This document shows positions 1-64,000 of a DNA stretch of 64,000 nt, one piece after another. This stretch comes from Nocardioides albidus (GTDB taxonomy: Bacteria > Actinomycetota > Actinomycetes > Propionibacteriales > Nocardioidaceae): assembly GCF_006335005.1 (NCBI RefSeq), contig NZ_VDMP01000027.1, positions 571,459-635,458 of the forward strand. Direction: 5' to 3'. Position numbers and translations under genes: made by a program. Under the pieces are notes generated by a model that was given only the letters and a program-made list of their open reading frames with translations, ran no database searches and was not told where the DNA came from. Each line of letters begins with the position of its first letter. Position 1 is the stretch's first letter.

Positions 1-1161
1 ATCAACCCCGACGCGGGCGGTCAAGCGGCCGTCGCGAAGGCGTGCAGCGAGGAGCTCGGCGTCGACATCACGACGCAGGTCCTTCCGCAGGCGGCCGGCG
101 AGCAGCGCATCCAGCTCGCCCGGCGCCTGGCCGCGGAGGACTCGGCCATCGACCTGATGAGCATCGACCCGCCCTACACCGCGGAGTTCGCCAACGCCGG
201 CTATCTCGCCGAGCTCCCCGAGGACATGCAGCAGCGGCTGCGCGACCAGGCGTTCGAGGGCGCGGCGGCCGCGGCGACGTGGGAGGACCAGCTGGTCGTC
301 GCGCCGTTCTGGTCCAACACCCAGGTCCTCTGGTACCGCAAGTCCGTCGCGCAGGAGGCCGGGCTCGACATGACCCAGCCGGTCACCTGGGACCAGATCA
401 TCGAGGCCGCGTCGACGACAGGGAAGAAGGTCGCGGTCCAGTCCAACAAGTACGAGGGCTACGCCGTGTGGATCAACGCCCTGGTCGCGGGCGCGGGCGG
501 TGAGATCGCCGAGAACACCGAGAAGGGGGCCGACGCCACCATCACAGTCGACAGCGAGGCCGGCCACGAGGCGGCCCGGGTGATCGAGGAGCTCGCCCAC
601 TCCGAGGCGGCGCCCGCCGATCTCTCGGTGGCCCAGGAGGGCCAGGCCGGCGCGACCTTCGGCAGTGACGTCGGCGGGTTCATGGTCAACTGGACCTACA
701 TCTGGACCAACTACGACGACAGCCAGCCCGAGGTGAAGGACGACCTCGGCTTCGCGCGCTATCCGCGCACGGTCGACGGCGAGGACTCCCGACCGCCGTA
801 CGGCGGCATCGGGATCGGCGTGAGCGCGTTCTCCGACCACAAGGAGCAGGCGATCGAGGCCCTGGAGTGCCTGACGAGCCCGGAGAGCCAGGGGGTCAAC
901 GCCGACCTCACCGGCAACATGCCGTCGAGCCCGGCCGGCTACGACTATCCCGCCCTGAAGGAGACCTACCCGCAGGAGCTCCTCGACCTCTTCCAGGAGA
1001 GCCTCGAGGCCGCGGCGCCACGCACCGTGTCGCCGTACTGGAGCGACATCTCCGGCGCTCTCCAGAGCCGGTTCCACCCACCCTCGTCCGTCGATGACGA
1101 CACGCCCGACAAGGCGAAGAAGTTCATCACCGACGTCCTGCACCAGAAGGACCTGCTGTGA
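1..1161 (+). CDS. Sugar ABC transporter substrate-binding protein, 5'-truncated by the window edge
   Basis: This is the extracytoplasmic binding protein of a carbohydrate importer, probably a lipoprotein. The frame is open from base 1, so 386 residues are visible and the signal peptide with the first few dozen residues lies outside the window. The segment around VLWYRKSVAQEAGLD and the later TWDQIIEAA is typical of family 1 sugar-binding proteins of the LpqY/ThuE type. The stop overlaps the GTG start of the first permease, so the genes are translationally coupled. A trehalose or other alpha-glucoside ligand would fit the family, but the sugar cannot be read from the sequence. Confidence 0.9.
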   Translation: MNPDAGGQAAVAKACSEELGVDITTQVLPQAAGEQRIQLARRLAAEDSAIDLMSIDPPYTAEFANAGYLAELPEDMQQRLRDQAFEGAAAAATWEDQLVVAPFWSNTQVLWYRKSVAQEAGLDMTQPVTWDQIIEAASTTGKKVAVQSNKYEGYAVWINALVAGAGGEIAENTEKGADATITVDSEAGHEAARVIEELAHSEAAPADLSVAQEGQAGATFGSDVGGFMVNWTYIWTNYDDSQPEVKDDLGFARYPRTVDGEDSRPPYGGIGIGVSAFSDHKEQAIEALECLTSPESQGVNADLTGNMPSSPAGYDYPALKETYPQELLDLFQESLEAAAPRTVSPYWSDISGALQSRFHPPSSVDDDTPDKAKKFITDVLHQKDLL

Positions 1162-2096
1162 GCGCGACCGCGGTGCCCACGGGCAAGACCACCGCCAGGA
1201 CCAGCGACCGCGCCGCGGGCGAGAACCGTCTCGGCCTCAAGCTCGTCGCCCCGGCCGTGGTCGTGATGCTGATCGTCACCGCCTGGCCGATGATCCAGGC
1301 GCTCTACCTCTCGCTGTTCCAGTATCGCCTGACCGCACCCGACGAGAAGGAGTTCGTCGGCCTGGCCAACTACGCCTCGGTGCTGGGCGACAGCCTGTTC
1401 TGGCAGGACACGTTCAACACCCTGCTGATCATGGTGGTCACCGTCGCGGTCGAGCTGGTCATCGGCTTCGTCTTCGCGATGGTGATGCACCGGGTGATCT
1501 TCGCGCGCGGCGTCATCCGCACCGCGATCCTCATCCCCTACGGCATCATCACCGTCGTCTCGGCCTTCGCCTGGCAGTTCACGTTCAGCCTCAGCAACGG
1601 CTGGGTCAACAGCTGGTTCGCCTGGCTGCCCGGCATCTCCTCGGACACCAACTGGTTCGGCGACCACTGGCCGGCGATGTTCGCGATCATGGTCTCGGAG
1701 ATCTGGAAGACCACCCCGTTCATGTCGCTCCTGCTCCTCGCCGGGCTCTCCCAGGTGAGCGAGGACATGATCGAGGCGGCGAAGGTCGACGGCGCGACGT
1801 GGTGGCAGCGGCTGTGGAAGGTCATCCTCCCCAACATGCGGGCCGCGATCATGGTCGCCGTCCTGTTCCGCGCCCTCGACGCGTTCCGCATCTTCGACAA
1901 CATCTTCGTGATGACCCGCGGCGCGCAGGACACCGAGTCGTCGTCGTTCCTGACCTATCGCCAGGTCATCGAGCAGTTCCAGCTGGGTCTGGGCTCGGCG
2001 CTGTCGGTCCTGCTCTTCCTCAGCGTGCTGCTGTTGGCCTTCTCGATCGTGAAGCTGTTCCGAGTCGACCTCGCACAGGCGAGGGGTGAGGGCTGA
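1158..2096 (+). CDS. Sugar ABC transporter permease (MalF/SugA type)
   Basis: This 312-residue integral membrane protein is one half of the transmembrane channel of the importer. After a polar N-terminus come about six hydrophobic segments. The cytoplasmic EAA loop is clear: EAAKVDGATWWQRLWKVILP, the site that docks on the ATPase. The GTG start at 1158 overlaps the previous stop (GTGA), and the stop overlaps the next ATG (TGATG). Length and loop sequence match SugA/ThuF-type permeases. The identity of the sugar is unknown. Confidence 0.93.
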   Translation: MSATAVPTGKTTARTSDRAAGENRLGLKLVAPAVVVMLIVTAWPMIQALYLSLFQYRLTAPDEKEFVGLANYASVLGDSLFWQDTFNTLLIMVVTVAVELVIGFVFAMVMHRVIFARGVIRTAILIPYGIITVVSAFAWQFTFSLSNGWVNSWFAWLPGISSDTNWFGDHWPAMFAIMVSEIWKTTPFMSLLLLAGLSQVSEDMIEAAKVDGATWWQRLWKVILPNMRAAIMVAVLFRALDAFRIFDNIFVMTRGAQDTESSSFLTYRQVIEQFQLGLGSALSVLLFLSVLLLAFSIVKLFRVDLAQARGEG

Positions 2097-2980
2097 TGGC
2101 CATGCAGTCGGACACGAAGACGAAGGCCGGCACCGCGGTCGGCTTCGTGCTGATCCTGGTCTGGTGCCTGCTGCCGGTGGCGTGGATCATCTCGCTGTCG
2201 TTCAAGGGGGCCGCCGAGACCGCGGCCGGCAGCCCGCAGTTCCTGCCCAAGGACCCGACGCTCGACAACTACAAGACCGTGCTGGGCGTCGGCAACCTGA
2301 GCAGCGGCGACGCGCCCGACCCGGCGGTCTCCGACGACTTCCTCCGGGCGCTGCTCAACTCCTTCGGGATCGCGCTCGTCGCGACCCTGCTCTCGGTCGT
2401 CTTCGCGACGTTGGCGGCCTACGCCATCGCCCGGCTCGAGTTCCGCGGCAAGCGGCTCGTGCTCTCGATCGCGCTGGCCATCGCGATGTTCCCGGTCGTG
2501 TCGCTGGTCGGCCCGCTCTTCGACATGTGGCGCACGTTCCACCTGTTCAACACCTGGCCGGGTCTGATCATCCCCTACATGACCTTCACGCTGCCGCTGG
2601 CGATCTGGACGCTGACCGCGTTCTTCCGCGAGATCCCGTGGGAGATGGAGCAGGCCGCCCAGGTCGACGGCGCCACCTCGTGGCAGGCGTTCCGGAAGGT
2701 GATCGTGCCGCTCGCCGCGCCGGGCGTCTTCACCGCGGCGATCCTGACCTTCTTCTTCGCCTGGAACGAGTTCGTGCTCGCGATCTCGCTGACCTCGACC
2801 ACCGGGTCGCGCACGGTGCCCGCGCAACTGTCGTTCTTCGTCGGGCCCGACCCGTTCAACCCGCCCTACGGTCAGCTCGCCACGGCCTCCGTGGTGGTCA
2901 CCGTTCCGATCATCGTCATCGTCCTGCTGTTCCAGCGCAAGATCGTCGCCGGCCTCACCTCCGGCGCAGTGAAGGGGTGA
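2096..2980 (+). CDS. Sugar ABC transporter permease (MalG/SugB type)
   Basis: This 294-residue protein is the second channel subunit and pairs with the preceding permease. It has an N-terminal membrane anchor, a periplasmic loop of about 60 residues, and then five further hydrophobic segments. The EAA loop reads EQAAQVDGATSWQAFRKVIV. The ATG overlaps the upstream stop by one base. The ATPase gene starts 7 bp after its stop, so the importer appears to be one transcription unit. Confidence 0.93.
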   Translation: MAMQSDTKTKAGTAVGFVLILVWCLLPVAWIISLSFKGAAETAAGSPQFLPKDPTLDNYKTVLGVGNLSSGDAPDPAVSDDFLRALLNSFGIALVATLLSVVFATLAAYAIARLEFRGKRLVLSIALAIAMFPVVSLVGPLFDMWRTFHLFNTWPGLIIPYMTFTLPLAIWTLTAFFREIPWEMEQAAQVDGATSWQAFRKVIVPLAAPGVFTAAILTFFFAWNEFVLAISLTSTTGSRTVPAQLSFFVGPDPFNPPYGQLATASVVVTVPIIVIVLLFQRKIVAGLTSGAVKG

Positions 2981-2987
2981 AGCTGCC

Positions 2988-4187
2988 ATGGCCGCCATCA
3001 CGATGAAGAACATCGTCAAGCAGTACGGCGACGGCTTCCCCGCCGTGAACGACGTCTCGATCGACGTGGCCGACGGGGAGTTCATGATCCTCGTCGGCCC
3101 CTCCGGATGCGGGAAGTCGACCCTGCTGCGCATGATCGTGGGTCTCGAGGACATCACCTCGGGCGACATGCTGATCGGCGACCGCCGGGTCAACGACCTC
3201 GCGCCCCGCGAGCGCAACCTGGCGATGGTGTTCCAGAACTACGCGCTCTACCCCCACCTCACCGTCTACGAGAACATCGCCTTCCCGCTGCGCCTGGCCA
3301 AGATGTCCGACGACGAGGTCGACCGCCTGGTCCGCGACGCCTCCGACACGCTGGAGCTCAACGAGCACCTCGAGCGCAAGCCCGGCAACCTGTCCGGTGG
3401 TCAGCGCCAGCGGGTCGCGATGGGCCGCGCGATCGTGCGCCAGGCCGACGCGTTCCTCTTCGACGAGCCGCTGTCCAACCTCGACGCCAAGCTGCGCGGG
3501 CAGATGCGCACCGAGATCGCCCGGCTGCAGAAGCGGCTCGGCATCACCACCGTCTACGTCACCCACGACCAGACCGAGGCGATGACCCTCGGCGACCGGG
3601 TCGCCGTCCTCAAGAGAGGGCTGCTGCAGCAGCTCGCGACGCCGCGCGAGCTCTACGAGAACCCGGGCAACCTGTTCGTCGCGGGCTTCATCGGCTCGCC
3701 GCCGATGAACTTCCTGCCGGCCACCGTCGAGGGCAACCAGGTGAAGCTGCCCTTCGGCAGCGTGGAGATCCCGGCCGAGAAGGCCGAGCGTGCCGCCGGC
3801 AAGGGCCTGCTCATCGCCGGCATCCGTCCCGAGCACTTCGAGGACGCCTCGCTGGCCGCCGAGGACCGGCGCGCCGGCTCGACGTTCTCGGCCAAGGTCG
3901 ACGTCGTGGAGTGGCTGGGCAACGAGACCTACGCCTACATCCCGTTCGAGTCGCCCGACGAGGTCAAGCAGCAGCTCCAACAGCTGGAGAAGGACCTCGA
4001 CGGTGAGGCGATGCGCACCCAGCTCGTGGTCTCCCTCGACGGTGCCAGCCGGATCGCCGAGGGCCAGGACGCCGAGATCTGGGTCGACGGCCGCCGGATC
4101 CACCTCTTCGACCCGGCGACCGGTGAGAACCTCACCGTCGACCGCGAGCGGGCCGGGCGGATCCCCGGCGCGAAGGTCTCGGCCTAG
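2988..4187 (+). CDS. Sugar ABC transporter ATP-binding protein (UgpC/MsmK/SugC family)
   Basis: This 399-residue cytoplasmic ATPase energises the sugar importer. Walker A is GPSGCGKST at residues 37-45, the signature is LSGGQ at 135-139 and Walker B is AFLFDEP at about 155-161. The C-terminal third (from about 235) is the regulatory OB/TOBE region found in sugar-importer ATPases. One such ATPase can serve several importers in actinobacteria. The stop codon runs into a short GCGGCC-GA-GGCCGC hairpin (4187-4200), and a convergent gene ends only 13 bp further on. Confidence 0.95.
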   Translation: MAAITMKNIVKQYGDGFPAVNDVSIDVADGEFMILVGPSGCGKSTLLRMIVGLEDITSGDMLIGDRRVNDLAPRERNLAMVFQNYALYPHLTVYENIAFPLRLAKMSDDEVDRLVRDASDTLELNEHLERKPGNLSGGQRQRVAMGRAIVRQADAFLFDEPLSNLDAKLRGQMRTEIARLQKRLGITTVYVTHDQTEAMTLGDRVAVLKRGLLQQLATPRELYENPGNLFVAGFIGSPPMNFLPATVEGNQVKLPFGSVEIPAEKAERAAGKGLLIAGIRPEHFEDASLAAEDRRAGSTFSAKVDVVEWLGNETYAYIPFESPDEVKQQLQQLEKDLDGEAMRTQLVVSLDGASRIAEGQDAEIWVDGRRIHLFDPATGENLTVDRERAGRIPGAKVSA

Positions 4188-4200
4188 CGGCCGAGGCCGC

Positions 4201-5142
4201 TCAGCGAGCGCGGTCCGCGTTGCGGCGGATCGCGGTCGTGAACGTCGGGTGCAGGGCGGCAGGCAGGTCGTGCCCCCAGCCCTCGACGAACGTCGCCCTG
4301 GCCCCCGGGACGGCGGCGGCGGTCGCGCGTCCGCCCGAGACATGGACCAGCCGGTCGGCCAGGCCGTGCATGACCAGGGTCGGGGCCGAGATCCGGGCCA
4401 GCGCGAGGGTGCGGTCGGGCTGCGTCGCGATGGCCATCATCTGGCGCAGCACGCCGGCGCGGGAGACGCCGCGGTCGTAGGTCTCACCGGCGCGGGTGCG
4501 GAGCCGATCCTCGGGCGCGGGGAAGCGCGGGGAGCCGATCAGCCGCCACATCGCCACGCTGCCCTCGATGTAGCTCTCGCGGTCCTGGCCGCGCCGCGCC
4601 AGCAGCGCCGGGATCAGGCTCGGGTGCGAGCGTCCGACGCTGCGCCGGCCGGTGGTCGACATGATGCTGGTCAGGCTGCGGACCCGCTCCGGACGGGCGA
4701 TGGCCATCGTCTGGGCGATCATGCCGCCCATGGAGACGCCGACGACGTGGGCCGAGTCGATCCCGGTGTGGTCGAGCAGGCCGAAGGCGTCCTGGGCCAG
4801 GTCGGCCATCGAGTACGGCGCCCGGGCGCGTCTGCCGAACATCGCGCGGGCCAGGTCGCGCCTGCGCACGTGGCCGGTGGCGCGCGAGGAGCGTCCGACG
4901 TCGCGGTTGTCGTAGCGCACGACGTAGAAGCCCTCGCGAGCCAACTGGGCGCACAGCTCGGGGTCCCACCACGTCATCGGCCCACCGAGGCCCATCACGA
5001 GCAGGAGCGGCTCGTCCTGCGGGTCCCCGAAGGTCTGGTAGCACAGCTCGATCTCGGGGCTGATGGGGGCGAGCAGCTCCTCCGAAGTGGCGACCTGGGG
5101 GGTCATCTCGGGCGGGGGAAGGCTGGGCGAGTGTCCGGACAT
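4201..5142 (-). CDS. Alpha/beta hydrolase
   Basis: This is a 313-residue alpha/beta-hydrolase-fold protein. The nucleophile elbow is GVSMGG in the middle of the protein, the acid is probably the Asp in GLADRLV, and the catalytic His is in GWGHDLP near the C-terminus. It resembles the broad esterase group that includes polyketide methyl esterases such as RdmC, but the substrate is not predictable. I chose the ATG at 5142; an in-frame TTG lies 18 bp upstream. The gene is divergent from another hydrolase, with 58 bp between the start codons. Confidence 0.85.
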   Translation of the reverse strand: MSGHSPSLPPPEMTPQVATSEELLAPISPEIELCYQTFGDPQDEPLLLVMGLGGPMTWWDPELCAQLAREGFYVVRYDNRDVGRSSRATGHVRRRDLARAMFGRRARAPYSMADLAQDAFGLLDHTGIDSAHVVGVSMGGMIAQTMAIARPERVRSLTSIMSTTGRRSVGRSHPSLIPALLARRGQDRESYIEGSVAMWRLIGSPRFPAPEDRLRTRAGETYDRGVSRAGVLRQMMAIATQPDRTLALARISAPTLVMHGLADRLVHVSGGRATAAAVPGARATFVEGWGHDLPAALHPTFTTAIRRNADRAR

Positions 5143-5168
5143 GCCGACAGTTTGCCTCAATGGCGAGT

Positions 5169-5184
5169 AGTTGCCCTTTCAACT
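5169..5184. promoter_or_regulatory. Inverted repeat between divergent hydrolase genes
   Basis: AGTTG-N6-CAACT sits in the 58 bp gap between the two divergent start codons. A TACCGT box at 5188-5193, 7 nt before the ATG at 5201, could be the -10 of the rightward gene. The position suits a shared operator, but the arms are only 5 bp and no regulator is encoded beside it. Confidence 0.3.
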
Positions 5185-5200
5185 GGGTACCGTCTGTGAC

Positions 5201-6034
5201 ATGAGCAACACGTTGGCGCCCTGGCTGCTGCCCGACGGCTACGGCCGTCCGGCGCTGGCCGCGCTCCTGCGCGAGGGCACGGTGGTGACCGAGGCCGGCC
5301 GGTTCGCGGCCCGTCGTGGCGCGACCCGACGCGTGCGTCGGCGTACGCCGCTCGCCGCCCGCTCCGCGGCCCGGATGGTCGAGCCGGTCCTGCTGATCCC
5401 CGGATTCCTCGCCGGCGACTGGACGCTCACCGCGATGGCCTCCGAGCTGCGTGGGCGCGGCTTCCGGACCTACCGCTCCCACATCCACGCCAACGTCGGC
5501 TGCACGCTCGGCTCCGCGCTCACCCTGGAGGCCCGGCTGGAGCAGATCGCCGAGCGCCGCGACGCGCGGGTCCAGATCGTGGGGCACAGCCTCGGCGGCA
5601 TGATCGCGCGGGGCCTCGCCGCCCGACGGCCCGATCTCGTGGCGGGCATTGTGACGATGGGCAGCCCGATGCGGGCGCCCGCGGCCCACCACGCGCTGCT
5701 CACCCGGGGGGTGCGGGTGCTCAACCGGCTCGCCGACGCCGGCTTCCCCGGGCTGATGGGGGAGGACTGCGTCGCCGGCGAGTGCGCCCACCTGAGCTTC
5801 ACCGAGTCGCAGGAGCCGTTGCGCGCCGACGTCGCGATGACCAACGTCTACTCACGGCGTGACGGCATCGTCGACTGGAGGGCCTGCATCGACCCGGCGG
5901 GCAGTCCCGTCGAGGTCCGGGCCTCCCACGTCGGCATGGCGCTCGACCCGCGGGTGATCGACGTCGTCAGCAGCGCCCTGCTGCGCCAGAGCACGCCGTA
6001 CGCCACCCCGCTGTCCGTCGTCGAGACCGCGTAG
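5201..6034 (+). CDS. Lipase/esterase-like alpha/beta hydrolase
   Basis: This 277-residue protein has the alpha/beta-hydrolase core of triacylglycerol-lipase-like enzymes. The segment VLLIPGFLAGDW carries the oxyanion-hole region, GHSLGGM carries the nucleophilic Ser, the Asp is likely in YSRRDGIVDW and the His in ASHVGMA. The first 60 residues are Arg/Ala-rich with no clear signal peptide, so a cytoplasmic or cell-associated location is likelier than secretion. The ATG at 5201 was chosen over an upstream TTG because MSNTLAPW gives a normal start and a -10-like box precedes it by 7 nt. The substrate is unknown. Confidence 0.83.
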   Translation: MSNTLAPWLLPDGYGRPALAALLREGTVVTEAGRFAARRGATRRVRRRTPLAARSAARMVEPVLLIPGFLAGDWTLTAMASELRGRGFRTYRSHIHANVGCTLGSALTLEARLEQIAERRDARVQIVGHSLGGMIARGLAARRPDLVAGIVTMGSPMRAPAAHHALLTRGVRVLNRLADAGFPGLMGEDCVAGECAHLSFTESQEPLRADVAMTNVYSRRDGIVDWRACIDPAGSPVEVRASHVGMALDPRVIDVVSSALLRQSTPYATPLSVVETA

Positions 6035-6324
6035 CCCCGCGCTCGCGCCCATCTGTCGGGGCGAGCCGACCGTGTGGCCGCCAGGCGGACGCAACCATCG
6101 ACCGGACTCGACTGACGCGCTCGCGCCCATCCGTCGCGTCGGTCATCGCGGGAAGCGAGGGCGACGCAGCGCAGGGAGCGACGAAGGAGCGACCGGAGCG
6201 AAGGAGCCCGAGCCTTTCCGCGAGCCGACCGTGTGGCCGCCAGGCGGACCCGACCATCTACCGGACTCGACTGCGCGCGCGGCAGCGCGGCGGAGCGAAG
6301 CGACGACGAGCTCGCGCCATCCAA
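6035..6324. repeat. Gene-free spacer with two copies of a 54 bp direct repeat
   Basis: Two near-identical blocks lie at 6061-6114 and 6220-6273, with only about three differences. Each contains the palindromic core CCGCCAGGCGG. A second, shorter motif, GCTCGCGCCCAT, occurs at about 6041 and 6118, with a decayed form just before 6320. Between the blocks lie purine-rich GGAGCGA-type runs. Open frames across this stretch only reflect the repeat and have no gene-like start. It resembles a dispersed intergenic repeat (REP-like) between two convergent genes. Confidence 0.6.
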
Positions 6325-7338
6325 CTAGTCGAAGTCGATGGCCGAGAAGCTGCGCAGCTTGGAGAGCTGGTGCTCGGAGGTGATGGTGCGGATCGTGCCG
6401 CTGCGCGAGCGCATCACGAGTGACTGGGTGACCGCGCCGCCGCCGCGGTAGCGGACGCCGCGGACCAGCTCGCCGTCGGTGATGCCGGTGGCGACGAAGA
6501 AGCAGTCGTCGCCGGTGACCAGGGGGTCGGTGGTGAGGATGTGGTCGGGGTCGAGGTTGTGGCCGGCGTCGATGGCGCGCTGCCGCTCCTCGTCGTCGGT
6601 GGGCCAGAGCCGGCCGTGGATGGTGCCGCCCATGGCCTTGAGCGCGCAGGCGGCGATGATGCCCTCGGGGGTGCCGCCGATGCCGAGGAGCAGGTCGATG
6701 CCGGTGTCGGGGCGGGCGGCCATGATGGCGCCGGCGACGTCGCCGTCGGTGATGAACTTGATCCGGGCGCCGGTGGCGCGGATCTCCTCGACGAGGGTGT
6801 CGTGGCGCGGCCGGTCGAGCAGGACGACGGTGACGTCGGAGGGGTTGGAGCCCTTGGCCTTGGCGACCTGGTGGATGTTCTCGGCGACGGGGTAGCGGAT
6901 GTCGACGACCTCGGCCGCCTCCGGGCCGGTGACGAGCTTCTCCATGTAGAAGACCGCCGAGGGGTCGTACATCGTGCCGCGGGGGGCGACGGCGAGCACG
7001 GCGACGGCGTTGGCCATGCCCTTGGCGGTCAGCGTGGTGCCGTCGATGGGGTCGACGGCCACGTCGCACTCGGGGCCGGTGCCGTCGCCGACCTGCTCGC
7101 CGTTGTAGAGCATGGGGGCGTTGTCCTTCTCGCCCTCGCCGATGACGACGGTGCCGTTCATGCCGATCGTCGAGATCATCACGCGCATCGCCTGGACGGC
7201 GACGGCGTCGGCTCCGTTCTTGTCGCCGCGGCCGACCCAGCGTCCGGCCGCCATCGCGGCCGCCTCGGTGACCCGCACCAGCTCGAGGGCGAGGTTGCGG
7301 TCGGGGGCGGGCGGCGGCACGCTGAGGGCGTCGTTCAT
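6325..7338 (-). CDS. glpX: Class II fructose-1,6-bisphosphatase
   Basis: This 337-residue enzyme hydrolyses fructose-1,6-bisphosphate to fructose-6-phosphate in gluconeogenesis. Family hallmarks are [11 protein letters not shown] near residue 80, the metal-binding [11 protein letters not shown] near 115 and [11 protein letters not shown] in the C-terminal half. Length matches actinobacterial GlpX, usually the only FBPase in these bacteria. A TAGGGT box lies 7 nt before the ATG, so the gene probably has its own promoter at the end of the molybdate operon. Confidence 0.95.
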
Positions 7339-7345
7339 GGGTCGA

Positions 7346-7351
7346 ACCCTA
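7346..7351 (-). promoter_or_regulatory. -10 box of glpX, leaderless spacing
   Basis: The minus strand reads TAGGGT, then 7 nt, then the glpX ATG. No Shine-Dalgarno sequence is seen, so the mRNA probably begins at or very near the start codon. No convincing -35 was identified. Confidence 0.45.
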
Positions 7352-7379
7352 TCGTTTCCCGGCCTTCGTCCCGGACTTG

Positions 7380-8420
7380 CTAGCGGGCGTAGACATCGAC
7401 CTCGGTCGCCTTGACGACGAAGGTGACCGCGACTCCGGGCGCCAGGCCGAGCTCGGCGACGGACGCGACGGTCACGTCGGCGGACAGCTCGCCGGCACGC
7501 ACCCGGACCAGGTCGCCGAGCGGCTCGAGCTCGGTGACGGTGACGGGCAGCGCGTTGCGCGGGCTGCCGCCGGGCGGCTCCTTGTGGGCGGCGACCGCCG
7601 AGGGGCGGAAGACGGCCACGGCGTCGGCGCCCGGGCGGGGGGCCGGGTCGCCGAGGGTGCCGTGCAGGAGCAGGCCGTCGGGGCGTCGTACGCCGTCGGG
7701 GGTCGCGGTGCCCGCGACGAGGTCGAGTCCGGCGAACCGGGCGGCGAACGCACTGCGGGGACGGGACAGCACCTCGGCGGTGGGGCCCTGCTCGGCGACG
7801 CGCCCGCCCTCGATCACCACGACGCGGTCGGCCAGGAGCAGCGCGTCGAGGACGTGGTGGGTGACGATCACGGTGGTCCGGCCGGTGAGGACGCGGCGCA
7901 GCAGGGTGCGCAGGGCGGGCGCGACGGCCACGTCGAGCGCGGCCATGGGCTCGTCGAGGAGCAGCAGCCGCGGCTCGGCGGCCAGCGCGCGGGCGATCGC
8001 GACGCGCTGCGCCTGGCCTCCGGACAGCCGGGCCGGCCGGCGGCCGGCGAGCTCGGCGGCGTCGACCTCGGCCAGCCAGTGCCGGGCGGCCGCGCGTGCG
8101 GTACGGCGACCGGTGCCGGTGCTCCGTGGGCCGAAGGCGACGTTCTCGAGGGCGCTCAGGTGCGGGAAGAGGAGCGGGTCCTGGGCCAGGAGGGCGGTCC
8201 GTCGGGCGTGGGGCGCGACCCAGCGGCCGGGGCCGGTGAGCTCCTGCCCGTCGAGGACGACCTGGCCGGCGTCGGGGCGTAGCAGCCCGCCGAGGACCGC
8301 GAGGGTGGTGGACTTGCCGGCGCCGTTGGGGCCGAGGAGGGCGACGGTCTCGCCGTCGGCGACGTCGAAGGAGACGTCGATCCCGCGGTCCTCGACGACG
8401 ACCCGGGCCTGCACGCTCAT
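7380..8420 (-). CDS. modC: Molybdate ABC transporter ATP-binding protein
   Basis: This 346-residue ATPase powers molybdate uptake with ModB. Walker A is GPNGAGKST at residues 30-38, the signature LSGGQ at 132-136 and Walker B LLLLDEP at 152-158. The last 60 residues form a Mop/TOBE domain that binds oxyanion in ModC proteins. I chose the ATG giving MSVQARV at 8420; a start six codons earlier would overlap modB. It is the last gene of the mod operon, with only 7 bp between the modB stop and its start. Confidence 0.93.
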
Positions 8421-8427
8421 CGGGCGC

Positions 8428-9213
8428 TCACAGGGCACCGCGGGGGCGGACCAGGGCGATCACGACGACGGCGACCGCCACCAGCACGAGGGACAGGGCC
8501 ACGGCGGCGTCGGCGTCGGTGACCCGGAGGTTGTAGATCAGCAGCGGAAGCGTGCGGGTGGTTCCTTCGAGGCTGCCGGCGAAGGTGATCGTCGCGCCGA
8601 ACTCGCCGAGGGAGCGGGCGAACGCGAGCACGGTGCCCGAGGCCAGGCCCGGCAGCACGAGCGGCAGGGTGACCCGGCGCAGCACGGTGGTGGGCCGCGC
8701 GCCGAGCGAGGCCGCGACGACGTCGTACCGCTCGCCGGCGGTGCGCAGGGCGCCCTCCAGGCTGACGACGAGGAAGGGCAGGGACACGAAGGTCTGCGCG
8801 AGGACGACCGCGACCGAGGTGAAGGCGATGCGGAGACCGAAGGTCTCCAGGTGGCCGCCGAGCAGGCCCTGGCGGCCGAAGGCGGCGAGGAGGGCGATGC
8901 CGCCGACCACGGGGGGCAGGACCAGCGGGAGCAGGACGAGCGCGCGGAGCAGGCCGATCCAGCGTGCCTCGCTGCGGGCGAGCACGGTGGCCAGGGGAAC
9001 GCCGAGCAGGAGGCACAGCACCGTGCTCGCGGACGATGTCCGCAGGCTGAGGAGGAGGGCGGAGCGCGCGCCCTCGGAGGTGACGAGCGTGGGCAGCGCG
9101 GCCCAGTCGATGCGGGTCGTCATCGCCACCACCGGCAGGACCACGAACGCGGCGGCCAGCAGCGCGGGCGCGAAGACCCAGCGGGGGAGGCCGACGTGCC
9201 GCGCGCGGCTCAC
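8428..9213 (-). CDS. modB: Molybdate ABC transporter permease
   Basis: This 261-residue membrane protein forms the homodimeric molybdate channel. It has about five hydrophobic helices and the ATPase-docking loop around [18 protein letters not shown]. The GTG at 9213 was chosen because it overlaps the modA stop (GTGA) and gives [12 protein letters not shown] directly before the first membrane helix. A longer reading would extend into modA. Confidence 0.92.
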
Positions 9214-9983
9214 GAGCTGGGCGCCCCGAACCCGGCGTGCTGCAGGACGGACCGGCCGGTGCCGAGCACGAGCTCGATCCACTCCTTCGCGAGCTCCTGC
9301 TCGCCGGATCCCTCGACGGCGACGATGGGGTAGTGGTTGACGACGTCCGCGGCCTCGGGGAACGCGATGCCCTGGACGCTGTCGCCGGCGGCCGTCACGT
9401 CGGTGACGTAGACCAGTCCGGCGTCCGCGTCCCCGGACTCGACCTTGGCCAGCACGTCGGTCACCGACTGCTCCTCGCTCACGGGGGCGAGCTCGAGGCC
9501 GGCCGCCTCGGCGACCTTCAGGGCCGCACTGCCGCAGGGCACCTCGGGCTGGCAGAGCACGAGGTCGATGTCCCTCTTCGCGAGGTCCGGGAGGCCGGTG
9601 ATCCGGCCGGGGTTGCCCGGCGGCACGGCGATCACCATCGTGTTGGTCGCGAACTCCCGCGGCTCGCCGTGCGCCAGTCCGGCGTCCGCCAGCGTGTCCA
9701 TGGTGGCCGTGTCGGCGGTGGCGAGGACGTCGGCCCGGGCGCCCTCGGCGATCTGCGCGACGAGATCGGAGGAGCCCCCGAAGGAGAGCCGGACGTCGAC
9801 GCCGGGGTGCTCGCGCTCGTAGCGCCGCTCCAGCTCCTCGAAGGTCGTCGTCAGCGAGGAGGCGGCGAAGACGGTCAACGTCGCGTCGACGTCGCCCGCT
9901 CTCCCGTCGCCGCCGCTGCCGCAGGCGGTGAGGGGAAGCAGGAGGATCGGGAGGAGCAGGGCGCCGAGTCGGGTCGCGTGCAT
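9210..9983 (-). CDS. modA: Molybdate-binding lipoprotein
   Basis: This is the extracytoplasmic molybdate/tungstate-binding protein, 257 residues long. The N-terminus is a lipoprotein signal, with lipobox LTAC and Cys21 as the likely lipidated residue. The mature part has the family's [16 protein letters not shown] opening and the later [12 protein letters not shown]. Its ATG overlaps the stop of the upstream regulator (TGATG) and its stop overlaps modB, so regulator and transporter are translated as one chain. Confidence 0.95.
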
Positions 9984-10393
9984 CAGGACCTTCTCGGGAC
10001 GGGGCGCTCGACGACGACGTTGGTGGACTTCACCGAGGCGATCGCGCGTACGCCGGGCGCCAGGCCGAGCTCGGCGGCGGCCTCGGCGCTCATCAGGGAC
10101 ACGACCCGATGCGGCCCGCAGACCATCTCGACCTGGGCCATCACCGTGTCCGCGATGACGCGGGTGACGATCCCGGTCATCCGGTTGCGGGCGCTCACCT
10201 CGCCCGCGCGGGTCCGGTCGCGGTCGGCCTCGTCGACCAGGGACGCCGCCAGCGCGGCGAGGTCGGGGCCCGGGACGACCGTGCGCCCGTCGGCGGTGTC
10301 GCTCGGGACCCGGCCGGCGTCGATCCAGCGGCGGACCGTGTCGGTCGAGACGCCGAGGAGCTCGGCGGCCTCGGCCACGCGGTAGACGGTCAC
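9983..10393 (-). CDS. MerR-like HTH plus TOBE/Mop domain regulator, ModE-like role
   Basis: This 136-residue protein joins an excisionase/MerR-type helix-turn-helix ([20 protein letters not shown], from residue 5) to a single Mop-type TOBE domain (about 60-130) of the kind that binds molybdate. It is not classical ModE but plausibly does the same job of repressing mod genes when molybdate is plentiful. I chose the GTG at 10393 because it opens directly into the helix-turn-helix and has a CAAAGT box 6 nt upstream. An ATG at 10411 would add six residues and sit inside an operator-like palindrome. Confidence 0.8.
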
Positions 10394-10404
10394 GGCATCA
10401 CTTT

Positions 10405-10449
10405 GACGCATCTGCGTCTCAAGATGCAACAAGCGGACGCATCTGCGTC
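10405..10449. promoter_or_regulatory. Two identical imperfect palindromes, candidate operator of the molybdate operon
   Basis: GACGCATCTGCGTC occurs at 10405-10418 and again at 10436-10449. Each copy has 6 bp arms, GACGCA and TGCGTC. The start-to-start distance is 31 bp, about three helical turns, so both would lie on the same DNA face. They sit immediately upstream of the HTH-TOBE gene, with one copy between a possible -35 (TTGCAT) and -10 (CAAAGT) on the minus strand. They also lie within 100 bp of the divergent gene at 10505. Confidence 0.65.
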
Positions 10450-10504
10450 TGTCTGCGGGGTGGGGTGCTGGTGGACGGACGGTGACTGGGACACTGGGCC
10501 CGTC

Positions 10505-11086
10505 ATGAGCGAGCAGCAGGCACAGCCGGCCGGGCGTCCCGGCCGCTATCAGCGGTCCGTCGTCGGCCTGGCGACCTCGCTGGTCGTCACCGTCGTCGCC
10601 ATCGGCGGGCTGCTCTACGTCATGGGCGCCTTCCGGCACGACCTCGAGGTCGAGCCGGAGGCCGTCGACCACCTGGAGATCGTGCGGTCCGCGCAACGGG
10701 CCGGGCTGGACCCGATCTATCCCGCGGCACTCCCGAAGGGGTGGATCGCCACCGGTGTCGACGTGCCGACCGAGGACGAGCGGGGCTTCATGGTCCGCCT
10801 GCTCACCGATGACGAGCGGTTCGTCGCCGTCCGCCAGGAGGACGCCTCGCCGGGAGCCCTGCTGTCGCGCTGGGTCGACGAGGACACCGAGAAGAGGGCC
10901 GGCTACACCGTCCCCGCGTCGGTGGGCTCGCCCGTCGCGCGGGAGTGGAAGGGGTACGCCGACTCCGGCGGCGACTCCGCGCTGGTCGCCGAGGTGGGCG
11001 ACCAGACGGTCCTCGTGTTCGGGTCCGCCCCCGTCGAGGACCTGCGGACGATCGTCGACGCGCTGGTCGCCGAGCCCGCCGGCTGA
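10505..11086 (+). CDS. DUF4245 family membrane-anchored protein
   Basis: This 193-residue protein has a short cytoplasmic N-terminus, one membrane helix at about 20-38 (VVGLATSLVVTVVAIGGLLY) and an extracytoplasmic domain. The domain pattern (PALPKGWIATGV, SPVAREWKGY, VFGSAPVEDLRTIVDAL) is the DUF4245 family of actinobacteria, whose function is unknown. It often lies beside xseAB and fructose-bisphosphatase, as here. Its stop is directly adjacent to the convergent xseB stop with no spacer. Confidence 0.8.
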   Translation: MSEQQAQPAGRPGRYQRSVVGLATSLVVTVVAIGGLLYVMGAFRHDLEVEPEAVDHLEIVRSAQRAGLDPIYPAALPKGWIATGVDVPTEDERGFMVRLLTDDERFVAVRQEDASPGALLSRWVDEDTEKRAGYTVPASVGSPVAREWKGYADSGGDSALVAEVGDQTVLVFGSAPVEDLRTIVDALVAEPAG

Positions 11087-11320
11087 TCAGACCTCGTCGT
11101 CGTCCTCGTCCTTTCCGAGCACCGACTCCAGCCGGGCCCGGGCGCCGTCGAGCCAGCCCTGGCAGGTGGTGGCCAGCGCCTCGCCGCGCTCCCACAGCGT
11201 GAGGGACTCCTCGAGCGTCGTACCTCCGGCCTCGAGCTGACGGACCACCTCGACCAGCTCGGCGCGCGCGTCCTCGTAGGACAGCTCGTCGGTCGTGCCC
11301 TCGGTCGTGTCGTCAGTCAT
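11087..11320 (-). CDS. xseB: Exodeoxyribonuclease VII small subunit
   Basis: This 77-residue subunit associates with XseA to form the single-strand-specific exonuclease VII used in DNA repair. It has the family segment [20 protein letters not shown] and a helical [15 protein letters not shown] stretch, followed by an acidic tail. Its ATG overlaps the 3' end of xseA by 8 bp, the usual arrangement. Confidence 0.93.
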
Positions 11321-12551
11321 GGGTCTCCTCGGCGATCGGTTCCGTGCTGGTGGCGTTGACGTGGATGCGGCCGTCGGCGACGCGGACCGACAGCGGGGCG
11401 TCGGGGGCGACCTCCCCGACGGAGGTGACGACGTGCCCGTCGGCGTCCTGCAGCACGGCGTAGCCGCGGCGCAGCGTGGCCAGCGGCGAGAGGGCGCGGA
11501 CCCGGGCGCGGCGGTGGTCGAGGTCGTCGGCGGCCCGGTCGAGCTGCCACTCCAGCTGACGGCGGATCCGGGAGCGCCACTCGTCGAGCTCGGCCAGACG
11601 GGTGTCGATCAGGGTGCCGGGGTGGGCCAGCGCGGGACGCGAGCGCAGCGCGTCGAGCTGGGCCTGCTCGCGGTCGAGGCGGTGCCGGACGGCGCGGCGC
11701 AGCGCGTCGCGGGCCCGGTCGACCATCATCCGCTCCTGGGCCATGTCGGGCACGATCAGCTTGGCCGCGTCGGTCGGCGTCGAGGCGCGGACGTCGGCGG
11801 CCAGGTCGAGCAGCGGGGAGTCGGGCTCGTGCCCGATCGCGGACACGACCGGGGTGCGGGCGGCGGCGACCACGCGGATCAGGCCCTCGTCGGAGAACGG
11901 CAGCAGGTCCTCGACCGACCCGCCGCCGCGGGCCACGACGATCACGTCGACCTCGGGGTCCGCGTCGAGGCGACGAACGGCCTCGATGACCTCGGCCGCG
12001 GAGCGCTGGCCCTGCATCGAGGCGTAGGCGGTCGTGAAGGCGACGGCCGGCCAGCGGCGCGTGGCGTTCTCGACGACGTCGCGCTCGGCCGCCGACTTGG
12101 GAGCGGTCACCAGCCCGATCCGGCGGGGGACGGCAGGCAGCCGGCGCTTGCGCTCCTGGGCGAAGAGCCCCTCCGCGGCGAGCAGCTGGCGGCGGCGCTC
12201 GAGACGAGCGAGCAGCTCGCCGAGGCCGACCATCCGGATCTCGCGGGCGTTGAGGGAGAGGCTGCCGCGATTGGCGTAGTAGGAGGGCTTGGCGTGGATG
12301 ACGACGCTGGCCCCCTCGGTGACCGGCGTCGGCAGGCCGTCGAACAGGACCCGCGAGCAGGTGACCGGCACCGAGATGTCGGCCACCGAGTCGCGCAGCG
12401 TGAGGAAGACCGTCGCCAGGCCGGGGCGCCGGCTGATCTGGGTCACCTGGCCCTCGACCCACACCGCGCCGAGCCGGTCGATCCAGCCGGAGAGCGCGTT
12501 GGCGATCGCGCGGACCGGTGCCGGCTTCTCCAGCGACGTCTCGAGGGCCAC
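11313..12551 (-). CDS. xseA: Exodeoxyribonuclease VII large subunit
   Basis: This 412-residue catalytic subunit degrades single-stranded DNA to oligonucleotides. An N-terminal OB-fold ([15 protein letters not shown], residues about 30-100) is followed by the nuclease domain with [13 protein letters not shown] and the helical C-terminus. The open frame continues upstream, but I chose the GTG at 12551 ([13 protein letters not shown]), which matches the usual family start and has TAGGCT 7 nt before it. xseB follows with an 8 bp overlap. Confidence 0.93.
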
Positions 12552-12579
12552 GGCGGCGAGCCTATGGCAGGGTGGCGAC

Positions 12580-13512
12580 ATGACGGCGACGGCGCTGGTG
12601 ATCGGCGAATCGGTGCTCGACGTGGTGCACGTGGCGGGGGCGGCCCCCGACGAGCGGCCCGGCGGGTCCGCGGTCAACGCGGCGGTCGCGCTCGCCCGGC
12701 TCGGGCGGCCGGTCCGCCTGGCCACCGCGTACGCCGACGACCCGGCCGGGGCGCGGATCGCCGGGCACCTGGCGGCCGCCGGCGTGGCTCTCGCCGGCGA
12801 CCCGCACGTGGTGGACTCCACGCCGCGCGCGGACGCGGTGATCGACGCGACCGGCGCGGCGTCGTACACCTTCGACGTCGGGTGGCGGCTGCCCGTGATC
12901 GGGGACGAGGCGGTGCACGTCGTGCACGTGACGTCGCTGGCGCCGCTGCTCGCACCCGGCGCCGACGACGTGCTGGCCCTGCTGGAGCGGATCGCGCCCA
13001 CCACCTGCGTGAGCTACGACGTCAACCTGCGTCCCGCGATCACCGGCGCGCGGTCCGAGGTGGTCGACCGGGTGCTGCGGACGGCCTCGTGGGCGACCCT
13101 GGTCAAGGCCTCCGACGAGGACCTGCTCGCGCTGTGGCCGGACCGGTCGGCGGGCGAGTCGGCCGCGGCGCTGCTGGCCCTCGAGCCGGGGCCGGTGGCG
13201 GTCGTGGTGACCCACGGCGGGGAGGGGGCCTCGTGGCACGCGTGCTCGGGACCGGACTGGTCGACCGGCGGCGTGCACGCGGAGCCGGCGGACGTCGTCG
13301 ACACCATCGGGGCGGGCGACACCTTCGCGGCGGCTCTGGTCGACCACCTCTGGCCGCTACTGGGCCCGGGCGGCCGCGAGCGGATCGCCGCGCTCGGACC
13401 CGAGGACTGGACCGCCGCGCTGACCTGGGCCGGCCGGGCCGCGGCCGTCACCGTCGGCCGGGTCGGGGCGGACCCGCCCACCCGCGCCGATCTCGCGGCG
13501 CCCACGCAATAG
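12580..13512 (+). CDS. PfkB-family carbohydrate kinase
   Basis: This 310-residue ribokinase-like enzyme probably phosphorylates a sugar or related alcohol. The N-terminal glycine motif is [18 protein letters not shown] (about residues 26-44), and the C-terminal catalytic signature is [13 protein letters not shown], whose last Asp is the general base. The fold family includes ribokinase, fructokinase and adenosine kinase, and I cannot say which substrate applies. It diverges from xseA with 28 bp between the starts. Confidence 0.85.
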
Positions 13513-13521
13513 GCTGGCGCG

Positions 13522-14382
13522 GTGCGGCTGCGGATCGATCTCGCCTACGACGGTGGCGACTTCCGCGGCTGGGCGTCCCAGCCGGGGCTGCGCACCGTCC
13601 AGGGCGAGCTGACCGCCGCCCTCACCACGGTGCTGCGCCTGCCGGAGGGCTCGCTGCGGGTCACCTGCGCCGGGCGCACCGACGCGGGCGTGCACGCGCG
13701 CGGCCAGGTCGTGCACGTCGACGTGCCCGAGGACCCCGAGGAGGGCTCGCCCACCGCGGCCCGCCAGATCACCCAGCTCGACGTGCTGGCCCGGCGGGTC
13801 AACGGGGTGCTCGACAAGACCGTGCGGGTGCGCCGGATCAGCGAGGCGCCGGCCGGCTTCGACGCCCGCTTCGCCGCCCTGTGGCGGCGCTATGCCTACC
13901 GGATCGTCGACGACCCCGCGCGCGTCGACCCGCTCACCCGCAACCACGTGCTCTTCTGGCCGCGTCCCCTCGACGTCGCCGCCATGGACACCGCGGCCCG
14001 CTCGCTGGTCGGCCTCCACGACTTCGCCGCCTTCTGCAAGCACCGCGAGGGTGCCACCACGATCCGCACCCTGCTGGAGTTCGGCTGGACCCGCACCGAG
14101 GACGGCCTGGTCGTCGGGCACGTGAAGGCCGACGCCTTCTGCCACTCGATGGTGCGGGCGCTGGTCGGCTGCATGATCGCGATCGGCGAGGGGCGGCAGG
14201 AGCCGGAGTGGGCGGTCGAGATCCTCACCGGCCGGCGGCGCGACCAGGGCGTGGTCGTCGTCCCGGCGCACGGGCTGACGCTCGAGGAGGTCGCCTACCC
14301 GGACGCCGCGGGGCTCGCGGATCGCGTGGCGCAGACCGCGGCCCGTCGTACCCACGCCGAGACGGACGGGGTCGAGGGATGA
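13522..14382 (+). CDS. truA: tRNA pseudouridine synthase A
   Basis: This 286-residue enzyme makes pseudouridine at tRNA positions 38-40 in the anticodon stem. The catalytic Asp is D54 in CAGRTDAGVHARGQV. The substrate-binding segment FDARFAALWRRYAYRI is also clear. The GTG at 13522 follows a TAGGCT box by 6 nt. In many bacteria truA ends the rplQ operon; here it stands apart and its stop overlaps the methyltransferase start (ATGA). Confidence 0.95.
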   Translation: MRLRIDLAYDGGDFRGWASQPGLRTVQGELTAALTTVLRLPEGSLRVTCAGRTDAGVHARGQVVHVDVPEDPEEGSPTAARQITQLDVLARRVNGVLDKTVRVRRISEAPAGFDARFAALWRRYAYRIVDDPARVDPLTRNHVLFWPRPLDVAAMDTAARSLVGLHDFAAFCKHREGATTIRTLLEFGWTRTEDGLVVGHVKADAFCHSMVRALVGCMIAIGEGRQEPEWAVEILTGRRRDQGVVVVPAHGLTLEEVAYPDAAGLADRVAQTAARRTHAETDGVEG

Positions 14383-14978
14383 GCGACGAGCACTACTTCT
14401 CCGCCGACCCGTCGGTCGCCTTCCAGCGCGCGCCGGTCGAGGCCGAGGTGTGGGGGCACGAGCTGCGGCTGGTCAGCGGGTCCGGGGTGTTCGCGCAGGG
14501 GCGCGTCGACATCGGGACGTCCGTGCTGTTCCGGGAGACCGAGCCGCCGACCGGCGGCCGGATCCTCGACCTGGGCTGCGGGTACGGCGTGATCGGGCTC
14601 GCCTGCGCCGTCGTGGCTCCCGCCGCCACCGTGACCGCCGTCGACGTGAACCAGCGGGCGGTCCTGCTGGCCAACGAGAACGCCGCCTCGCTCGGGGTGG
14701 CCGACCGGTTCACGGCGAGCCTCCCCGAGGAGGTCGACTCCGCGGCGACGTACGACGAGATCTGGTCCAACCCGCCCATCCGGATCGGCAAGGCCGCGCT
14801 CCACGACCTGCTGCTGGCCTGGCTCCCGCGGCTCGCGCCCGACGGTCGCGCGGTGATGGTCGTCGGCAAGAACCTCGGGGCCGACTCGCTGCAGCGCTGG
14901 CTGGGGGAGCAGGGCTTCCCGACCGAGCGGATCGCGAGCGCCAAGGGCTTCCGCGTCCTCGAGACCCGCCGCGCGTGA
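14379..14978 (+). CDS. Class I SAM-dependent methyltransferase, RsmC-like single domain
   Basis: This 199-residue protein carries the SAM-binding motif ILDLGCGYGVIGLA (about residues 66-79), the acidic VTAVDVNQRAV, and the catalytic SNPPIRIGK motif typical of N2-guanine methyltransferases of the RsmC/RlmG group. E. coli RsmC has two such domains; this protein has only the catalytic half, which is common in actinobacteria. The target is probably rRNA, though not certainly the RsmC site. It overlaps truA by 4 bp. Confidence 0.85.
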   Translation: MSDEHYFSADPSVAFQRAPVEAEVWGHELRLVSGSGVFAQGRVDIGTSVLFRETEPPTGGRILDLGCGYGVIGLACAVVAPAATVTAVDVNQRAVLLANENAASLGVADRFTASLPEEVDSAATYDEIWSNPPIRIGKAALHDLLLAWLPRLAPDGRAVMVVGKNLGADSLQRWLGEQGFPTERIASAKGFRVLETRRA

Positions 14979-15003
14979 GCGGCCGGTGCCTACAGTGGGC
15001 GCC

Positions 15004-15678
15004 ATGCCGACCGAGTTCACCGTGCGCGGATCCCACTCCGCCTTCCAGGCGCCCGAGCGCGCCACCGCCCGGGTGACGCTGGCGCTCGAGGGACCGGCAC
15101 TGCAGCCGGTGTTCGAGCACGTCGTCCGCGACCTCGACGCGGTGAAGGCCTCGATCCAGCCGCTGCACGACCCGGCGGCCGGTCCGGTCACCTGGTGGTC
15201 CACGCAGCACGTGCGGACCTGGGCCAGCCGGCCGTGGAACAAGGACGGCAAGCAGCTGCCGCTCGTGCACCACGCGAGCGTCGGGGTGGAGGTGAAGTTC
15301 CGCGACTTCGGCGCACTCGCGGGCTGGGTCGGCCAGCACGTCGCCGCCACGCGGGGATTCCGGCTCAACGGCGTCACCTGGGCGCTCACGGAGGCCAACC
15401 GGCTCGACCTCGAGCGCACCGTCCGGACCCGTGCCGTGCAGGCCGCGGCCCGCCGCGCCCAGGAGTACGCCGACGCGCTGGGTCTCGGTCCGGTCCGCCC
15501 GGTCGCGCTCGCCGATGCCGGCATGCTCGGCGAGGGCATCGCTCCGCTCGGCGGCGGCGGCGGTGGCGCCTACGTCCGGATGGCCGCCGCGGACACCGGT
15601 GGAGGTGCTGAGCTGGAGCTCGCGCCCGAGGACATCGAGGTCACCGCCGAGGTCGACGCCCGCTTCGTCGCGGACTGA
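15004..15678 (+). CDS. SIMPL (DUF541) domain protein
   Basis: This 224-residue protein belongs to the SIMPL/DUF541 family, whose members bind partner proteins or act in the periplasm, with no enzymatic role established. Visible features are the N-terminal strand FTVRGSHSAFQAPERATARV, a central helical AQEYADALGLG, and a glycine run (six Gly) before the last strands. No signal peptide is present, so it is probably cytoplasmic here. The ATG has TACAGT 7 nt upstream. Confidence 0.75.
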   Translation: MPTEFTVRGSHSAFQAPERATARVTLALEGPALQPVFEHVVRDLDAVKASIQPLHDPAAGPVTWWSTQHVRTWASRPWNKDGKQLPLVHHASVGVEVKFRDFGALAGWVGQHVAATRGFRLNGVTWALTEANRLDLERTVRTRAVQAAARRAQEYADALGLGPVRPVALADAGMLGEGIAPLGGGGGGAYVRMAAADTGGGAELELAPEDIEVTAEVDARFVAD

Positions 15679-15698
15679 GTCGGAGCCCGATCCTCGGG

Positions 15699-15998
15699 TC
15701 AGGCGGACACGAACCCGGAGGTGTAGGCGGCCACGACCAGCTGGACCCGGTCGCGCAGCATCAGCTTGCTCAGCAGGCTCGCCACATGCGACTTCACGGT
15801 CGTCGGGCTGATGAACAGGATCTCCGCGATCTCCTGGTTGGACCGGCCGGCCGCCAGGTGCCGGAGGACCTCCTGCTCGCGGTCGGTCAACAGGTCCAGC
15901 CACGGGGCCCGGGACGCGGGAGTGCGGTGCCGACGCGGCGCGGAGGCGGCGCGATAGGCGGGACGGTAGGTGGGGCGCTGGGCGCAGTCGGTGATCAT
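15699..15998 (-). CDS. Stand-alone LuxR-type HTH protein
   Basis: This 99-residue protein consists of an Arg-rich N-terminus of about 37 residues and a complete LuxR/NarL helix-turn-helix ([20 protein letters not shown], then [16 protein letters not shown]). There is no receiver domain. The ATG overlaps the stop of the upstream membrane-protein gene (ATGA), so it is the last gene of a coupled operon that begins with an ECF sigma factor. It is probably a DNA-binding regulator of that operon or of a related target. The short length is real, because the upstream frame belongs to another gene. Confidence 0.8.
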
Positions 15999-16654
15999 CG
16001 TCGGGCTCCTGCTTCGGGGGGCGTGCCGGCGATCGTGGCGGGCCGGGTGTCCCGGGCACCAGGGACTACCGACCCGAACCGGAGGGACCTGCCGCGGTGG
16101 AGGGCGATGGCGGCCAGCGTCGCGGAGGCGACCGCCAGAGTGGACCAGAAGATCCGCAACGGACCGTCGAGCGCGGGCAGCGGGTAGGGCGAGCGGACGT
16201 CGGCGAAGAGCACGACGACCAGCGGCGCGAGCCCGGCCAGCACGACGACCGGCGCGATCACCGTCCCGGGAAGAGCGACCTGACGCCGGCTCCCGGCGAG
16301 CGTGAGACCGAGGACGCCGCCACCGAGACCACCGAGCACCAGCGCCCAGCCGCCCGTGTCCTGGTCGCCGGGGGCGCCGAGGAGCAGGACGAGCCCGGTC
16401 GCCAGCGTCACGATCCCGCACGCCGACCGGACGGCGAGCGCCCAGACCGAGCCGCGCGGCGTGACCGCGGCCGCGGCGACGGCGGGGTCGTCGTACACGA
16501 AGGCGGCGCTCGCCGCGACGAGCACGGCGGTCAACGGCAGCGTGAGGACGCTCAGTGACTCCCATCGGTGGGTGAGCGCCACGACCCCGGCGGCCGCGAC
16601 GAGACTGCCGAGCATCGGTGGCCAGGACACCGCGCGGCGCGCGAACCAGAGCAT
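15995..16654 (-). CDS. Integral membrane protein of the sigma/ABC cassette
   Basis: This 219-residue hydrophobic protein has about six predicted membrane helices, for example [31 protein letters not shown] and [19 protein letters not shown], and an Arg-rich tail. I recognise no enzyme motif. Overlaps on both sides (TGATG with the upstream gene, ATGA with the LuxR gene) and the ATPase upstream suggest it is a permease subunit of an ABC-2-like transporter. Confidence 0.75.
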
Positions 16655-17586
16655 CACGCCGCCAGAGGGAGCGGCTCCGAGACGAGCATCTGCTCGAAGC
16701 CGGTGAACGCGGCGAGGAGGTAGAGCGCGACGGCGAGCGCGACGAGACCCCACGCGAGCAGGCGGAGCCGGACGGTCCGTGCGCTCCGGTCGTGCCACAC
16801 CGCGCCGACGACCGCCAGGGCGCAGAGCGCCAGCGCGTAGCCGAGGTAGGCGGCGGGGTTGCCGGGGACCAGCGCCTGGGCGTAGCCGGGGATGCCCTCC
16901 CAGGCCTTGCCGTCGGACATGGTGCCGGTGTGGAACATCGCCCACGGCACCCAGACGCGGAGGTTCCCCTGCTCGGAGTAGGCGTACGGAAGCTGCCCGA
17001 CCATCGTCAGCAGGACCAGCAGCACGACGGCGACGGCGGGCGCGCCGGGGAAGCTCAGCCAGCGGCCGACCAGGATGCCGAGGAGGGCGCCGCCGAGGCA
17101 GGCGACGGGGCCGAGCGCGAGCAGGATGCTCCAGACGTAGACGTCGTTCACCGTGCCGAACCACAGCTCGTGGGGATGCGGCGGGTGCACCGTGATCAGC
17201 ACCAGCACCTCCGCCAGCCAGCCCAGACCGGCGACCAGCGGGACCACGCAGGCGCCCGCGACGGCGAGGGTACGACGGGCCTCGGTCCCCGGAGCGGTGG
17301 CCATCGCCTCGACGGCGACCTCGGTCGAGCGCGTCAGCCGCGCGGCGACCACCAGGCTGGTCAGCCCGATGAAGAAGGCCGGGATGATCGGCTGGGACAG
17401 CAGATCCACGGCGTACTGCTCGCCGTCGGTCGCCGTGGGGCTGTCGGCGAGGATGAGCCACGCCTCGACGCCGTAGGCCGCCAGCACGCCGATCAGGAGG
17501 AGCGGGTGGCGCAGGAACCGGATCGCCTCGATGCGCACCATGGCGGGAAGGCTGCCACGGTGGGTGGCGGGCAGGGTCGTGGACAT
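16654..17586 (-). CDS. Membrane protein, probable ABC-2 type permease
   Basis: This 310-residue protein has about seven to eight hydrophobic segments. The N-terminus [19 protein letters not shown], an amphipathic stretch leading into the first helix, is typical of ABC-2 type exporters. It starts 59 bp after the ATPase stop, the only real gap in this operon. It would form the channel for that ATPase, with the next gene as a possible partner. The cargo is unknown. Confidence 0.78.
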
Positions 17587-17645
17587 GACGGACTCCCTTG
17601 AACGGACGTGTCTCGAACGGGTTGTGGAGCGGGTGGCGGAACGGG

Positions 17646-18502
<857 letters not shown>

Positions 18503-18506
<4 letters not shown>

Positions 18507-19384
18507 AGCGCCGCTCCCATCGGGTGGGTGATGCGGGATCGGACGGCGATCACCCCGAGCGCGGCGAGGGCGAGGCCGAGGTAGACGGCCTGTTGGGTGG
18601 CGGCGACCGGCCAGGTCGCCTCGAGCCCTCGGACGGAGCCGAGCACCAGCCCCGACCAGAGCAACGTGACCACCGCACCGGCGGTCCGGGACCCGATGAA
18701 GCCGGCCAGCGCGAGGAGCACCGGGATCATCGCCAGTGCGGGTCCGAGCCAGGCGACGCCCACCCACGCGGGCCCCGGGAGCAGGACACCCAGCAGGGCG
18801 GCGACCGGGACGGTGCTGACGATCACGCCCAGGGTGCGCAGCAGCACCAGCCGGGTCCGGCCGTACGGCGCCGTGGCCGCCAGGGCCTCGAAGGGCTCGT
18901 CGGCGTCGCCGTACGCCGCGGCGACACCGAGGACCGGGATCAGCGGCGCGACGAGCAGATAGGGCCAGATCCGGTGGTCGCCCAGGGTCGCGGCGATGGT
19001 CGCGAACCCGAGGACGACGACGGCCCCTGAGAGCCACGCGGCGCGCAGGGAGGCCGCCGCGGAGAGCAGGATGGCCGTCGGCTCGCGCAGCCCCACCTGC
19101 TGCGCGAGCCGGATCAGGAGGGGAAGGCGCGGTGCCTGGGCCCGATCTCGGATGACCGTCCAGGCGAGGTCGAGGCTGCGGGAGTCGAGGCCCGAGCCGA
19201 GGGCCGGGGAGCCGAGGGCCGGGGAGTCGAGGGCCGGGGAGTCGAGGAGGGGCCGGACGCTGCCGCGGCAGGTGCCGCAACGGTCGACGTGGCGCTCGAC
19301 GGAGGCCGCAGCGACGGCGTCGAGGTCGCCGGCGAGATAGCCGCGCAGCAGCTCGGGTGGTGCGTGCCAGCCGGTCGTGCTCAT
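18503..19384 (-). CDS. Anti-sigma-like zinc-finger domain fused to a six-helix membrane domain
   Basis: This 293-residue protein begins with a putative zf-HC2/ZAS motif, HVDRCGTC (H32-x3-C36-x2-C39), the zinc-binding core of many anti-sigma factors. A short linker made of SPALD/SPALG repeats follows. The remainder has about six membrane helices and resembles an ABC-2-like permease more than a classical one-helix anti-sigma factor. It overlaps the ECF sigma gene upstream (ATGA) and the ATPase downstream (GTGA). The likely role is to hold the sigma factor inactive at the membrane while belonging to the transporter. Confidence 0.75.
19196..19247. repeat. 15 bp tandem repeat inside the anti-sigma-like gene
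   Basis: About 3.5 copies of the unit GCCGAGGGCCGGGGA or GTCGAGGGCCGGGGA run in tandem. Because 15 is a multiple of three, the repeat encodes a five-residue unit (LDSPA/LGSPA) in the linker between the zinc finger and the membrane domain. Copy-number change would lengthen or shorten the linker without a frameshift. Confidence 0.8.
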
Positions 19385-19950
19385 GACAGTCCCTCCAGAC
19401 GGGAGTCGGCCAGCGCCTCGCGCAGTTGCGCCTTCGCGCGGTGCAGCCGGGTCTTCACGGTGTTCTGCCGTACGCCGAGCAGGCGGCCGGCCTCGCGGGC
19501 GGTGAGCCCGTCGAGGACGCATGCCTGCACCACGGCCCGGAACTCGGGGGAGAGGCGGCGCAGGGCGGCGCCGAGGTCGCCGTACTCGACGCCCGACAGG
19601 ACCTGGTCCTCCGCGGCCGGGAGGACGCCGAGCCGGGCGGAGTCCCAGTCGGGCAGGAGCATCACGTCCTTGCGCTGGCGCAGCCGCGAGATCATCCGCC
19701 GGAACGCGATGCCCCACAGCCAGCCCGCCACGTCCCCGTCGCCACGCCAGCTGCCGGCGTCGCGCCACAGCACGGTGAAGCTGTCCTGGACGACGTCCAG
19801 GACCACGTCCGGATCGTTGCAGCGCCGGTGCAGCCGGGCCGCGAGCCAGGGTGCATGGCGGTCGTAGAGCTCGCGGAGCGCCCCGAGGTCACCGTCCGCG
19901 GCGGCGTGCAGGAGGTCCGCGTCGCTGACGCCCTGCTGATCGGTGCCCAC
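19381..19950 (-). CDS. ECF-type RNA polymerase sigma factor
   Basis: This 189-residue sigma-70 family protein has region 2 (YDRHAPWLAARLHRRC, then DVVQDSFTVLWRDAGSW) and region 4 (LSPEFRAVVQACVLDGLTAR, then LLGVRQNTVKTRLHRAKAQL), with no region 3. It starts the cassette, and its stop overlaps the anti-sigma-like gene. The GTG at 19950 is the furthest supported start. A GGGAACC sequence about 31 bp upstream resembles an ECF -35 element, which suggests autoregulation. Confidence 0.92.
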   Translation of the reverse strand: MGTDQQGVSDADLLHAAADGDLGALRELYDRHAPWLAARLHRRCNDPDVVLDVVQDSFTVLWRDAGSWRGDGDVAGWLWGIAFRRMISRLRQRKDVMLLPDWDSARLGVLPAAEDQVLSGVEYGDLGAALRRLSPEFRAVVQACVLDGLTAREAGRLLGVRQNTVKTRLHRAKAQLREALADSRLEGLS

Positions 19951-19980
19951 GAACTCACTGTCGCAGCGGGGCGCCCGAAA

Positions 19981-19987
19981 GGTTCCC
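19981..19987 (-). promoter_or_regulatory. Possible ECF-type -35 element upstream of the sigma gene
   Basis: The minus strand reads GGGAACC, matching the GGAAC core used by many ECF sigma factors, about 31 bp before the sigma gene GTG. A CGAC lies 18 nt further on where a CGTC-like -10 would be expected. The spacing is slightly long, so this is tentative. Confidence 0.35.
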
Positions 19988-20135
19988 GAATCGGCGGACG
20001 GGCTCGGTGTCGTTCTCGAGGAGGAGGCGGATCCGCCGCCGGGCCGATGTGGGGAGCCCTCGCGGACGTCAGGCTCGACGCACCGCCGCGAAGCACGTGG
20101 CGGACCAGGGACAACGACATCACAGGAGCACCACC

Positions 20136-20558
20136 ATGAGCATCCCGACGTACCTTCGCCGCACCGGAACCGTCGCCGCCACCGGAGCCGCCCTCGCCCT
20201 CGTGGCAGCCGGCCCCGCGTCCGCCCACCACTGCCTCAAGGAGTGGAACGACGCGGCCCGGGCCCAGGTCTCCAGCGGCACCGCCTGGATGGCGATGAGC
20301 GACTTCGTCGGCTTCGCGATCGTGAACTTCCTGCCCGGCGGGACCCCGGAGTGCGCCGCGCACGCCGACGAGATCACGGCCGACTACCTCACCGCCGCCG
20401 GCATCGCGACCGAGCCGACGGTGCACATGAAGGCGACCACCGGTGGCGGCGCCGCGCACCAGGGCAAGGTCGTCAAGCCGTTCGACTACATCGAGTTCGG
20501 CATCGTCGAGGGCCTCATCGCCGCCGAGGAGGACTGCGCCGGCGTCGTCTTCGAGTAG
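20136..20558 (+). CDS. Small secreted protein of unknown function
   Basis: This 140-residue protein has a clear Sec signal peptide (LRRTGTVAATGAALALVAAG) with a likely cleavage after PASA. The mature part of about 110 residues has three Cys (HHCLKEW, PECAAH, EDCAGVV) and a His pair right after the cleavage site. I recognise no family. An AGGAG ribosome-binding site lies 8 nt before the ATG, and a strong terminator follows, so it is a monocistronic unit divergent from the sigma factor operon. Confidence 0.7.
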   Translation: MSIPTYLRRTGTVAATGAALALVAAGPASAHHCLKEWNDAARAQVSSGTAWMAMSDFVGFAIVNFLPGGTPECAAHADEITADYLTAAGIATEPTVHMKATTGGGAAHQGKVVKPFDYIEFGIVEGLIAAEEDCAGVVFE

Positions 20559-20571
20559 CCCAGACAGAACC

Positions 20572-20605
20572 ACGCCGCCTGAGGCTCGCTCGCCTCAGGC
20601 GGCGT
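20572..20605 (+). terminator. Terminator hairpin of the small secreted protein gene
   Basis: CGCCGCCTGAGGC and GCCTCAGGCGGCG form a perfect 13 bp stem, extended by one A-T pair, around a 6 nt loop, 14 bp after the stop. There is no T-run. Confidence 0.75.
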
Positions 20606-20649
20606 CGTCGTCTCCGATCGCCTCGACCACCGGTGCGAGCTCCCCATCC

Positions 20650-20686
20650 TGGACAAATGGATACGCCGTATGCATACTCCGTACTT
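20650..20686 (+). promoter_or_regulatory. Promoter and probable autoregulatory operator of the PadR operon
   Basis: TGGACA (20650-20655), a 17 bp spacer and CATACT (20673-20678) make a good promoter. The -10 is only 8 nt from the ATG, so the transcript is probably leaderless. ATAC-N3-GTAT occurs at 20661-20671, is followed by a second half-matching ATAC-N3-GTAC, and includes the perfect palindrome GTATGCATAC (20668-20677). The operator therefore covers the -10 region. Confidence 0.6.
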
Positions 20687-21250
20687 ATGTCCATCAAGCA
20701 CGGTCTCCTGGCGCTCCTGGCGCCGGGCCCGAAGTACGGCTACCAGCTCAAGGCCGAGTTCGAGGCGACGACCGGGTCGGCCTGGCCGTTGAACATCGGG
20801 CAGGTCTACTCGACGCTCCAGCGTCTGGAGAAGGGCGGCCAGATCGAGGCGGACGGGGTGCCGGACGACGACGGGCGCGTCGTGTACGCGCTCACCCCCG
20901 CGGGTCGCGAGGAGCTGGCCGGCTGGTTCCGCTCGCCGATCGCGCAGGAGTCGAGGCCCCGCGACGAGCTCGCCATCAAGCTCGCGATGGCGGTGAACAC
21001 GCCGGGGGTCGAGGCGCGCGAGGTCGTCCAGGCCCAGCGCCGCCAGGCGATGAGCTCGCTCCAGTCCCTGACCCGGGCCAAGGCGACCGTCCCCGAGGAC
21101 GACCTGGCCCGGGTGATGGTCGTCGACTCGCTGATCTTCGCCGTCGAGGCCGAGGTGAGCTGGCTCGACCGGTGTGAAGCCCGGCTCCGCAAGGCCCGAA
21201 CCGCCCAGACCCCCGACGTCAAGACCCCCGAGAAGGAGGCCGTCCAGTGA
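20687..21250 (+). CDS. PadR-family transcriptional regulator
   Basis: This 187-residue protein has an N-terminal winged helix (MSIKHGLLALLAPGPKYGYQ, then NIGQVYSTLQRLEKGGQI) typical of PadR repressors, and a helical C-terminal dimerisation domain. It precedes an ABC ATPase and an FtsX-like permease, with a GTGA overlap. This arrangement usually means the repressor controls the transporter in response to a compound the transporter handles. The ATG at 20687 was chosen because it is conserved-looking and follows a promoter at leaderless distance. Confidence 0.9.
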   Translation: MSIKHGLLALLAPGPKYGYQLKAEFEATTGSAWPLNIGQVYSTLQRLEKGGQIEADGVPDDDGRVVYALTPAGREELAGWFRSPIAQESRPRDELAIKLAMAVNTPGVEAREVVQAQRRQAMSSLQSLTRAKATVPEDDLARVMVVDSLIFAVEAEVSWLDRCEARLRKARTAQTPDVKTPEKEAVQ

Positions 21251-21972
21251 CCGCCAACCCCGTCCTGGAACTTCGCAACGCCGGCAAGGTGTACGGCGAG
21301 GGGGAGACCCTCGTGACCGCGCTGCACGGGGCGGCCCTGACCGTCGCGGCCGGTGAGCTGGTCGCGGTCCGTGGCTCCTCGGGCTCCGGCAAGAGCACGC
21401 TGCTGCACCTCGCGGGCGGTCTCGACGCACCGAGCACGGGGGACGTCCTCGTCGAGGGCCAGGCCCTGTCCGGGATGTCGCGCAAGGAGCTCGCCCGGCT
21501 GCGGCGCCGCTCGATCGGCTACGTCTTCCAGGATCTCAACCTCGTGCCGTCCCTGACCGCCGCGGAGAACATCGCGCTGCCGCGCGAGCTCGACGGCACG
21601 CACGCCGCCGAGGCCCGGATCGAGGCGCTCGCCGCACTCGAGGAGATCGGGCTGCGCGAGGTCGCCGACCGATTCCCCGACGAGATGTCCGGCGGACAGC
21701 AGCAGCGCGTGGCCATCGCCAGGGCACTGATCGGCCCGCGGCGCCTGGTGCTCGCCGACGAGCCGACGGGCGCCCTGGACAGCGAGACGGGTGAGGGCGT
21801 GATGCGCCTGCTCCGCGCCCGCTGCGACGCGGGTGCCGCGTGCCTGCTGGTGACCCATGAGCCCCGGCACTCCGCCTGGGCCGACCGGGTCGTGTTCATC
21901 AGCGACGGCGCGATCATCGACGAGACCACCGCCGACGCTCCCGCCGTCCTCGACCTGGGCGCGCTGACGTGA
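21247..21972 (+). CDS. ABC transporter ATP-binding protein (LolD/MacB type)
   Basis: This 241-residue ATPase has Walker A GSSGSGKST at residues 43-51, the signature MSGGQQQR and Walker B LVLADEPTGALD. The LADEPTGALD form is characteristic of ATPases that pair with FtsX-type permeases. The GTG start overlaps the PadR stop, and the stop overlaps the permease GTG. Confidence 0.92.
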   Translation: MTANPVLELRNAGKVYGEGETLVTALHGAALTVAAGELVAVRGSSGSGKSTLLHLAGGLDAPSTGDVLVEGQALSGMSRKELARLRRRSIGYVFQDLNLVPSLTAAENIALPRELDGTHAAEARIEALAALEEIGLREVADRFPDEMSGGQQQRVAIARALIGPRRLVLADEPTGALDSETGEGVMRLLRARCDAGAACLLVTHEPRHSAWADRVVFISDGAIIDETTADAPAVLDLGALT

Positions 21973-24710
21973 GCGTCTGGAAGCCTGCGCGGCGGATGGC
22001 GCGCCGGTCGATCCGCCGCAACCTCGCGCGGTCGGTCCTGATCGCGCTGCTGATCGGGCTGCCGGTCGCCGTGGCGACCTTCAGCGACGTGCTCTACCGA
22101 TCGAGCGACTCCCCGGCTCGCACCGCCTATCTCGAGCTGGGCAGCGCGGACGCGAAGCTCGTCGTGACCCCCAACGAGCGGCTCCGCGACTTCGTGGTCA
22201 GCTCGGAGTGGGACGGCGGCTACCAGGAGGGTGGGACCCGTCGCGACCCGTCGACGGTCGACGTCGCCGCGCTCCTCCCGCAGGGAACCCGCATCGAGGC
22301 GACCCAGAACGACGGCGGAGTCGGGCTCCTCCTGCGCCACGGCACGAGGTACGACGAGTCGTGGCTCGAGCAGACGACGATGCCCTCCCGCTTCCGGCCG
22401 GACCGGCTCCAGCTGAGCGAGGGCAGGTTCCCCGAGGCCGGCGAGATCGTGCTCGCCCGGAGCGCGGCCGCCCGGTTGCGGGTCGGCGCCGGTGACGTCG
22501 TCACCGACGACCTGACGGGCGTCGAGCTCACGGTGAGCGGAGTCGTCCGCGACGAGAGCTGCCTGCGGTGTCCCGGCGTCTTCGCCCAGCCCGGCCGGGA
22601 CCTGTTGCCGACGCCGGAGCGCCCGGGCGCGCCTGCCCGGGAGTTCGTGCAGCCGACGTACCTCCTCGACCTGCCGGCCGGCACCGATCCCGACGCCCTC
22701 GCGCGCCGGCTCGCGGACCACGGCGTGGTGCTCTTCCCGCGGGACACCTACCTGCACCCGGAGGACTACCGACGGTGGGACGAGCCGGTGACGCTCGACC
22801 AGGTCCGCGGCGCGGCGCTCACGACGCTGATCGTCGGGCTCGGCCTGCTCGAGGTGATCCTGCTCGCCGGCGCGGCCTTCGCCGTCGGCGCCCGCAAGCA
22901 GGCCCGCGACATGGGGCTGATCAGCGCGGGAGGCGCCTCGCCGCGCCAGCTCCGGGCGGTGCTGCTGGTCCAGGGGGCGACGCTCGGCGTGCTCGGCACG
23001 GTCGGAGGCGTCGTCGTGGGGTTCGCGGTCGCCCGTCTCGGCTGGCCGCTGTGGGAGTACCTCAACGGCTCGGTCCTGCCGGTCTTCCGCTTCGGTCCCG
23101 AGATCCTGATCGCGGTCGTGGTGGGCGTGCTGTCAGGGGTGCTGGCCGCCGTCGTCCCCGCGATCGGCGCGGCCCGCAAGCAGCCGCTCGACGCCCTCTC
23201 CGGCCGCTTCCGGGTCACCCGGCGGCGCTCGCGCCGGGTCGGAATCGCCGGCGGTGTGGCCGTTCTCGCCGGCGTCCTGCTCGGCCTGGCCGGCAGTGCG
23301 CAGATGGCCGACGACTTCCACGAGTACGCCGAGACGCTGGCCTCGGTGCGCCGGACCGGGACGTCGCTGATGACGCCGAGCCCGACGATCCCGATCGCGC
23401 TCGTGCTGGCCGGTGCGGTGCTCGCCATCGCCGGCCTGGTCCTCGCGATGCCGGTGGTCCTGGGAGCCCTGGGACGTCTCGCCGCGCGGCTGCCGCTGCC
23501 GGCACGCCTCGCGGTGCGGGATGCCGACCGGCACCGGCACCGGACCGGTCCGGCCACCAGCGCGATCATGCTCGCCGTGGCGGGCTCGGTGGTCGCGGCG
23601 TGCGCGATCGCCGGCACCGAGCGCGCGGAGGAGTCGCGATGGGTGCCGCAGCTGCCCCTCCACACGATGCAGATCTACTCCAGCTACGACGTCGGTGACG
23701 GTCAGCAGACTGCCGATGCCGCCGCACGCCGCGCGGCCGCCGTCCTGCCGGGCGCCGAGGTCCTCGAGCCCGCCGGACTCGGCTACCAGACCGCCCCGTC
23801 GCAGCAGGACGAGAACAACGCGCAGCCGCTGTCGGAGATCTGGTTCAACAGCTTCGAGGACTGCTCGTCGAGCTGCGTCAGCTACGGCGGTGGGGGCAGC
23901 GCGGCGATCGCCGATCCGGCGCTGGTGCGGCTCACGCTCGGACGCGACCTCACCGCGGACGAGTCGGCCGCGCTCGACCGCGGCGAGGTGCTCGCCCTCT
24001 CACCCGCCCTGGTGGGCCCGGACGGCAAGGTCTCCGCGTCGCTCGACGCCCGCGTCGAGGTCCGGGACGACGGCAGCTACAGCGAGGAGGACATCCCGAA
24101 GCTGTCCCTGCCGGCGCACGTCGTGAAGCGGAAGACCTACTACGGCGCCCTGCCCAGCGTGTTCATGAGCGCGGAGACGGCGCAGCGGGCCGGACTCGTC
24201 GCCCTGCCGTCGGCGAACATGCGGACCCTGACCTTCTCCTCCGACGCGACGCCCGCCCAGATCCGGGCCGCACTGAAGGCGGCGCGTACGGGTCACCGCA
24301 CCGAGGCTTGGGTCCAGCAGCCGTACCAGGCGCGGGACCGGCTCGCGCTCCTCGCGGTCGGCGGCCTCGCCGGGCTCGTCACCCTGATCGGCGTCGCCAT
24401 CGCCGTCGCGCTCTCGGCCGCCGAGGGCCGCCGCGAGCTCGCCACCCTGTCCGCGGTGGGCGCCGATCCCGCCGTACGCCGCCGCCTGGCCGGCGCGCAG
24501 GCACTGGTCATCGCAGGCGTCGGCGCTCTGGTCGGGGTGGTCCTCGGGATCTCCGTGTCCTACGCCCTGCGGGCGACGTTCGGGGCGCCGTCGTTCACGG
24601 TGCCGTGGGCGAACCTCGCGGGCGTGGGGCTCGGGGTCCCTGTCCTGGCCGCGCTGATCACCGCGGCGTGCACGCGCTCGCGAGTGCCGATGCTGGAGCG
24701 CCGAGCGTGA
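21969..24710 (+). CDS. FtsX-like ABC transporter permease
   Basis: This 913-residue membrane protein has an N-terminal helix, a large extracytoplasmic domain (about 45-280), two clusters of membrane helices in the middle, a second extracytoplasmic domain (about 550-770) and a C-terminal three-helix cluster. That duplicated FtsX architecture is common in actinobacterial exporters of the mechanotransmission type. The extracytoplasmic parts contain CLRCPG and CSSSC segments. The substrate is unknown; resistance to an antimicrobial or lipid export are both possible. Confidence 0.87.
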   Translation: MSVWKPARRMARRSIRRNLARSVLIALLIGLPVAVATFSDVLYRSSDSPARTAYLELGSADAKLVVTPNERLRDFVVSSEWDGGYQEGGTRRDPSTVDVAALLPQGTRIEATQNDGGVGLLLRHGTRYDESWLEQTTMPSRFRPDRLQLSEGRFPEAGEIVLARSAAARLRVGAGDVVTDDLTGVELTVSGVVRDESCLRCPGVFAQPGRDLLPTPERPGAPAREFVQPTYLLDLPAGTDPDALARRLADHGVVLFPRDTYLHPEDYRRWDEPVTLDQVRGAALTTLIVGLGLLEVILLAGAAFAVGARKQARDMGLISAGGASPRQLRAVLLVQGATLGVLGTVGGVVVGFAVARLGWPLWEYLNGSVLPVFRFGPEILIAVVVGVLSGVLAAVVPAIGAARKQPLDALSGRFRVTRRRSRRVGIAGGVAVLAGVLLGLAGSAQMADDFHEYAETLASVRRTGTSLMTPSPTIPIALVLAGAVLAIAGLVLAMPVVLGALGRLAARLPLPARLAVRDADRHRHRTGPATSAIMLAVAGSVVAACAIAGTERAEESRWVPQLPLHTMQIYSSYDVGDGQQTADAAARRAAAVLPGAEVLEPAGLGYQTAPSQQDENNAQPLSEIWFNSFEDCSSSCVSYGGGGSAAIADPALVRLTLGRDLTADESAALDRGEVLALSPALVGPDGKVSASLDARVEVRDDGSYSEEDIPKLSLPAHVVKRKTYYGALPSVFMSAETAQRAGLVALPSANMRTLTFSSDATPAQIRAALKAARTGHRTEAWVQQPYQARDRLALLAVGGLAGLVTLIGVAIAVALSAAEGRRELATLSAVGADPAVRRRLAGAQALVIAGVGALVGVVLGISVSYALRATFGAPSFTVPWANLAGVGLGVPVLAALITAACTRSRVPMLERRA

Positions 24711-24776
24711 GTCCGAGCTGAGCACTGTCGCTATTTCGCTCGCGGTCGGCGCCGGCTACCCGGACAATCGATCCTC

Positions 24777-26477
24777 GTGGGTCATGTGGAGGTCGCCGGC
24801 GTCCGGTACGAGCTGCCCGACGGGCGGGTGCTGCTCGACGACGTGTCGTTCCGGGTCGGGGAGGGAGCGAAGGTCGCGCTGGTCGGCGCCAACGGCGCGG
24901 GCAAGACCACGCTGTTCCGGATCATCACCGGCGACCTGACGCCGCACGCGGGCGCGGTGACCCGCTCCGGCGGGCTCGGCGTGATGAGGCAGATGGTGGA
25001 CCGCGGCCTCGGAGAGGAGCCGACGATCGCCGACCTGCTGCTGGGCCTCGCGCCCGAGCGGGTGCGGAGGGCCGCCGTCGAGGTCGACCGCTGCGAGCTG
25101 GCCCTGATGGACGCCGACGACGAGGCCACCCAGCTCCGCTACGCCCACGCCCTGGCGGAGTACGCCGACGCGGGCGGCTACGACGTCGAGGTGGTCTGGG
25201 ACGTGTGCACCGTCAAGGCGCTCGGCGTCGCCTACGACCGGGCGAAGTACCGCGAGCTCCGCACGCTGAGCGGCGGCGAGCAGAAGCGCCTGGTGCTGGA
25301 GTATCTCCTCGCCGGCCCCGAGGAGGTGCTCCTCCTCGACGAGCCCGACAACTTCCTCGACGTGCCCGGCAAGATCCGGCTCGAGCAGCGCATCGCCGCA
25401 TCGGACAAGACGATCCTGTTCATCAGCCACGACCGCGAGCTGCTGGCCAACGCCGCCACCCACGTGGTCACCGTCGAGCTCGGCGCGGGCGGAGCCGGCA
25501 ACAGCGCCTGGACGCACGTCGGCGGCTTCGCGTCGTACCACGAGGCGCGCAAGGACCGCTTCGCGCGCTTCGCCGAGCTGCGCCGCCGCTGGGACGAGGA
25601 GCACGCCAAGATCAAGGCGCTGGTGCTGCGGCTGAAGATCAAGGCGGAGTACAACGACGGCATGTCGTCGCAGTACCGCGCCGCCCAGACCCGGCTGCGC
25701 AGGTTCGAGGAGGCGGGCCCGCCGACCGAGCAGCCGCGCGAGCAGCAGGTCACCATGCGCCTGTCCGGCGCCCGCACCGGCAAGCGGGCGGTCGTCTGCG
25801 AGGACCTCGAGCTCACCGGGCTGATGCGGCCCTTCGACCTCGAGGTCTGGTACGGCGACCGGTTGGCCGTGCTCGGGTCCAACGGCTCCGGCAAGTCCCA
25901 CTTCCTGCGCCTGCTCGCCGCCGGCGGCACCGATCCCGATGTCGAGCACCGCCCCGTGGCCGAGGTGCCCATCGCGCCGGTGGCGCACACCGGCCGGGCC
26001 CGGCTCGGCGCCCGGGTGCGCCCGGGCTGGTTCGTGCAGACCCACGAGCACCCCGAGCTGATGGGCCGCACGCTCGTCGAGATCCTGCACCGCGGCGACG
26101 GCACGCCGAACGGTCGCCAGGGGATGGGCCGCGAGCAGGCGAGCCGCGTCCTCGACCGCTACGAGCTGGCGGCGAGCGCCGAGCAGGCCTTCGACTCGCT
26201 GTCGGGCGGGCAGCAGGCCCGCTTCCAGATCCTGCTGCTGGAGCTGTCCGGAGCGACGCTGCTGCTGCTCGACGAGCCCACCGACAACCTCGACGTCCAG
26301 TCGGCCGAGGCGCTCGAGGAGGGGCTGGCCGCCTTCGACGGCACCGTCGTGGCGGTGACCCACGACCGCTGGTTCGCCCGCGGGTTCGACCGGTTCTGCG
26401 TGTTCGGCGCCGACGGGACGGTCTACGAGGCCGACGGACCGGTCTGGGACGAGGGCCGGGTGGCCCGAGCCCGGTGA
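24777..26477 (+). CDS. ABC-F family ATPase
   Basis: This 566-residue soluble protein has two ABC domains and no membrane segments. The first has GANGAGKTT at residues 37-45 and LSGGEQKR; the second has GSNGSGKSH and LSGGQQARF with LLLLDEPTDNLD. A helical charged linker (RRRWDEEHAKIKALVLRLKI) joins them. ABC-F proteins act on the ribosome, either in translation quality control or in antibiotic resistance, and sequence alone does not decide here. The GTG start has GACAAT 8 nt upstream. Confidence 0.88.
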   Translation: MGHVEVAGVRYELPDGRVLLDDVSFRVGEGAKVALVGANGAGKTTLFRIITGDLTPHAGAVTRSGGLGVMRQMVDRGLGEEPTIADLLLGLAPERVRRAAVEVDRCELALMDADDEATQLRYAHALAEYADAGGYDVEVVWDVCTVKALGVAYDRAKYRELRTLSGGEQKRLVLEYLLAGPEEVLLLDEPDNFLDVPGKIRLEQRIAASDKTILFISHDRELLANAATHVVTVELGAGGAGNSAWTHVGGFASYHEARKDRFARFAELRRRWDEEHAKIKALVLRLKIKAEYNDGMSSQYRAAQTRLRRFEEAGPPTEQPREQQVTMRLSGARTGKRAVVCEDLELTGLMRPFDLEVWYGDRLAVLGSNGSGKSHFLRLLAAGGTDPDVEHRPVAEVPIAPVAHTGRARLGARVRPGWFVQTHEHPELMGRTLVEILHRGDGTPNGRQGMGREQASRVLDRYELAASAEQAFDSLSGGQQARFQILLLELSGATLLLLDEPTDNLDVQSAEALEEGLAAFDGTVVAVTHDRWFARGFDRFCVFGADGTVYEADGPVWDEGRVARAR

Positions 26478-26570
26478 GGGCTCGCGGGCCTCGCGGGCGA
26501 TAAGGCCTTGGCTCGGCGGCCCACGGATGCGACGGTGGGGGAGCCACTCCCGCTTCGAGGAAGGACCACC

Positions 26571-26753
26571 ATGGCTGCCGACAGCGCCAACGACGATCTC
26601 AAGGCCAAGATGCGCGAGGCCCTGGACCGCAAGAACAGCAAGGAGCAGGGCGTCCACGCCGACGGGCCCACGAAGGAGAAGGCCCACGGGTCCGAGGTGA
26701 TCGGCGGGGCTCCGAAGATGCACCGGCGCAAGGCCGGCGGCGGCGGGTCCTGA
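26571..26753 (+). CDS. DUF5302 family small protein
   Basis: This 60-residue charged protein (DDLKAKMREALDRKNSKEQG, ending in a basic Gly-rich tail) matches the DUF5302 family of actinobacteria, whose function is unknown. The segment before residue 25 should be helical. An AAGGA ribosome-binding site lies 7 nt before the ATG. A terminator follows 17 bp after its stop, so it is probably a single-gene transcript. Confidence 0.8.
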   Translation: MAADSANDDLKAKMREALDRKNSKEQGVHADGPTKEKAHGSEVIGGAPKMHRRKAGGGGS

Positions 26754-26770
26754 GCTTCGCACGCATGGTG

Positions 26771-26807
26771 CGAGGGGGCAGACACCTTCGAGACGTCTGC
26801 CCCCTCG
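26771..26807. terminator. Bidirectional terminator hairpin
   Basis: CGAGGGGGCAGAC pairs perfectly with GTCTGCCCCCTCG around an 11 nt loop. It lies between the DUF5302 gene and the convergent protease gene and could serve both strands. There is no T-run. Confidence 0.75.
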
Positions 26808-26823
26808 CGTCTTCGGGGGAGGC

Positions 26824-28041
26824 TCAACCGTCCGATCCGAGCTTCAGCTCGGTCGTGCTCTCCTTGCCGTCGCGCAGGTAGGTGATCTTCACCGTCTCTC
26901 CCGGCCGGTAGGAGCGCACGGTCGCGATCAGCGCCTCGGTGCCCTCGATCCGGTGGTCGTCGATCGCGGTGATCACGTCGCCCTGCCGCAGCCCGGCGTC
27001 CGAGGCGGCCGAGCCCCGCTCGATCTCGGCGATCCGTGCGCCGCTGAGGGTCGCGTCGCTCGAGCCGGCCGCGCCTGCCACGTCGGACACCTGGATGCCC
27101 AGCCGTGCGTGGGTCGGGGTGTCGCCCGCCCGGAGCTGGTCGATGATCGGCAGCACCTCGTCGATCGGGATCGCGAACCCGAGCCCGATCGATCCGGACT
27201 CGGCGCCCTGGCCCGACGACGTGGAGCGGATCGAGGCGTTGATGCCGACCAGCTGACCGTCCATGTTGACCAGAGGTCCGCCGCTGTTGCCCGGGTTGAT
27301 CGCCGCGTCCGTCTGGATCGCCGGGTACGCCGTCGCGTTGCCCTGGGCGTCGCGCGCCACCTCGACGGGACGGTCGAGGGCGCTGACGATGCCGCTGGTC
27401 ACCGTCGCGTCCAGGCCGAACGGCGAGCCGATGGCCACGACCTGCTCGCCGACGTCGAGGTTGCTCGACTTGCCGATGGTGACCGGCTTGAGGTCGGCGA
27501 CGCCGTCGACCTCGACCAGCGCGGTGTCGGTGAGCGGATCCGTGCCGACGACGGTCGCGGGCACCTTCTCGCCGTTGTTGAACGACACGGTGACCTCCGC
27601 CTGGTCGGCCGGGATCTGTCCGCCGAGGGTCACCACGTGGTCGTTGGTCAGGATCAGCCCCTCGGAGTCGAGGACCACCCCCGAGCCGCTGCCCTCGCCC
27701 CCGCTGCCTCTCACGTCGAGGGCCACCACGGACGGGAGGACGGCGGCGGCGACGGACTCGACGCTGCCCGACGCCGCGGGCCGGTTGCCGTTGTCGACGA
27801 CCGGCAGCGACGACGTACCGCCGCTGCCGCTGCCGTCACCGGTGGCGGCGTCGTAGAGCGCGGCGCCGCCGAGCCCGGCTCCGCCCCCGACCAGCAGCGC
27901 ACCGGTCAGCACCGCCACCGCGAACCCGGCCCGCCGCGGGCGCCGGTGGGGCGGCGCCCACCCGGGGGAGGGCGGGGGGAACGACGGGGGGACGGGCGGC
28001 GCCGGCTGCGACGGCGGGATCGGGGGCAGGACCTGGCTCAT
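26824..28041 (-). CDS. HtrA/DegP-like serine protease with PDZ domain
   Basis: This 405-residue membrane-anchored protease probably handles misfolded proteins outside the membrane. A Pro-rich cytoplasmic tail of about 35 residues leads to one membrane helix at about 39-62. The trypsin-like domain has the triad H135 (TNDHVV), D172 (LTDTALV) and S253 (GNSGGPL). A PDZ domain covers about 310-400. The ATG has CACAGT 6 nt upstream and no ribosome-binding site, fitting a leaderless transcript. Confidence 0.93.
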   Translation of the reverse strand: MSQVLPPIPPSQPAPPVPPSFPPPSPGWAPPHRRPRRAGFAVAVLTGALLVGGGAGLGGAALYDAATGDGSGSGGTSSLPVVDNGNRPAASGSVESVAAAVLPSVVALDVRGSGGEGSGSGVVLDSEGLILTNDHVVTLGGQIPADQAEVTVSFNNGEKVPATVVGTDPLTDTALVEVDGVADLKPVTIGKSSNLDVGEQVVAIGSPFGLDATVTSGIVSALDRPVEVARDAQGNATAYPAIQTDAAINPGNSGGPLVNMDGQLVGINASIRSTSSGQGAESGSIGLGFAIPIDEVLPIIDQLRAGDTPTHARLGIQVSDVAGAAGSSDATLSGARIAEIERGSAASDAGLRQGDVITAIDDHRIEGTEALIATVRSYRPGETVKITYLRDGKESTTELKLGSDG

Positions 28042-28125
28042 GGCTCCACTGTGCGAGCCCTCCCTGTGATCCGGCTGAGGACGGGTTGAGGACTTCCTCT
28101 GAGGCGCCTCGATCGCCTCGGGCCC

Positions 28126-29766
28126 TCAGACCTGCCGGTCCTGGCCCTGCCAGTAGGGCTTGCGCAGCTCGCGCTTGAGGATCTTGCCCGTGGGGTTGCG
28201 GGGCAGGGCGTCGACGATGTCGACCGAGCGGGGTGCCTTGAAGTGGGCCAGCCGCTCGCGGGTCCAGCCCACCAGCTCGGCCTCGGAGGCGTCCGAGCCG
28301 TCCTTGAGGGCCACGACGGCCTTGACCGACTCACCCCACGTCGCGTCGGGTACGCCGATCACGGCGACCTCCAGGACGTCCGGGTGCTCCGAGAGGACCC
28401 GCTCCACCTCGGGGGAGTAGACGTTCTCCCCGCCGGTGATGATCATGTCCTTGATCCGGTCGGACACGAAGACGTAGCCCTCCTCGTCGACGTGGCCCAC
28501 GTCGCCGGTGCGGAACCAGCCGTCCTCGGTGATGACCTCGGCGGTCGCCTCCGGCTTGCCGAGGTAGCCCTTCATCAGCTGCGGCGTCCGCAGCCAGATC
28601 TCGCCCTCCTCGCCGGTCGCGACCTCCGCCAGCGTGGCCGGGTCCACCACCCGCACCTCGCACTCGGGGATCGGTCGCCCGGCCGAGACCAGTCGCTCGG
28701 GGTGGCCGTCGGCCTCCGCGGTGCGGTGCTCGTCGGGCATCAGGTGGGTGGCGACGCCGGCCACCTCGGTCAGTCCGTAGACCTGGATGAAGTCGGTCTC
28801 GGGCCAGGCCTCCATGGCGGCGCGCAGCAGCGGCGGCGGCATCGGCGCGGCGCCGTAGGTGTAGGTGCGCAGCGCGCCGAACAGCTTCACGGCGTCCGGC
28901 CCGCCCTGGAGGACCTGCGCGAGGACCGCGGGCACCAGGAAGGTGCGGTTCGCGCCGGCCATGATGGCCCCGGCGAGCGAGGCGGCGTCGGGCTCGCGCG
29001 TCATCACGCTGGGGACGCCGTCGTGGATGCCGAACAGGACGTACGACGAGCCGCCGACGTGGAAGAGCGGCATGGCGACCATCGACTTGTCGCCGGGCTC
29101 GAATCCCCAGCCGTCGTGGGCGTTGATCGTGTGCTGGACCATGTTGCGGTGGGTGAGCATGACGCCCTTGGGACGCCCGGTGGTGCCGGAGGAGTACATG
29201 ACGAGGCACACGTCGTCCTCGAGCACGTCGGGTCCGTCGTCGCACACCGGCGACTCGGCGAGGAACTGCTCGTACTCGTCGTCCGGACCGCCCTCGGGGG
29301 TGACCTCGATGATCCTGCGGACGTTCGGGAGGCGGTCGCGGATCGCCGCGATGGTCGGCATCAGCTCCCGCCCGACGAAGAGCACCTGCGCCCCGGAGTC
29401 GTTGACGGCGTAGTCGATCTCGTCGCCGGCCGAGCGCCAGTTGATGATCGCGTTCGCGGCGCCGATCGACCCGGCCGCCAGGCTGATCTCCACGCAGGCC
29501 GGGTGGTTCTTGTCCAGGAACGAGACGACGTCGCCGCGCGCGATCCCGAGGTCCCGCAGCCCGCCCGCGGCGCGGTGCACCCGCTCGTGCCACTCCTTCC
29601 ACGTCCAGGTGCGCCCGAGGTAGGTCATCGCCTCGGCATCCGGCGTGGCCGCGGCCCAGTGGTTGAGCCGGTCCTCGACGTATGTCGGCTCCGGCGGCGT
29701 CGCGGGCGGCCAGGCCCGCCGGGCGGTGGACGGGGCGGGGGGCTGGGGCTCGGTCGTCGCACTCAC
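28126..29766 (-). CDS. Acyl-CoA synthetase / AMP-binding ligase
   Basis: This 546-residue adenylate-forming enzyme probably activates a fatty or other carboxylic acid to its CoA thioester. AMP-binding motifs are YSSGTTGRPKGVMLTHRN, YGLTEVAG, GWFRTGDVGHVDEEG, and the C-terminal catalytic Lys in PTGKILKREL. No carrier domain follows. I chose the GTG at 29766 because CACAAT lies 7 nt upstream with a 17 bp spacer to TTGTGC. An ATG at 29787 would add seven residues but would fall inside that promoter. Confidence 0.9.
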   Translation of the reverse strand: MSATTEPQPPAPSTARRAWPPATPPEPTYVEDRLNHWAAATPDAEAMTYLGRTWTWKEWHERVHRAAGGLRDLGIARGDVVSFLDKNHPACVEISLAAGSIGAANAIINWRSAGDEIDYAVNDSGAQVLFVGRELMPTIAAIRDRLPNVRRIIEVTPEGGPDDEYEQFLAESPVCDDGPDVLEDDVCLVMYSSGTTGRPKGVMLTHRNMVQHTINAHDGWGFEPGDKSMVAMPLFHVGGSSYVLFGIHDGVPSVMTREPDAASLAGAIMAGANRTFLVPAVLAQVLQGGPDAVKLFGALRTYTYGAAPMPPPLLRAAMEAWPETDFIQVYGLTEVAGVATHLMPDEHRTAEADGHPERLVSAGRPIPECEVRVVDPATLAEVATGEEGEIWLRTPQLMKGYLGKPEATAEVITEDGWFRTGDVGHVDEEGYVFVSDRIKDMIITGGENVYSPEVERVLSEHPDVLEVAVIGVPDATWGESVKAVVALKDGSDASEAELVGWTRERLAHFKAPRSVDIVDALPRNPTGKILKRELRKPYWQGQDRQV

Positions 29767-29773
29767 CTCGCCG

Positions 29774-29802
29774 ATTGTGGCCCACATCACAAACCCGCAC
29801 AA
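29774..29802 (-). promoter_or_regulatory. Promoter of the acyl-CoA synthetase gene
   Basis: The minus strand reads TTGTGC, 17 bp, CACAAT, then 7 nt to the GTG. Box quality and spacing make this one of the better promoters in the window, and they decide the start codon. The transcript should be leaderless. Confidence 0.5.
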
Positions 29803-29859
29803 CGACCCGCACCCCGGCGGGTTCAAGCTCCGTTCACCTGCATCGACAAGGATCGAGAG

Positions 29860-32800
29860 GTGAACCCCCTGCTCCGCGGCGCCGAGGCACCCGCGCCGCG
29901 CACGCTCGTCGACGTGTTCCGTCGTACGGCGGCCGACCACCCGGACGCGATGGCCCTCGACGGCGGCAACGACACGGTGACCTACGCCGAGTTCGCGGAG
30001 GCGGCCGAGATCGTGGCCGTCGAGCTCGCCGAGCTCGGGGTCGGGCCGGGGGACAAGGTCGGGATCCGGCTGCCGTCCGGGACGACCGACCTGTACGTCG
30101 CGATCATGGGGGTCCTGTTCGCCGGTGCCGCCTACGTCCCGGTCGACGCCGACGACCCCGAGGAACGGGCCCGACTGGTGTTCGGTGAGGCGCGGGCCTG
30201 CGCCGTCATCGGCCCCGGTCTGGTCATCGAGTCCCGGCGCGAGGCAGCGGCGCGGGACCGCAGGGACCCCGGCGTGGAGGACGACGCCTGGGTCATCTTC
30301 ACCTCGGGCTCGACCGGGACCCCCAAGGGCGTCGCGGTCACCCACCGCAACGCTGCGGCCTTCGTCGACGCCGAGGCGGCCCTGTTCCTCCAGGGCGCGC
30401 CGATCGGCCCGGCCGACCGGGTGATGGCCGGCCTCAGCGTCGCCTTCGACGCGAGCTGCGAGGAGATGTGGCTGGCCTGGCGGTACGGCGCCTGCCTGGT
30501 CCCCGCGCCGCGCGCGCTCGTGCGCAGCGGCGTCGACGTCGGCCGCTGGCTGACGGCCAACGACATCACCGTCGTCTCCACCGTCCCGACCCTGGTCAGC
30601 CTGTGGCCCGACGACGCGCTGGAACGGGTCCGACTGCTCATCCTCGGCGGCGAGGCGCTACCGCCCGAGCTGGCCGCCCGCCTGGTCAGACCCGGCCGCG
30701 AGGTGTGGAACACCTACGGCCCCACCGAGGCCACCGTCGTCGCGTGCGGCGCGCTCGTCGACGCCGAGGGTCCGGTCCGGATCGGCCTGCCGCTGGCCGG
30801 TTGGGACCTGGCCGTGGTCGACCCGGCGACCGGCGAGCCCGTGGGGGAGGGCGAGCGCGGCGAGCTGATCATCGGCGGCGTCGGCCTGGCCCGCTACCTC
30901 GACCCCGCCAAGGACGCCGAGAAGTACGCACCCATGCCGACCCTCGGCTGGGAGCGCGCCTACCGCAGCGGCGACATCGTCGTCAACGACCACGCCGGCC
31001 TGCTGTTCGCGGGCCGTGCCGACGACCAGGTCAAGGTGGGTGGGCGCCGGATCGAGCTCGGCGAGATCGACTCCGCGCTGCTGGCGCTGCCCGGCGTGAG
31101 CGCGGCGGCGGCCGCCGTACGCCGCACGTCGACCGGCAACCAGCTCCTCGTCGGCTACCTCACCACCACCGCGGAGTACGACGGCCCGGCGGCCACCGCG
31201 CACCTGCGGGCCACCATGCCGGCCGCGCTGGTGCCCCGGCTCGCGGTCGTCGACGACATCCCGACCCGCACCTCCGGCAAGGTCGACCGCGACGCGCTGC
31301 CCTGGCCGCTGGCCGCCGCCGACCCCGCCGACGCGGGCCTGCACGGCACCTCGGCCCGGATCGCCGAGGTCTGGCAGAAGGTCATCGGCGCCGCACCGGA
31401 TGGCCCGAGGTCCGACTTCTTCGACCTGGGCGGCGGCAGCCTGACCGCCGCGCAGGTGGTCACCCTGCTGCGCGCCGACCACGCCGACCTGACGGTCGCC
31501 GACCTCTACGAGAACCCGACCGTCGACGGGCTGGCGGGCTTCCTCGACGGGCTCGAGCCGTCCGTGCTGGCCGAGCAGAGCCGCAAGGTGAAGCCGATCC
31601 CGCGCAAGACCCAGGTCGGCCAGGTGCTGGCGATCCCGCTGCTGCGCGCCCTCGCGGCTCCGCGCTGGATCGCCGGGATCCTCACCCTCGCCAGGCTCGG
31701 CCACGACGTCCTCGACGTCGGGTGGCTGCCTGCGGCGCCGTGGTGGGTGCTCGTCCTGCTGCTCGCCGTCTTCGTCAGCCCGCCGGGGCGGATGCTCGTG
31801 GCCGCCAAGCTCGCCCAGGCGGTGCTCGCCGGCGTGGAGCCGGGTGCGTATCCACGCGGCGGCAAGGTCCACCTGCGGATCTGGACCGCCGAGCGGATGG
31901 CCGACGAGCTCGGCGCGACCCGGCTCGCCGGGGCGCCGTACATCACCTGGTACGCGCGCCTCCTCGGCGCCAAGGTCGCCCGCGGCGCCGACCTCCACTC
32001 GCTGCCGCCCGTGACCGGCCACCTGACCGTGGGCAAGGGCGCGTCGGTCGAGCCGGAGGTCGACCTCACCGGCTACTGGATCGACGGCGACACCCTGCAC
32101 GTGGGCGGCATCCGGATCGGCCGCCGCGCCCGGATCGGAACCCGCTCGATGCTGTGCCCCGGCGCGGTCGTCGGCGACGACGCCGAGGTCGCGCCCGGCT
32201 CGGCCGTCTTCGGCGAGGTCCCGACGGGCGAGTTCTGGTCCGGCGCCCCGGCGGCCCGGATGAGCTCGGTCGCCCGGGGGCCGTGGGCCGAGCGCCCGCC
32301 GGCGTCGCGCCGCTCGCTGCGCACGTGGGCGATCGCGTACGGCGCCGTGGCCGGCCTGTTGTCCTGCCTGCCCGCGATCGCGGTGCTCGTCGTCGCGGTC
32401 CCGGTCCTGCTGCTGGCCGACGTCGGCAGCACCACCAGCGCCGGGGACGCGGCCGCGACGCTCGCGCCCTGGCTGGTGCCGGCGGTGCTGGCCGGCTTCG
32501 TCGTCCTGGCCGCCCTCGTCCTGGCCGCCGTGCGGCTGCTCGCGCTCGGCGTGAAGGCCGGCGCGCACCCGCTGCAGAGCCGCCCGGCACTGTGCATCTG
32601 GTCGACGATCCGAGTGCTCGACGAGGCCCGGACCTGGCTGTTCCCGCTCTACAGCTCGCAGCTCACCCCCGGCTGGCTGCGGCTGCTCGGCGCGAGGATC
32701 GGCAAGGACGTCGAGGCCTCGACCGCCCTGATGATCCCGTCGCTGGTGAGCGTCAGCGACCAGGCGTTCCTGGCCGACGACACCCTGATCGGCGGCTACG

Positions 32801-33717
32801 AGCTCGGCGGCGGCTGGCTGCGCGCCGAGCGGGTCAAGGTCGGCAAGCGCGCGTTCGTCGGCAACTCCGCGATGGCCGCGCCCGGCCGCAAGGTCCCGAA
32901 GCGCTCCCTGGTGGCGGTGCTCTCGGCCGCTCCGGCCCGCGGCACGGTGAAGGCCGGCGAGTCGTGGCTCGGGAGCCCGCCCGCACCGCTGCGTCGCTCC
33001 GCGCAAGGATCCGCCGACGAGCGCACCTACGCCCCGCCGACCCGCCTCAAGGTAGCCCGCGCCTGCTGGGAGATCGCGCGCCTGCTGCCCGTCACGCTCG
33101 CCGTTCTCCTCCAGCTCGCCGTGGCGCTGGGGACCCTGGCGGTGTCGGTCGACCACGGTGCGCTGGCCGGCGCGCTCGCCGTACCCGTCCTGCTGTGGGT
33201 CGCCGGCCTCGTCGCCGCCGTCGTCGCGATCCTCGCGAAGTGGCTGCTGGTCGGTCGCGTGCGAGCCGGGTCGCACCCGCTGTGGAGCTCGTTCGTGTGG
33301 CGCAACGAGCTGGCCGACACCTTCGTCGAGGTGGTCGCGACCCCGTGGTTCGCCGGCCTCGCGACGGGCTCGCCGCTGATCGCGGTGTGGTTCCGGGCGA
33401 TGGGCGCGAAGGTCGGCCGTGGCGTGTGGTGCGAGTCGTACTGGCTGCCCGAGCCCGACCTCGTCGAGCTCGGCGACGGCTCCGTCGTCAACCAGGGCAG
33501 CGTCGTGCAGACCCACCTGTTCCACGACCGGCTGCTCGCCACCGACACGGTCCGGCTGCACCGGGGCTCGACCGTCGGCCCCAACTCGGTGGTGCTGCCT
33601 GCCGCGTCGTTGGGCAAGCACGCTACGGTCGGCCCGGTGTCGTTGGTGATGAGGGGGGAGTCCGTGCCGGACAAGACGCGGTGGATCGGCAATCCCATCG
33701 GTCCGTGGGCCGACTGA
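29860..33717 (+). CDS. Pls/PosA-family membrane NRPS-like synthetase (epsilon-poly-lysine synthase architecture)
   Basis: This 1,285-residue enzyme has an adenylation domain (about 15-480: FTSGSTGTPKGV at 147-158, NTYGPTE at 284-290, YRSGD at 368-372, catalytic K474), a carrier domain (LGGGSLTA, phosphopantetheine Ser527), then six membrane helices at about 590-612, 624-640, 822-853, 869-895, 1074-1095 and 1102-1132. Three soluble domains with hexapeptide beta-helix character lie at about 650-810, 900-1060 and 1135-1285. This A-T-TM-C-TM-C-TM-C order is that of epsilon-poly-L-lysine synthetase, which has no classical condensation or thioesterase domain. The start is GTG at 29860 after a GAGAGG site. 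An M1 peptidase starts 9 bp downstream. The product is not proven. Confidence 0.9.
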   Translation: MNPLLRGAEAPAPRTLVDVFRRTAADHPDAMALDGGNDTVTYAEFAEAAEIVAVELAELGVGPGDKVGIRLPSGTTDLYVAIMGVLFAGAAYVPVDADDPEERARLVFGEARACAVIGPGLVIESRREAAARDRRDPGVEDDAWVIFTSGSTGTPKGVAVTHRNAAAFVDAEAALFLQGAPIGPADRVMAGLSVAFDASCEEMWLAWRYGACLVPAPRALVRSGVDVGRWLTANDITVVSTVPTLVSLWPDDALERVRLLILGGEALPPELAARLVRPGREVWNTYGPTEATVVACGALVDAEGPVRIGLPLAGWDLAVVDPATGEPVGEGERGELIIGGVGLARYLDPAKDAEKYAPMPTLGWERAYRSGDIVVNDHAGLLFAGRADDQVKVGGRRIELGEIDSALLALPGVSAAAAAVRRTSTGNQLLVGYLTTTAEYDGPAATAHLRATMPAALVPRLAVVDDIPTRTSGKVDRDALPWPLAAADPADAGLHGTSARIAEVWQKVIGAAPDGPRSDFFDLGGGSLTAAQVVTLLRADHADLTVADLYENPTVDGLAGFLDGLEPSVLAEQSRKVKPIPRKTQVGQVLAIPLLRALAAPRWIAGILTLARLGHDVLDVGWLPAAPWWVLVLLLAVFVSPPGRMLVAAKLAQAVLAGVEPGAYPRGGKVHLRIWTAERMADELGATRLAGAPYITWYARLLGAKVARGADLHSLPPVTGHLTVGKGASVEPEVDLTGYWIDGDTLHVGGIRIGRRARIGTRSMLCPGAVVGDDAEVAPGSAVFGEVPTGEFWSGAPAARMSSVARGPWAERPPASRRSLRTWAIAYGAVAGLLSCLPAIAVLVVAVPVLLLADVGSTTSAGDAAATLAPWLVPAVLAGFVVLAALVLAAVRLLALGVKAGAHPLQSRPALCIWSTIRVLDEARTWLFPLYSSQLTPGWLRLLGARIGKDVEASTALMIPSLVSVSDQAFLADDTLIGGYELGGGWLRAERVKVGKRAFVGNSAMAAPGRKVPKRSLVAVLSAAPARGTVKAGESWLGSPPAPLRRSAQGSADERTYAPPTRLKVARACWEIARLLPVTLAVLLQLAVALGTLAVSVDHGALAGALAVPVLLWVAGLVAAVVAILAKWLLVGRVRAGSHPLWSSFVWRNELADTFVEVVATPWFAGLATGSPLIAVWFRAMGAKVGRGVWCESYWLPEPDLVELGDGSVVNQGSVVQTHLFHDRLLATDTVRLHRGSTVGPNSVVLPAASLGKHATVGPVSLVMRGESVPDKTRWIGNPIGPWAD

Positions 33718-33726
33718 GGTCCGTCC

Positions 33727-35028
33727 GTGCCGCTCCTGCCCACCGCTGACCCGTACCTGCCCGGCCACGGCGACCCGTCGTACGCCGTGCGGCACTACGA
33801 CCTCGACCTCGCCTACGTCCCCGACGGCAACCGCCTGACCGGGACGGCGGTCCTCGACCTCGTCGTGCGCGAGCCGACCGCACGCCTGGTGCTCGACCTC
33901 GCGCACCTGCGGGTGTCGAAGCTGCGCCTCGAGGGCGCACGGATCAAGAAGTGGTCGGCCCGCGACCACCGGCTGGTGATCCAGCTCGACCGTGCCGTCG
34001 CGGCCGGTGCGGCGCTGAGGCTGACCGTCCAGTACGGCGGCTCGCCCAGGCCGGTGGTCGCCAAGCATCACGGCGACGCCGGCTGGGAGGAGCTCGAGGA
34101 CGGCGTCATCGTCGCCGCCCAGCCGCACGGCGCACCCACCTGGTTCCCGTGCAACGACCGGCCCGACGACAAGGCGACCTACCGGATCACGCTGGCCGCG
34201 CCCGCCGGCTACACCGTCGTCTCGAACGGATCCCTGGCCGCGCACGAGCGGCGCGCGAGCGGCGAGAGCTGGACCTGGGTGATGGACCGGCCGATGGCGA
34301 CCTACCTGGCGACCGTCCAGATCGGCCGTTACACGGCGACCGAGCACGACGCGCGCACCCGCACCGTCGCGCCACCGGACGCCGACCTCGTCGACTCCTT
34401 CGACCAGCAGCCCGCGATGCTCGCCTACTTCGAGCGCGTCTTCGGCCCGTACCCCTTCGACGCGTACGCCGCCGTGATCACCGACGACGAGCTCGAGATC
34501 CCCCTCGAGAGCCAGAGCCTGTCGACGTTCGGCCGCAACTTCTGCTCCTCCGACTGGTCCCAGGTCCGGCTGATCGCCCACGAGCTGGCCCACCAGTGGT
34601 ACGGCAACGCCGTCACCCTGCGCCGTTGGCAGGACATCTGGCTGCACGAGGGCTTCGCCTGCTACGCCGAGTGGCTGTGGTCGGAGGAGAGCGGTGGGCC
34701 CCGCACCTGCGACGAGTGGGCCCGCCACCACCACGAGCGGCTCACCGGTCTGGACCAGGACCTGATCCTCGCCGACCCCGGCCCGGAGCTGATGTTCGAC
34801 GACCGCGTCTACAAGCGCGGCGCCCTCGCCCTCCACGCCCTGCGCGTCGCCGTCGGCGACGACGCCTTCTTCGACGTGCTCCGTGAGTGGGCGGCCTCGC
34901 GGGCGGGGGACTCCGTCACCACCGAGGAGTTCCTCGACCTCGCGTCCGAGCGCACGGGCTCGGACGTCGAGGCGCTGCTGCGGCCGTGGCTGTACGACGC
35001 CGCGCTGCCGCCGTACCCGAAGGGCTGA
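33727..35028 (+). CDS. M1-family zinc metallopeptidase, short form
   Basis: This 433-residue protein has the N-terminal beta-domain and the thermolysin-like catalytic domain of M1 aminopeptidases. The zinc motif is H285-E286-LA-H289, with the third ligand E308 in WLHEGFA. The usual GAMEN exopeptidase motif is replaced by the segment IPLESQS, in which the Glu is kept. It lacks the large C-terminal domain of PepN. No signal peptide is seen. The GTG lies 9 bp after the Pls-like gene, so the two are probably co-transcribed, and the substrate may be that enzyme's product. Confidence 0.9.
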   Translation: MPLLPTADPYLPGHGDPSYAVRHYDLDLAYVPDGNRLTGTAVLDLVVREPTARLVLDLAHLRVSKLRLEGARIKKWSARDHRLVIQLDRAVAAGAALRLTVQYGGSPRPVVAKHHGDAGWEELEDGVIVAAQPHGAPTWFPCNDRPDDKATYRITLAAPAGYTVVSNGSLAAHERRASGESWTWVMDRPMATYLATVQIGRYTATEHDARTRTVAPPDADLVDSFDQQPAMLAYFERVFGPYPFDAYAAVITDDELEIPLESQSLSTFGRNFCSSDWSQVRLIAHELAHQWYGNAVTLRRWQDIWLHEGFACYAEWLWSEESGGPRTCDEWARHHHERLTGLDQDLILADPGPELMFDDRVYKRGALALHALRVAVGDDAFFDVLREWAASRAGDSVTTEEFLDLASERTGSDVEALLRPWLYDAALPPYPKG

Positions 35029-35045
35029 GCGGCGCGGGACGCGCA

Positions 35046-35076
35046 ACGACCCCGGTCACCAGGTGACCGGGGTCGT
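35046..35076. terminator. Bidirectional terminator hairpin
   Basis: ACGACCCCGGTCACC and GGTGACCGGGGTCGT are perfect inverted arms separated by one base, between the convergent peptidase and citrate synthase genes. There is no T-run. Confidence 0.75.
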
Positions 35077-35101
35077 CGCGTGGAGATGTGCCGCTACGGC
35101 C

Positions 35102-36391
<1,290 letters not shown>

Positions 36392-36734
36392 CCTTGCAAC
36401 CTAGTCGCCTCCCTCGCCTCGCCGGAAGGCGGTGTCCCGAAGCGTGAGTCGGGCGTGATTCGGAGCGGTGCTCCGCGCGGCCGGGATTTGGCCCTCGTGA
36501 CGACGTCGCCGTAGCCTTGCAGGTCGCGTCTTCTGCCGCTTCGTACGCCGCCCCCGGGTGGTCGTCGGGGCAGACCCGGATCGCTTCACGGATCGTCGAG
36601 AGACGAGCGTGCGTGGGCCGGGCTGAGTTCGTCAGGAGATGTCGCCCGAGGCGGCCCGGTCGATGAGCCGCCGACGGCAACCCGCACGGCGTCCGCCGTA
36701 CGGGCAACGAACTAGCAAGGAAGAGGTACGCATC
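36392..36734. other. 343 bp gene-free region between gltA and rplM
   Basis: This divergent spacer carries the gltA -10 (TAGGTT, minus strand, 36398-36403). It also carries a weak rightward promoter candidate, TTGGCC (36488-36493) with an 18 bp spacer to TAGCCT (36512-36517), a CGGATCG direct repeat near 36580-36600, and the rplM leader hairpin. I see no gene in it. If the rightward promoter is real, the rplM mRNA has an untranslated leader of roughly 210 nt. Confidence 0.5.
36681..36704 (+). promoter_or_regulatory. Hairpin in the rplM leader
   Basis: CCCGCACGGCG and CGCCGTACGGG form an 11 bp stem with one mismatch and a 2 nt gap, ending 30 nt before the rplM ATG and just ahead of its AAGGAAGAGG ribosome-binding region. 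The position suits autogenous control by L13 or S9, but no known leader motif was matched. Confidence 0.4.
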
Positions 36735-37178
36735 ATGCGCACCTATGCTCCGAAGCCCGGTGACGTCGAGCGCGCCTGGCTCGTGATCGACGCGACCGAC
36801 GTCGTCCTCGGTCGCCTGGCTGTCACCGCCGCCAACCTGCTGCGCGGCAAGCACAAGGCGATCTTCGCCCCGAACGCCGACACCGGTGACTTCGTCATCA
36901 TCGTCAACGCCGACAAGGTCGCCCTGTCCGGCAACAAGCGTGCCGACAAGATGGTCTACCGCCACTCGGGCTTCCCGGGCGGTCTGACCGCGACCCCCAT
37001 CGGCGAGGTCCTCGACAAGGACGCCCGCAAGGCCGTCGAGAAGGCCGTGTGGGGCATGCTGCCGAAGAACCGCCTCGGCCGGCAGATGATCAAGAAGCTG
37101 AAGGTCTACAGCGGCCCGGCTCACCCCCACCAGGCCCAGAAGGCCGTGCCCTACGAGATCACCCAGATCTCCCAGTGA
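36735..37178 (+). CDS. rplM: 50S ribosomal protein L13
   Basis: This 147-residue large-subunit protein shows the L13 opening ([19 protein letters not shown]), the [19 protein letters not shown] segment and the C-terminal [13 protein letters not shown]. The ATG has a strong purine-rich AAGGAAGAGG region upstream. It is followed by rpsI after 36 bp, the conserved rplM-rpsI pair. Confidence 0.97.
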
Positions 37179-37214
37179 CTTCTCGACTGATCTGAACGGA
37201 CTGAGGACTACCAA

Positions 37215-37715
37215 GTGACTGACAACGTGAACGAGGTCGAGGAGACCTTCGAGACCGACGAGCAGGGTGTCGCCTACACCAGCGAGACCTCCGCGTCGGC
37301 CGTCGCCGACGACCGCCCCGTCACCGTCGCCCCCGGCGCGGCCACCGGCCGCCGCAAGGAGGCCGTCGCCCGCGTGCGGATCGTGCCCGGCACCGGCAAC
37401 TGGACCATCAACGGCCGGACCATCGACGACTACTTCCCCAACAAGCTGCACCAGCAGGTCGTCAACGAGCCCTTCGCGGCTCTCGGCCTCGAGGGCCGCT
37501 TCGACGTGATCGCCCGCATCCACGGCGGCGGCATCACCGGCCAGGCCGGTGCGCTGCGCCTCGGTGTGGCCCGCTCGCTCAACGGGGTCGACCTCGACGC
37601 CTACCGCCCGACGCTGAAGAAGGCCGGTCTGCTGACCCGCGACGCGCGTGCGACCGAGCGCAAGAAGGCCGGTCTCAAGAAGGCCCGTAAGGCCCCGCAG
37701 TACAGCAAGCGCTGA
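37215..37715 (+). CDS. rpsI: 30S ribosomal protein S9
   Basis: This 166-residue small-subunit protein ends in the conserved [10 protein letters not shown]-type tail ([11 protein letters not shown]), which reaches the decoding centre. The core starts at [17 protein letters not shown] (about residue 50). The first 45 residues are an acidic extension rich in Glu, Thr and Ser, common in actinobacterial S9. Its GTG lies 36 bp after rplM. Confidence 0.96.
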
Positions 37716-37838
37716 TCCTGCGCCGCGTGCCGGGCACCTCGCGGCGTTGTCGCCACTCGACGACCGCTCCGCTCTAAGGTCGCCTTCGTGGCTCCGCCTT
37801 GCGAGGCACTCCGGCACGCGACGCAGCCCGGATCACCA

Positions 37839-37880
37839 CGACAGGGCCACGCACCGCTGCCGCGGTCCGTGGCCCTGTCG
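37839..37880 (+). terminator. Terminator hairpin after rpsI
   Basis: CGACAGGGCCACG and CGTGGCCCTGTCG form a 13 bp perfect stem around a 16 nt loop, between rpsI and glmM. There is no strong T-run. Confidence 0.7.
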
Positions 37881-37921
37881 CCATTTCACCCGCACCATCG
37901 AGCTCCCGCAGGGGGTAGCAC

Positions 37922-39277
37922 GTGCCACGCATCTTCGGGACCGACGGCGTCCGCGGCCTCGCGAACGACAAGCTGACCGCCGAGCTGGCGGTCGACCTGG
38001 GCAGCGCCGCGGCCCGGGTCCTGGTCGAGCACGGCGGCTACAGCCGGCCCCGCCCGCTCGCCGTCGTCGGCCGCGACACCCGGATCTCCGGCCAGTTCCT
38101 CGAGCACGCCGTGGTGGCGGGCCTCGCCTCCGCCGGCGTCGACGTGCTGCGGCTGCGGGTCCTGCCCACCCCGGGCGTCGCCTACTTCACCGACGCCCTC
38201 GGCGCGGACGTCGGTGTGGTCATCAGCGCCTCCCACAACCCGATGCCCGACAACGGCATCAAGTTCCTCGCCCGGGGCGGCGTGAAGCTCGACGACGAGC
38301 TCGAGCGGGAGATCGAGGCGCTCCTCGGCCAGGACTGGGAGCGCCCGACCGGCGCCGCCGTCGGGCGCGTGACGCCCTACGGCCCCACGGTCAAGGAGTA
38401 CGTCGACCACCTGGTCCGCACCCTCGATGCGCCCGCCGGCAAGCCGCTCGCCGGACTCCGGCTGGTCCTCGACTGCGCCCACGGCGCCGCCAGCGAGGTC
38501 GGCCCCCGGGCGCTGGCCGCGGCCGGCGCCGAGGTCGTCACCATCGGCGCCTCGCCCGACGGGCTCAACATCAACGAGGGCTGCGGCTCCACGCACCTGG
38601 CCCTGCTCCAGAAGGCCGTGCTCGAGCACGGCGCCGACGCCGGCTTCGCGGTCGACGGCGACGCCGACCGGTGCCTGGCCGTCGACCACACGGGGGAGAT
38701 CGTCGACGGCGACCAGATCATGGGCATCCTCGCCCTCTCGCTCCGCGAGTCCGGCGGTCTGGTCGACGACACCCTCGTCGCCACCGTGATGAGCAACCTC
38801 GGTCTGCTCCAGGCGATGGAGGCCTCCGGCGTGAAGGTCGTGCAGACCGCGGTCGGCGACCGCTACGTCCTCGACGAGATGCGCCGCGGCGGGTTCAGCC
38901 TCGGCGGGGAGCAGTCGGGCCACGTCATCATGCGCGCGCACGCGACGACCGGCGACGGCATCCTCACCGCCCTCCACGTCGCCCGGCGGATGGCCACCAC
39001 CGGCCGCTCGCTGCAGGAGCTCGCCGGGGTGATGACCCGCCTCCCGCAGGTGCTCGTCAACGTCGGCGGCGTCGACCGCACCCGCACCGACGACCCCGCG
39101 CTCCTCGAGGCCGTGGCCGGTGCCGAGGCCGAGCTCGGCGCCTCCGGACGCGTGCTGCTGCGCCCCTCGGGCACCGAGCCCCTGGTCCGCGTCATGGTCG
39201 AGGCGCCCACCGCGGAGCAGGCCGACGGTGTCGCCCAGCGCCTCGCGGACGTCGTCCGCGAGCGCCTGGCGCTCTGA
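37922..39277 (+). CDS. glmM: Phosphoglucosamine mutase
   Basis: This 451-residue enzyme converts glucosamine-6-phosphate to glucosamine-1-phosphate for peptidoglycan precursors. The phosphorylated Ser is S104 in [12 protein letters not shown]; the metal site is [11 protein letters not shown] at about 241-251; and the sugar-phosphate segment is [12 protein letters not shown] near the C-terminus. The start is GTG. glmS, which supplies its substrate, lies about 3 kb downstream. Confidence 0.97.
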
Positions 39278-39320
39278 CCCCGCCGGGAGCCCCCAGGCGG
39301 CGAACTGGCAAGGTGTCACC

Positions 39321-40220
39321 ATGAGCGCGCCCGTCCTGGCGATCGAAGGCCTCACCAAGCAGTTCGGAGCGGTGCGAGCCGTCGACGACCTGACGTTCAC
39401 CGTGCGTCCCGGCGCCGTGACGGGCTTCCTGGGCCCCAACGGAGCCGGGAAGACGACGACCCTGCGGATGCTCCTCGGCCTGACCCGGCCCACCGGGGGA
39501 CGTGCTCTGGTCGGCGACCGGGAGTACGCCGCGCATCCCCGGCCCGGACGCGTCGTCGGCGCCGCGCTCGAGGCGTCGAGCTTCCATCCGGGCCGCACCG
39601 GGCTCGGTCACCTGGAGGTCTTCGCGCCCCAGGTCGGCGTGTCCCGGGCCCGGTGCCGCCAGGTGCTCGAGGCGGTCGGCCTCGATCACGCGGCGAGCCA
39701 GCGGGTGGGCCGCTACTCGCTCGGCATGCGCCAGCGGCTGGGGCTGGCGACCGCACTGCTCGCCGACCCGCCCGTGATCGTCCTCGACGAGCCGACGAAC
39801 GGGCTCGACCCGGAGGGCATCGTGTGGATCCGGCGCCTGCTGCGGCAGTTCGCCGCCGAGGGGCGCACGGTGCTGGTCTCCAGCCACCTGCTGCGCGAGG
39901 TCGAGGCCAGCGTCGACGAGGTCGTCGTCATCGCCCAGGGCCGGCTCCGGCACGCCTCCTCGCTCGCCGAGCTGCGCACCCGGGCCACGCCGGCGGCGTA
40001 CGTCGTCGCGCCGCGACCCGACGTCCTGGCCACCCTGGCCACCGACCGCGGCTGGACCACCACCGCCGACGGCGACGGGCTCGTCGTCGACGGCGCGACC
40101 GCGGCCGAGGTCGGTGCGGCCGCCCACACGGCCGGGATCGAGCTCCACGAGCTGGTCCGCCGCGACGTCGACCTGGAGGCGCTCTTCTTCGAGCTCACGC
40201 GGCCGGAGGCGAACCGATGA
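39321..40220 (+). CDS. ABC transporter ATP-binding protein (ABC-2 exporter type)
   Basis: This 299-residue ATPase has Walker A GPNGAGKTT at about residues 36-44, the signature YSLGMRQRL (an SGG-to-LGM variant normal in this subfamily) and VIVLDEPTNGLDPEG. The C-terminal 80 residues form the accessory domain of NatA/CcmA-like exporters. It overlaps the permease gene by 4 bp (ATGA). The substrate is unknown. Confidence 0.9.
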   Translation: MSAPVLAIEGLTKQFGAVRAVDDLTFTVRPGAVTGFLGPNGAGKTTTLRMLLGLTRPTGGRALVGDREYAAHPRPGRVVGAALEASSFHPGRTGLGHLEVFAPQVGVSRARCRQVLEAVGLDHAASQRVGRYSLGMRQRLGLATALLADPPVIVLDEPTNGLDPEGIVWIRRLLRQFAAEGRTVLVSSHLLREVEASVDEVVVIAQGRLRHASSLAELRTRATPAAYVVAPRPDVLATLATDRGWTTTADGDGLVVDGATAAEVGAAAHTAGIELHELVRRDVDLEALFFELTRPEANR

Positions 40221-41020
40221 CCCACCCCACGAGGGCCGCGCTGCTCGCGGAGTACCGCAAGCTCGTCAGCACCCGGATCTGGTGGCTGCTGCTCGTCGTG
40301 ATGGTCGGCTACCTCGCCTTCGTCGGCGCCGCCGTCTCGGCGTCGTTCGCCTTCGTGCCCGAGGGCGTCGAGGCGCCGCTCGTCGGGGAGGACGCCGCGC
40401 GGGCGACGTACTCGCTGGTCAACGGGGTCGGCTACGTCTTCCCGCTGGTCATCGGCAGCCTCGCGATGACCACGGAGTTCCGGCACAAGACGATCACCCA
40501 GAGCCTGCTCGTCGAGCCGGACCGCACCCGGTTCCTGCTGGCCAAGCTGCTGTCCGTGGTCCCGATCGGGCTCGCGGCCGGCGTCGTCGGCCAGCTCGCC
40601 ACCGTCGCCGGCGGCGCGCCGCTGCTCGCCGCGCAGGGCGACGGCGCGTTCCTCGGCGACGGCGACGTGATCGTCGGCCTGCTGCTCGGCGTGGTCGTCG
40701 TCGCCCTGTGGGCGGTCATCGGCGTCGCCGTGGGCAGCGTCCTGTCCAACCATGTGGCCGCGATCGTGGTGATCCTCGCGTTCACCCAGTTCGTCGAGCC
40801 GATCGTCCGGGTCGGCCTCGGCCAGGTCGACGCGCTGGCCGGCGCCGCCGCCTACCTGCCCGGCGGTGCCGCGGACTCGCTCATCGGTGCTTCCTTCCTC
40901 GGCGGCACCGGCACCGTCGACCTGCTGCCGCGCTGGGCGGCGGTGCTCGTGCTGCTGGGGTACGCCGCCGGGCTCGCGGTGCTCGGGAGGCTGACCACCC
41001 TGCGCCGCGACGTGGGCTGA
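40217..41020 (+). CDS. ABC-2 type transporter permease
   Basis: This 267-residue protein begins with the typical EYRKLVSTRIWWLLLVVMV entry into the first helix and has six hydrophobic segments in total. It forms the channel for the preceding ATPase. The segment TEFRHKTITQSLLVEPDR after helix 2 is the usual coupling region of this family. Confidence 0.88.
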   Translation: MTHPTRAALLAEYRKLVSTRIWWLLLVVMVGYLAFVGAAVSASFAFVPEGVEAPLVGEDAARATYSLVNGVGYVFPLVIGSLAMTTEFRHKTITQSLLVEPDRTRFLLAKLLSVVPIGLAAGVVGQLATVAGGAPLLAAQGDGAFLGDGDVIVGLLLGVVVVALWAVIGVAVGSVLSNHVAAIVVILAFTQFVEPIVRVGLGQVDALAGAAAYLPGGAADSLIGASFLGGTGTVDLLPRWAAVLVLLGYAAGLAVLGRLTTLRRDVG

Positions 41021-41062
41021 GCTCGGATGAGCCTGGCCCGCCCTCGCGACGACGCGGGCCGG

Positions 41063-42058
41063 TCAGATCTTGCGCAGCCGCACGTACTTCACCGTGTGGT
41101 CGACGGACTTGCGAAGGACCAGGGTCGCCCGGGAGCGGGTGGGCAGGACGTTCTCGACCAGGTTGGGTCCGTTGATGGAGTCCCAGATCCGGCGGGCCTC
41201 GTCGACGGCGGAGGCGTGGCGGAGGGCGGCGTACCGGGCGAAGTAGGAGTTGGGGTCGCGGAAGGCGGTCTCGCGCAGGCGCAGGAAGCGGTCGACGTAC
41301 CACTCGCGGATGTGGTTGGTGTTGGCGTCGACGAAGACGGAGAAGTCGAAGAAGTCCGACAGGCCCAGGCCGGTGCGGCCGTCGTCGCGGACCCGGGCGG
41401 GCTGCAGGACGTTGAGGCCCTCGACGATCACGATGTCGGGCCGCTTCACGACGACCTTCTCGTCCGGCACGACGTCGTAGACCAGATGGGAGTAGACCGG
41501 CGCCTCCACCTCGTCGATGCCGGACTTGATGTCGATGACGAACTTCAGCAGCGCCCGGCGGTCGTAGGACTCCGGGAACCCCTTGCGCTGCAGCAGGCCG
41601 CGCGACTCGAGCTCGGCGTTGGGGTAGAGGAAGCCGTCGGTGGTCACGAGCGCGACGTTCGGGTGCTCGGGCCAGCGGGCCAGCATCTGCTGCAGCACGC
41701 GCGCGGCGGTCGACTTCCCGACCGCCACCGAGCCGGCCAACCCGATCACGAACGGCGTGCGCGGGGGAGTGCGACGATGCAGGAACTGCTCCTGCTCGTG
41801 GTGCAGGCGCGTCGCGGCGTTGACCCGCAGCGAGAGCAGGCGGGAGAGCGGCAGGTAGACGTCCCGGATCTCGTCGAGGTCCAGCGAGTCGCCGATGCCG
41901 CGCAGCCGCATCACCTCGTCGCTGCCGAGGGGGCTGCCCTGCTGGTCCCACTCCGCGGCCAGCTGGGCCCAGGCCGCACGGTCCAGCTCGACGTACGGCG
42001 ACGCCTCCCGTGGCGACTCGTCGCCGTGGTGGGTCTCCGCCGGGCTGCCGGTCGTCAT
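41063..42058 (-). CDS. coaA: Pantothenate kinase, type I
   Basis: This 331-residue enzyme phosphorylates pantothenate, the first step of CoA synthesis. The P-loop is GSVAVGKST at residues 109-117; the substrate region includes [20 protein letters not shown] and [11 protein letters not shown]. Actinobacteria usually carry this type. I chose the ATG at 42058, which has AACAAT 7 nt upstream, over a longer frame without a good start. It diverges from glmS. Confidence 0.96.
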
Positions 42059-42139
42059 GCGCTCGATTGTTCCAGCCGGGTCCCGAGGCCGGCCCGGCGC
42101 GTCCCTGATCCGGACGCGGCGTGCCGGACCGCCGCGTCC

Positions 42140-42145
42140 TAGACT
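42140..42145 (+). promoter_or_regulatory. -10 box of glmS, leaderless spacing
   Basis: TAGACT lies 8 nt before the glmS ATG, and no Shine-Dalgarno sequence is visible. No clear -35 was found. No glmS ribozyme is seen, as expected outside Firmicutes. Confidence 0.45.
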
Positions 42146-42153
42146 GGCCGACC

Positions 42154-43998
42154 ATGTGCGGGATCGTCGGATATGTCGGGCCACAGTCGGCCCAGGACAC
42201 CGTCATCGACGGTCTCCGCAGGCTCGAGTACCGCGGCTACGACTCCGCCGGCGTCGCTGTGGTCCACGAGGGTGCGCTGAGCGTCGAGAAGCGGGCCGGC
42301 AAGCTCGCCAACCTGGAGAAGGCGCTCGGCGAGCGGCCGATGCCGGTCGCCGAGGTCGGGATCGGCCACACCCGCTGGGCCACCCACGGTCCGCCCAACG
42401 ACGTCAACGCCCATCCCCACACCGGCCCCGGGCGCCGGGTGGCGCTGGTGCACAACGGCATCATCGAGAACTTCCTCGACCTGCGCGCCCGGCTCGAGGC
42501 CGACGACCACGAGCTGCTCTCCGACACCGACACCGAGATCGTCGCGCAGCTCCTCGAGCTGCAGGTGCAGTCCGGCGAGGACCTCACCACGGCGATGCAG
42601 CGGGTCTGCCAGAAGCTCGACGGCGCGTTCACGTTGGTCGCGATCGACGCCGAGGAGCCCGGGAAGGTCGTCGCCGCCCGCCGCAACTCCCCGCTGGTGG
42701 TCGGGCTGGGCGAGGGCGAGAACTTCCTCGGCTCCGACGTCGCCGCGTTCATCGAGCACACCCGCGAGGCGCTCGAGCTGGGCCAGGACCAGATCGTCGT
42801 GATGACCCGCGACGCGGTCGAGGTCACCGACTTCTGGGGCCGCGCGGTCCAGGCGCGCCGCTTCCACGTCGACTGGGACCTCTCGTCGGCCGAGAAGGAC
42901 GGTCACGACTGGTTCATGCGCAAGGAGATCTTCGAGCAGCCGCGCGCCGTGGCCGACTCGCTGATCGGGCGTCGTACGCCGTCGGGGCTGCTGCAGCTGG
43001 ACGAGATGCGGCTCGCCGACGAGGAGCTGCGCGACGTCGACAAGATCATCATCATCGCGTGCGGGACGTCGTTCTACGCCGGCATGGTCGCCAAGTACGC
43101 GATCGAGCACTGGACCCGCACCCCGGTCGAGGTCGAGCTCGCCTCGGAGTTCCGCTACCGCGACCCGATCATCGACTCCACCACGCTGATCGTCGCGATC
43201 AGCCAGTCCGGCGAGACCGCCGACACCCTCCAGGCGATCCGGCACGCGCGCAGCCAGCGGGCGAAGGTGCTGGCGATCTGCAACACCAACGGCTCCTCGA
43301 TCCCGCGCGAGTCCGACGCCGTGATCTACACCCATGCCGGCCCCGAGATCGGCGTCGCGTCCACCAAGGGCTTCCTGACCCAGCTCGTCGCCTGCTACCT
43401 GCTGGCGCTCTACATCGCGCAGGTCAAGGGCACCCGGTTCGGCGACGAGATCGACGAGATCATGCGCCACCTCGAGGCGATGCCCGACCACATCGAGACC
43501 GTGCTCGGCACCGCCGACCAGGTCTACGGCCTCGCCGCCGACCACGCGAGCACCCGCTCCGTGCTCTTCCTCGGCCGCCACGCCGGCTACCCCGTGGCGC
43601 TCGAGGGCGCCTTGAAGCTCAAGGAGCTGGCCTACCTCCACGCCGAGGGCTTCGCCGCCGGAGAGCTCAAGCACGGCCCGATCGCGCTGATCGAGGAGGG
43701 CCTGCCCGTGCTCTGCGTGGTGCCGCCCAAGGGCCGTGACCACCTGCACGGCAAGATGCTCAGCGGCATCCAGGAGGTGCGCGCCCGCGGCGCCCGCACC
43801 ATCTGCCTGGCCGAGGAGGGCGACGCCTCGATCGAGCCGTACGCCGACGTGCTGATCCGGCTGCCGAAGGTCCCGGTCCTGCTGCAGCCGCTGGTCTCGA
43901 TCGTGCCGCTGCAGCTGTTCGCGTGCGAGCTGGCCACCGTGCTCGGCCACGACGTCGACCAGCCCCGCAACCTCGCCAAGTCCGTCACGGTGGAGTGA
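42154..43998 (+). CDS. glmS: Glutamine-fructose-6-phosphate aminotransferase (isomerising)
   Basis: This 614-residue enzyme makes glucosamine-6-phosphate from fructose-6-phosphate and glutamine. The N-terminal glutaminase begins MCGIVGYVG with Cys2 as nucleophile after Met removal, and has [17 protein letters not shown]. Two SIS domains follow, with CGTSFYAG and [13 protein letters not shown] in the first, and the C-terminus ends [13 protein letters not shown], the classic active-site tail. acpS follows after 13 bp. Confidence 0.97.
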
Positions 43999-44011
43999 CA
44001 GGAGCGACCTG

Positions 44012-44365
44012 GTGGCCGTGGTCGGCGTCGGCATCGACGTGTGTGAGATCGCCCGCTTCGAGGAGTCGTGCCGGCGTACCCCTGCGCTGGTGACGAAGCT
44101 GTTCACCGAGGCCGAGCGCGACCTGCACATCCGCTCGATGGCCGCGCGCTTCGCCGCGAAGGAGGCGCTCGCCAAGGCACTCGGCGCCCCGCGCGGGATG
44201 GCCTGGCACGACGCCGAGGTCGTCTCGGAGGACTCCGGCCGACCGCGCTTCGTGCTGCGCGGCACCGTCCTCGCCGAGGCCGACGCGCTCGGGGTCACCT
44301 CGGTCCACCTCTCGCTGACCCATGACGGCGGGATCGCCTCGGCCGTCGTGGTGCTGGAGTCGTGA
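44012..44365 (+). CDS. acpS: Holo-[acyl-carrier-protein] synthase
   Basis: This 117-residue enzyme transfers 4'-phosphopantetheine from CoA to acyl carrier protein. The metal-binding segment [13 protein letters not shown] (about 6-18) and the catalytic [13 protein letters not shown] (about 46-58) are intact, as is the terminal [11 protein letters not shown]. The start is GTG. An AcpS-type enzyme does not necessarily serve the carrier domain of the Pls-like enzyme, which would normally use an Sfp-type transferase not seen here. Confidence 0.95.
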
Positions 44366-44372
44366 GGCACCG

Positions 44373-45809
44373 ATGATCCGGGCCCACGACGTCGAGCAGG
44401 TCCGCGCCGCCGAGGCCGACCTCCTCGCGCGCCTGCCGGAGGGAGCGCTCATGGCGCGCGCCGCGGCCGGCCTGGGCTACGCCGTGCTCGACCTCCTCGG
44501 CACCGCCTACGGCCGCCGGGTGCTGCTGCTCGTCGGCTCGGGCGACAACGGCGGCGATGCGCTGTACGCCGGCGCGCTGCTCGCCCGGCGCGGTGTCCAG
44601 GTGGAGGCGTGGCTGCTGTCGGAGGCAGCCCATCTCGGCGGACTCGAGGAACTCCGCCGTGCCGGCGGTCGGGTCCTCCCACCCCCGTCCATGGGGCAGG
44701 AACCGCACGTCCCGACCCCCGAATCCCGCGGTTCGGTCCCGAACCGCAACGACTTCGACCTGGTCGTGGACGGCATCGTCGGCATCGGCGGCCGCCCGGG
44801 ATTGCGCCCGGAGGCGACGAAGGCACTGCAGGCGGTCGCCGGGATCCCGGTCGTGGCCGTCGACACCCCCTCGGGCGTGGACGTCGACACGGGCGAGGTC
44901 GACGGCCCCCACGTCACCGCCGACGTCACCGTCACCTTCGGGACCCACAAGCCGTGCCACCTGGTCGACCCCGCGGCGCGGGCCTGCGGTGCGGTCCACC
45001 TCGTCGACATCGGACTCGACCTGCCCGAGGCGCCGATCGAGTCTCTCCAGGCTGCCGACGTCGCCGCGCTGCTGCCGCGGCCGGCCTCCGATGCCCACAA
45101 GTACACCCGCGGCGTCGTCGGCGTCCGTGCCGGCTCGGCCGCCTATCCCGGAGCCGCGCTCCTCAGCGTGGCCGGCGCCGCGTGCGGTCTGGCGGGGATG
45201 GTGCGCTACGACGGCGACGCCGCCGCGGCCGACCGGGTCCGGGCCGCCCATCCCGAGGTGGTCGGTCCCGGTCGGGTGCAGGCGTGGGTCGTCGGGTCAG
45301 GGAGCGACGACGGCGCCGAGGACGCCGTCCGCCTCTCGGTGGCCGACGACGTGCCGCTCGTCCTCGACGCGGATGCCCTCGCCTTCGCCGAGTCGGCCCG
45401 TGGCCGCCCGGCCGTGCTGACGCCGCACGCGGGCGAGCTGGCGCGGATGCTCGGCGTGGAGCGCTCGGAGGTCGAGGCGCGATGGCTCGCGCACGCCCGC
45501 CTCGCCGCCCGCAGGTACGACGCCGTGGTGCTGCTCAAGGGCCGGCACACGGTCGTCGCGCGCCCCGACGGGCAGGTGCGGGTCACCATGACCGGCACGC
45601 CGTGGCTGGCGACCGCGGGTGCGGGCGACGTGCTCGGCGGCCTGATCGGTGCGCTGCTCGCCGCCGGCCTCGACCCCTTCGACGCGGCGTCGGTCGGCTC
45701 CTGGCTGCACGGGGCGGCAGCGACCCAGGCATCCGCCGGCGGGCCGATCGTCGCGAGCGACGTGGCTGCGGCCCTGCCCGGGCTGCTCGCCGACCTGATG
45801 GGACGATAG
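44373..45809 (+). CDS. nnr: Bifunctional NAD(P)H-hydrate epimerase / ADP-dependent dehydratase
   Basis: This 478-residue protein repairs hydrated NAD(P)H. The N-terminal YjeF epimerase half has VLLLVGSGDNGGDALYAG (about 50-67) and VDTPSGVDVDTGEV. The C-terminal dehydratase half has LTPHAGELARML and the nucleotide-binding TAGAGDVLGGLIGA. A Pro-rich, polar stretch of about 20 residues around GQEPHVPTPESRG, encoded partly by a palindrome, looks like an insertion in the epimerase half. The gene sits between acpS and alr, a common actinobacterial order. Confidence 0.93.
   Translation: MIRAHDVEQVRAAEADLLARLPEGALMARAAAGLGYAVLDLLGTAYGRRVLLLVGSGDNGGDALYAGALLARRGVQVEAWLLSEAAHLGGLEELRRAGGRVLPPPSMGQEPHVPTPESRGSVPNRNDFDLVVDGIVGIGGRPGLRPEATKALQAVAGIPVVAVDTPSGVDVDTGEVDGPHVTADVTVTFGTHKPCHLVDPAARACGAVHLVDIGLDLPEAPIESLQAADVAALLPRPASDAHKYTRGVVGVRAGSAAYPGAALLSVAGAACGLAGMVRYDGDAAAADRVRAAHPEVVGPGRVQAWVVGSGSDDGAEDAVRLSVADDVPLVLDADALAFAESARGRPAVLTPHAGELARMLGVERSEVEARWLAHARLAARRYDAVVLLKGRHTVVARPDGQVRVTMTGTPWLATAGAGDVLGGLIGALLAAGLDPFDAASVGSWLHGAAATQASAGGPIVASDVAAALPGLLADLMGR
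44728..44747. repeat. Short palindrome inside nnr
   Basis: GCGGTTCGG-TC-CCGAACCGC has perfect 9 bp arms with a 2 bp centre. It lies inside the nnr reading frame, in a segment that does not look conserved for the YjeF domain. It may be a small palindromic element inserted in frame. Confidence 0.5.
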
Positions 45810-45813
45810 CCGG

Positions 45814-46983
45814 ATGGACCGCCCGCCCCTCGGACCGGCCGAGATCGTCGTCGACCTCGCGGCGATCCGGGCCAACGCCCGGCTGCTGGGCGCGACGGCC
45901 GGCGTACCGCTCATCGCGGTGGTCAAGGCCGACGGCTACGGCCACGGGATGCTCGCCAGCGCCCGCGCGGCCCGGCAGGGCGGTGCCGACTGGCTGGCCA
46001 CGGCCACCGTCGAGGAGGCGCTCGCGCTGCGCGCCGACGGGGTCGACGGGCCGCTCCTGTGCTGGATCAACGGCCCGCGGAGCGATCTCGCCGCCGCCGC
46101 CGGGGCGGGCATCGACCTGACCGCGAGCAGCGTCGCCCATCTCGAGACCATGGCCGCGGCGTTCGCCGGGCGCGAGCGGCCGGCGCGGGTGCAGCTCAAG
46201 GTCGACACCGGCCTGTCGCGCAGCGGCGCGCCGCGCGCCGACTGGGCCGACCTCTTCGCGCGCGCCCGGGCCGGCGAGGAGGCCGGCTCGTGGCGGATCA
46301 CCGGTCTCTGGTCCCACTTCGCCTGCGCCGACGAGCCCGGCCATCCGGCCAACGACCGCCAGGAGCGCTGCTTCCGCGACGCGCTCGACCTCGCCGCCGA
46401 GCACGGCCTGCGCCCCGAGCTGCGCCACCTCGCCAACTCCGCGGCCACCATCCTGCGCCCCTCGTCGCGCTTCGACGCCGTGCGCTGCGGCATCGCCCTC
46501 TACGGCCTCGACCCCGCGCCCGGGGAGGCCACCGACATCGGCCTGGTGCCCGCGATGACCGTCACGGCGCCGCTGCTCATGGTCAAGGACCTCGTCCCCG
46601 GCGACGCCGTGTCCTACGGCCAACACTGGGTCGCCGAGGAGCGGACCACCGTGGGCCTGGTCCCGGTCGGGTACGGCGACGGCATCCCGCGCCACGCCAC
46701 CCGGCCCGGCGCGGCCGACCGGGCCGCCACCGTCGGCGTCGCGGGCAGGCGCCGGCCCCTCCGCGGCACCGTGTGCATGGACCAGGTGGTCGTCGACCTC
46801 GGGGGCGACCGCCCGCCGGTCGGCAGCGAGGTCGTCGTCCTCGGCCCGCCCGGCGCCGGGGGGCCGACCGCCCAGGACTGGGCCGAGGCGTGCGACACCA
46901 TCAACTACGAGATCGTGACCAGGATCGGGGGCCGGATGGCGCGCAGGTACGTGGATTCCGACGTCGAAGGGTCCGCGTCATGA
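45814..46983 (+). CDS. alr: Alanine racemase
   Basis: This 389-residue PLP enzyme makes D-alanine for peptidoglycan. The PLP-binding Lys is K38 in AVVKADGYGHG. The C-terminal segments VSYGQHW (catalytic Tyr) and RGTVCMDQVVVDLG are present. The stop overlaps the start of the hydrolase gene (ATGA). Confidence 0.96.
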   Translation: MDRPPLGPAEIVVDLAAIRANARLLGATAGVPLIAVVKADGYGHGMLASARAARQGGADWLATATVEEALALRADGVDGPLLCWINGPRSDLAAAAGAGIDLTASSVAHLETMAAAFAGRERPARVQLKVDTGLSRSGAPRADWADLFARARAGEEAGSWRITGLWSHFACADEPGHPANDRQERCFRDALDLAAEHGLRPELRHLANSAATILRPSSRFDAVRCGIALYGLDPAPGEATDIGLVPAMTVTAPLLMVKDLVPGDAVSYGQHWVAEERTTVGLVPVGYGDGIPRHATRPGAADRAATVGVAGRRRPLRGTVCMDQVVVDLGGDRPPVGSEVVVLGPPGAGGPTAQDWAEACDTINYEIVTRIGGRMARRYVDSDVEGSAS

Positions 46984-48077
46984 GTCGCCGAGGACGGTTC
47001 GTCGGCTCGCTGGCGGGTGCTCTCGGCGTCGCCGCCGGCACGGTCGCCGTCGGCATCCTGCGCCAGCAGCGCGCGATCAGCAGGCGTGCGGGGGAGGAGA
47101 TCGCGTTCGGCGCGCTGCGCTCGACGCCGGTCACGGTCGTGGCCGACGACGGCGTGCCGCTGCACGTCGAGGTCGACGACGTCGTGCCCCAGCCGACCGG
47201 CGGTGCGGTCGACCGGCTGCTGCGGCGCACGAAGGACGGCACGCCGCCGGTCACCGTGGTCTTCGTCCACGGCTTCTGCCTCAACCTCGACTGCTGGCAC
47301 TTCCAGCGTGCGGCCTACCGCGGTCTGGTCCGCGCCGTCTACTACGACCAGCGCTCGCACGGTCGCTCCGGCAACTCCGACCGGGAGCACTCGACGATCG
47401 AGCAGCTCGCCCGCGACCTGCACCGGGTGCTGGAGGAGGTCGTGCCCGAGGGCCCGGTCGTGCTGGTGGGCCACTCGATGGGCGGCATGACCATCGTCGC
47501 GCTGGCCGAGGAGCACCCGGAGCTGATCGGCAGCCGGGTCGTCGGCGTGGGGCTGATCTCCACGACCGCCGGCGGGCTCGACCCGAGCCGGATGCTGCTC
47601 CCGATGCTGCCGGCCCGGCTCGCCGGACCGCTGGCCGGCGGGGCGGTGCGGACCCTCCATCTCGGCCACCGGGCGATCGACTCGCTGCGTCGCGCGGGCA
47701 GCGCCGTCGCGACCGTCGCCACCGACCGGTTCGCGTTCGGCACCGACGTCCCCCGGGGCTACGTCGAGTTCGTCGACGAGATGCTCGCCGCCACCCCGTT
47801 CGAGGTCGTCGCCGACTTCTTCCCGCACTTCGCTGGCCTCGACAAGTTCGACTTCGTCGAGGTCCTCTCCCGGGTGCCCACCTCGGTCATCTGCGGGACC
47901 GCCGACCGGCTCACGTCGATCGGGCACTCCCGCAAGCTGCAGTCCCGGATCCACGGCGCGCGGCTCCTCGAGTGCGACGAGGCCGGGCACATGGTGATCA
48001 TGGAGCGGCACGAGCTGGTCAACGCCGAGCTCGACCAGCTGATCACCGCGGCGTCCGCACGGGCGGCCTCGCGGTGA
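46980..48077 (+). CDS. Alpha/beta hydrolase with N-terminal membrane-proximal segment
   Basis: This 365-residue hydrolase has an N-terminal hydrophobic stretch (FVGSLAGALGVAAGTVAVGI, about 7-26) that could anchor it. The fold follows, with VVFVHGFCLNLDCW (oxyanion loop), the nucleophile in VGHSMGGMTIV, an Asp in CGTADRLTSI and a His in EAGHMVIMER. A hydrolase between alr and tsaE is a conserved actinobacterial neighbour, but the substrate is unknown. It is coupled to the next gene by a GTGA overlap. Confidence 0.87.
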   Translation: MSRRGRFVGSLAGALGVAAGTVAVGILRQQRAISRRAGEEIAFGALRSTPVTVVADDGVPLHVEVDDVVPQPTGGAVDRLLRRTKDGTPPVTVVFVHGFCLNLDCWHFQRAAYRGLVRAVYYDQRSHGRSGNSDREHSTIEQLARDLHRVLEEVVPEGPVVLVGHSMGGMTIVALAEEHPELIGSRVVGVGLISTTAGGLDPSRMLLPMLPARLAGPLAGGAVRTLHLGHRAIDSLRRAGSAVATVATDRFAFGTDVPRGYVEFVDEMLAATPFEVVADFFPHFAGLDKFDFVEVLSRVPTSVICGTADRLTSIGHSRKLQSRIHGARLLECDEAGHMVIMERHELVNAELDQLITAASARAASR

Positions 48078-49027
48078 CGGTCGAGACGAGGCGCGTCGGC
48101 CCCGAGGCCGCCGCGGAGGTGCTGGCCGTGGTCCGGGCGGCGTTCGCCGACCGCCCGGTGCTCGACCCCCCGGCCGACGCCCTGGCCGAGACCGAGGAGT
48201 CGATCGCAGCCCTGCTCGCCGCGGGTGGGGGGCTGCTGGCCGTCGAGGACGGACGGCCTGTCGGCGCGCTCGTGCTCGACCCGGACGACGATGCCGTCTA
48301 CCTGCGTCGCGTCAGCGTCGACCCGTCGGCCCAGGGCCACGGCCTCGCCCACGGCCTGGTCCGCGCCGCGCTGTCGGAGATCGCGCGCTCCGGTGCCCGG
48401 CGGGTCCGACTGCTCGCCCGCGAGGAGCTGCCCCGCACGATCGGCTTCTGGCGCGACCTGGGCTTCGTCGAGACGGGTCGCCACACGCCGTACGTCGAGA
48501 TGGCGCGTCCCGCGCCGGTCGTCGTCGAGGTGCCCGGCGCGGAGGACATGCACGACCTGGGCCGCCGCGTGGCGGCGTACCTCACCGCGGGCGACGTGCT
48601 CGTCCTCAGCGGCGAGCTCGGGGCCGGGAAGACCACGTTCGCCCAGGGCCTCGGCGAGGGGCTGGGCGTGCGCGGGGGGATCACCTCGCCCACGTTCGTC
48701 ATCGCCCGGGTGCACCCCTCCCTCGGCGACGGGCCTGAGCTGGTCCACGTCGACGCCTACCGCCTCGGCGGACGGGCCGAGCTCGACGACCTCGACCTCG
48801 ACACCGACCTCGACGAGGCGGTGACGGTCGTCGAGTGGGGCACGGGCATCGCCGAGAGCCTTGCGGAGGCGCGCATGGAGGTGCGGATCAGCCGGGCGAC
48901 CGCACAGCCGGACGTCGACCCCGACGCCGACCCACGGCTGGTCGAACTGGACGGGGTCGGTGCGCGGTGGCTGAGGGAGGACCTGCGCTCCCTCGGCACG
49001 CGGGGACCGGAGTCCGCTACCGCCTGA
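48074..49027 (+). CDS. tsaE: GNAT acetyltransferase fused to TsaE ATPase
   Basis: This 317-residue fusion has an N-terminal GNAT domain (about 1-145; VSVDPSAQGHGLAHGL is the acetyl-CoA-binding motif) and a C-terminal TsaE domain with P-loop GELGAGKTT at residues 180-188, SPTFVIARVH and HVDAYRLGG. TsaE is the ATPase that drives t6A37 modification of tRNA with TsaB and TsaD, whose genes lie 2.4 kb downstream. The role of the GNAT half is unknown. The usual partner tsaB is separated from it by two GH16 genes. Confidence 0.9.
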   Translation: MTVETRRVGPEAAAEVLAVVRAAFADRPVLDPPADALAETEESIAALLAAGGGLLAVEDGRPVGALVLDPDDDAVYLRRVSVDPSAQGHGLAHGLVRAALSEIARSGARRVRLLAREELPRTIGFWRDLGFVETGRHTPYVEMARPAPVVVEVPGAEDMHDLGRRVAAYLTAGDVLVLSGELGAGKTTFAQGLGEGLGVRGGITSPTFVIARVHPSLGDGPELVHVDAYRLGGRAELDDLDLDTDLDEAVTVVEWGTGIAESLAEARMEVRISRATAQPDVDPDADPRLVELDGVGARWLREDLRSLGTRGPESATA

Positions 49028-49097
49028 CGGGCCCATCGTGCTGGTCCGGGCGTGCCATGCCGTCCGACCAGGCACGGATTCCTGCGCGCCAGTGTTT

Positions 49098-49103
49098 TAC
49101 AAT
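49098..49103 (+). promoter_or_regulatory. -10 box of the first GH16 gene
   Basis: TACAAT sits in a locally AT-rich patch (GTTTTACAATATGG), 41 nt before the ATG. The untranslated leader contains a GGAGG site. This contrasts with the leaderless spacing seen at many other genes here. No convincing -35 was found. Confidence 0.5.
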
Positions 49104-49144
49104 ATGGTCCCCCATGTCCACGGACGAACGGAGTCGGAGGGTTC

Positions 49145-50050
49145 ATGGGGAACATCGCAATGAAGCGCGCGCTGGCGCTGGGCGGCGCCGCGCTGGTGGT
49201 GCTGGGGCTGCAGGTCCTGGTCACCCCGCAGAGTGAGGCGTCGCCGGGCGACCGAGCGGGAAGCGTCCGGATGGCAGCGGGCACCGACCCCTGCGGACCG
49301 CGGATCAGGCGGGCCGCCGGCGGCTACTACCAGTGCTCCCTGGTCGACAACTTCGACGGCTCGACGCTCGACAGCCAGCTGTGGCACGTGATGGACGGGT
49401 CGAGCGAAGGTGAGGCGTGCACCGCGAACAGCAGCGACACGGTCGTGGTCGCCGGCGGCACCCTGCGCCTGACCGCGCGACCGGTCGCCTCGGCGGACCA
49501 GTGTCCCGTGCGCCCGGACGGCACGCGGGCGGCGTACGTCACCGGCTCGGTCAACACCTTCTGGAAGTGGAGCCAGCAGTACGGCCGCTTCGAGGCGCGG
49601 ATGAAGTCGCCGGTCGCGAGTGCGGCGGGGCCGCACGAGGCCTTCTGGCTGTGGCCCGACATCCGGTACAGCACGGACGCCACGTGGCCCGCGTCCGGCG
49701 AGATCGACATCGCCGAGACCTACGCGGCCCACCCGGACCTGGCGATCCCTTTCCTGCACTACACCTCGAACGACAACGGCGGCCCGGTGCCCGGGCTCAA
49801 CACCTCGTGGAGCTGCTTCGCCCAGCGTGGGCAGTGGCACACCTACGTGCTGGAGTGGACAGCGGCCAAGCTGGTGATCAAGGTCGACGGCAACACCTGT
49901 CTGACCAACACCGCCGGCGCCGCGAGCTTCCGCAAGCCCTTCATCATGGCGTTCTCCCAGCTGCTCGACGACAGCGGCGCCAACAAGATGGTCTCCGCCG
50001 CGGCGGTGCCGACGACGCTCGAGGTCGACTACGTGAAGGTCTGGCGGTGA
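49145..50050 (+). CDS. Secreted glycoside hydrolase family 16 protein
   Basis: This 301-residue protein has a signal peptide (ALALGGAALVVLGLQVLV) and one GH16 beta-jelly-roll. The catalytic motif is GEIDIAET, giving the E-x-D-x-x-E pattern of nucleophile and acid/base, preceded by the substrate-cleft segment EAFWLWPDIRY. GH16 enzymes cleave beta-1,3 or beta-1,3-1,4 glucans, agarose or related polymers; the exact glycan is not predictable. The ATG follows a GGAGG site by about 4 nt. A close paralogue lies directly downstream. Confidence 0.92.
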   Translation: MGNIAMKRALALGGAALVVLGLQVLVTPQSEASPGDRAGSVRMAAGTDPCGPRIRRAAGGYYQCSLVDNFDGSTLDSQLWHVMDGSSEGEACTANSSDTVVVAGGTLRLTARPVASADQCPVRPDGTRAAYVTGSVNTFWKWSQQYGRFEARMKSPVASAAGPHEAFWLWPDIRYSTDATWPASGEIDIAETYAAHPDLAIPFLHYTSNDNGGPVPGLNTSWSCFAQRGQWHTYVLEWTAAKLVIKVDGNTCLTNTAGAASFRKPFIMAFSQLLDDSGANKMVSAAAVPTTLEVDYVKVWR

Positions 50051-50076
50051 GCTGACGGTCCGCCGATCGGTCGACG

Positions 50077-50112
50077 GTCCCGGGACCTCGGTCCCGGGAC
50101 TCGGCTGTTTTT
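50077..50112 (+). terminator. Intrinsic terminator between the GH16 genes
   Basis: Two copies of the palindrome GTCCCGGGAC, separated by CTCG, form a 10 bp stem. A run of five T follows (50108-50112). It is the most classical intrinsic terminator in the window and indicates that the two GH16 genes are separate transcripts. Confidence 0.85.
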
Positions 50113-50206
50113 AGGACTAGTCATCCGGATCGTGCGGAGGTGCCGGGACGGGGGCCGCCATTCCTAGGCTCGATGGAGTCCGCACATCCTGTCCGGGGGG
50201 ATCGAA

Positions 50207-51343
50207 GTGAAGAGCTGGAGCGCAGCGCTGGTGCTGCTCCTGTCCGTGGTGAGCTGGGGGCTCGCGGCCCCTGCTGCCGAGGCCGCGAGCGACGACAGGG
50301 CGCCGGTGCTCCACCGTCCCGGACAGGCGGGCACCTCCGTGGTCTTCACGGGTCGTGCGCGTCCCCGCGCGAAGGTCCGCCTGCAGGTCAGGTCACCCTC
50401 GGCCTGGGCGACGGTCGGCCGCGACCGCGCCTCGCGCGGCGGCCGCTTCCGGATCGTCGTCGCCACTGCCGACCGGCGACGCACCTTCCGTGCGGTCTCA
50501 GCGGGCCGGACGAGCAAGACGTACGACGTCGCGTCCACCCCGGCCGTCGCCGTGCCGGCCTCGAAGCCGGTCGGGTCGGATGCCTGCGGACCGCTCGTGA
50601 CGCGTCCGGGCGGCGGAACCTACCAGTGCACGCTCGTCGACGACTTCGACGGTTCGGCCGTGGACCGCGGTCTCTGGCACGTGATGGACAAGGTGAGCGA
50701 AGGCGCGGCCTGCATGGTCGACACCCCGCAGACCGTCGCCGTGCACTCCGGCGCCCTCCACCTCACCGTGCGCCCGGCGGCGAGCGCCGACCAGTGCCCG
50801 CTGCGCCCGGACGGGACCCGCGCCGAGTTCGTCACCGGCTCGGTCAACACCTTCTGGAAGTGGAGCCAGCAGTACGGACGGTTCGAGGCGCGGATGAGGT
50901 CGCAGGCGGTGCCCTTCGCCGGACCCCAGGAGGCGTTCTGGCTGTGGCCCGACATCCGCTACAGCACCGACCTGACCTGGCCGGCGTCGGGCGAGATCGA
51001 CATCGCCGAGACCTACGCCGCCCACCCGAACCTCGCGATCCCGTTCCTGCACTACACCGGGAACGACAACGGTGGCCCGGTCCCCGGCCTGAACACGGCC
51101 TGGAACTGCGCCGCCGCGCGCGGACAGTGGCACACCTACGCGCTCGAGTGGACCGCCGACCAGCTCGTCATCTCCGTCGACGGCCGGGAGTGCTTGCGCA
51201 ACACGACGGGGGGCGCGAGCTTCCGCAAGCGGTTCATCATGGCCTTCTCGCAGCTGCTGACGCCCAGCGGCGCCAACCAGTTCCTCCCCGGTGACCTGTC
51301 GCCGACCACTCTCGACGTCGACTACGTCAAGGTCTGGCGCTAG
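50207..51343 (+). CDS. Secreted glycoside hydrolase family 16 protein with N-terminal accessory domain
   Basis: This 378-residue paralogue of the preceding enzyme shares long identical blocks (SVNTFWKWSQQYGRFEAR, ASGEIDIAETYAAHP). It has a signal peptide (ALVLLLSVVSWGLAAPA). Unlike its neighbour it carries about 90 extra residues between the signal and the catalytic domain, a beta-rich, basic module (VVFTGRARPRAKVRLQV) that looks Ig-like or cell-wall binding. The GTG follows a GGGGGGA site. The catalytic motif is intact, so both copies should be active. Confidence 0.92.
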   Translation: MKSWSAALVLLLSVVSWGLAAPAAEAASDDRAPVLHRPGQAGTSVVFTGRARPRAKVRLQVRSPSAWATVGRDRASRGGRFRIVVATADRRRTFRAVSAGRTSKTYDVASTPAVAVPASKPVGSDACGPLVTRPGGGTYQCTLVDDFDGSAVDRGLWHVMDKVSEGAACMVDTPQTVAVHSGALHLTVRPAASADQCPLRPDGTRAEFVTGSVNTFWKWSQQYGRFEARMRSQAVPFAGPQEAFWLWPDIRYSTDLTWPASGEIDIAETYAAHPNLAIPFLHYTGNDNGGPVPGLNTAWNCAAARGQWHTYALEWTADQLVISVDGRECLRNTTGGASFRKRFIMAFSQLLTPSGANQFLPGDLSPTTLDVDYVKVWR

Positions 51344-51384
51344 GACTCGCCGTAGCCCCTCCGGCCGGCCGGTAGCCTCGGAGG

Positions 51385-52008
51385 GTGCTGCTCGCCTTCG
51401 ACACCGCCTCATCGACGGTCACCGTCGCGCTCCACGACGGGACCGACGTGGTCGCCGCCACGAGCTCCGCGCACGGGATGAAGCACGGCGAGCAGCTCGC
51501 ACCGCTCATCGAGCAGGTGCTGGCCGAGGGCGGCACCCGTCCGGCCGATCTCACGGGGATCGCGGTCGGCGTCGGACCCGGTCCGTTCACGGGGCTGCGG
51601 GTCGGCCTCGTCACCGCCCGCACGATGGCCCACGTGCTCGGCGTCCCGGTGCAGGGGGTGTGCTCGCTCGACGCGCTCGCCCTGGAGGCGGTCGAGACGG
51701 GGGCCGTGAGCGGGGCGTTCGTGGTCGCCTCGGACGCGCGGCGCAAGGAGGTCTACCTCGCGTCGTACGACGCCGACGGGACCCGCCGGGACGGGCCGGT
51801 CGTCGACAAGCCGGCGGCGCTCGCAACAGCCGGTCCGGTGGTGGGGGAGGGTGCCCGGCTCTACCCGGAGTCCTTCCCCGACGCGCGCGGCCCGCAGCGC
51901 CCGGACGCCGCGTGGCTGGCGCGCGGCGTGGTCGCCGGACGGTTCGAGATCCTGGGCTCCGAGCCCCTCTACCTCCGCCGCCCCGACGCGGTGGCGGGAC
52001 CTCGATGA
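51385..52008 (+). CDS. tsaB: tRNA t6A biosynthesis protein TsaB
   Basis: This 207-residue ASKHA-fold protein is the scaffold partner of TsaD in t6A37 synthesis. The opening [15 protein letters not shown] and the [15 protein letters not shown] segment are typical. A TAGCCT box 6 nt before the GTG suggests its own promoter, needed because two GH16 genes separate it from tsaE. The stop overlaps rimI (ATGA). Confidence 0.94.
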
Positions 52009-52463
52009 CCACCACGACCCGTTCGGCGACGGTCGCCGACGTCGCGCCGATCGTCGCGCTCGAGGCCGACTCCTTCCCGCTCGACCCCTGGTCGGACAAC
52101 CTGGTCCGCGAGGGCGTCGTCGGCTCGCTGCCGACCGTCACCTACCTCGTCGCCGAGGAGGACGGCGCGTTCGCCGGCTACGCGGTGCTCAGCGTGGTCG
52201 ACGTCGACGCCGAGCTGCAGCGGATCGCGGTCCCCGAGCAGCTGCGTCGTACCGGCATCGCCACGGCCCTGCTCGCCGCCGCCCGCACGGTCGCGGCCGG
52301 CGGCGGTGCCGAGCGGCTGCTGCTCGAGGTCCGCGAGGACAACCTCGCGGCTCTGCTGTTCTACGAGCGGCACGGGTTCACCGAGCTCGGCCGCCGCCTG
52401 CGCTACTACCGCGACGGCACCGACGCACGGGTGCTGAGCTCGCCCGTCACAATGGTCCCGTGA
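52005..52463 (+). CDS. rimI: Ribosomal-protein-alanine N-acetyltransferase
   Basis: This 152-residue GNAT enzyme probably acetylates the N-terminus of ribosomal protein S18 or other proteins. The acetyl-CoA motif is [17 protein letters not shown], and [13 protein letters not shown] is the conserved C-terminal segment. It lies between tsaB and tsaD, overlapping both by 4 bp, which is the standard order. Confidence 0.93.
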
Positions 52464-53524
52464 CGACCCGCGACGAACCCCTGGTCCTCGGCATCGAGAC
52501 CTCGTGCGACGAGACCGGTGTCGGCATCGTCCGCGGCCACACCCTGCTCGCCGACGCCGTCGCGAGCAGCGTCGAGGAGCACGCGCGGTTCGGGGGCGTC
52601 GTCCCCGAGGTCGCCAGCCGGGCCCACCTCGAGGCCATGGTGCCGACCATCCAGCGTGCCTGCGACACCGCGGGCGTCTCGCTCACCGACGTCGACGCGA
52701 TCGCCGTGACCCACGGGCCGGGCCTCGCCGGCGCGCTCCTGGTGGGCGTCGCCTCGGCCAAGGCGCTCGCGCTCTCGCTGGGCAAGCCGATCTACGGCGT
52801 CAACCACCTCGCCGCCCACGTCGCCGTCGACCAGCTCGAGCACGGACCGCTGCCCGAGCCCTGCCTCGCGCTGCTCGTCTCCGGCGGCCACTCCAGTCTG
52901 CTCAAGGTCACCGACATCACGGGGTACGACGGAGGCGTGGACCCGCTGGGCGCCACCATCGACGACGCGGCCGGCGAGGCCTTCGACAAGGTCGCCCGCC
53001 TGCTCGGCCTGCCGTTCCCCGGTGGGCCCCACATCGACCGCGTCGCGCGCGAGGGCGACCAGGTCGCGATCGACTTCCCGCGCGGGCTCACCGGCCGCCG
53101 CGACCTTGAGCGGCATCGTTTCGACTTCTCCTTCTCCGGGCTCAAGACCGCCGTCGCGCGCTGGGTCGAGGCCCGCGAGCGCTCGGGCGAGCCGGTGCCC
53201 GTGGCCGACGTCGCCGCCTCCTTCCAGGAGGCCGTGTGCGACGTGCTCGTCCGCAAGGCACTGGACGCGGCCAGCAGCGAGGGCATCGAGGATCTGATGA
53301 TCGGTGGCGGCGTCGCCGCCAACTCCCGGCTCCGCGCCCTCGCCGAGGAGCGTGCCGCCCAGCTGGGCATCCGCGTCCGCGTCCCCCGTCCCGGCCTGTG
53401 CACGGACAACGGCGCGATGGTCGCCGCCCTCGGCGCGACCATGGTCGAGCGCGGCCGGACCCCCTCGCCGCTCGACCTGCCCGCCGACTCGAGCCTCCCG
53501 GTCACCGAGGTCCTGGCGGGCTGA
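52460..53524 (+). CDS. tsaD: tRNA N6-adenosine threonylcarbamoyltransferase
   Basis: This 354-residue enzyme transfers the threonylcarbamoyl group to A37 of ANN-decoding tRNAs. Metal-binding His residues are H116 and H120 in [19 protein letters not shown] and [14 protein letters not shown] are hallmark segments, and [12 protein letters not shown] closes the ATP site. The GTG overlaps the rimI stop (GTGA). Confidence 0.97.
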
Positions 53525-53542
53525 CCCCGCACGGTGCCGCGG

Positions 53543-53594
53543 TCGGCCCGTCGGATCGGCCCGTCGGATCGGCCCGTCGGATCGGCCCGTCAGA
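53543..53594. repeat. Four tandem copies of a 13 bp unit
   Basis: TCGGCCCGTCGGA is repeated four times head to tail, the last copy with one change. The array fills the gap between tsaD and the convergent methyltransferase gene, and its last copy contains that gene's stop codon. Thirteen is not a multiple of three, so copy-number change would alter only the spacer. Confidence 0.85.
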
Positions 53595-54765
53595 TCGGCT
53601 CGACGAGCAGCGCGGTGCCCGCGCCGGCGACCCGGGTGAGGACGATGGTCGCCTCGGCGTCCCCGCTGAGGGCGAGCCGCTTGCGCAACGCCTCGGGGGA
53701 GATGTCGACGCCGCGCTTCTTGATGGTCAGCCGACCGACGGACCGCTCCCGCAGGGCCGCCTTGAGCTGCTTCTCCCGGTAGGGGAGCGTCTCGAGGACG
53801 CGGTAGCTGCGGGCGAAGGGTGTGCGGAAGGGCCGGTCGGCGGTCACGTAGGCGATCTTCGGGTCGACCAGCCCGCCGCCGATCCCGGCGGCGACGGCGG
53901 TGACGAGGCCCGCGCGGATCACCGCACCGTCCGGCTCGTAGAGGTAGTCGCCCACCTCGCGGACGCCCACCGCGTCGGCGCCGGGGTCGTCCTCGTCGGT
54001 GATCGTGGCCAGGCCGCCGGTGCCGATCACGGTGGCCCTCCGGGCGACGGTCGCCGTCCGTCCGGACCAGAGCGCCGCCTCCTTGACCTCGCCCTCGTCG
54101 CTGACCCATTCGGCCTCGACGCCACGGGGGACCAGCGCGTGGGGGATCCCGGGGGCGACCTTGACGCAGGCGTCGCGGGCGAGCAGTCCCTCCACCCAGG
54201 TCCACGGCGGGCTCCAGTCCTCGACGCGGAAGGTGCGTCCCGCCCCGGAGCGGCGCGCCGGGTCGGCGAAGGCCAGGTCGAAGCCGCTGTGGTCGACCGT
54301 GGTGGCGTCGGCGACCTGGACCGCGCCGGGCAGGCCGAGCGCGGCGAGGTTGGCCTCGGCGACCGCGACCCGGACGGGGTCGAGGTCGACGCCGGCGCAC
54401 ACCATCCCGGCCGACGCGGCGGCGAGCAGGTCGCCCCCGATCCCGCAGCCGAGATCGACCAGGGTCCGCGTGCCGAAGGCCTGTGCGCGCCCGGCGCGGT
54501 GCTGGGCCACCCGGAGGCGGGTCGCCTGCTCGAGGGCGTCGGGGGTGAAGTACATCCGCGGCGCCAGCTCGCCGAACTTCGCGGCGGCGCGGTCGCGCAG
54601 CTCGACCTGGGTGAGCGCGGTCGCCGCGCGCTCCGGCGTCGTCGTACGACGCAGCGCGGAGCCCGCGGCGAGCGGAGCCGTGCCCGCGGCGACCAGGGCG
54701 GTGGCCTCGGCGAGCAGAGTCTGGCCGTCGTCGGTCAGCAGCCACCGGAAGTCGTCGAGGTCCAC
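53590..54765 (-). CDS. Class I SAM-dependent methyltransferase with THUMP-like C-terminal domain
   Basis: This 391-residue protein has an N-terminal helical region, a Rossmann methyltransferase domain with LVDLGCGIGGDLLAAAS (about 107-123) and FADPARRS as the likely catalytic motif, and a C-terminal THUMP-like domain ending in GRLTIKKRGVDISPEALRKR. The domain order suggests RNA as substrate, though no target is known. The GTG at 54765 (VDLDDFRWLL) was chosen as the first start free of the upstream transporter gene. Confidence 0.85.
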   Translation of the reverse strand: MDLDDFRWLLTDDGQTLLAEATALVAAGTAPLAAGSALRRTTTPERAATALTQVELRDRAAAKFGELAPRMYFTPDALEQATRLRVAQHRAGRAQAFGTRTLVDLGCGIGGDLLAAASAGMVCAGVDLDPVRVAVAEANLAALGLPGAVQVADATTVDHSGFDLAFADPARRSGAGRTFRVEDWSPPWTWVEGLLARDACVKVAPGIPHALVPRGVEAEWVSDEGEVKEAALWSGRTATVARRATVIGTGGLATITDEDDPGADAVGVREVGDYLYEPDGAVIRAGLVTAVAAGIGGGLVDPKIAYVTADRPFRTPFARSYRVLETLPYREKQLKAALRERSVGRLTIKKRGVDISPEALRKRLALSGDAEATIVLTRVAGAGTALLVEPI

Positions 54766-54788
54766 GCCCCCGATCCTGTCAGGTCCGG

Positions 54789-56957
54789 TCAGGTCGCGGA
54801 GACGAGCTCGCTCTCCGGCTCGTCGCCGCCCGTCGCCCCGTCGCGCTTCTCGTCGCCGTGGCCGGGCCACCAGGCCGTGTGGCCGAGGAGCGAGGTCAGC
54901 GCAGGGGTGAAGAACATCGACATCACGAACGACACGATCAAGATGCCGACCGCGAGCGCGAAGCCCATCGAGACGATGAGCGTGTTGCCGCCCAGCATCA
55001 GCGAGGCGAAGGTGCCCGCCAGGATCACGCCGGCAGCGGCGATCGTCGGGCCCGCGTGGGTGACCGCCTGGCGTGCGGCGTCGTGAGGGTCGCGTCCCTC
55101 GCGCGCCTCCTCGCGGAGCCGGGCGATCATCAAGATGTTGTAGTCGGTCCCGAGCGCGGTGACGAACAGGTAGATGTAGATCGGCAGCATGAAGATCAGG
55201 CCGGCCTCGCCACCGATGTGCTGGAAGGCGATGACCGTCAGCCCGAGGGTCGCGGCGAAGCCGAGCCCGACCGCGGCCATCAGGAACCACGGCGCGACCA
55301 GGCTGCGCAGCAGCAGGGCGAGGATCAGCATGATGATCACCGCCGCGACCGGGAAGACCACCTTGTAGTCGCGCGCCATGGCCGAGGACATGTCGGCGAA
55401 GATGCCGGGCGTGCCGCCGACGTACGCCTCGGTCCCCTTCGGTGCGGCGTCGTGGGCGGCGTCGCGGATCGGCCCGGCCACGTTGTCCTGTGCGGCGTCC
55501 GAGACCGGGTCGTCGGACAGGGTCAGGTAGTACTGGTAGGCCGTGCCGTCCTTCGACGGCAGGGGCCCGGCCACCGAGTCCACGCCCTCGGCCTCGCCCA
55601 GCGCGGTCGCGAAGGCGGCGAGCTGGTCGGGAGCGACGTCGGCGCCCTCGGCGTCGACCAGGACCGGGACGGGCTCGGCCGCACCGGCCGAGAAGTGCTC
55701 GGTGAAGGTCTCCATCGCCTCGGTGGACTCGACGCCCTCGGGCAGGCTGGAGTTGAAGTCGAAGGACGGGTTGAAGCTGAGCGCGAAGATCGCCAGCACC
55801 GTCATGGCGCCACCCGACACCAGCGCGGTCAGGCCGGGGCGGCGGCCGACGGCGTTGCCGAGCTTGATGAAGGTGCCGTGCTTCGGCTCCTCCTGCCACG
55901 ACTTGGACGGCCAGAACAACGCCTTGCCGAGCAGGGAGACGACAGCCGGGACCAGCGTGAGCGCCGCCAGCAGGGTGACGAACACCGCGATCGCCAGCGC
56001 CGGGCCGATCGCCCGGAAGATGCTGAGCGAGCTGAGGACGAGCGCCATGAACGCGACGATCACCGCACCGCCCGCGGAGGCGATGGCCTCGCCCGCCCGG
56101 TCGAGGCTGTGGACGACCGAGTCCTTGACCGTGGCGCCCGTGCGCAGCCGCTCGCGGTGCCGGAACAGGAAGAACAGGATGTAGTCGGTGCCGACGCCGT
56201 AGAGGACGACGATCAGGATCTGCTGCACCGAGGAGTCGGCCTTGAGGTCGAAGACGTCGTTGGCCCAGGCGATGGCGCCCGTGGCGATCGAGGAGACCAG
56301 GCCGACGACGACGATCGGCAGCAGGCAGATCAGCACGCTGCGGAAGATCAGGGCGAGCAGACCGACGATGAGCACGACGGTCGCGATGCCGACGATGAGG
56401 AGCGTGTCGGCGCTGGACTCCTGGGAGTCGAGTCCCTGGGGGACCGCGCCGGTGGCGCGGATCTCGAGCCCGGACCCGGCGACCAGCTTCTCGATGTCCT
56501 TGCGCAGCGCCTTGGCGTCGTCCATCGCCTGGGTGTCGTAGCCCGTGGCGCCGTCGGCGAGCGGGATGACGGCGAACATCACCGTGCCGTCCTCGGACAG
56601 GTTGGGCTTGCCCGACTCGTCCTGGGCGACGACGAGCGGCTGGAACGTCTTCGGGCCGAGCTCGGGACCGAGCCTCGAGCCGATCGCCGTGACCTTCTCG
56701 GCGTCGTCGCCGGTCAGCTCCTCGCCGTCCTTGCGCTCGATCACGAGGATCGCGCCGGGCGAGAAGGCGTCGGAGAACTTCTCGGACTGGAGGGTCAGCG
56801 CCTTGATCGACTCGTAGTGGTCGGGGAGGAACTCGGAGTTGTCCTGCGTGGACTGCAGCGTGGGCGCGGTCGCCCCGACGACCACCGCCACCAGGATCCA
56901 GGCGGCGATGACGTACCAGCGGAATCGGGTCACGAAGCGACCGAGAGCGGCGAACAT
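54789..56957 (-). CDS. MMPL-family RND transporter
   Basis: This 722-residue membrane protein has the duplicated six-helix plus large-loop plan of MMPL/RND exporters, about 12 helices in all. The GTDYILFFLFRHRER and GTDYNILMIARLREE segments in the two halves carry the conserved Asp-Tyr pair of proton-coupled MmpL proteins. In mycobacteria this family exports lipids; the cargo here is unknown. The ATG at 56957 (MFAALGRFVTRF) was chosen over a longer frame running into the groES operator region. Confidence 0.9.
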   Translation of the reverse strand: MFAALGRFVTRFRWYVIAAWILVAVVVGATAPTLQSTQDNSEFLPDHYESIKALTLQSEKFSDAFSPGAILVIERKDGEELTGDDAEKVTAIGSRLGPELGPKTFQPLVVAQDESGKPNLSEDGTVMFAVIPLADGATGYDTQAMDDAKALRKDIEKLVAGSGLEIRATGAVPQGLDSQESSADTLLIVGIATVVLIVGLLALIFRSVLICLLPIVVVGLVSSIATGAIAWANDVFDLKADSSVQQILIVVLYGVGTDYILFFLFRHRERLRTGATVKDSVVHSLDRAGEAIASAGGAVIVAFMALVLSSLSIFRAIGPALAIAVFVTLLAALTLVPAVVSLLGKALFWPSKSWQEEPKHGTFIKLGNAVGRRPGLTALVSGGAMTVLAIFALSFNPSFDFNSSLPEGVESTEAMETFTEHFSAGAAEPVPVLVDAEGADVAPDQLAAFATALGEAEGVDSVAGPLPSKDGTAYQYYLTLSDDPVSDAAQDNVAGPIRDAAHDAAPKGTEAYVGGTPGIFADMSSAMARDYKVVFPVAAVIIMLILALLLRSLVAPWFLMAAVGLGFAATLGLTVIAFQHIGGEAGLIFMLPIYIYLFVTALGTDYNILMIARLREEAREGRDPHDAARQAVTHAGPTIAAAGVILAGTFASLMLGGNTLIVSMGFALAVGILIVSFVMSMFFTPALTSLLGHTAWWPGHGDEKRDGATGGDEPESELVSAT

Positions 56958-57038
56958 GCCGGGAACGCTATCGGCGGCCGGGGGGCCGTGGTCAACCGAC
57001 TTTGGTAGGACGTCACCAGCACCACTGGAGGGGTGCCA

Positions 57039-57065
57039 CTGGCACTCCCTTGCGGAGAGTGCTAG
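57039..57065. promoter_or_regulatory. CIRCE element 1 (HrcA operator)
   Basis: CTGGCACTC, a 9 bp spacer and GAGTGCTAG match the CIRCE consensus TTAGCACTC-N9-GAGTGCTAA closely. It lies 80 bp upstream of the groES start. HrcA binding here would repress groESL until heat shock. Confidence 0.9.
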
Positions 57066-57073
57066 TTTCGTCG

Positions 57074-57100
57074 TTGGCACTCTCGCCGCGAGTGTGCCAA
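57074..57100. promoter_or_regulatory. CIRCE element 2 (HrcA operator)
   Basis: TTGGCACTC, a 9 bp spacer and GTGTGCCAA form a second CIRCE with one arm mismatch, 8 bp after the first. Tandem CIRCE sites in front of groESL are known in actinobacteria. Confidence 0.85.
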
Positions 57101-57144
57101 TGCAGGACACACAGACACAGTCTTAGAAAGTGGAGGTCGACATC

Positions 57145-57438
57145 GTGTCGGTCAACATCAAGCCGCTCGAGGACCGGATCGTCGTCAAGCCCCTCGAGGC
57201 CGAGCAGACCACCGCCTCTGGTCTGGTCATCCCCGACACGGCCAAGGAGAAGCCCCAGGAGGGCGAGGTCCTGGCCATCGGCCCTGGTCGCATCGACGAC
57301 AACGGCAACCGCGTCCCGCTCGACGTCGCCGTCGGCGACAAGGTCATCTACAGCAAGTACGGCGGCACCGAGGTCAAGTACTCGGGCGAGGAGTACCTCA
57401 TCCTCTCCGCCCGCGACGTCCTCGCCGTCGTTTCCTGA
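57145..57438 (+). CDS. groES: Co-chaperonin GroES
   Basis: This 97-residue protein caps the GroEL ring. It has [16 protein letters not shown] at the start, the mobile loop around [18 protein letters not shown] and the terminal [15 protein letters not shown] chose the GTG at 57145 because GGAGGT (57133-57138) is placed correctly before it; an in-frame GTG at 57130 would put that site inside the gene. Two CIRCE elements lie upstream. Confidence 0.96.
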
Positions 57439-57446
57439 TTTTCTTC

Positions 57447-57500
57447 TCGAGTCGTGCAGGTGGGAGTGGCCCTCGGGCCGCCCCCACCGGCACGACTCGA
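57447..57500 (+). terminator. Long intercistronic hairpin between groES and groEL
   Basis: TCGAGTCGTGC and GCACGACTCGA (11 bp, perfect) enclose a second near-perfect stem, GGTGGGAGTGGCC with GGCCGCCCCCACC, around a CTCG loop. The whole 54 nt folds into one hairpin. It lies 20 nt before the groEL start and could be a partial terminator or an mRNA-stability element that sets the groES to groEL ratio. Confidence 0.65.
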
Positions 57501-57516
57501 ACACGTTGAGGAGTAG

Positions 57517-59145
<1,629 letters not shown>

Positions 59146-59170
59146 TCCAAGCTGATCCTCGCTCCACCAT

Positions 59171-59206
59171 CCGGCCCGTCGCTCCCTCCCGGGGGCGGCG
59201 GGCCGG
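59171..59206 (+). terminator. Terminator hairpin after groEL
   Basis: CCGGCCCGTCGC and GCGGCGGGCCGG form a 12 bp stem with one G-U pair around a 12 nt loop, 25 bp after the stop. There is no T-run. Confidence 0.65.
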
Positions 59207-59231
59207 TGCGTTGTCCGGCATAGTGGAGGGC

Positions 59232-60092
59232 ATGCTGTGGCGTGTGCGAGCCGGACTGCCCGATCGGCCCGGGGCCCTGGCCGAGCTGGCTGCGGCCTGC
59301 GGCCGGGCGGGGGTCAACATCCAGACCGTCCAGGTCTTCCCGGAGGACAGCTCGGTGACCGACGAGCTCGTGCTCCAGGTGCCGCAGGACTGGACCCGTG
59401 ACCGGCTCGCCGAGCTGGTCACCGCGGCGGGCGGCGAGGCCGTGTCCGCCGTACCGGTGACCACGGCGGCGCTCGAGGACCAGCCGACGCGCTACGTCCA
59501 GGCGGTGCGCGCGATCATCGCCCAGCCGGCGACCTTCCCCGACGTCGTGGCGCACCTGTTCGACGCCGACGTGGAGCCGAGCGACGGGACCGAGGACGTG
59601 CTGGAGGTGACCGTCGGCGGCTCGGCGACGATCCAGGTCCGCCGCGACACGCCCTTCACGTCGATCGAGCGGGCGCGGGCCGCGGCCCTGGCCGAGCTCG
59701 TCGGGGAGGTGCTCGACGCCCAGGCGCCTCCGGCGCCCCACCAGCCGGGCGCCGGCGATCCGGACTTCGTCACCGCGGGTGCGGTGGTGTCCGCGCTCGC
59801 GGGCGGCAAGGTGGCGGGGCGCGCGGAGTTCACGGCCGTCGAGGGCGACGACCCCTGGCCCGTCGACCTGTGGGTGGACCCGGCCTGGCACCGGCGCGGC
59901 GTCGGCACCCGACTGCTCGCCGATGTCGCCCGGGCGGCTCGCTCGGCGGGCGCGGAGGAGATCGTGCTGACCGCGCCGTCGGACACCAAGGCGGTGCTGC
60001 CGATGGTCCTCGCCGCCGGGATGCGCGGGCGGATCCGGATGGCGGGGGAGAGGCTCACGGTGCGCATCGCGCTCTCCGACCTGCGCCGCTGA
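59232..60092 (+). CDS. ACT-like domain fused to GNAT acetyltransferase
   Basis: This 286-residue protein begins with an ACT-like fold (about 1-75: LPDRPGALAELAAACGRAGV, the usual ligand-binding helix start) and ends with a GNAT domain (about 180-286: VDPAWHRRGVGTRLLADV is the acetyl-CoA motif). The middle 100 residues have no clear assignment. ACT domains commonly sense amino acids, so this may be an amino-acid-responsive acetyltransferase, possibly of proteins. The ATG at 59232 follows a GGAGGG site directly. Confidence 0.82.
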   Translation: MLWRVRAGLPDRPGALAELAAACGRAGVNIQTVQVFPEDSSVTDELVLQVPQDWTRDRLAELVTAAGGEAVSAVPVTTAALEDQPTRYVQAVRAIIAQPATFPDVVAHLFDADVEPSDGTEDVLEVTVGGSATIQVRRDTPFTSIERARAAALAELVGEVLDAQAPPAPHQPGAGDPDFVTAGAVVSALAGGKVAGRAEFTAVEGDDPWPVDLWVDPAWHRRGVGTRLLADVARAARSAGAEEIVLTAPSDTKAVLPMVLAAGMRGRIRMAGERLTVRIALSDLRR

Positions 60093-60120
60093 TGTGGGCC
60101 AGATGACACCCGCCGCCACT

Positions 60121-60148
60121 TTGTGAAGGCATTCACAAGCGCTACGGT
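60121..60148 (+). promoter_or_regulatory. Rex-type operator within the cydA promoter
   Basis: TTGTGAAGGCATTCACAA (60121-60138) is a perfect 7 bp inverted repeat matching the Rex operator TTGTGAA-N4-TTCACAA known upstream of cyd genes in Streptomyces. Its first six bases can act as the -35, with TACGGT (60143-60148) as the -10 after 16 bp and 6 nt before the GTG. Rex bound here would block the promoter when NADH is low. The same sequence also fits the CRP consensus TGTGA-N6-TCACA. Confidence 0.75.
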
Positions 60149-60154
60149 CGAAGG

Positions 60155-61588
60155 GTGCTGACCACCGACGTCGTCACCGCCCTGACCGCACTCACCCGCC
60201 TCGCCGCCGAGGCCGAGCCCGCCGGGCTGCTGCCCGCCGGGCTGCTGCCCGCCCGGGAGCAGATGGCGCTCTCGCTCGGCTGGCACATCGTGATCGCCTG
60301 CTTCGGCGTGGCGTTCCCGGCGATGATCTTCGTGATGCACCTGCGCGGCATCCGCCGCGACGACGCGGTCGCCCTCGGTCTGGCGAGGCGGTGGGCGAAG
60401 GTGTCCGCGGTGCTGTTCGCCATCGGCGCCGTGTCGGGCACGGTGCTCAGCTTCGAGATGGGCGTGCTCTGGCCTGGACTGATGGGGACGTACGGCGACG
60501 TCCTCGGACTGCCCTTCGCCTTCGAGGGCCTCGCCTTCTTCCTCGAGGCGATCTTCCTCGGGATCTACCTCTACGGCTGGCGCCGGATGCCGGCCGAACG
60601 GCACGTGCTGATGGTCCTGCCGATGGCGATCACCGGCATCATCGGCGCCTACTGCGTGCTCGCGGTCAATGCCTGGATGAACGTCCCCACGGGCTTCCGC
60701 ATCGTCGACGGCGAGGTCACCGACGTCCGTCCGTGGGCCGTGCTGTTCAACGGCCACGCCTTCTTGCAGTTCGCCCACATGTGGGTCGGCGCCTACATGC
60801 TCACCGGCTTCACCGTCGCCGGCGTGTACGCCGTCGGCATGCTGCGCGGGCGACGCGACGCGCACCACCGGCTCGGCTTCCTGGTCCCGTTCGTCTTCGC
60901 GTCGGTGGCGGCGGTGACCCAGCCGTTCGTCGGTCACGTCCTCGGCTTCGGCCTCGACGAGCGCCAGCCCGCCAAGCTCGCCGCCTTCGAGCTGGCCGAG
61001 ACCACGGAGAGCCCCTCGCCGCTCCGGCTCGGCGGCGTCCTGGTCGACGGCGAGGTCAAGGGCTCGATCGACATCCCCTACCTCGGCTCGCTGATCGCGA
61101 TGAACTCGCCCGACGACCCGGTCCCCGGCCTCGACACCATCCCCGAGGAGGACCACCCGCCGGTCAACCTGACCCACCTCGCCTTCCAGACCATGGTCGG
61201 CATCGGCACGCTGCTCGCCGCGGCCGTCGTCCACTTCTGGATCCAGCGCCGGCGCGGCCGGGACCTGTTGGAGCGGCGGTGGTTCCTCCGCTTCGCGGCG
61301 GCCGCCGGCCCGCTCGCCGTCATCGCGCTCGAGGCCGGCTGGATCGCGACCGAGGTCGGGCGCCAGCCCTGGATCGTGTACGGCGTGATGCGCACCCCGG
61401 AGGCGGTGGGCGACTACACCGCGAGCCTGTGGTGGCTGCTCGGCATCAGCACGGTCGTCTACACCGCGATGACCGTGGGCGCGGTCGTCGTCCTCCGTTC
61501 GATGGCCCGCCGCTGGCGCGCCGGCGATGCCGACCTGCCGAGTCCGTACGCCCCCGAGGTCGCCGTCGCCCCGGAGGCCGCGCGATGA
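60155..61588 (+). CDS. cydA: Cytochrome bd-type quinol oxidase subunit I
   Basis: This 477-residue membrane subunit carries the haems of the oxygen-reducing cytochrome bd. Conserved parts are the first helix with GWHIVIACFGVAFP (haem-ligand His), FEMGVLWPGLMGTYGDVLG, FNGHAFLQFAHMWVGAY and PWIVYGVMRTPEAV. The quinol loop is short and the sequence looks more like the cyanide-insensitive (CIO) type than E. coli CydA. The GTG at 60155 leaves about 30 Ala/Leu-rich residues before helix 1. cydB overlaps its end. Confidence 0.93.
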   Translation: MLTTDVVTALTALTRLAAEAEPAGLLPAGLLPAREQMALSLGWHIVIACFGVAFPAMIFVMHLRGIRRDDAVALGLARRWAKVSAVLFAIGAVSGTVLSFEMGVLWPGLMGTYGDVLGLPFAFEGLAFFLEAIFLGIYLYGWRRMPAERHVLMVLPMAITGIIGAYCVLAVNAWMNVPTGFRIVDGEVTDVRPWAVLFNGHAFLQFAHMWVGAYMLTGFTVAGVYAVGMLRGRRDAHHRLGFLVPFVFASVAAVTQPFVGHVLGFGLDERQPAKLAAFELAETTESPSPLRLGGVLVDGEVKGSIDIPYLGSLIAMNSPDDPVPGLDTIPEEDHPPVNLTHLAFQTMVGIGTLLAAAVVHFWIQRRRGRDLLERRWFLRFAAAAGPLAVIALEAGWIATEVGRQPWIVYGVMRTPEAVGDYTASLWWLLGISTVVYTAMTVGAVVVLRSMARRWRAGDADLPSPYAPEVAVAPEAAR

Positions 61589-62592
61589 GCCTCGAGCTCG
61601 CCGTCGCCGCCGCTCTCTTCGTCGGCGTCATCGCCTACGCCGTGCTCGGCGGCGCCGACTTCGGGTCCGGGTTCTTCGACCTCACCGCCGGCAGCGCGCG
61701 GCGCGGGGCCGAGCTGCGCACCCTGGTCGACCACAGCATCGGCCCGGTGTGGGAGGCCAACCACGTCTGGCTGATCTACGTGCTCGTCATCTGGTGGACC
61801 GGCTTCCCCGAGTCCTTCGCCGCCGCGATGTCGACCCTCGTGCTGCCGCTGCTCCTCGCCCTGCTGGGCATCGTGCTGCGCGGCGCCAGCTTCGCGTTCC
61901 GCAAGTACGCCGCCACGCTCGCCCAGGCCCGGCTGTTCGGCGTGGTGTTCGCGACCTCCTCGATCATCACGCCGTTCTTCCTCGGCACGGTCGCCGGCGG
62001 CATCGCGTCGGGCCGGGTCCCGCTCGACGGCAGCGGCGACCGCTGGGCCTCGTGGGTCAACCCGACCTCGCTCTTCGGCGGCGTGATCGCGGTCGGCACC
62101 TGCGCCTTCCTCGCCGGCTCCTTCCTGGTCGCCGACGCCCGGCGCAGCGGGCAGGAGCGCCTGGCCGAGGACCTGCGGGTCCGGGCGCTGGCGGTCGGCG
62201 CGGCGACGGGCGCCGTCGTCTTCGCCGCCCTCGTGCCCATCGACCACGACGCCCCGACCCTGGCCGCGGGCCTGGAGGGGCGGGCGGCCCCGCTCGTCGT
62301 CCTCGCCGGCCTGGCCGGGCTGGCGACGATGGCCCTGCTCTGGACCCGCCGGTACGCCGTCGCCCGGCTCACCGCCGTCCTCGCCGTGGCCGCCGTGGTC
62401 TCCGGCTGGGGAGTCGGGCAGTATCCCTGGCTGCTCGTCGACGAGGTCACCATCGCCGACGCGGCCGGCGCCACCGCGACCCTGCAGGGGCTGCTCGTCG
62501 CGGTCGCGCTCGCGGTGGTGGTCGTCGTACCTCCGCTGGCCTATCTCTTCAAGCTCACCCAGTCGGAGGAGTGGTCCCGCCCGGACCACTGA
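61585..62592 (+). CDS. cydB: Cytochrome bd-type quinol oxidase subunit II
   Basis: This 335-residue subunit has about eight to nine helices and the family opening YAVLGGADFGSGFFDLTAG, with GPVWEANHVWLIYVLVIWW. It partners CydA in the oxidase. The ATG overlaps the cydA stop (ATGA). No cydCD genes follow: the next gene is convergent, and the coding ends overlap by 38 bp. Confidence 0.94.
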   Translation: MSLELAVAAALFVGVIAYAVLGGADFGSGFFDLTAGSARRGAELRTLVDHSIGPVWEANHVWLIYVLVIWWTGFPESFAAAMSTLVLPLLLALLGIVLRGASFAFRKYAATLAQARLFGVVFATSSIITPFFLGTVAGGIASGRVPLDGSGDRWASWVNPTSLFGGVIAVGTCAFLAGSFLVADARRSGQERLAEDLRVRALAVGAATGAVVFAALVPIDHDAPTLAAGLEGRAAPLVVLAGLAGLATMALLWTRRYAVARLTAVLAVAAVVSGWGVGQYPWLLVDEVTIADAAGATATLQGLLVAVALAVVVVVPPLAYLFKLTQSEEWSRPDH

Positions 62593-63301
62593 GCGCTGGA
62601 CCGGTCGGCGCTCCCACGAGCGGTCCGGTGCCGGTCCGGAGCACGGCGAGGCCCAGCGCGACGAGCGCGAGCGGTTGGGCGACCAGCATCGTGAGGACGT
62701 AGGCGACCCACACGATCCCGCTGGCCGAGCCGTCGTCGGCGAACGGGACGACCGCGTCGACCGCGAACAGCGCCAGCAGCAGGGCGGGCAGGACGCCGAC
62801 CAGGGCGATCCGGCGGCGCCCCGCACGGAGCAGGACGAGAGCGATGCCGACCAGCCAGGCCGCCAGCAGGTGGTGGGCCATCGGGAGCAGCGCCTGCGTG
62901 CCGATCAGGTGGACGGCGAGGTAGGCCGACTCGGCCCAGCCGTGGTCCATGCCCTCGATGTAGTCGATCGTGCCGTGCGAGGTGTGCCGGATGACGCCGG
63001 CGAACAGGACGCTCGCGCCCGCGACGACCGCGAGCGTCGACACGGTCAGCACGCCCAGGGCGAGCGGCCCGCGACGGCCCAACGCCTGGGCGAACCCGAG
63101 CGCCGCCACGATCAGTGCCACTCCGCCCACGACGAGGACGAAGCCCGCCAGCCCGTAGCGGTAGGCGGACTCGTCGAGGAAGCGCAGCCCGTCGGCTGCG
63201 CTGTCGGTGTCTCCCCGCGTCGTCCCGACGAGCTCGATCAGCGGCGCCGCCCCGAGCATGGCTCCGGCGATGATCGCCGCGGCGCCAGGCGCCCTGTCCA
63301 T
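62555..63301 (-). CDS. Integral membrane protein of unknown function
   Basis: This 248-residue protein has about seven hydrophobic segments, with conserved-looking polar residues such as RHTSHGTIDYIEGMDHGW in a loop and HLIGTQALLPMAHHLLAAW in a helix. The His-rich segments could bind metal or haem, but I recognise no family. Its 3' end overlaps cydB on the opposite strand by 38 bp. The ATG at 63301 gives a plausible first helix. Confidence 0.7.
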   Translation of the reverse strand: MDRAPGAAAIIAGAMLGAAPLIELVGTTRGDTDSAADGLRFLDESAYRYGLAGFVLVVGGVALIVAALGFAQALGRRGPLALGVLTVSTLAVVAGASVLFAGVIRHTSHGTIDYIEGMDHGWAESAYLAVHLIGTQALLPMAHHLLAAWLVGIALVLLRAGRRRIALVGVLPALLLALFAVDAVVPFADDGSASGIVWVAYVLTMLVAQPLALVALGLAVLRTGTGPLVGAPTGPALSGPGGTTPPTG

Positions 63302-63367
63302 GCGGCCATGCTCCCAGAGCGGCAGCGATCGCGCATCAGTCGCCGAGGACGGGCGGGCGCTGGTCGT

Positions 63368-64000
63368 TCACCTCCGCGCGAGCTCCGGGTCCGTCGCGTG
63401 GTTGCCGAGCCGCCAGCCGCCGAGCGGCAGGTCGAGGGCCGAGGCCGGACCCCAGGTGCCGACGCCGTAGGGCTCCACCGGCGGGCGGCGGTCGAGCACC
63501 GGCTGGAAGATCTCCCACAGCCGGTCGACCTCCTCGGAGCTGATGAACAGGGTCCGGTCGCCGCGCATGACGTCGAGCAGGAGCCGCTCGTAGGCCTCGA
63601 GGGGGTCGGCGCCCGGAACGTCGCCCACGAGGTCGAGCCGGAAGACGCCCTCCACGAGCGCCATGTCCGGCCCGGGCCGCTTGGCGCGCACGTCGATCGC
63701 GATCCGCGGCTGGTCGGCCAGCTCGATGACCAGCTCGTTCGGCTCGGGCACCCCGCCGTCCTCCGGCTTGAGCCAGCGGTGGCGCGGATCGCGGAAGCGG
63801 ACGGTGATCGTGCGGTTGCCCTCGGCCATCGCCTTGCCGGTGCGCAGGTAGAACGGCACGTCGCGCCAGCGGTCGTTGTCGATCCAGACCTCCGCCGCGA
63901 CGTACGTCTCGACCTGGGAGTCGGGGGCGACGTCGGGCTCGTCGCGGTAGCCGTCGTACTGACCGAACACCACGCGCTCGGGATCGATCGGCCGGACCGC
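63368..64000 (-). CDS. zwf: Glucose-6-phosphate 1-dehydrogenase, C-terminal part
   Basis: The frame is open to the window end, so only about the last 210 residues are visible. The enzyme oxidises glucose-6-phosphate to 6-phosphogluconolactone with NADP+. Visible family segments are VVFGQYDGYRDEP, the substrate-region DVPFYLRTGKAM, and LEAYERLLLDVMRGDRTLFI. The C-terminus ending DPELARR is complete. The N-terminal nucleotide-binding half lies beyond position 64000. Confidence 0.95.
   Translation of the reverse strand, partial: AVRPIDPERVVFGQYDGYRDEPDVAPDSQVETYVAAEVWIDNDRWRDVPFYLRTGKAMAEGNRTITVRFRDPRHRWLKPEDGGVPEPNELVIELADQPRIAIDVRAKRPGPDMALVEGVFRLDLVGDVPGADPLEAYERLLLDVMRGDRTLFISSEEVDRLWEIFQPVLDRRPPVEPYGVGTWGPASALDLPLGGWRLGNHATDPELARR

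Follow-up and report, generated by a model that had tools for sequence, protein, structure and literature searches.

Results

The window examined here, a stretch of 64,000 nucleotides from the genome of Nocardioides albidus, contains a gene for a non-ribosomal peptide synthetase (NRPS) of the Pls/PosA family, predicted to make epsilon-poly-L-lysine (ePL), and directly behind it a gene for an M1-family metallopeptidase (Table 1). The pls frame opens with a GTG codon, immediately 5' of which stands GGATCGAGAG, and runs through 1285 residues to a single stop at its end; over residues 1-1285, the product aligns with a Nocardioides carbamazepini protein at 93% identity. Its parts are defined by an AMP-binding match (PF00501, residues 20-345, E 1e-64), a carrier match (PF00550, residues 500-562, E 5.2e-12) and a match to NCBIfam TIGR02353, 'Pls/PosA family NRPS' (residues 588-1280, 651.8 bits against a curated cut-off of 423.1 bits, E 1.3e-195), E-values so low that a chance match is excluded. 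The preliminary description had proposed a full-length Pls-type synthetase with an adenylation domain and a carrier domain bearing Ser527, and lacking classical condensation, epimerisation and thioesterase domains, in a host other than Streptomyces; all of this holds, the last three domains being absent from the five Pfam families that matched at E up to 0.1. Ser527 lies within a GGGSL motif and is a serine in 86 of 86 aligned rows of the ePL clade. A candidate enzyme for charging it, by sequence, is the phosphopantetheinyl transferase-like match farther downstream.

Table 1. Features of the synthetase-peptidase locus and a related match elsewhere in the window
Feature	Coordinates	Strand	Description
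pls	29860..33717	+	Pls/PosA-family NRPS, 1285 aa, predicted ePL synthetase
Adenylation domain	29869..31320	+	residues 4-487; matches PDB 7WEW
Carrier (thiolation) domain	31357..31545	+	phosphopantetheine site Ser527 at 31438-31440
NRPS terminal domain TIGR02353	31621..33699	+	residues 588-1280; three membrane-helix pairs and three beta-helix domains
C1 beta-helix	31966..32202	+	about residues 703-781; AlphaFold2 model, Hexapep and profile matches
C2 beta-helix	32686..33012	+	about residues 943-1051; AlphaFold2 model
C3 beta-helix	33379..33714	+	about residues 1174-1285; model and sequence profile
C3 motif QTHLFHDR	33508..33531	+	residues 1217-1224; alignment
M1-family metallopeptidase	33727..35028	+	PldII homologue, 433 aa; HELAH at 285, E308; 9 bases past the pls stop
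Phosphopantetheinyl transferase-like match (ACPS, PF01648)	44024..44269	+	one of two in the genome

The substrate pocket of the adenylation domain (D197, A198, E201, S240, I261, G263, T285, V293, V294, K474) reads DAESIGTVVK and is identical in all ten positions to that of the ePL synthetase of Streptomyces albulus (PDB 7WEW), at odds with the earlier suggestion of an undescribed homopolymer; the same pocket recurs in 80 of 80 named loci, a set selected for their similarity to the synthetase described here. 7WEW is also the best solved relative of this domain (E 7.8e-186, next chain 3.6e-111; E 3.6e-187 in a further comparison), with 63.6% identity over 478 positions versus 37.3% over 467 positions for the Acinetobacter baumannii enzyme. 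The corresponding columns of the latter spell DMEHNGTVSK, the published code of PosA (PMC10522769). Neither methionine, the mark of PosA, nor phenylalanine, the mark of poly-diaminobutyrate and poly-diaminopropionate synthetases, occupies the second pocket position, which is Ala198 in the window. In our trees, built by a quick method and with long outer branches, the window Pls and 7WEW fall into one clade (SH-aLRT 100; branch 2.96 and 2.48), apart from ornithine- and diaminobutyrate-type enzymes and not with any enzyme of a different proven product, 7WEW, represented by its adenylation domain only, being the sole row with a proven product in the ePL clade. Pocket and clade led us to reject a different product for this enzyme.

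An AlphaFold2 model of residues 572-1285 (mean pLDDT 83.9, pTM 0.87) folds the C-terminal half into a unit of helices followed by a beta-helix, predicted to be left-handed, that occurs three times, which yields the order of adenylation domain, carrier and three successive pairs of membrane helices, each with its C domain. Of the six membrane helices claimed at the outset, hydropathy recovers four strongly (823-902 and 1070-1136) and the first pair (about 617-649) more weakly, and the model places helices at all three sites. The three interspersed beta-helices are likewise borne out, with C1 and C3 recognizable by sequence as well and C2 predicted by the model. C1 is the least certain of them: its model confidence is the lowest (10-residue pLDDT means 55-88), the stretch following it is poorly modelled (10-residue means 37-62), and no polar residue in it is invariant across the 91 aligned members. 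Both C1 (Pfam Hexapep, best stretch 750-783, and profile matches) and C3 (profile search) resemble hexapeptide transferases. In agreement, Foldseek and VIA-align matched the model to hexapeptide acyltransferases with moderate scores (best Z 7.7, model residues 558-714), which support the fold class but not a precise function; the best matches, to hexapeptide O-acetyltransferases, end in C3. When the PDB was searched with a C-terminal profile, the best 60 of 133 matches (best 4.1e-08) were all short and fell on proteins with hexapeptide repeats, acetyltransferases and gamma carbonic anhydrases among them, none of these 60 covering the whole terminal domain.

A single histidine of the C-terminal half, H1219 in C3, is invariant, in 101 of 101 aligned family members. 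Three residues on, position 1222 is histidine in 86/86 rows of the ePL clade and glutamate in 15/15 others. We singled it out solely for its place beside H1219. In all, 38 positions tell the ePL clade apart from the 15 others, 1247 and 1265 as cleanly as 1222, so that the His/Glu split may be mere clade history. The conserved residues of the C-terminal half, whose loss would have spoken against a Pls, are retained, since the window protein carries the family residue at all 46 family-conserved positions (same residue in at least 84 of 86 ePL-clade rows and in 5 of 5 others). Of 91 further C-terminal positions at which 85 or more of the 86 ePL-clade rows agree, it departs only at residue 653, with glutamine for arginine, and at a 95% threshold it differs from the clade consensus at 13 positions, six of which are gaps in others.

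The peptidase retains the M1 zinc site, HExxH-18-E, as do all of the 84 aligned peptidases, a count that includes it. Upstream of its start the frame is open for just three codons, leaving no room for a leader, and its N-terminus is not hydrophobic. It is thus without the twin-arginine-like leader that two homologues from Streptomyces (L135, L142) carry, and its role may therefore differ from that of S. albulus PldII, which is reported to lie outside the membrane (PMC9223678). With start codons inferred and by a crude measure, only three of 83 M1 homologues pass the hydropathy threshold, namely these two and L091, whose long upstream frame makes its signal a probable artefact.

An M1 gene lies 3' of pls in all 80 named loci kept, within about 120 bases in 75 of them and at 632-2173 bases in the remaining five. 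The pairing is not universal, as two relatives that lie on plasmids and share the pocket, from Rhodococcus opacus (L136) and Streptomyces viridifaciens (L138), show no M1 match up to about 4.9 kb downstream. Among 59 genomes of the genus, pls exceeded the cut-off in 27, and exactly those 27 encode an M1 peptidase of at least 57% identity, the best-scoring M1 in the 32 genomes without pls reaching 41%; this exact co-occurrence supports the notion that synthetase and peptidase function as a single unit. A conserved chromosomal site for the pair was considered and rejected: citrate synthase, rplM and rpsI are neighbours at only 5 of the 80 named loci (L055, L056, L058, L060, L070; all named Nocardioides; flanks up to 6 kb), so that the pair seems to occupy several sites even within the genus.

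Discussion

ePL is an antimicrobial polymer that is approved as a food preservative. Judged by its sequence, the window very probably encodes an ePL synthetase (Pls) and a companion degrading peptidase homologous to PldII, which adds Nocardioides to the predicted producers. Our literature searches, in which the genus name was combined with spellings other than 'polylysine', returned no report of ePL in Nocardioides. With S. albulus Pls, the window enzyme shares the pocket, the clade, the published domain order and an M1-type peptidase gene directly 3', and it differs in the sequence of the adenylation domain, the part compared; to its same-pocket Streptomyces relatives L135, L138 and L142 it is 46.6-48.4% identical in the C-terminal half. 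As pldII is described as adjoining pls (PMC9223678), and as a pls-peptidase operon of the same arrangement is reported in coryneforms (PMC8117764), the view that the gene stands outside poly-lysine clusters finds no support. Earlier work has already described Pls enzymes beyond Streptomyces, in coryneform actinobacteria, Kitasatospora and fungi (PMC8117764). Also close by description is the Pls of Corynebacterium variabile, a non-Streptomyces actinobacterial enzyme from another genus, likewise with a peptidase gene in its operon, which yielded ePL when expressed in S. coelicolor (PMC8117764). Nocardioides is thus most likely a new predicted host of a known pls-peptidase system and not the owner of a new polymer machine. 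In such a system, the adenylation domain would turn L-lysine into lysyl-AMP and the lysine would then be loaded onto the phosphopantetheine arm at Ser527, while the M1 peptidase would trim or clear the polymer, which may protect the cell.

Since enzymes for delta-poly-ornithine, poly-diaminobutyrate, poly-diaminopropionate and poly-beta-lysine are reported to belong to the same family (PMC10522769), and since the pocket assignment is itself read from sequence, a different cationic homopolymer, or an undescribed one, has to be weighed; we consider it very improbable. No other code fits the window, be it that of PosA, the DFE- types or, as published, the beta-lysine code DGESISVVNK, and both the ten matching pocket positions and the clade point to 7WEW. 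PosA of A. baumannii, the delta-poly-L-ornithine synthetase (represented by L141, which carries its published code), shares the family and the acidic pair D197 and E201, but differs in its pocket, in the glutamate at 1222, in its C-terminal half (28.3% identity) and in having no M1 match in the stretch examined. Likewise, L139, L153, L148 and L152, assigned to the diaminobutyrate/diaminopropionate type from their DFE- pockets, share the family and the invariant H1219, but carry glutamate at 1222 and form a separate clade. Two of them (L148, L153) have an adjacent diaminobutyrate transaminase gene, a family absent from the matches listed for the six proteins scanned around the window synthetase.

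That pls is a silent or degenerate remnant seems hardly more credible. The frame of a same-genus relative (L010, genome G047) is broken in the adenylation domain, and more than half of the genus sample lacks the gene, but the window frame is intact and keeps every pocket residue and the conserved C-terminal positions, apart from the exchange at 653. An intact gene may nevertheless be silent, given that C. variabile is reported to make no detectable ePL in its own culture (PMC8117764) although its gene works in S. coelicolor. Compatible with an ePL synthetase is the proposal that the lysine polymer of Nocardioides is short or internal, serving in storage, phosphate or nucleic-acid binding or attachment to the wall, with a cytoplasmic M1 peptidase turning it over, instead of being secreted as an antibiotic. 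The leaderless start of the window peptidase, the rarity of hydrophobic N-termini among its homologues and the joint presence or absence of the two genes across the genus favour this proposal; the inferred start codons and the crude hydropathy measure weaken it, as does the fact that the synthetase is a membrane protein, as in S. albulus. On balance we regard it as possible, if rather unlikely.

Within the predicted ePL synthetase, C3, the sole bearer of an invariant histidine (H1219), is the probable site of catalysis, and C1 and C2 would mainly have a structural role or guide the substrate. More speculatively, and with the odds in our estimate clearly against it, the C-terminal half throughout the family may be one pseudo-trimeric acyltransferase with a single active site in C3 on H1219, in which residue 1222 would tune the accepting amine, so that C3 as well as the adenylation pocket would read the product class; under the same proposal, the peptidase of most actinobacteria sampled, Nocardioides included, would be cytoplasmic and not exported, so that outside Streptomyces ePL would be a regulated polymer kept inside the cell. 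Among the literature matches listed, none dealt with a catalytic histidine of Pls, and we do not claim the C3 point as unpublished; Kito 2013, cited in a reference list, is reportedly a mutational study on Pls. H1219 and the adjoining His/Glu split offer testable residues for how an NRPS family may polymerise without a classical condensation domain.

Product of the synthetase

On sequence grounds, ε-poly-L-lysine (ePL) is the most likely product of the window synthetase, and the gene would belong to a known kind of system, since Pls is known outside Streptomyces and NCBI already labels such proteins as Pls/PosA family. By a wide margin, the best solved relative of its adenylation (A) domain is the S. 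albulus ePL synthetase (PDB 7WEW; 7.8e-186, next match 3.6e-111). Ten pocket positions, taken from alignment columns, read DAESIGTVVK in the window, in 7WEW, in five plasmid-borne enzymes (L135–L138, L142) and in all 80 named loci, which are no independent sample, because they were kept as the closest among at least 579 relatives. As a control, the same columns returned DMEHNGTVSK for the Acinetobacter baumannii enzyme, which is the published code of the δ-poly-L-ornithine synthetase PosA (PMC10522769). According to that paper, diaminopropionate/butyrate enzymes have Phe at the second pocket position, whereas PosA has Met and lysine enzymes have Ala; the window enzyme carries Ala. The preliminary description had envisaged an undescribed homopolymer, a proposal that this second position and the identity of the pocket to that of 7WEW argue against. 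A better candidate for such a polymer is a synthetase on a plasmid of Streptomyces sp. NBC_00060 (L140), with a DSECYGGVTK pocket and a very long branch in the tree; PMC10522769 gives the same code for a Bdellovibrionales enzyme of unknown product for which it reports a modest activity on arginine. Three further enzymes from Azospirillum and Rhizobium (L143, L145, L147) have DLEDIG(S/T)VVK pockets, near a group with unknown substrate in the list of PMC10522769.

We built two trees by a quick method, with 7WEW represented by its A domain only: one of 49 proteins, including 37 of the 80 named loci, and, because the long branch of L140 met the window/7WEW clade there, a second of 42 proteins (22 of the 80) without L140, and also without L151, which has no A domain. 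In both, the window protein groups with 7WEW and with its relatives L135, L138 and L142 from Streptomyces in a single clade of SH-aLRT 100 (branch 2.96 and 2.48, respectively), while PosA-code, DLED-type and DFE-type enzymes fall outside it. The phylogeny proposed earlier groups the window protein with the S. albulus enzyme, apart from the other types. The Pls terminal domain occurred in 24 of 396 genomes of a phylum-wide sample and in one of 14 control genomes, that of Corynebacterium glutamicum; no mention of ePL in Nocardioides turned up in the literature searches. Open frames of ~824–946 residues carry this domain (L151 of Embleya sp. NBC_00888; genomes G358, G325, G565 and G531) and lack the length for a complete A domain, possibly representing stand-alone polymerisation domains or broken genes.

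Architecture and putative active site

The Pls-type architecture is full-length as described, with one intact frame, Pfam AMP-binding, carrier and hexapeptide-repeat domains, and a C-terminal half scoring 651.8 bits against the Pls/PosA NCBIfam cut-off of 423.1. The Nocardioides carbamazepini protein aligns over residues 1–1285 at 93% identity. Of the six membrane helices claimed, four are clear by hydropathy and the first pair is weak. An AlphaFold2 model of residues 572–1285, built on an alignment of the window protein with those of 39 of the 80 named loci (40 sequences; mean pLDDT 83.9, pTM 0.87), bears out the three β-helix domains, showing a unit of helices followed by a β-helix three times, with moderate confidence in C1 (10-residue means 55–88) and poor confidence directly after it (model residues ~211–250). 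Among solved structures, it matches hexapeptide acyltransferases best: Foldseek gave 4eaa at 3.9e-05, and VIA-align gave 3hjj_B with Z 7.7 and rmsd 3.1 over 146 aligned residues within model residues 558–714, which contain C3.

According to PMC8949500, the A domain loads lysine onto the carrier, and C1–C3 join the carrier-bound lysine to a free acceptor. Across 91 aligned members, the C-terminal half has 18 invariant polar residues. Of the β-helices, C2 and C3 hold five each and C1 holds none, and the sole invariant histidine is H1219 in C3. After ten members were added, H1219, Q1217, D973, N1002, R673 and W675 remained invariant in 101 of 101, and D1223 and R1224 varied in some. Position 1222, one of 38 separating the ePL clade from the others, is His in 86/86 ePL-clade rows and Glu in 15/15 others. 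Because hexapeptide acyltransferases use a working histidine at the subunit interface, we infer that the enzyme would have a single active site, in C3, within an intramolecular pseudo-trimer. That the three C-terminal regions form a single domain was already proposed in PMC10522769.

The pls–M1 gene pair

Features of the window
Feature	Position	Strand	Properties
pls, predicted ePL synthetase	29860–33717	+	GTG start, 1285 codons, single stop
M1 metallopeptidase	33727–35028	+	start 9 bases past pls stop
ABC-F family ATPase	24777–26477		top NCBIfam match 'ribosomal protection-like ABC-F', 232.6 bits, below cut-off of 380

The M1 gene encodes a homologue of PldII, the ePL-degrading enzyme of S. 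albulus. All 80 named loci have the pair; the first M1 codon to align lies within ~120 bases in 75 of them and at 632–2173 bases in five. So do 45 of 46 loci from genus and family genomes (L009–L054), the sole exception being L049, a distant relative located at the end of its contig. Among 59 genus genomes searched, 27 have pls over the cut-off, and exactly the same 27 have an M1 of at least 57% identity; in the other 32 the best-scoring M1 reaches 41%. Of the five plasmid-borne enzymes with the ePL pocket, three (L135, L137, L142) are accompanied by M1, and L136 and L138 have none within the downstream stretch examined. Enzymes of other types (L139, L140, L141, L143, L144) had M1 in none of five cases within 2.9–5.0 kb downstream. 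Two papers report that the pls–peptidase context in Streptomyces and Corynebacterium differs from that of other synthetases (PMC8117764) and that S. albulus pldII adjoins pls (PMC9223678). All 84 aligned M1 proteins keep an intact zinc site. In genome G047 (L010), the pls frame is broken in the A-domain region (query residues 394/395, two reading frames), from either decay or sequencing error, and the downstream M1 gene is retained. The synthetases of Sphingomonas and Aureimonas (L146, L150) stand in a row with phosphopantetheinyl transferase and GNAT acetyltransferase genes, a neighbourhood different from the pls–M1 pair.

Whereas M1 of the Streptomyces relatives L135 and L142 has a hydrophobic leader containing RR, the window M1 is leaderless, its frame being open just 3 codons before the start (436 versus 433 codons). 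Three of 83 other M1 homologues passed the hydropathy threshold; for L091 among them, the likely reason is that a long upstream frame was included. Since S. albulus PldII is reported outside the membrane (PMC9223678), the enzyme of Nocardioides may be an intracellular one, as judged from start codons that are inferred and a hydropathy measure that is crude.

The window lies on a contig (labelled C3) of a 4.48-Mb draft genome with two phosphopantetheinyl transferase-like genes. It shares with its nearest named relative, N. carbamazepini, the neighbours ABC-F, HtrA, acyl-CoA ligase, citrate synthase, rplM, rpsI and glmM.
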